Below, piece after piece: positions 1 through 21,667 of a DNA stretch of 21,667 nucleotides; within the stretch, counting starts at the first letter, position 1, and each line of letters starts with the position of its first letter. The DNA is from a virus. The notes under the pieces are model-generated. The model did no database searches and had not been told where the DNA came from. It was given only the letters and a program-made list of their open reading frames with translations. The position numbers were made by a program, and so were the translations under genes. The DNA lies in IMG/VR virus record IMGVR_UViG_3300024265_000221, positions 1 through 21,667 of that record; one strand, 5' to 3'.

Positions 1-126
1 GGAACTAATGCACCTATGTGGCTTATAGCTATGTCCTCTACCTCTCCTCGAGTTATAGGAGGGGTCAGCTTACTTCTTGGACCAGGCCAAATGAAATTAG
101 CATTAGGATTGGACGGGTCAATTAAG
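1..126. repeat. Terminal direct repeat, left copy
   Basis: These 126 bases are identical to 21533-21658. They lie inside the tail-tip coding frame, not in a noncoding stretch. The reading frame passes through the repeat without a stop and joins the two partial tail-tip ORFs, so the repeat is best read as contig-end overlap of a circular or circularly permuted genome. A biological direct terminal repeat is less likely because it would sit in the middle of a structural gene. Confidence 0.93.
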
Positions 127-2123
127 TCAGTGTCAAACAAATCAGGATTATAAGTCTCTACAGTGACATTAAAATAGTTATCTTCAGTTGGGTCAATCTT
201 GGTAATCCTACGGAGTTTAATATCTGCAGCAGGACCAATAGCAACTAGATTTCCCTTTTTAGGCTCAACATCCCATCCGCCTGAAAAAACACAAGTGATA
301 ACTCTGCCACTAACAGTTGCAACTTCATAAGTATCTATTACTACTTGCTCTGGAGTTGCACCATAACTACGAATATGAATCGCATCACCGACATTAACTT
401 CATCCTCAGCATCTCGATCTACTGTGATGGAATTATAGGCAGGACTGTTTACGACTCGAAATCCTTTGCCCCAGTTAGCCATACGACACTGTAGCCGAAT
501 AACATTGCCGAGTTCATATCTAAAACCGCTTTTAGCTATTCTAAATTGGTTTACATTAGTTATAAGATTGATTCGTTCCAAATGATATGCTGCAAGATGT
601 ATAGCTGCACCACGAGTTGTGATACCCAGACCTTCCAAACTAACACTATTAGTATATCCGCCTGCATCTGAATTAGAATAACTGGCAGGGACGCTTTCAT
701 ACCCTTGACGGCTGTCGTCAAAAACTATCTCTACAATGCCTGCCATTTCTTCTTTAATAGTCCATGCGTTCTTCCAAGACTTGGACATTATGGTGTCCAT
801 CGTCACTAAATCAGTTACGTCATCAACAATAGCATCCAACCATCCAGATAATTTATCACCTTTCCAATAAATGTGTGCTCGACCTGAGTTGGCAATATCA
901 TTAACCAAATCAAAGACTGGAGTAAACTCTTTAACTTGTAGATGACACTCACTTCTCGGCTCTGTACCTCCGTAACCATCATCTATCAAACCAGCTGCGA
1001 ATACAGACCATTCGTAGAAAAAATCTAAATCTATATACTCTGGATTGAGACCTTCATACCTTGCTATAGCATAAGGTATGCCATCTCCATTTCCAACAAT
1101 AACAGGTTGTGTTAAAAGATCATAAGCAACCCACGCTCTATTTGCACTATATTCTAATGACAGAGCACCTTCATCATCATATACAGCAATTATCCTGCCT
1201 TTACTTACAATCTTAATATCTAAGTCGCCGGATAGTTTGGCAGTAGCAAGAGCAGTAATTCCGATAAGTGCTTTACCTTGTTTTTCAAAAGGAATATCAA
1301 CTACTTCACGAATAGATCTTACTTGCAAATCGTTTACTAAACGGTCAGCACTATCTTGTAGTAATGTAAATTCATTGTCCTGTTGCAAACCGTTGGTTAT
1401 CGTAACATAATCAGAAAAAACAAATTTTATAAAATAAGGTGCTGCACTATAAACATTTACATCACCATCAAATACTTCTTCCCACTCACCAGGGCCAGAA
1501 TGTTCTCTGGTTCTAATCTTATATGGGACACTAAGCGCTCCTCTACCTCCACTTTTTGCTGTGTGAGATACTCCATTAGGTAAAACCATAGTTACTTCAA
1601 TATCATCGAAGAAATCATTCGGTGTAGTAAAAACCCAAGGTACGTTGTATACTAAAGGATGTTTCACCACATACTCTAACTTAGGAACCTCGAAACCTTC
1701 CATGACCGTTTGGTCCATCGTACCTGTACGCTCTTCTACAGTTACACCCTCAAAGTTAGAAGCTGGTTGGTCATTGAAATAAGGTTCATTTTCACCTATT
1801 CCTCCAACTGGTCCGTCCCCATGGTCTATCATTAAATAGAGCAATTCTCGGTGGTCTACAATATCAGTCCACTTACACAGAATATTGCCATGGTGCATGG
1901 TCTGTCCATAGTTTCTGGCTCTAGGCAATCCTTCTAATTGTGTAGTTTGATCTCGCCAAATTCTACTTTGAATACCTTCTGCAGAGGTAGAATCGTCCTC
2001 TGGGACATCCGGAGCTAGTAACTTAGCACCAACCATGGAAGCGGTGACGATGAGCACTATCCAGACAATATCCCAAAAAATAGCTTGTTGAACTATAACT
2101 GTTTCTGCTAACATACTAAGCAT
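1..2123 (-). CDS. Tail tip/host-specificity protein J-like, N-terminal 707 codons (continues across the ends)
   Basis: The open frame starts at ATG 2123 and runs off the left edge with no stop. Through the terminal repeat it continues in frame into the ORF ending at 20662, giving 997 residues. By analogy to lambda gpJ it should form the tail tip that contacts the receptor. A hydrophobic segment lies at about residues 14-36 (AIFWDIVWIVLIVTASMVGA). It is followed by a region of the type LPRARNYGQTMHHGNILCKW and DHGDGPVGG, typical of J-like tail-tip proteins. A weak SD (AGGA) lies within the end of the preceding 39-aa gene, which it overlaps by 8 nt. The N-terminal transmembrane-like helix is unlike lambda J and may be a remnant of a gpI-like part. 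The family call is from overall pattern; no search was run. Confidence 0.8.
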   Translation of the reverse strand, partial: MLSMLAETVIVQQAIFWDIVWIVLIVTASMVGAKLLAPDVPEDDSTSAEGIQSRIWRDQTTQLEGLPRARNYGQTMHHGNILCKWTDIVDHRELLYLMIDHGDGPVGGIGENEPYFNDQPASNFEGVTVEERTGTMDQTVMEGFEVPKLEYVVKHPLVYNVPWVFTTPNDFFDDIEVTMVLPNGVSHTAKSGGRGALSVPYKIRTREHSGPGEWEEVFDGDVNVYSAAPYFIKFVFSDYVTITNGLQQDNEFTLLQDSADRLVNDLQVRSIREVVDIPFEKQGKALIGITALATAKLSGDLDIKIVSKGRIIAVYDDEGALSLEYSANRAWVAYDLLTQPVIVGNGDGIPYAIARYEGLNPEYIDLDFFYEWSVFAAGLIDDGYGGTEPRSECHLQVKEFTPVFDLVNDIANSGRAHIYWKGDKLSGWLDAIVDDVTDLVTMDTIMSKSWKNAWTIKEEMAGIVEIVFDDSRQGYESVPASYSNSDAGGYTNSVSLEGLGITTRGAAIHLAAYHLERINLITNVNQFRIAKSGFRYELGNVIRLQCRMANWGKGFRVVNSPAYNSITVDRDAEDEVNVGDAIHIRSYGATPEQVVIDTYEVATVSGRVITCVFSGGWDVEPKKGNLVAIGPAADIKLRRITKIDPTEDNYFNVTVETYNPDLFDTDLIDPSNPNANFIWPGPRSKLTPPITRGEVEDIAISHIGALV

Positions 2124-2235
2124 GTTTATATCCTGTTAAGATTAATTTTTTAACGTGCAGATATATCATCCCTAACAGTAAAACAGGCCAAATGAAATGA
2201 TAAAAAACTGCTTTAAGTTGCTTACTATCATCCAT
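2116..2235 (-). CDS. 39-aa one-helix membrane peptide
   Basis: Reading ATG 2235 to TAG gives 39 residues beginning MDDSKQLKAVFYHFIWPVLL. One hydrophobic stretch, about residues 12-25, is followed by a basic tail (HVKKLILTGYKHA). A strong SD (AAAGGAGATAATT before the ATG) and an 8-nt overlap with the tail-tip gene support translation. It occupies the place where lambda has genes K and I. I do not recognise a family. It could be a tail-tip assembly factor, a superinfection-exclusion peptide or a lysis accessory; the sequence does not decide. Confidence 0.65.
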   Translation of the reverse strand: MDDSKQLKAVFYHFIWPVLLLGMIYLHVKKLILTGYKHA

Positions 2236-2246
2236 AATTATCTCCT

Positions 2247-4046
2247 TTATACACGAGTTACCGAAGGATCTAATCCAAGATCGCCGCCCCAATGCTCAGC
2301 GTTATCTTTATCTTTACAATCAGAAAGTAGACCAGTACACGTACCATCTTCACCTGCATACTGACACTCTACGCCCTTAAACAATTCTGGAACGGCATAA
2401 GGACAGACTTTACTCGAACCTCTTCTTAGAGGAACCTTTTTAATTAGAGGATCAGGAATACCTAATTGGATTACTATAAAATCAGTATCACTATCCGCCA
2501 CAAGTATTCTTACATTTCTCTCTAATGGAACAATATGATCTGCTAAGTAGTTCTCATGAATTCTGATTATTCGAACTGTTCCGCCGCCGGCTCCTTCTGT
2601 TGCATTGATTTTATCTTCTAGTGTATGATCAGGATCTTGAGCAACTTTAACCATATCTCTCGGAACAGAACCATCTGCTATTAGAGCTGCCAATTTTACC
2701 TGAAGATTATTTGCTGTATACGTATTCTCTGCATAAGTAATATCCTTTTTATCTTTCGCAAGATAATCTGTATCGTATCCAGGTATTGCTATCTCAACCG
2801 CCCATAAATAAGCACCACCTGAGTATGGGTCAATCATTGACTCTTCAAGTTCTGCAGGTAAAAAATCTAACCATCTCCATATAGCAGCCTGTGTGGTGGT
2901 TACAATATCCGCAGAGCCGCCTGTTATTGCAACTTCGTGGACATCTGCTTCTGTGGCAATGACTATATCAGCCGCCACCGCAAGTAAAGAAGTCTGGACA
3001 GTATCTAAAGCTGTGGAAAATACTACATCAGCAGACGGGCTTAGTGACATATCCATCTTCATATCATTTATAGCAGTGTTGAAAACTACCGATGCTGAAC
3101 CGGCGATTAAATACACATACCCAAGGGTCACATTTATAACAGTTGCGATTTCAATAGCAATGTCACCGGCAAGTTTAGCTTCTTCGTGAACATCTACCTC
3201 CGTGATAATAGAAACAGAAGCATCCATAGATAGCGTTTGTTCTGATTTTACAGCCGCCCCTGTAATTATTCCAACATCTGCGGAGGAACTTAAAGCAGCT
3301 TCTTCATGCACATTTGCCGTTGTCGAAATAATTATGTCTGCACTTGCTGATAATATATCTCCAATATAAGGATACCTTGGGATATATACGGAACTGGGGA
3401 CTATAACCCGTGGATGGGGATAAACAGCAGTCCCAGTCAATGTACCAGCTTGTCCTGAAATTATATCACGTGGGTCTCGAACTAAATCAGGTGCAAATTT
3501 TAATCCATTGAGAATATTTGACGGTGAAAATCCGTCTACCAGCAAAGCAATTTCACCTGCTGAGAGAACTCTGTTCCACCAACCCACATTAGCAAGTTTA
3601 CCATCGAAAGCAAGGTCATTAAACGTTGCTGCTCCGAAAGTCCATGTCCCTTCGCAGGCAGCAAAAGAACCTACCCCATTTTGTGTCGCTTCATAACCCA
3701 GTTCAGAACCATTTTTGAGTATATGTATATTTGCAGCAGTGAGGCTCCCATCCCAAGTACACAATAAATGAAACCATGCTCCTGTTGAAGCAGCCCCATT
3801 GACCGTTGTTCTTTTGCAATCGACATCATCAGTTACGGCTAAAAATTGAATACTGCCATCAGAAGTGTGATAAACTATAACACCAAGTGTCTCAGGTACG
3901 CCATCGGTATGAATATTAAAGAAGTAGCGTGTTGCATTGGCAACATCAATATACACCCAACAGGAGAAAGTCTGAGCCTGCCCCTGGCCAGACTGGATGC
4001 TGGGATATAAAATCTTATTGGCGACAGCAGTAAAATCGCGTGACAT
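2247..4046 (-). CDS. Minor tail protein: LamG-like domain, 20-residue repeats and gpL-like cysteine C-terminus
   Basis: This 599-residue protein has three visible parts. Residues about 20-190 look like a LamG/concanavalin-type beta-sandwich (QTFSCWVYID, GAWFHLLCTWDG, GKLANVGWWNRVLSAGEI), a common carbohydrate-binding fold on phage tails. Residues about 234-389 are eight degenerate ~20-residue units around SADIVIxTxAxVHEEAxL. The C-terminal ~200 residues resemble lambda minor tail protein L, ending with four cysteines at 548, 561, 570 and 577 (C-X12-C-X8-C-X6-C), the arrangement that in lambda gpL holds an iron-sulfur cluster. Its ATG shares one base with the stop of the upstream gene (TAATG), suggesting coupled translation. 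The inferred role is a tail-tip component that also displays a sugar-binding module. The fusion order is unusual. Confidence 0.75.
   Translation of the reverse strand: MSRDFTAVANKILYPSIQSGQGQAQTFSCWVYIDVANATRYFFNIHTDGVPETLGVIVYHTSDGSIQFLAVTDDVDCKRTTVNGAASTGAWFHLLCTWDGSLTAANIHILKNGSELGYEATQNGVGSFAACEGTWTFGAATFNDLAFDGKLANVGWWNRVLSAGEIALLVDGFSPSNILNGLKFAPDLVRDPRDIISGQAGTLTGTAVYPHPRVIVPSSVYIPRYPYIGDILSASADIIISTTANVHEEAALSSSADVGIITGAAVKSEQTLSMDASVSIITEVDVHEEAKLAGDIAIEIATVINVTLGYVYLIAGSASVVFNTAINDMKMDMSLSPSADVVFSTALDTVQTSLLAVAADIVIATEADVHEVAITGGSADIVTTTQAAIWRWLDFLPAELEESMIDPYSGGAYLWAVEIAIPGYDTDYLAKDKKDITYAENTYTANNLQVKLAALIADGSVPRDMVKVAQDPDHTLEDKINATEGAGGGTVRIIRIHENYLADHIVPLERNVRILVADSDTDFIVIQLGIPDPLIKKVPLRRGSSKVCPYAVPELFKGVECQYAGEDGTCTGLLSDCKDKDNAEHWGGDLGLDPSVTRV
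2880..3347 (-). repeat. Coding repeat: eight ~20-residue units in the gpL-like fusion
   Basis: Units begin ASADIIISTTANVHEEAALS, SSADVGIITGAAVKSEQTLS, MDASVSIITEVDVHEEAKLA and so on, with alternating hydrophobic strands and a VHE(E/V)A motif in units 1, 3 and 7. The period is 20-22 residues. The pattern suggests a beta-rich shaft between the LamG domain and the gpL-like base. The repeats are divergent at DNA level, so they are old rather than a recent slippage expansion. Confidence 0.7.
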
Positions 4047-4546
4047 TACGTTTCCTTGATTTCAACAAAGACTAATTCTGCATCATCAGTTAAATTATCA
4101 GAACCGTTAGCAGCATCCCGTGTTACCTTAAATCTAAAATATTCCCCCTTAGCAACACTATCCATATCAGCACCATCTGTAAAAGTGATGGTACAATAAG
4201 ATACTTCTCCAGACGCAGAAGCTTCTTGGTCAGTTACAGAATTAACAGCAGCATAAGCTTTACTATCTAAATCGTCCTCATCATTTGTCACTGACTTAAA
4301 CGCTGCGTCCCAAATACAATTATGCGGAGTAACAGTTGTATCTGTAGCCATCCACCCTAATGTAACAGTTAAACCACCCCCATCATAGTTTCTTGGCATA
4401 AAGCTACCAAACTCAGCAGTTTCATTTGTGCTATCATCGAAATCTAATACAGGGATTGCATTACGAGTATCCAGTGTAGCGAAATTTGCTGCCGGAGGCT
4501 CATTGTTTAATGCTGTAAAAACGCAAAGCGTATCTCCACTTGCCAT
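4046..4546 (-). CDS. Small structural protein of the tail cluster, unknown function (166 aa)
   Basis: The gene has a strong SD (AAGGAGATAGCT before ATG) and its stop overlaps the next start. The protein is acidic, Ser/Thr/Asp-rich and beta-strand-like, with segments such as AIPVLDFDDSTNETAEFGSF, GGGLTVTLGWMA and EYFRFKVTRDA. I see no membrane segment, signal or catalytic motif. Its place between the M-like gene and the LamG/gpL fusion suggests a virion protein of the tail tip or a side fibre, possibly beta-sandwich. I do not recognise a named family. Confidence 0.7.
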   Translation of the reverse strand: MASGDTLCVFTALNNEPPAANFATLDTRNAIPVLDFDDSTNETAEFGSFMPRNYDGGGLTVTLGWMATDTTVTPHNCIWDAAFKSVTNDEDDLDSKAYAAVNSVTDQEASASGEVSYCTITFTDGADMDSVAKGEYFRFKVTRDAANGSDNLTDDAELVFVEIKET

Positions 4547-4564
4547 AGCTATCTCCTTTTCTTA

Positions 4565-4972
4565 TTAGTCGGCTGAAACGTCAAGGTCGCCTATCGGAAT
4601 CTTTAACGTAATACCAGCGGCGTTTACTACTCTGGATACAGTTAAGTCGCCGTGAAGTACACAGTTACCACCTGAAACACCGTCCCAAATACCCCAGTGT
4701 GTTAAAGCACCGGCTCCAGACGACCACGCCGCAGTTGATTCAGCAAAGGGAATCTCAGTATCATTAGTAATTGTTGCCGGGTCTGCTACTGTTGCCGCTT
4801 CCATATCACCAGGTTCTATCAAAGCCCTTTCATAAGAACCCGTACCATCCGGCTCGTCATTTCCACTTGCATCTTCTGTTAGGTCTGCTTCACTAAGGCT
4901 CAGATAAACATTACCGGCGAATAACCAATCGAGTATGATTGATCCACCATAGTTTGTTGCACTACCGGCCAT
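4565..4972 (-). CDS. Short phage structural protein, tail-fibre-associated family (135 aa)
   Basis: The pattern VYLSLSEADLTEDASGNDEP, SYERALIEP, EIPFAESTAAWSSG, ALTHWGIWDG and GGNCVLHGDL resembles a short structural family common in phage tail-fibre regions, with the general form YVxLSTxDPTxDGSG...EP...YxR...FxxAxxxW...xThfGIwdaxxGGxlLxxGxL. An SD (AAAGGGGG) lies upstream. The protein is acidic and beta-rich, with no membrane segments. It probably belongs to the virion (tail or fibre attachment). The family recognition is from memory of the pattern; the exact role is not established. Confidence 0.65.
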   Translation of the reverse strand: MAGSATNYGGSIILDWLFAGNVYLSLSEADLTEDASGNDEPDGTGSYERALIEPGDMEAATVADPATITNDTEIPFAESTAAWSSGAGALTHWGIWDGVSGGNCVLHGDLTVSRVVNAAGITLKIPIGDLDVSAD

Positions 4973-4999
4973 ATTTGGCCCCCTTTCAAAATTAAACTT

Positions 5000-5362
5000 T
5001 TATAACGGAGAGTACTGAATAAATGTTAATTGTATTCTCCAACGTGTTTCGATTTTATCTAACGACAACTTAGGAGGCACTGCGTAAATAACCTCATAAG
5101 TATTATCATCTTGTATGTTGACCCAATTAAAAGGTACATCTTTATATGCCTCATAGTGAGTCATTACAGTATCCTTATCAACCTGCGATACTAAAAATAG
5201 TGTATGCTTGAATGTAATAGGCTGAAATGTAAACAACTTGTTAACCACAGGCAGTCCACTCGCTGCGGAAGCTACCTTAACAGCATTTTTATCTGGTGTT
5301 TCAGTGTATCCTTTCACTCCAGGTGAACGAGATAGTGTAATTGGAAAATCTGATTCTGCCAT
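5000..5362 (-). CDS. Minor tail protein, lambda gpM-like (120 aa)
   Basis: It lies directly after the tape-measure gene, where lambda has gene M, and has matching length (lambda gpM is 109 residues). The C-terminal half has the aromatic beta pattern of this class: HYEAYKDVPFNWVNIQDDNT, YEVIYAVPPKLSLDKIETRW and RIQLTFIQYSPL. The SD is AAGGTTAAATT before ATG. The protein would bind near the distal end of the tail tube during tip assembly. The assignment rests on order, size and general pattern. Confidence 0.55.
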   Translation of the reverse strand: MAESDFPITLSRSPGVKGYTETPDKNAVKVASAASGLPVVNKLFTFQPITFKHTLFLVSQVDKDTVMTHYEAYKDVPFNWVNIQDDNTYEVIYAVPPKLSLDKIETRWRIQLTFIQYSPL

Positions 5363-5365
5363 AAT

Positions 5366-7654
5366 TTAACCTTGCTTTGCTAAATGTTTAACAGCCCTTA
5401 TTGTTGGACCATCGTGGGCTAATAACGAGTGAACAATATCGACAACTACCGCACCTGTTACTGGGTCTTGTTCTGTTTCAACCTCCGCAGAAGTATAATT
5501 GTTAATTGTAACACCGCCAAATCCCATTTCGTTATTTACACCGGAGTAAACTTCTCCTTTGTGAGCATTTATCAACCCACTTTTCGTTACTTCTCCGCCA
5601 TGTTGAGCGCTTGGAGCACCAAATACCGCCATAGGATTAGCAGTAGAAGAACCGGCAATATCAACTGTAGTGCCCGGAGCACCACCGCCTCCTCCTCCAG
5701 CTGTACCTGTAAGTAATTGCCATACAAATAACATTTGTAATCGAACTATGTATGAAAGGATTTCCTTGATAAACATTCGACCAAACGCTTTCAAATCCAA
5801 CTCTGCACCCATAAGAGCATCTGCAATAGCATCACTAAATCTATCAAAAGCATTTACTAATATATCACCTAAGTTCTTACCCCAATTAGCAACTTTGTCC
5901 ATCCAAACTTTAACTGTACCTGCAGTAGCAGCCCATCCTTCAAGATTTTTATCTGCTAATCCATCTAGTTTAAGTTGCTTATCAATATTACGATCTACCA
6001 GTGCGAGATAATCCTCCATAAGTTCGTTTTTACGTTCTATGAATTCAAGTTCTGTTTCAAGTTCCTCTACCATAAGTTTGTTTAGTTCAACCTGGTAACG
6101 GGCTTTTGCCACTCCCCGTTCTCTTGCTTCAGCAGATTTACCTATATACTCATACTCAAATTCCAAAGCGTTTACCATTTCTTCTGCATTTACAAGAGCC
6201 TCATCACTTATTTTCCTCAGACTTTCATAATTAGCAAGTTCTTCTTTTGTTAATTCTTTTGTTTTATATTTAGCCTCATTCAATGCAACTACAGCCGCTG
6301 TTTGTCTATCATAAACTTGCCAAAGTTCTTTTTCTGCTGCCACTTTCAACACCGCTTGTTTGCGATAGTATTCTTCAACATTCATAGATGCACCTTGAGG
6401 CATTCCTGGAGAAACTCCTGTCCAAGCTTCCGCAATCAAACCTTTTATATCTAATATTTCTCTGAGCTTCGTTATTACGAGATCATAATCTACTTCTTTT
6501 CCAACCTTTGGTGGTTCAAGACCTAGTATTTTATCCAAAAACTTTGAAGGCGCCCGTATAACCTTCCCAACATCACTTTCTCGTAAGTATTCTGAAGTTA
6601 AAGCATCTTGGATACTTGGAAGAGCAAGCTTAAAGCCTTCAAAAAAAGCTTGACCAGCGGCTACACCAACTATCAAGAATGTCTCTACAACAGCCCCAGA
6701 TATTTTAGCTAAAGCTTCCATTCCAGCTGGAAAATCAACAGATAGGAGGTATATCAAATCCGAGATCTTCTTGTAAACCTTATCAAGTCTTTCCGCCCAA
6801 ACATCAGCCCAATCAATAACTTCTTTCTGATTATCTTTCAACCAATCTCGCAACGCTATTCCGATATCAGTAACAGTGCCTTTGAACTTTTCACCTACAC
6901 CGATTCCAGTTTCTTTTATCAAACTCCAAAGTGAACGGAAAACATTTGTTGAACTATTCAAAGTTCGTTGCATATCTCCTTGAGCTTTAGTTGTTTGTTC
7001 TAACAGAACCAAATGACGAACCTGTAGTTTTTCTAACTGTGTAAGTATTCCAGTACCATCACCAAAAGCATTATTTATAGCCCACTGCTTGATAGTTGTT
7101 TCATCTATAAGAATACCTAAATCCTTAAGAGGTCTAGACATTCCAACAATACCAGAACGTATTTTACTAAAAGCTTCTGCAGGTTTAAGATTGTAAAACG
7201 ATGCCATATCGTAAGATAACTTAGTTAAACTTGTTGCCATATCATAAGCAGCTTCAGCTCCTAATCCCATACTCTCAAACATCACATTGAATGTTCCTAC
7301 GTTTTTTCGAATCTCATACGCATTAATCATGAGTGCATCGGATAGTTCTTCTGACCATGCTCGAGTAGCATCTGCCATTTTGCCCATTGAAACTGTGAAT
7401 AAGTTCTCTGATTCTTCTGCATCCATCGCCATTTTAACGGCAGCAGTTCCAACAGCTAATAGACCGACCACAGCCCACTTTGCAGCTTTTGCTATTCTTT
7501 TGAATACCGCTCTAACTGCTGTACCCATCCTCTTAAAAGCTTTTGTCATCGCTTTAGTCGATAGCACAACTTTCTTTTTAACTTTAGCAAGTTGTGCATA
7601 CAGTTTACTGGCATCAACCTCAAGGACTACTGCTGCTGTTAAATAGTTAATCAT
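5366..7654 (-). CDS. Tail tape measure protein (762 aa)
   Basis: This is the longest single-frame gene. It is helical and Lys/Ala-rich at the N-terminus (QLAKVKKKVVLSTKAMTKAF), with hydrophobic segments at about residues 58-76 (WAVVGLLAVGTAAVKMAM) and 325-345 (VVETFLIVGVAAGQAFF). Long charged coiled-coil-like helices and a glycine run (GGGGGGAPG) near the C-terminus are followed by HGGEVTKSGLINAHKGEVYS, typical of tape measures. I chose ATG 7654 over the upstream TTG at 7687 because ATG 7654 overlaps the stop of the frameshifted chaperone frame (ATGA). In this family the protein sets tail length and is ejected into the host envelope. At about 760 residues it implies a tail of roughly 110-120 nm by the usual 0.15 nm per residue rule. 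Confidence 0.9.
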   Translation of the reverse strand: MINYLTAAVVLEVDASKLYAQLAKVKKKVVLSTKAMTKAFKRMGTAVRAVFKRIAKAAKWAVVGLLAVGTAAVKMAMDAEESENLFTVSMGKMADATRAWSEELSDALMINAYEIRKNVGTFNVMFESMGLGAEAAYDMATSLTKLSYDMASFYNLKPAEAFSKIRSGIVGMSRPLKDLGILIDETTIKQWAINNAFGDGTGILTQLEKLQVRHLVLLEQTTKAQGDMQRTLNSSTNVFRSLWSLIKETGIGVGEKFKGTVTDIGIALRDWLKDNQKEVIDWADVWAERLDKVYKKISDLIYLLSVDFPAGMEALAKISGAVVETFLIVGVAAGQAFFEGFKLALPSIQDALTSEYLRESDVGKVIRAPSKFLDKILGLEPPKVGKEVDYDLVITKLREILDIKGLIAEAWTGVSPGMPQGASMNVEEYYRKQAVLKVAAEKELWQVYDRQTAAVVALNEAKYKTKELTKEELANYESLRKISDEALVNAEEMVNALEFEYEYIGKSAEARERGVAKARYQVELNKLMVEELETELEFIERKNELMEDYLALVDRNIDKQLKLDGLADKNLEGWAATAGTVKVWMDKVANWGKNLGDILVNAFDRFSDAIADALMGAELDLKAFGRMFIKEILSYIVRLQMLFVWQLLTGTAGGGGGGAPGTTVDIAGSSTANPMAVFGAPSAQHGGEVTKSGLINAHKGEVYSGVNNEMGFGGVTINNYTSAEVETEQDPVTGAVVVDIVHSLLAHDGPTIRAVKHLAKQG

Positions 7655-8351
7655 AATACACTTCCCACTTCCTGCTCGATGCTCCAAAGCAACAAGATCG
7701 TATCAAACATTTGCTCATCTTCATTGTAAAATTTTAGTATAGAACTTACTGCATGAAGATTTAATCCTACTACAGTGCCGTCCATTCCCGCTCGAAGTTT
7801 TTGATTACGACATAGAACGTAGAGCTTCCATGCTCTACGATTCTCTATGTCTAACTCAACATAACAGGTTGGGCACGGTGGCTCTTTGCCACTTCCTAAA
7901 TATAGTTCTACACAGTCGTCTCCGCAGATTTTTCCTCTTCCGCTGAGCCGCCATCGAGCGAACCTTTCAAGTTTTTTGCTCGGGCCGCCTCAATGGTCTT
8001 ATTCTCATCAACCAACTTTTCTATACTCTCTCCAATAAATGTTCGGAAATCTGTAATTAGCATCATCTTTTCGATGTTATCATAGTTGCATTCTAGTTCC
8101 ACACCATCAAGACTGATTCCTTTCCAATCCATGATGAACTTCCGCAAACTTAATTTTGCAGAAAGTTCTATATCTACTCTTTCCGTCTCATATCTTTGTC
8201 CTCTGTGATAATCTACATCAGTTGATTGTTTAGTAAGTACTTTAATAGAATCGTACTCGTCGATTGTTGGTTTGCGTAGAAGTACACCATCGGGTCCACC
8301 TTTAATAGGATGGAACCAAGTACCTTCATCTTTTGTCTTAAATTCTAACAT
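7651..8351 (-). CDS. Tail assembly chaperone GT-like fusion made by -1 frameshift (233 aa)
   Basis: Shifting back one base at the A AAA AAC heptamer (7971-7977) moves the chaperone into an open frame that ends with TGA at 7651-7653, overlapping the tape-measure ATG. The added ~107 residues look like real protein: KICGDDCVELYLGSGKEPPC, CPTCYVELDIENRRAWKLYV and SILKFYNEDEQMFDTILLLW, with CxxxC/CPTC cysteine pairs. The -1 frame is closed by TGA a few codons before the heptamer and open from there to the end, as expected for programmed frameshifting. Gene order (tube, chaperones, tape measure) matches the lambda G/GT arrangement, in which the fusion binds tape measure and tube subunits. The efficiency of the shift is unknown. 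Confidence 0.85.
7908..8351 (-). CDS. Tail assembly chaperone G-like (147 aa)
   Basis: This is the zero-frame product upstream of the tape measure. The protein is charged, with MLEFKTKDEGTWFHPIKGGP at the start, a helical middle (SAKLSLRKFIMDWKGISLDG, NIEKMMLITDFRTFIGESIE) and an acidic tail. By position and by the frameshift site in its last codons it corresponds to lambda gpG. Its ATG lies 14 nt inside the preceding HNH gene, with SD AAAGG. It is needed for tail assembly and is not expected in the finished virion. Confidence 0.8.
   Translation of the reverse strand: MLEFKTKDEGTWFHPIKGGPDGVLLRKPTIDEYDSIKVLTKQSTDVDYHRGQRYETERVDIELSAKLSLRKFIMDWKGISLDGVELECNYDNIEKMMLITDFRTFIGESIEKLVDENKTIEAARAKNLKGSLDGGSAEEEKSAETTV
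7971..7977 (-). promoter_or_regulatory. Slippery heptamer A AAA AAC for -1 frameshift
   Basis: Read on the minus strand in the chaperone frame, the codons are GCA AAA AAC TTG, so the heptamer has the required X XXY YYZ phase. The last -1-frame stop (TGA) lies a few codons upstream and the zero-frame stop (TAG) at 7908-7910, which brackets the shift to about 80 nt. A second A-run (GAG GAA AAA TCT, near 7930) is in a less favourable phase. Confidence 0.85.
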
Positions 8352-8697
8352 AATGTTGAGCCTTTCTTTCTAAATAATAATATGCTTTTAATAACATCTC
8401 TGAATCATCTGAAAAAGAACCTAATCCAAAGTTACATTTTGTACAAAGTAAACCTCTTGCTTTATTAGTTTTGTGATCGTGGTCTACACTCAAACGATAA
8501 ACAGTTCCATCGGACTTTTTCTTCGTTTCTGGTTTACCACAAATGGCACAGAGGCCTTCTTGTCTTTTAACTAATATCTTGTGAATTTCATCCGATAGCA
8601 TTAATTTTCCATGCCAAAGATGAAAGTGCAGACTTGTGCCGCCTTTCCAATTACCATTATTTTCACGTGTCTGTGCTTCTGATTGTCTTTTAGACAT
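8338..8697 (-). CDS. Endonuclease VII-like HNH endonuclease, free-standing homing type (119 aa)
   Basis: The motif set is CAIC (Cys50, Cys53), LSVDHDHKT (residues 69-77) and RGLLCTKCN (Cys85, Cys88): a zinc-coordinating beta-beta-alpha HNH fold of the recombination endonuclease VII (T4 gp49) family. An N-terminal NNGNWKGG segment recalls DNA-binding modules of HNH homing enzymes. I chose ATG 8697, which has an SD (GAGGGAG); the upstream in-frame ATG at 8760 has none. It is inserted between tail tube and chaperone genes, a typical place for a homing endonuclease. The HNH core is clearly homologous to the protein at 16784-17230. Confidence 0.88.
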   Translation of the reverse strand: MSKRQSEAQTRENNGNWKGGTSLHFHLWHGKLMLSDEIHKILVKRQEGLCAICGKPETKKKSDGTVYRLSVDHDHKTNKARGLLCTKCNFGLGSFSDDSEMLLKAYYYLERKAQHYVRI

Positions 8698-8702
8698 AAC
8701 AT

Positions 8703-8721
8703 CTCCCTCATAAAAAGGGAA
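8703..8721 (-). promoter_or_regulatory. Hairpin covering the Shine-Dalgarno of the HNH gene
   Basis: On the minus strand TTCCCT (8721-8716), a 7-nt loop TTTTATG and AGGGAG (8708-8703) can form a 6-bp stem with one G-U pair. AGGGAG is the SD of the gene starting at 8697. Sequestered SDs are known for phage homing endonuclease genes, where they limit translation from read-through transcripts. Confidence 0.5.
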
Positions 8722-8775
8722 AGTTCCAGGTAGATGAGGGTCTACCCAGAAACCTTCCATTTAAGATCTACTAGT

Positions 8776-9516
8776 TTACGATACAGTAACAGTCATATCT
8801 TTACCATACTTCTTACTGGTATCAGCAAGTAGTGCAACTGCTCGATAATGATATTCTGTTGCATCCGCCAAACCTGAAATATCATTATCAAAGTTACCTA
8901 CAGCATCCATAGGTGTTGACGACCCACTGGTATCAGAACCATAACTATCTGAGAGACCATACTCAAAGTAACAGTCAATATCCTCAGTTTCTTCGCCAAA
9001 TGATAGCAATTTGCCCCATAAAGTTACTGAACAATTATCTCCAGAACCAAAAGTTTCATCGATAGAACCAACAGTAGCAACAGAAACAACTGTTGAAGAA
9101 CCTACCTGTTCCAATTCACCATTGACGTGTCCCGTAAAGCTGAATGAACCAACTCCACTGGCATCCACACCAATATTATTAACATTTGTGATAATAATCT
9201 CGCCACCGCTTTTGACTCGCTGATAAATACCATTATCATAGTCAGTGTATAGTCTCAAGTCGCAGTTTGCTCCATTGTCAAAGTAAGTCTTAAGTAACTT
9301 CTGACCAGGGTCTGAATCTACAAGATAATTACCGTTTCCAGCAATATCTCCTCCAACTTTTCGGAGCGCTTTCTGCTTGATGTAATCTTCAGTAGGATCT
9401 AACTCATCAATATCGTGCATATTGCGAGTCTCGCCGCTGTATGTCCATGTAACCAATCCAGCGACTTTAACGTCTCCAATATACACAGGACCTTTATATC
9501 CGGCTTTCAAACTCAT
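8776..9516 (-). CDS. Major tail tube protein with C-terminal FN3/Ig-like domain (246 aa)
   Basis: The first ~140 residues (MSLKAGYKGPVYIGDVKVAG, TWTYSGETRNMHDIDELDPT, GSFSFTGHVNGELEQV) fit a siphovirus tail tube subunit. The last ~100 residues (VTLWGKLLSFGEETEDIDCY, FEYGLSDSYGSD, GLADATEYHYRAVALLADT, YGKDMTVTV) look like a fibronectin-III-type domain. Lambda gpV likewise carries a dispensable Ig-like C-terminal domain on the tail surface. The SD is AAAGGTTAAATT. Its place between tail terminator and chaperones matches the standard order. Confidence 0.82.
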   Translation of the reverse strand: MSLKAGYKGPVYIGDVKVAGLVTWTYSGETRNMHDIDELDPTEDYIKQKALRKVGGDIAGNGNYLVDSDPGQKLLKTYFDNGANCDLRLYTDYDNGIYQRVKSGGEIIITNVNNIGVDASGVGSFSFTGHVNGELEQVGSSTVVSVATVGSIDETFGSGDNCSVTLWGKLLSFGEETEDIDCYFEYGLSDSYGSDTSGSSTPMDAVGNFDNDISGLADATEYHYRAVALLADTSKKYGKDMTVTVS

Positions 9517-9527
9517 AATTTAACCTT

Positions 9528-9965
9528 TCAATTTATTTGAATTTTTATTCTATAAGTAATATCATAAACCCATCTGCCTTCTATTCTGAGCAGATTTGCA
9601 GGCTCTCGCACAAGCGAAATGGTTTCGTGTCCTGCGATAACTAAATCAAAAAAGTCAAATGCAGCTTTTAATGCTACAAATGCTTCTGTTATTTCTCCAG
9701 CATTACTCGATTCACTGAATAACCTAACTTGGATGAGAACATCTTCAAAGTTCTCTGAGAATGTCCAATCAGGAACATTGCTTGGCAAACTGAATGTTCC
9801 ATATGGAAATACTGCATCTTCTCTCGCTTCTGTATTGTAAAACTCAGTTATCTTATCGTGCAATGTAGTCGTCTCAAAACGAGCATAGAGAGCATCAAAT
9901 AATGGGGATACAGTTTCTACTAATATCGGTACTGGCCAAAAATATCTTGGAAAATATCCATTCAT
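9528..9965 (-). CDS. Tail terminator/completion protein, gpU-like (145 aa)
   Basis: It lies just upstream of the tail tube gene. The size and the pattern LYARFETTTLHDKITEFYNT, DVLIQVRLFSESSNAGEITE, FVALKAAFDFFDL and RWVYDITYRIKIQIN at the end match the alpha/beta tail-terminator class that caps the tail tube at the head-proximal end. The ATG shares an A with the preceding stop (TAATG), implying coupled translation. Confidence 0.7.
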   Translation of the reverse strand: MNGYFPRYFWPVPILVETVSPLFDALYARFETTTLHDKITEFYNTEAREDAVFPYGTFSLPSNVPDWTFSENFEDVLIQVRLFSESSNAGEITEAFVALKAAFDFFDLVIAGHETISLVREPANLLRIEGRWVYDITYRIKIQIN

Positions 9966-10366
9966 TATGTTCCATCCAATACTATAACTGTTCGATTTCC
10001 GTTTTTATCTACAGTAGCGACTATTCTGTTTTTACCATCCGCTACATCTCGGAATGATAATGTATCAGAACCTCCACCAGTAGATAATCCAGCTAAAACA
10101 GATAAAAGTAGTCTCATTATAGCTGTTTTAGATAATGTACCTTCAACTATTACTGGATCATATTCTGCTTCTCCAACAGGAACAGCACCTTCAAGGGCAA
10201 TAATAATATCCCCTGGTTGAATAGTAGCACAATCTCCAATATATAAATTTCCGGTGGCATTTTCAGTAAGACTGATACCAGTTTCTCTTACAGAACCGTC
10301 TGGTTGAAACACATTAGCTGTCAATGTTCTACCAGTAACATAAGAAGTATGAATTTCATTTGCCAT
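9965..10366 (-). CDS. Small virion protein, unknown (133 aa)
   Basis: The N-terminus (YVTGRTLTANVFQPDGSVRE, GNLYIGDCATIQPGDIIIA) and the C-terminal module (MRLLLSVLAGLSTGGGS, TLSFRDVADGKNRIVATVDK, NGNRTVIVLDGT) recur in small phage head-tail region proteins; the C-terminal module resembles RxxxAVLAG...GTVTFR..DG..DRVTATVDANGNRT. I do not know its biochemical role. It is probably a head or neck surface component. The SD is AAGGAATAAGTT before ATG. Confidence 0.65.
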   Translation of the reverse strand: MANEIHTSYVTGRTLTANVFQPDGSVRETGISLTENATGNLYIGDCATIQPGDIIIALEGAVPVGEAEYDPVIVEGTLSKTAIMRLLLSVLAGLSTGGGSDTLSFRDVADGKNRIVATVDKNGNRTVIVLDGT

Positions 10367-10376
10367 AACTTATTCC

Positions 10377-10727
10377 TTAAACATGCCTTGCATGGCTGTT
10401 ATCAACCCAACCTGTTCCAGTTAGAAATACAAGAGTCCATCCGCCATATTCTGTATCTAAAGTTTCATCCGAACCTCTATGAAGAAATATTTTCTCTGTT
10501 GCACTCCCATCATTGTGAAGCAGAGTTATCGTATGGGCCGAATTACATTGTTTGACAAGGTGTAGCACCTGTCCTGGTATTCCACCAGACAGACCAGCAA
10601 TAATTAAATCATTACTGGAGCAATTCAAAAAAACTACGTCTAATCCCGTGACATCTAAATCATAGATGGTCCCAACACTTCCATATACATCGGTTACACG
10701 CTGTCTTTTATGAGTATGTGTAAGCAT
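10377..10727 (-). CDS. Putative small fibre or decoration-like protein (116 aa)
   Basis: Beta-rich segments (DVVFLNCSSNDLIIAGLSGG, GQVLHLVKQCNSAHTITLLH, GGWTLVFLTGTGWVDNSH) resemble the end domains of phage fibre and neck proteins, where GxxGQ...V....TIT.....G is followed by a W-containing strand. There is no catalytic motif. It lies between the HK97 gp10-like gene and the 133-aa gene, 3 nt from its upstream neighbour. It is probably a virion protein; the function is not identified. Confidence 0.6.
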   Translation of the reverse strand: MLTHTHKRQRVTDVYGSVGTIYDLDVTGLDVVFLNCSSNDLIIAGLSGGIPGQVLHLVKQCNSAHTITLLHNDGSATEKIFLHRGSDETLDTEYGGWTLVFLTGTGWVDNSHARHV

Positions 10728-10730
10728 AGT

Positions 10731-11012
10731 TTAACCTTCAAAAGCTTTCTTAATAAATGGTATATTTCCATGTAATGCTGGACGTAAATACGGTGAATCT
10801 GATTCAATCTTCGGAGCATACTCCAATGGAGAACCAACAACTAATTTATTTTCACTTACTTCACCATCAATACTACGTTGTAAGTTTCCCGACACTACTG
10901 GAACATTTTCTTTAGCAGAATTTACAATCACTGGTTTAATCTTTTCCAATGTTTTAGTAACTTTAGATGAAACAGCTGCAAGAACTCCTTTTGTATTATC
11001 AGTTATTTTCAT
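10731..11012 (-). CDS. HK97 gp10-like head-tail completion protein (93 aa)
   Basis: The segments SAKENVPVVSGNLQRSI, LVVGSPLEYAPKIESDSPYL and RPALHGNIPFIKKAF show the hallmark pattern of HK97 gp10-like proteins (VPV.TG.L..SI, VGS..YAP.vE, PFL.PA). The protein is short for the family, which is usually 110-150 residues. It sits between head closure and tail terminator genes and overlaps its upstream neighbour by 4 nt. It likely joins the completed head to the tail. Confidence 0.75.
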   Translation of the reverse strand: MKITDNTKGVLAAVSSKVTKTLEKIKPVIVNSAKENVPVVSGNLQRSIDGEVSENKLVVGSPLEYAPKIESDSPYLRPALHGNIPFIKKAFEG

Positions 11013-11386
11013 GTTACCTTCTTTAATCCAATTACTAATAACGTACCTAGGTTATTAAAATCAACGACATCAACGATTTCATAATTCTTACTGTTGTAAG
11101 AAATAAGATCTGACTCAACGATTGTGATGCCAGCCGGCACACGGCAACGGAGAACAGCATCGAGAAAATGAGTTTTTTTATCAAATTTCATCTTCTCTCT
11201 ACCACTCGTCCATTTTATGTCGCAAGGCATACTATTTACAATAGTTACAGGTGTTTTAGAAATTCCTAAAGCCCCGGTGGTTATAGTATTTCTAATAACG
11301 TCTACCGTAAGATTATAAACTGAAAAAGCATTCGTGTGACCTTGTGCCTCAATTTCAGAACCACCAACAGATATTTTGAAAGACAT
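11009..11386 (-). CDS. Head closure/head-tail joining protein (125 aa)
   Basis: Strand-rich segments FDKKTHFLDAVLRCRVPAGI, VESDLISYNSKNYEIVDVVD and GTLLVIGLKKV match small beta-barrel head-closure proteins (SPP1 gp16/HK97 gp7-like), whose core is D.I...G..Y.I..V.....G. I chose ATG 11386 (MSFKISVGG) because an SD (GAGGCG) lies 8 nt upstream; the in-frame ATG at 11401 lies inside the terminator hairpin region and has none. It is the first gene after the capsid terminator. Confidence 0.65.
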   Translation of the reverse strand: MSFKISVGGSEIEAQGHTNAFSVYNLTVDVIRNTITTGALGISKTPVTIVNSMPCDIKWTSGREKMKFDKKTHFLDAVLRCRVPAGITIVESDLISYNSKNYEIVDVVDFNNLGTLLVIGLKKVT

Positions 11387-11401
11387 AGAATCACGCCTCA
11401 T

Positions 11402-11438
11402 AAAAAATAAAATGAGGCCGACGCAAGGCCAGCCTCAT
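11402..11438 (-). terminator. Intrinsic terminator after the major capsid gene
   Basis: On the minus strand ATGAGGC (11438-11432) pairs with GCCTCAT (11418-11412). The stem can extend by TGGC/GTCG with wobble pairs to an 11-bp stem and a 5-nt CTTGC loop, followed by TTTATTTTTT (11411-11402). It lies 8 nt past the capsid stop. A leaky terminator here would raise capsid output relative to tail genes. A third element ATGAGGC (11401-11395), holding the next gene's SD, can compete for the same GCCTCAT. Confidence 0.8.
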
Positions 11439-11445
11439 CGTTAAC

Positions 11446-12456
11446 TTACACATACTGGCCTCTTATTACTGCCATAGGACGAGTGCAAACACAAAGTGGA
11501 TTACTCTGCGTTTCAATCTCGATACCTTTATCAAACTTCATTACTGCAGTTTTGGCGTAATACTGAATACCGAGGGTATTTGCGGCCTCAACATAATCTG
11601 CCGGAGCAAAATACGTTTTGAACAAATCAGGAACACCTACTGGGAAGAAGAACGCATTACCCGGAGCACCTGCAGCTACTGTTGGAATAAATGCTGTCGT
11701 ACCAACACTACCTGTATACTCTTCGAAGACGATACCGCAATACTCAAATCCTGCTCGCATATCACTACGGGCAAGAGCACCATGATTCCATAAAGCATAA
11801 GCTGCTACAACACCGGCCTCATTAACAAGCAGGTCGAAGAAAGTGGAATTGCAGAAACAATGAATATGGTCATACAACTGTGCACCAAGATTCGCTTCCA
11901 TAGCTCGTTTCACTGCCTTACAAGAATCTTTAATAGACGGTGTAGCAGCAGTAAAATCAAATTCAATAACATCTGGTGTACATTCAAACTCTTCCCACAG
12001 ATTATGTACCACTGTGGTTCCGTTAGCATCTAACACGATACCTTGGATTGCACCTAAACGATGGTATTCCAAAGTTAGATCATGATCTCGCCGCATACCG
12101 GCGATTTTCTCATCTACTAACTGTGCAACAGTTTGCTTCTCATTTTCACTTCCAAATGCACGAACCCCTTGTACATCATCTGCCATAACAGTGGCAAGCT
12201 TCTGTAAATGCGGACATCGCAATGTTCTCAATGTTCGCTTTTCCGGAGTATGAATCACACCCGGAGTACCTCTCGCACTTGTTGGAATTAGCGAGATTAC
12301 TTTATCCTTTTCTTCAATGGCAACATCTACAGACTTTACGCCCTTTGTACTAAAGATGCCCATCTTTTCAATGCGTGTAGGCGTGGCAGGAATCCGATTA
12401 ATTGCATCGGTCAGTTCCACACACCTATAAGCACTGTCTCTAAAAATGTCTAACAT
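11446..12456 (-). CDS. Major capsid protein, lambda gpE-like (336 aa)
   Basis: Length and pattern fit the lambda gpE family: TDAINRIPATPTRIEKMGIF near the N-terminus, then PTSARGTPGVIHTPEKRTLR, VADDVQG-type MADDVQGVRAFGSENEKQ, NPLCVCTRPMAVIRGQYV at the end, and the GIVFEEYTG and AYALWNHGALARSDMRAGF segments. The SD AAAGGATAATAAAA precedes the ATG. The gene directly follows the decoration gene and is followed by a terminator. It assembles the HK97-fold icosahedral shell. Confidence 0.88.
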   Translation of the reverse strand: MLDIFRDSAYRCVELTDAINRIPATPTRIEKMGIFSTKGVKSVDVAIEEKDKVISLIPTSARGTPGVIHTPEKRTLRTLRCPHLQKLATVMADDVQGVRAFGSENEKQTVAQLVDEKIAGMRRDHDLTLEYHRLGAIQGIVLDANGTTVVHNLWEEFECTPDVIEFDFTAATPSIKDSCKAVKRAMEANLGAQLYDHIHCFCNSTFFDLLVNEAGVVAAYALWNHGALARSDMRAGFEYCGIVFEEYTGSVGTTAFIPTVAAGAPGNAFFFPVGVPDLFKTYFAPADYVEAANTLGIQYYAKTAVMKFDKGIEIETQSNPLCVCTRPMAVIRGQYV

Positions 12457-12488
12457 TTTTATTATCCTTTCAAATACTTAAACTTAGT

Positions 12489-13235
12489 TTACGCCCTTGG
12501 CAAACCGGTTGTTGATACTGTAGCCTGTGGACGACACTGTATTCCTACTGCTTCAAGAGCGGTAACAAGATCCGCAAGCGTACCAGCACTTCTATGCAAC
12601 TGATCTTGATTCACAATCGAAGGTCCACGCACTAAACATGGTCTTCGCAGTGATTCACCATCACCATTTTTTAACTCCCAAAGACTAACTGGAGCAAGCA
12701 AAACACGAGTAACACTAGCAGCAGTCAACGTATTACTATTCGTTGTTAATTCACCAGCAGTCGTAGTTGCAATTGTAATCGTTGCCTCAGCAGCACCAGC
12801 AGTCAGCAATAATCTCGTATCAAAGATAAGATCCGCGGGATTACCAAGCGTGTTCAACCAGGTAAACGTGTTAGTGCTCACCATCGAGTCACCACCAACG
12901 TTTGCAAAGATGATATCGCCCGCAGTTCCACCAGCTCTGACAACTGCTAAGTCGAGTGCCGTGTTAATCTGGGCAACAGTGGCATCCCAAGCGATTGATG
13001 CTGTCGTATGACCTTTGACTGTGATTGTAAATGTACCACTTGCCGAAGCAGCAGCCATCGTTACGGTCTGGACAGCAGGTACCGCAGCAGCTTCTGCTCC
13101 CATACCTTCGCCAATATCGTAACCTTCTGTTGCGGCGAGTACACGAGTAATTTCAAACTGTTCACGACAATATTCTAATGGCTCTTCCATTACCAATACG
13201 TCGCCTAAAACTTTTCCTTCGGATATTGAATCCAT
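12489..13235 (-). CDS. Head decoration protein, gpD-like, with inserted beta domain (248 aa)
   Basis: The ends of the protein look like a lambda gpD-type decoration protein: SISEGKVLGDVLVMEEPLEY and CREQFEITRVLAATEGYDIG at the start, and LLAPVSLWE, RRPCLVRGPSIVNQDQLH, LADLVTALEAVGIQCRP at the end. Between them, about residues 55-170, sits a separate Thr/Ala-rich module (VQTVTMAAASASGTFTITVK, GHTTASIAWDATVAQINTAL) found in many phage surface proteins. The inserted module roughly doubles the usual ~115-residue length. It should stabilise the capsid and expose the extra domain outside. Confidence 0.75.
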   Translation of the reverse strand: MDSISEGKVLGDVLVMEEPLEYCREQFEITRVLAATEGYDIGEGMGAEAAAVPAVQTVTMAAASASGTFTITVKGHTTASIAWDATVAQINTALDLAVVRAGGTAGDIIFANVGGDSMVSTNTFTWLNTLGNPADLIFDTRLLLTAGAAEATITIATTTAGELTTNSNTLTAASVTRVLLAPVSLWELKNGDGESLRRPCLVRGPSIVNQDQLHRSAGTLADLVTALEAVGIQCRPQATVSTTGLPRA

Positions 13236-13266
13236 TTTTGTAACCTTTCTAATTTAATTGTTATTG

Positions 13267-14241
13267 TTAATCTTTCAGGCCGGCAGCTTTTCTTCGTTTG
13301 TCAACCAACTTCGCAAGTTCACTCTTCTGATCTACACGAGCATTAGACAATTCCAAATTCTGAACACCGGTAATACCGTTCAGCTTGACAGCCTTATTCT
13401 GCACTAGTATATCATGCCAGAAATCAAAACCATCATCACCTTTAGACATCGATAATGTTAATGATCCTGTCTCAACATACTTGGCAGTGATTGCATCCTT
13501 AACCGCAGGTATAATAATTCCTGTCTGGAGCAACATATCCAACTGTTGTGCTCGCTGTCTACTCAGCATCTTCACTACAACTGCTGAATTCGAACTCGAC
13601 TTATTTGATAACTCAATACCTTCTGTCTTCACAACAAGAGGATTCTTCATGAGTTTCTCTACCTCTGACGCGACCAACTCTTCAGTTGGAGCATCGTTGG
13701 ACAGGCCAAGGGCTTTCGCAATTTTCTCGACAAATTTCATATTTACATCTCCAATACTTAAACTCAAAACTTCAAAATTTTCTAGACCACCAATAACGGG
13801 GTCTACGCATAATGCTACATGTGTAATAGGACAATTGTACACATTGCCCTTACCATCCATTTTCTTACCAACCACCATACCAATACTGACATCTGTAGTA
13901 AGTGCTAATTTGGGATCTACTAGTCCCATTATTCCAAATAAGCTGTTGCCCTCAACCACCATATTGGTCACCCAACCCTGATTATCTTCTGGACTATCCG
14001 TCCAATCATGATTAAGTGTAATAGGAACCTTATTGCCATTTTTGATATAGAGATCGAATGTCCTTGCAAAGTGAGCTAATACAACTGGTGTAACCTCGAA
14101 TGGTTGGCCATCTGCAGGATGTATATATTTACCAACTTTGATAAGCTCCTTACGATACTGTGTCAAGCCTCCATTATTCAATCCTAGGTTTGAGGCCGGC
14201 AAAGTTTGTAGTTGCAATATAACGTTCTTATGATTGCTCAT
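13267..14241 (-). CDS. Mu I-like head maturation protease with C-terminal scaffold region (324 aa)
   Basis: Segments LIKVGKYIHPADGQPFEVTP, KVPITLNHDWTDSPEDNQGW, GNSLFGIMGLVDPKLALTTD and PITHVALCVDPVIGGLENFE follow the Mu protein I protease pattern, with a conserved His in LNHDW and a T/S-containing core. The part after about residue 165 (MKFVEKIAKALGLSNDAPTE, VASEVEKLMKN) is helical and may act as scaffold. An internal ATG at MKFVEK could start a separate scaffold, as in lambda-type nested genes, but this is inference. SD GGAGGT is good. The start overlaps the portal stop by 14 nt. Confidence 0.75.
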   Translation of the reverse strand: MSNHKNVILQLQTLPASNLGLNNGGLTQYRKELIKVGKYIHPADGQPFEVTPVVLAHFARTFDLYIKNGNKVPITLNHDWTDSPEDNQGWVTNMVVEGNSLFGIMGLVDPKLALTTDVSIGMVVGKKMDGKGNVYNCPITHVALCVDPVIGGLENFEVLSLSIGDVNMKFVEKIAKALGLSNDAPTEELVASEVEKLMKNPLVVKTEGIELSNKSSSNSAVVVKMLSRQRAQQLDMLLQTGIIIPAVKDAITAKYVETGSLTLSMSKGDDGFDFWHDILVQNKAVKLNGITGVQNLELSNARVDQKSELAKLVDKRRKAAGLKD

Positions 14242-15484
14242 CGGCTACCTCCTTTTCTTCAGGTTTAACACCCTCATTTATGGGAATATCTAATTCTTCT
14301 TTAAGTGCATTAGTATCAACGGTAACACCGTCTGTTGGAACTAACGCCAAGTACAACTTACGTAAAAACTCTGACTGTAAATCAACCAGTGGAGCAGCTA
14401 CGAGACGAACCTTTCCCACCATCTGTGGACCAAAGTTCAACAGTAGAAGTTGGTCAACTGCCTGTTCGTTAACTATTTGAGTAATTGTACGATCAATCAT
14501 TTGCATACTGGTTACAGCCAAACCAATATGTTCACCAGCTTCTGCCTTGGTACCGTGCATACCTTCCAGCATACTACGTTCAGGTAAAATAAGACCGCGT
14601 ATCTTAAGAGAATCAAGATACTTCAATCTATCACCAAATGCTGCCTGTCCACTACCTTCAGTCTCAATTAACTCTACCTGCCAAGTATAAAGCTGTGTAA
14701 TGTCTGCACGATTCAGTTCTTGAACAAATTCAGCTACCGTACTTGGAATAACTATACTACCACTGCTAATCAACGAACCAAGCATCTCCATTGCCATATC
14801 ATAATTATCAGTAGTTACGTTATCAATTGTAGTGTTACCTACCGGATATCTTATCACCCAATGTGCACCAGCTAATTTTAGGTCATATCGTTCTGCACCA
14901 TCATTGCAAGCATCCCACATTGTTTGTGCAGCACGTACATTCTCCAGTAATGGATAACCATAAAGATTTCCAGCCTCAACATCGAAATTAACAAGAAAAC
15001 TATTTTCATAAGGTACGTCAATATATTGACCACCTAAAGGAGTTTGTCTGAATCCTGCAAAGTGACCACGAGGGTCTACCAGAATAGATGTCATATCTAC
15101 TAATAGTTCCTTAAACTCGGAGATGATAAGACGACCATCTTTAACTGTAAATATCTTCTCAAATGGTGCAAAGCCATAATCAATTCGTCCATAGCTTACT
15201 GCCGACTGTATTAACTTTGCTCTCAATGGCAAAAATATTTTCTTGATAAATTCCTCAACTTCATCACTTACACCCTCATCCTTCTCAACTCCCCAAGAAC
15301 CTGACTGTATGCCATTGACAAGTAGCCCTCGACCTAATGCTACAGTGGGATCTTTCCTCAATGCCCGGAGTTCTGTAAATGTCCCCATATCTGTAATACT
15401 ACGATGGAGTTTCCCGTCATAAGTCAGATACCCTACTTGTTGTGTACCTGTTATTTCACTTGTTGGGATGTTCGAATCAACCAC
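14228..15484 (-). CDS. Portal protein, Mu gp29-like (DUF935 type, 418 aa)
   Basis: Segments TELRALRKDPTVALGRGLLV, SVSYGRIDYGFAPFEKIF-type AVSYGRIDYGFAPFEKIF, DPRGHFAGFRQTPLGG, DVEAGNLYGYPLLENVRAAQ and DRLKYLDSLKIRGLILPERS fit Mu-type portal proteins, which form the dodecameric ring for DNA entry and exit. The SD AGGAGG (15495-15490) overlaps a GTG at 15490. The next in-frame GTG at 15484 is 5 nt beyond the SD and is the better start. The gene overlaps the end of the large terminase by 8 nt. Confidence 0.85.
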   Translation of the reverse strand: MVDSNIPTSEITGTQQVGYLTYDGKLHRSITDMGTFTELRALRKDPTVALGRGLLVNGIQSGSWGVEKDEGVSDEVEEFIKKIFLPLRAKLIQSAVSYGRIDYGFAPFEKIFTVKDGRLIISEFKELLVDMTSILVDPRGHFAGFRQTPLGGQYIDVPYENSFLVNFDVEAGNLYGYPLLENVRAAQTMWDACNDGAERYDLKLAGAHWVIRYPVGNTTIDNVTTDNYDMAMEMLGSLISSGSIVIPSTVAEFVQELNRADITQLYTWQVELIETEGSGQAAFGDRLKYLDSLKIRGLILPERSMLEGMHGTKAEAGEHIGLAVTSMQMIDRTITQIVNEQAVDQLLLLNFGPQMVGKVRLVAAPLVDLQSEFLRKLYLALVPTDGVTVDTNALKEELDIPINEGVKPEEKEVADEQS

Positions 15485-16784
15485 GCGCACCTCCTACATT
15501 TATTATACCAACGGACGTTTTTCCTACTGGACGAGCTAACCTCAAAGGCCACAGCTTCCAAAGTATATATCCAAGTGCATCAGTACTGTGTCCTATATCA
15601 CCTGAATCATCTGGCGCTCTCGTTCCAGGTTTGTAAGATCTAACCTTTAAGTCACGAATCAAGTGTGTACATTTTGGATCTATAAATACATGCCTTTGTC
15701 CATCACCACTACAAATCCTAGTGTTGGTTACTGCAAATCTATCTGTCACTAATGGATTTGATCTATCGTAATGAAAAGTACTCCCCATCTCTTTTAGTTT
15801 CTGATTACTTGCAAGCTGAACATAATCAGTCGTTGTAGCACTTGTCTTACGTGCTCTACTTGAAGCATCACCATAAAACTCCCATCCGCCTTTATGATTA
15901 GCATAACGACTTGTGAGTATCTTCAATGTATTTTCAGTATTAGCATTACGAATAAACAATTCGTCAAACACTTCCAATGTTTCACCTTTTCTATGGCCTA
16001 GTACCCAGCACATAGGATCAACATTGTAATCAGAACCTACTATTATCGCGTTGCCGGGATTGTAAGTGCAATGTCGAACGTTGTATTCTTTATCAAAAGC
16101 ATAAAAGATTCCGCCACTTGTGTTTAGCCATTTCGCGTTAAACTGTTCCTCGAAAGTTCTTTCGTCCATTGACTTCCGTGCAAGTTCTACCTCTTCTTCT
16201 GGCAATACTCCTGAAGAAGGCCAAGAGAATCCAGTTGAATCAGGAAGTTCACCAGCTATAGCTGCTTCATACTTTTCTCGGTACTCTACTGCACCTACAC
16301 CAAATCGTTTGCAAACTCCCGTAAACCAACACCATCCATGTCTAGTTACTAATGTACCAAGAATACTATGTTCCCAAGTTCCTGGCTTGATATCACTAGA
16401 TTCATCTATTACACCACCATCTAAAATTCTTCCTTCAATTCGCTGTGGTTGATCAAGGCCTACCACAAATAATTCACTACCGAAGATGGTTCTAATTGTC
16501 AACTCGCTTTTGGACACATCAGAAAGCCACCACGGCGGAATTAGATGTAGTATTCGTTGCCAAGCAATATTTTTCGCTTGTTTGAATGTCGGTGCCGCAT
16601 AAAAGTATCTCGGGTCAGGCCAAGGCTTTGGTTTCTCCAGTGCCTTCACCAATTTTCTCATTGACAGTTCCGTCTTGCCACTTCGTCATTGCCTCCCGCA
16701 GGGGATGTAGACGAAACGTTTTTTACATCTCCATAGAGAGGCTTGCTCCTTATGATAGCGTAGTTGAGGCCACGGCTCGAACAT
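15477..16784 (-). CDS. Terminase large subunit with an in-frame TGA in the Walker A loop
   Basis: From ATG 16784 the frame reads MFEPWPQLRYHKEQASLWRC, then KKRFVYIPCGRQ, a TGA codon (16688-16686, codon 33), then RSGKTELSMRKLVKALEKP and on to 15477. Total length is 435 codons, normal for TerL. The N-terminal LRYHKEQ..LWR and the P-loop match known TerL starts; Walker B is likely GGVIDESSD (Asp127-Glu128 in this numbering). The C-terminal nuclease half shows IVGSDYNVDPMCW, FYGDASSRARK and SGDIGHSTDALGY. The ATG shares bases with the HNH stop (TAATG). Without readthrough, only an ATPase lacking its P-loop would start at ATG 16661. Causes could be a sequencing or assembly error, a damaged allele, readthrough, or RNA processing. 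Confidence 0.85.
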
Positions 16785-17230
16785 TATGAATGTTTCTCCA
16801 AATACAATCTCGCGTTAACAACAAATTCTATATCTTCAAGATACCCAAGTTTCCAGTTACATTGATTACATAACAACCCTCTTACTTCACCGGTTCTATG
16901 ATCATGATCCGTAATCAATCTTTTAAGACTATGTTGATTATGGCAAGTTTCTTCTTTACCACAAATACCACATACCTCACCGTATCTCTCAACCAGTATT
17001 TTATAAACTTTATCTTTTTGAACTTGTTTACCATCGAGTATCAGGTAGGATTTGAATACTCCGCCTGATTTCTTCACTAGAGTTTTCATCAGAGAAGCTT
17101 TCTTATTAGCTACGTGCTCAGCCGTTTGTTTGTAACCTTTCCTAGTTCCTGACTGTGATCGACCTTTAGAAGCTTTGCTTATCTTTCTTCTACGTGCTGC
17201 CTCTTTAACTGGATCTTTACACGCTCCCAT
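16784..17230 (-). CDS. Endonuclease VII-like HNH endonuclease next to the large terminase (148 aa)
   Basis: The core is CGIC (Cys87, Cys90), LITDHDHRTGEVRGLLC (residues 105-121) and CNQCN (Cys121, Cys124), the endonuclease VII-type zinc HNH fold. The basic N-terminus (KEAARRRKISKASKGRSQSG, TRKGYKQTAEHVANKKASL) is probably a DNA-binding arm with NUMOD-like character. SD AGGAG lies 9 nt upstream. The stop overlaps the large-terminase start (TAATG). It could be a homing endonuclease or a packaging-associated nuclease; HNH proteins beside terminases assist cos cleavage in some phages. Its HNH core is homologous to that at 8338-8697. Confidence 0.88.
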   Translation of the reverse strand: MGACKDPVKEAARRRKISKASKGRSQSGTRKGYKQTAEHVANKKASLMKTLVKKSGGVFKSYLILDGKQVQKDKVYKILVERYGEVCGICGKEETCHNQHSLKRLITDHDHRTGEVRGLLCNQCNWKLGYLEDIEFVVNARLYLEKHS

Positions 17231-17249
17231 CTTTCATTTCTCCTTCTAA

Positions 17250-17414
17250 TTATGTTGAGTTATTGTTTAGTATGGCCTCTAAGCCATCGTTGTAGATTTC
17301 ATCAATTTTATCAGATTTAGCCTTGTACTCCTCCAATAAAGCTCTTATAGCTTCTTTTCTTTCTCTCAGGAGCACTTTAGCTTCTTCTGTCTCTAATGCC
17401 TCAATGAGATTCAT
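17250..17414 (-). CDS. Small charged helical protein, unknown (54 aa)
   Basis: The sequence begins MNLIEALETEEAKVLLRERK and is almost wholly helical, with a coiled-coil-like charge pattern (EAIRALLEEYKAKSDKIDEI). I chose ATG 17414, which has an SD (AAAGGAGAAATGAA). An upstream GTG at 17453 lies inside the small-terminase gene and has no clear SD. It sits between the putative small terminase and the HNH gene, so a role in packaging is possible but unproven. Confidence 0.6.
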   Translation of the reverse strand: MNLIEALETEEAKVLLRERKEAIRALLEEYKAKSDKIDEIYNDGLEAILNNNST

Positions 17415-17415
17415 T

Positions 17416-17787
17416 TCATTTCTCCTTTTCTGTTGAGTTTTCTGGATTCTCACTCGATGTAAGATTATCCATATCTTCCACTATTTCCCGAGGACTCCGA
17501 TTCGCCCAATCTCCTTCTGTTGGAACTACAGCTTCTTCCTTAATTCTCTTATCAGCTGTTATCTTCCTCAGTAAAGCAAGGGCTAATGTAGGATTAGAAT
17601 ACGATTTCTCTGTCAAATGCTCTATGATAGTTTTCCCTTTACCAACACTCTTCTTCGCCTTCTTAAAGGCTTTTGCTATAGATTCAGGTGTATAATCCTT
17701 TAGTAACTTTTCAAGTTTCTCGGCATCAGTCTTCTTTTTATTTTTACTGCCTTGTTTCCTTCCGCCTTCTCCCTTCTTGAATGCCAT
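17416..17787 (-). CDS. Putative terminase small subunit (123 aa)
   Basis: The N-terminus MAFKKGEGGRKQGSKNKKKT has the GGR.xGSxNK pattern common at the start of phage small-terminase-like and DUF5681-type DNA-binding proteins. A helical middle (LEKLLKDYTPESIAKAFKKA, NPTLALALLRKITADKRIKE) follows. Position upstream of the large terminase supports the role of recognising phage DNA for packaging. The SD is AGGTG. No helix-turn-helix can be assigned with certainty, so the call rests mostly on position and the N-terminal pattern. Confidence 0.55.
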   Translation of the reverse strand: MAFKKGEGGRKQGSKNKKKTDAEKLEKLLKDYTPESIAKAFKKAKKSVGKGKTIIEHLTEKSYSNPTLALALLRKITADKRIKEEAVVPTEGDWANRSPREIVEDMDNLTSSENPENSTEKEK

Positions 17788-17860
17788 AATAACACCTAAA
17801 CCTACACTTTACCAGATTTATACCGTTTTCTCCTATTTAACCTCGGATTCTCTATCATTA

Positions 17861-17890
17861 TCACTTAAAACTTACCGATTTTCACTTAAA
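17861..17890. repeat. Two 9-bp direct repeats upstream of the putative small terminase
   Basis: TCACTTAAA occurs at 17861-17869 and 17882-17890, 21 bp apart (two helical turns), in the 161-bp gap before the packaging genes. The phasing suggests a protein-binding site controlling the downstream operon, but chance is possible. A TATAAA-like element lies nearby on the minus strand without a convincing -35 box. Confidence 0.35.
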
Positions 17891-17948
17891 TTCTACCAAA
17901 CCATCACACGAATTATCTTATATGTATACGTTTCAACATTCTTATGTT

Positions 17949-18296
17949 TTATCCGCCAGCTGCTTTTCTCTCTTTTATCTGAAGAGCTTCGTCCACCATA
18001 AAATCTTCTACTATATTATCAGTATTTTGAGGAATACTACCAGCCACTTCCTTTACAACTACAGTATATTCGAAGTGCCCTTCTGGAAGTCCATAAGGAA
18101 TTATAATTGGAAACTGTCCCAAGGAGCCGTTCTCCACCAAAGCTATTCCAGAATCCACTGGATCTGGAGATGCCTCCATTGCCTCTGTTACTGCATTCCA
18201 AATATACCCAGTTTTCTTATTAGTAATCTGAATATAGTATGAACTACCTGAATGTCCTTCAGCCTCAAAAATTACAGTTAGTTGAAAACCTGCCAT
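17949..18296 (-). CDS. Unknown protein (115 aa)
   Basis: The protein reads MAGFQLTVIFEAEGHSGSSY, then YIQITNKKTGYIWNAVTEAM, PIIIPYGLPEGHFEYTVVVK and a Lys/Arg-rich end (ALQIKERKAAGG). The predicted beta-strands suggest an Ig- or FN3-like sandwich. SD AAAAGGAG is strong, and the start lies 1 nt after the stop of the 53-aa membrane protein gene, so the two are probably co-translated. I recognise no family and see no lysozyme, amidase or peptidase motif. It could be a virion or lysis-associated protein. Confidence 0.6.
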   Translation of the reverse strand: MAGFQLTVIFEAEGHSGSSYYIQITNKKTGYIWNAVTEAMEASPDPVDSGIALVENGSLGQFPIIIPYGLPEGHFEYTVVVKEVAGSIPQNTDNIVEDFMVDEALQIKERKAAGG

Positions 18297-18297
18297 T

Positions 18298-18459
18298 TCA
18301 CTTCTCCTTTTCTAATTTCAATTGTTTCTTCGGTTCTTTCCACACTTTTACAAATGATTTTACCATGATACCTATCACACCCAAGATAAATATCAGGATA
18401 ACTGTGGCTCCTCCTGCCAAAATTAGTTCCCATAGCGTAAAAATTAAACTTCTTAACAT
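18298..18459 (-). CDS. 53-aa one-helix membrane protein, holin or spanin candidate
   Basis: From ATG 18459: MLRSLIFTLWELILAGGATV, then ILIFILGVIGIMVKSFVKVW and a basic tail KEPKKQLKLEKEK. One long hydrophobic span (about residues 5-33) and a positively charged C-terminus fit small phage holins or related lysis proteins. The SD AAAGGAGATGAA is strong. It is the middle gene of a tight cluster with another tiny membrane gene upstream and a 115-aa unknown 1 nt downstream. The function is inferred from topology only. Confidence 0.7.
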   Translation of the reverse strand: MLRSLIFTLWELILAGGATVILIFILGVIGIMVKSFVKVWKEPKKQLKLEKEK

Positions 18460-18487
18460 TTCATCTCCTTTGTAAATTATGTTGAGT

Positions 18488-18667
18488 TTATCTACTAACT
18501 ACAATTAGTAAAATTCCTACTGTAAAATTCATAGCACCTACTATTCCAGCTGTTAAACACAGAAGAGTAATTTTTCTATGTAAACTCAGATGATTGTTAA
18601 AATTCTTTATGAGCTCCTTCAACAATACATGAGTCTCTAGAAGCAAATCATGGTCACTTGGTTCCAT
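18488..18667 (-). CDS. 59-aa membrane protein, holin-like
   Basis: From ATG 18667: MEPSDHDLLLETHVLLKELI, then KNFNNHLSLHRKITLLCLTA and GIVGAMNFTVGILLIVVSR. An N-terminal amphipathic, cytoplasm-type helix is followed by a single C-terminal membrane span (about residues 34-58), a layout seen in hemolysin XhlA-type and other small phage holin proteins. SD AAGGAGCG lies 10 nt upstream. It is paired with the 53-aa membrane gene 28 nt downstream, so the two may act together. No endolysin is recognised beside them. Confidence 0.7.
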   Translation of the reverse strand: MEPSDHDLLLETHVLLKELIKNFNNHLSLHRKITLLCLTAGIVGAMNFTVGILLIVVSR

Positions 18668-18691
18668 ACTATTAGCGCTCCTTATAATATA

Positions 18692-18922
18692 CTACTTCCT
18701 ATTTCTTTCTTCTTTTAGTAATTCCAGTGCCCGCGTTAAATTTCTTCGTGTCGCCTCTAAATCAAACTGCTGATACAATACAGAAACTCTCAGATAGTTA
18801 ATCAAGTCCTCAGTAGTTCCAACAAAATGGCCTGGCCAAGATACTCCCAGTATTTCCTGTAGCTCAAATATTTCTTTAATCGTCATCGCCATCTCTAACT
18901 TCTCTGTTAGGCAGCCTGTCAC
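18692..18922 (-). CDS. Small helical protein, unknown (76 aa)
   Basis: The frame starts with GTG 18922, overlapping the TGA of the HNH gene (GTGA), with AAGG upstream. Alternative ATG starts are at 18892 and 18886 (MTIKEIFELQEILGVSWPGH). The protein is helical and ends in a charged coiled-coil-like stretch (FDLEATRRNLTRALELLKEE). No family is recognised. It is translationally coupled to the HNH gene and precedes the two membrane genes. Confidence 0.55.
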   Translation of the reverse strand: MTGCLTEKLEMAMTIKEIFELQEILGVSWPGHFVGTTEDLINYLRVSVLYQQFDLEATRRNLTRALELLKEERNRK

Positions 18923-19320
18923 AGTGCCATCCTTAAAATATCGTCCAAAGGTAATCTTAACCGCCGACTGTTCCGCCGAGTGTTGTTCATATTCTGTCGA
19001 TGGGAGACGAATCTAACGTTTCCGCGTTGGTACCCTCGATTATTATCAATTCTGTCAATATCCAAATTCTCTATCAACTCAAACTTCGAGATATGTAGTT
19101 CATTTACAACGTAATCGTAGAAATCTGCGAACGATAAGAACATGTTCTGGATTCCTCTTCCCCCATAATTATGAAAATCCTTGTGATTTGGCTCCGTACA
19201 TCGTGCATTCAAATCATGATATTTTTGACTCAACCTACATTTTAATGTTCTCGCCCTTTTTGCACTGTAAGCTCTACTTCTTGCTCTTTGTTCCTCTGTA
19301 AGATTCTGTTTCGTTTTCAT
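18919..19320 (-). CDS. HNH homing-type endonuclease (133 aa)
   Basis: Motifs in order are a basic N-terminus (QRARSRAYSAKRARTLKCRL), YGGRGI at 52-57, FLSFADFYDYV at 61-71, LDIDRIDNNRGYQRGNVRFV at 86-105 and SHRQNMNNTRRN after it. This is the common phage HNH pattern YGGRGI...W..F..F...LDRIDNN.GY..GNCRW.....Q..N.R. It lacks the paired cysteines of the endonuclease VII type and so is a different lineage from the other two HNH genes. SD AAAAGGTGG is 4 nt from the ATG. Its leader contains two adjacent hairpins. Confidence 0.88.
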   Translation of the reverse strand: MKTKQNLTEEQRARSRAYSAKRARTLKCRLSQKYHDLNARCTEPNHKDFHNYGGRGIQNMFLSFADFYDYVVNELHISKFELIENLDIDRIDNNRGYQRGNVRFVSHRQNMNNTRRNSRRLRLPLDDILRMAL

Positions 19321-19353
19321 TTGTCCACCTTTTCTTTATAAGTTCCACCTTAA

Positions 19354-19397
19354 TTCCCCTGTAAAAAGGGGAAGGGACGACCTACACCAGCCGTCCC
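19354..19397 (-). promoter_or_regulatory. Two adjacent hairpins in the leader of the HNH gene
   Basis: On the minus strand GGGACG pairs with CGTCCC (19397-19392 with 19379-19374, 12-nt loop). Immediately after it TTCCCCT pairs with AGGGGAA (19373-19367 with 19360-19354, 6-nt loop TTTTAC). The first stem followed by TTCCCCTTTTT looks terminator-like. The second resembles the SD hairpin of the other HNH gene (TTCCCT-loop-AGGGAG). A role in limiting or attenuating HNH expression is inferred. Confidence 0.4.
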
Positions 19398-19473
19398 ACA
19401 CAATGTAATATAATTTCTAATGTAACCTCCGATTTACTGAATTGAAGAATTAGTTTATATTAAAGGATAAAAG

Positions 19474-19498
19474 GTGCATTTTCGCCTTCAAAATGCAC
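19474..19498. promoter_or_regulatory. 9-bp inverted repeat, possible weak terminator or operator
   Basis: GTGCATTTT and AAAATGCAC flank a 7-nt spacer CGCCTTC. On the minus strand the stem is followed by CTTTTATCC, a poor U-run. It lies between the iteron array and the HNH operon, so it may end the initiator transcript, bind a regulator or be part of an origin. The rest of 19323-19555 is AT-rich with no gene seen. Confidence 0.4.
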
Positions 19499-19555
19499 AT
19501 ATACTTGGATTACTATCTTTAATACTTTACTATAGTATTTACTTTAATATTACGT

Positions 19556-19637
19556 ATCGATTTAAATCGATGGGGTCATCGATATATATCGAAGGGGTCA
19601 TCGATTTAAATCGATGGGGTCATCGATTATAATCGAA
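19556..19637. repeat. Palindromic iteron array, candidate origin of replication
   Basis: There are three full 22-bp units and one partial unit at 19556, 19578, 19600 and 19622. Each starts with a dyad TCGAT-4 bases-ATCGA and is followed by (T/A)GGGGTC in the first three. The centres differ (TTTAAA, TATATA, TTTAAA, TTATAA), yet every one remains self-complementary. The 22-bp phasing puts all sites on the same helical face. The array lies 12 bp past the stop of a winged-helix initiator-like gene, in an AT-rich region. Iteron arrays beside initiator genes are typical of theta-replicating plasmids and some phages. An operator array for a dimeric regulator is the main alternative. Confidence 0.75.
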
Positions 19638-19644
19638 TACCCGG

Positions 19645-19663
19645 AAACCTTAATTTAAGGTTT
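19645..19663. repeat. 9-bp perfect dyad over the stop codon of the initiator-like gene
   Basis: AAACCTTAA, one base, then TTAAGGTTT. It spans the TAA stop (19650-19652) and abuts the iteron array. There is no U-run on either strand, so it is not a classic terminator. It may bind the same or another regulator, or mark one edge of the origin. Confidence 0.4.
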
Positions 19664-19973
19664 TCACCAGCTGTTTTTCGATAAGAAATATGTGTCGCGA
19701 GATACCAGATTCATACTCAAGTTTAATGTGACAAGTAGCCTCTAGTGCTGATATCCAACCTGAAATTGTTTCCCTTTTTACTCCATACAATTTGGCAAAA
19801 TACTGATTACTCGCCCAACAGTAGCCTTCTTTGTTACACAAGGCTGAAATTTCCCCGTATAGAAGCTTCTGAGAAGGAGTAAGAGCAAGATCATATCGTA
19901 CGTGTGCAGGAATTACTGCATAAAACGCCGGGCTGCTCTCTGTGATTTGTTCGTTGTTCATTGTTTCCACCAT
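19650..19973 (-). CDS. Winged-helix (HTH_36-like) replication initiator-type protein (107 aa)
   Basis: The segment SPAFYAVIPAHVRYDLALTP followed by SQKLLYGEISALCNKEGYCW, ASNQYFAKLYGVKRETISGW and ISALEATCHIKLEYESG is the pattern of the HTH_36/DnaD-type N-terminal domain seen in phage and plasmid replication initiators. The helix-turn-helix is at about residues 56-78. The protein ends at 107 residues, right after the wing, so the C-terminal DnaB-loader or catalytic domain of longer relatives is missing. SD AAAGGTGG is 4 nt from ATG 19973. The adjacent palindromic iterons are its likely targets, for replication, autoregulation or both. Confidence 0.7.
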   Translation of the reverse strand: MVETMNNEQITESSPAFYAVIPAHVRYDLALTPSQKLLYGEISALCNKEGYCWASNQYFAKLYGVKRETISGWISALEATCHIKLEYESGISRHIFLIEKQLVKTLN

Positions 19974-19994
19974 TCTTCCACCTTTATTAAAAAT

Positions 19995-20027
19995 GACACT
20001 GTCGACCGGTGGATAGCCGACAGTATC
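19995..20027 (-). terminator. Leader hairpin with U-run before the initiator-like gene (attenuator candidate)
   Basis: On the minus strand GATACTGTCG (20027-20018), a 13-nt loop and CGACAGTGTC (20004-19995) form a 10-bp stem with one G-U pair, followed by ATTTTTAAT. It ends about 22 nt before the start codon. It could terminate most transcripts before the initiator gene, as in plasmid copy-control attenuators, or be an operator. Confidence 0.5.
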
Positions 20028-20066
20028 GAAGTGCGTTTGAAGATATGCCTATCTTCTCTCACTATA

Positions 20067-20080
20067 ATTATACGTATAAT
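20067..20080. promoter_or_regulatory. 14-bp palindrome ATTATACGTATAAT, possible -10/operator
   Basis: This perfect dyad contains TATAAT on both strands. On the minus strand it is upstream of the initiator-like gene, but the best -35 candidates (TACAAG or TTACAA at 18-19 bp) are weak. A promoter overlapped by an operator is plausible. Confidence 0.35.
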
Positions 20081-20255
20081 ATCATGAAGTCTTGTAAATT
20101 CTACAACTTTATTCGATACCCGAAATTCGAAAACTGTGGTAACTACTTAAGTCATATGGAGTTACATTTTCGCCGAATTTTCGCCCTATCTCCCGGGTAC
20201 AATACTATAACTATAGTCCTACCCGTTCACTATTAGAACGTAGTTGAAAATGTTC

Positions 20256-20285
20256 TTGACTCACCGTATTATACATTCTTATACT
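20256..20285 (+). promoter_or_regulatory. Rightward sigma70-type promoter
   Basis: TTGACT (20256-20261, 5 of 6) and TATACT (20280-20285, 5 of 6) with an 18-bp spacer. Transcription would start near 20292 and immediately enter the 20310-20382 hairpin. No plus-strand gene follows, so any product would be a non-coding or antisense RNA. Confidence 0.5.
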
Positions 20286-20309
20286 ACAAGTGATTCTATC
20301 ATATAAAAA

Positions 20310-20382
20310 ATGGTCGGAGTAACTTGATAAATAATTTGTAAGGGTGTTTTTGGCAAATATTTATGCGTTCAACTCCGACCAT
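20310..20382 (-). terminator. 73-nt long imperfect hairpin with U-run (terminator or structured RNA)
   Basis: ATGGTCGGAGT (20382-20372 on the minus strand) pairs perfectly with ACTCCGACCAT (20320-20310). Inside, ATAAAT pairs with ATTTAT and ATTTG with CAAAT, separated by small bulges, leaving a 16-nt apical loop. That gives 22 bp in 73 nt. On the minus strand TTTTT and AT-rich sequence follow, so it may terminate the late transcript about 280 nt past the tail-tip stop. The internal structure is more elaborate than a usual terminator, and the plus-strand copy folds equally well. Confidence 0.6.
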
Positions 20383-20470
20383 CCACATTCATATACGCCA
20401 GATGTATCTGACAGATTCGCTTAATAAACTGTCCCTCCACGTATAGTAACATAAACACAATACACAACTC

Positions 20471-20484
20471 ACCTAATCTTAGGT
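20471..20484. repeat. Short dyad ACCTAA-TC-TTAGGT
   Basis: A 6-bp inverted repeat with a 2-bp spacer in the non-coding control region. It could be a regulator site. Its length is near what chance allows in an AT-rich stretch. Confidence 0.3.
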
Positions 20485-20661
20485 TCAAGTGTGATACCAA
20501 CGAACCGGGTGAATTTTATGAAAATTTTGTTGACAAACTTTTACTTGAGTGCCTATTCTTAACCTGTGTTTCATAGAGTATTCTGTAAAATTATACCCAT
20601 CTCACTATTTTATCCATGGCAGAGGCTGCTAGGCGGCTTCTTAGAGTGAATAAACACCATA

Positions 20662-21667
20662 CTACTTCCCTTTGTGCTCTAACAGGGACTCGTCAATATC
20701 AAATGCTTCTATAGGCCCGTGAGTACCGGTGACGGATATTATGTAAATATCTATATCATATTGCTTATTACCTGCTCCTGGTTGATCAATCGACATAATA
20801 TTTGGATGGGCTGCCTCCCCAGCATCACAAGAAAAGTTATTTTCAGCAATCGTTGTGCCATCACGTTGAATACGTATTTTTCCCAATATAGCCCGATATG
20901 ACCAAGGAGGTAAAGGTTCTTGGCTATAAACTCCACAGGATGAGGCAGATATTATAACACGCGCCTCACTTGGGATAGTTAGGGACATGATCTCTATCCA
21001 AGAACCAACATGAACTATTTCATCGGCATTATGTCCTGTAATCTCTATATGACCTGCATTGGCCGCTAATTTAGTAGTTCCAACAGACAAGTTATCTATT
21101 TTTGCAGTCTTAACTTGTAGATTTCCTATCTTGGCGTCAGTTACTGCAAGATCATCAATCTTTGCAGAAGTAATTGCAGCATCAGCAATTTGAGCATACT
21201 CAGCGGTAATTGTCCCAGCTTGAATTAGTGCACCATAAATGGAACTAAATATTTCAGTTGGAACAGCAACCCCAGCATTATTATGACATAAGAAAAACTT
21301 ACCGGTTCCTATAGAATCCGCAAAGGTATTTGTAGCATTGAACACTGTGGGATCAGAAATGTCCCAGTAAATGAATTCTGCGGATGTACTATTTTCAGAT
21401 ATTAGATACATAACTCCTTTATACTGGAGTATTATGTCATCTTCAGCGTCTGTTTCAGACCATGAAATAAAACCACCAGATGGATCATTATCACCCCAGG
21501 TTACATTGGATAATTCTAATTTGTTAAAATTAGGAACTAATGCACCTATGTGGCTTATAGCTATGTCCTCTACCTCTCCTCGAGTTATAGGAGGGGTCAG
21601 CTTACTTCTTGGACCAGGCCAAATGAAATTAGCATTAGGATTGGACGGGTCAATTAAGAAAGCTGAC
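20662..21667 (-). CDS. Tail tip/host-specificity protein J-like, C-terminal part
   Basis: The frame enters open from the right edge and ends at TAG 20662. Through the terminal repeat it is the in-frame continuation of the ORF at 1-2123. Visible parts are NPNANFIWPGPRSKLTPPIT, a beta-strand region, then heptad-like repeats (AQIADAAITSAKIDDLAVTD, AKIGNLQVKTAKIDNLSVGT) of the kind that form trimeric stalks at the end of J-like proteins, then a ~130-residue beta-rich terminal domain (HADEIVHV-like NADEIVHVGSWIEIMSL, VIISASSCGVYS, KIRIQRDGTTIAENNF), the probable receptor-binding part. An internal ATG at 21411 is not preceded by a good SD and is not the gene start. The last 9 bases of the window differ from the left copy. 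Confidence 0.85.
   Translation of the reverse strand, partial: SAFLIDPSNPNANFIWPGPRSKLTPPITRGEVEDIAISHIGALVPNFNKLELSNVTWGDNDPSGGFISWSETDAEDDIILQYKGVMYLISENSTSAEFIYWDISDPTVFNATNTFADSIGTGKFFLCHNNAGVAVPTEIFSSIYGALIQAGTITAEYAQIADAAITSAKIDDLAVTDAKIGNLQVKTAKIDNLSVGTTKLAANAGHIEITGHNADEIVHVGSWIEIMSLTIPSEARVIISASSCGVYSQEPLPPWSYRAILGKIRIQRDGTTIAENNFSCDAGEAAHPNIMSIDQPGAGNKQYDIDIYIISVTGTHGPIEAFDIDESLLEHKGK
21533..21658. repeat. Terminal direct repeat, right copy
   Basis: Identical to 1-126. The nine bases after it (21659-21667, AAAGCTGAC) do not match the bases following the left copy. They probably are an end-of-assembly error, since the left copy keeps the tail-tip frame equally well. Confidence 0.93.

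Follow-up and report, generated by a model that had tools for sequence, protein, structure and literature searches.

The window analyzed here, the whole 21,667-nt stretch of the environmental phage genome in IMG/VR record IMGVR_UViG_3300024265_000221, encodes a large terminase gene (terL) on the minus strand. Its reading frame (positions 15477 to 16784; 435 codons plus the final stop) is interrupted by TGA at codon 33. An intact portal gene (14228 to 15490, minus strand) comes next after terL, and the order terL, portal, protease, decoration protein, capsid is shared with the group formed by the three closest relatives (L128, L043, and L044). On the other side, an EndoVII-like HNH endonuclease gene (16784 to 17230, minus strand; PF02945, 58.9 bits) overlaps the terL ATG with its TAA stop; the first-pass annotation of this DNA had noted an HNH gene over this start codon. 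Beyond it is a small-terminase-like gene (17416 to 17787, minus strand), assigned by position. In L043 and L044, no HNH gene separates the terS-like gene from terL and the two are immediate neighbors, which identifies the HNH gene in the window as an insertion.

Read from ATG 16784, terL begins with MFEPWPQLRYHKEQASLWRCKKRFVYIPCGRQ, meets the TGA at 16688-16686, and continues with RSGKTELSMRKLVKALEK in one frame down to the stop at 15477. The bases around the interruption are TGC GGG AGG CAA TGA CGA AGT GGC AAG ACG GAA CTG. The stop lies inside the Walker A P-loop (16671 to 16700, minus strand), which reads CGRQ, stop, R, SGKT. Both the TerL-like frame with its in-frame TGA and the placement of that TGA in the P-loop had been reported from the first pass, and both hold. 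A tblastn search of the window with the TerL of L128 returned one alignment (L128 residues 5 to 419, 417 residues, 62% identity, E = 6e-178), which puts the interrupted terL far beyond chance. The sole gap in its P-loop region is two residues, the stop and R, with CGRQ and SGKTEL on either side. Downstream of the stop, the frame also has a match to a PHROG family of large terminase subunits (phrog_10250, E = 7e-21). Overall, homology to large terminases spans the ATPase and nuclease domains, but the Walker A P-loop is interrupted.

Deletion of six bases restores a normal P-loop, as first proposed, but not the six originally named. The first-pass annotation had removed CAATGA, giving CGRRSGKTEL. 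The P-loop is uninterrupted in L128, L043, and L044 and reads CGRQSGKTEL in all three, with Gln and no second Arg ahead of SGKT. The extra bases are therefore TGACGA (16683 to 16688, minus strand), placed after the ancestral CAA codon, between Gln32 (CAA) and Ser35 (AGT); ATGACG is an equivalent placement. CAATGA is ruled out and would suit only a P-loop of the type found in the more distant relative L040 (SGRRSGKT). The hexamer is neither a tandem copy nor a direct duplication of its flanks, and no significant template for it was found. One candidate template, an upstream TTCGTC with an inverted match of 6 nt, was rejected given that 8% of all hexamers match likewise. A second CAATGA occurs 28 bases downstream, which we judge to be a post hoc observation.

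The interruption is unique among the relatives found. Of the distinct TerL relatives in the loci retrieved, 104 include the P-loop region, and it is uninterrupted in every one. A search for the pattern GR-Q-stop-x-(S)GKTE across 2.9 million viral contigs detected no other terL with this stop; its two matches were rejected as chance frames containing many stops. Peptide-derived DNA patterns identified no closer relatives in a collection that may omit records very near the window, and TerL protein identity to L128, L043, and L044 is about 60-62%. The first-pass annotation had pointed to relatives with the same TGA and a separate intact terL as grounds for abandoning its reading. No such relatives appeared in these surveys, and tblastn with the L128 TerL found no second terL in the window, which closes as a circle and holds this terL alone.

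An exact 126-bp overlap between its ends (1 to 126, identical to 21533-21658), within one gpJ-like tail gene, makes it near-certain that the window is a circular contig, complete at 21,532 bp. Once joined, the two halves of this gene are colinear with its uninterrupted counterpart in L044. The linear classification of the contig is probably owed to nine stray, non-matching bases (AAAGCTGAC) that follow the right copy of the repeat. Eight of the nine are the reverse complement of a segment about 60 bp upstream, a fold-back-like arrangement. Genes of the L044 contig (IMGVR_UViG_3300005253_000083, analyzed as L155 and L156; 23,311 bp) follow the same circular order from a different opening point, which suggests a group of phages with small genomes of roughly 21-24 kb.

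Apart from the interruption, terL is intact and shows no sign of decay. Compared three ways with L128 and L044, the window has 62 unique changes in terL (versus 39 and 38), 82 in the portal (versus 31 and 44), 65 in the decoration protein (versus 20 and 20), and 124 in the major capsid protein (versus 16 and 14). The excess in terL is thus smaller than that in the portal, decoration protein, or major capsid, and a comparison that included the protease likewise revealed no excess divergence of terL against portal, protease, or capsid. An old pseudogene is unsupported, as terL carries no surplus of unique changes relative to neighboring genes. This lack of pseudogene-like drift points either to a recent lesion or to a gene that still functions. 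An intact, undiverged remainder is expected if the break is recent, and an otherwise intact terL is equally compatible with functional recoding.

Our preferred reading, held with about even confidence, is a recent in-frame 6-bp loss-of-function insertion (TGACGA) in the single terL that this genome copy carries. The insertion would introduce a stop after codon 32, at which translation would end, leaving a stub. The longest stop-free terL open reading frame (15477 to 16661, minus strand; 394 aa) starts at an internal ATG and retains the Walker B motif VIDE and the conserved nuclease-domain aspartates but not Walker A. Re-initiation at this ATG (16661) would accordingly yield a 394-codon product that lacks Walker A. 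The packaging motor would be inactive and the genome copy defective. It could be a dead copy, whether prophage or phage-plasmid, or a mutant that persists beside wild-type relatives. We infer that the insertion exists in actual DNA molecules and that the gene is not rescued by recoding.

For replication, the genome shows only a gene for a 107-aa HTH_36 replication-type protein (19650-19973), and just downstream of its gene are 3.7 copies of a 22-bp iteron, ATCGATTTAAATCGATGGGGTC (19556-19636), a possible plasmid-like origin. Relatives of the HTH_36 protein take two forms: stand-alone 107-aa genes with a second replication gene after them, and N-terminal portions of longer proteins (about 258-281 aa). 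The AAA_25/Toprim primase-helicase-like protein of L044 has no match in the window. The combination of a 107-aa HTH gene, iterons, and no primase-helicase match fits a defective or incomplete genome. The interval from the tail gene to the HTH gene (19973-20660, about 690 bp) contains no convincing open reading frame and no Rfam match. The genome may be functionally incomplete, or a plasmid-like prophage; either state would allow persistence with a dead terminase.

The evidence for the six bases comes from a single contig, and the mutation could thus be an assembly error. Amplification or assembly error in a genome whose true terL is intact is the main rival, ranked not far below a null allele, and we regard it as possible though on the unlikely side. 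The fold-back-like bases at the right end of the contig resemble those of fold-back chimeras. A related record offers a precedent: the portal gene of L044 is frame-broken (L155:11555-12000 and the start of L156; record 11555-13055), and the joint translates as GLGDVYKRQ, which we take to be Nextera transposon sequence. This break is apparently an adapter-derived assembly artifact in the public record, so such records do contain artifacts. The terL hexamer, however, is not adapter-like and, as noted, copies neither its flanks nor any significant template. A clean in-frame 6-bp insertion is also atypical as an Illumina error, and none of the other window genes checked has an interior stop. If the allele is dead or mis-assembled, its significance is as a caution on reading single metagenomic contigs, and no more.

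The alternative to a broken gene is a terL that is decoded across the stop. Reassignment of TGA as a sense codon throughout the genome was rejected, in agreement with the first-pass annotation: TGA terminates five genes, interior stops are confined to terL among the genes checked, with 17250-17427 set aside because its start had been misplaced, and no suppressor tRNA or other tRNA was found in the window. UGA followed by C is a weak, leaky stop, and the UGA in terL has C next. This context, with a frame that remains open downstream, might permit readthrough, in which UGA would be decoded as an amino acid and a TerL longer by two residues would function. We consider this very improbable. The product would gain two residues in the loop, with the position five before the G of GKT changed from C to R, and extra loop residues occur in 0 of the 104 relatives. 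The five genes that end in TGA and the lack of a suppressor tRNA in the window also argue against it.

An in-frame stop hop over UGA is the sole translational route that would give exactly the P-loop of the relatives. In such a hop, made by a fraction of ribosomes, peptidyl-tRNA-Gln would sit on CAA with UGA in the A site and would re-pair on CGA, six bases on. Decoding would then resume at AGT, and the nine bases would specify one Gln, producing CGRQSGKTEL. Specification of one amino acid by 9 nt is known from synthetic constructs (PMC5009743). The weak UGA-C context noted above would favor a hop as well. Nevertheless, we think a stop hop improbable. Known stop hops rely on matched codons, but CGA and CAA agree at only two positions of three. 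The RNA can form a hairpin around the site, though one of unexceptional stability (z = -1.37; 18 of 200 shuffles were as stable), and there is no conspicuous stimulator. The site is absent from the relatives surveyed, which leaves the hop without support from conservation. According to a 2016 review, natural examples of in-frame stop hops are not known (PMC5009743).

Gene 60 of phage T4 provides the closest parallel, with a stop directly after a sense codon, an essential gene, and a homing endonuclease gene (MobA) beside the bypassed insert, much as an HNH gene adjoins terL here (PMC5009743). The T4 system differs in having a gap of 50 nt, GGA codons that match perfectly, stimulation by the nascent peptide and by a stem-loop, and a demonstrated protein (PMC5009743), whereas the window has a 6-nt insert, a mismatched landing codon, and a putative product. 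By extension of this parallel, a natural stop hop (CAA-UGA-CGA read as one Gln) could keep the motor alive while the six bases protect terL against the HNH endonuclease encoded next to it, in a pared-down form of the MobA/gene 60 arrangement. We rate this combined proposal as improbable too, slightly more so than the hop by itself. Were TerL made across the stop, this would be the first in-frame stop hop found in nature, and a match in six bases for the gene 60 cassette. Discontinuous decoding, as a candidate bypass, has also been suggested for the terminase gene of Streptomyces phage Hau3; that case is centered on a UUA codon and involves no stop hop in the P-loop (PMC5009743).

In contrast to these decoding routes, the insertion could be a scar of imprecise repair, following either cleavage by the adjoining HNH endonuclease or loss of an intron or intein. 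We view this as unlikely. The position of the EndoVII-like gene gives it some appeal: it is an additional gene between the terS-like gene and terL relative to L043 and L044, and its overlap with the terL start is 96 bp before the six-base site. Cleavage followed by filling-in of the ends is expected to leave a direct duplication, which is absent, and the best inverted match (6 nt) is of the length expected for 8% of random hexamers. Moreover, HNH/EndoVII-like genes beside terminase genes are common without such a lesion.

The first-pass annotation had connected the site with a known insertion point for mobile elements in the P-loop, a link that closer comparison does not support. Mycobacteriophage TerL1-a inteins sit between the P-loop Lys and Thr, and TerL1-b inteins one residue away (PMC5050341). 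They interrupt the Walker A loop of terL, as does the insertion in the window, but the six bases are between Q and S, three codons earlier, and contain no intein sequence. No Rfam match to an intron RNA was found in the window.

A second EndoVII-like HNH gene (8338-8760) is 42% identical to the one before terL. It has been inserted between two tail genes that L044 has side by side, with a 14-base overlap into the start of the gene that follows, and it counts as a point in favor of the scar reading. Both EndoVII-like genes are inserted between genes that are neighbors in relatives and in this respect resemble free-standing homing endonuclease cassettes. Nothing found connects the six bases to either gene. 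Among the other loci, one HNH relative alone shares a locus with terL, and it is not adjacent to it. A third HNH endonuclease gene (18919-19320) is unrelated to the other two; three HNH genes is a high load for a 21.5-kb genome.
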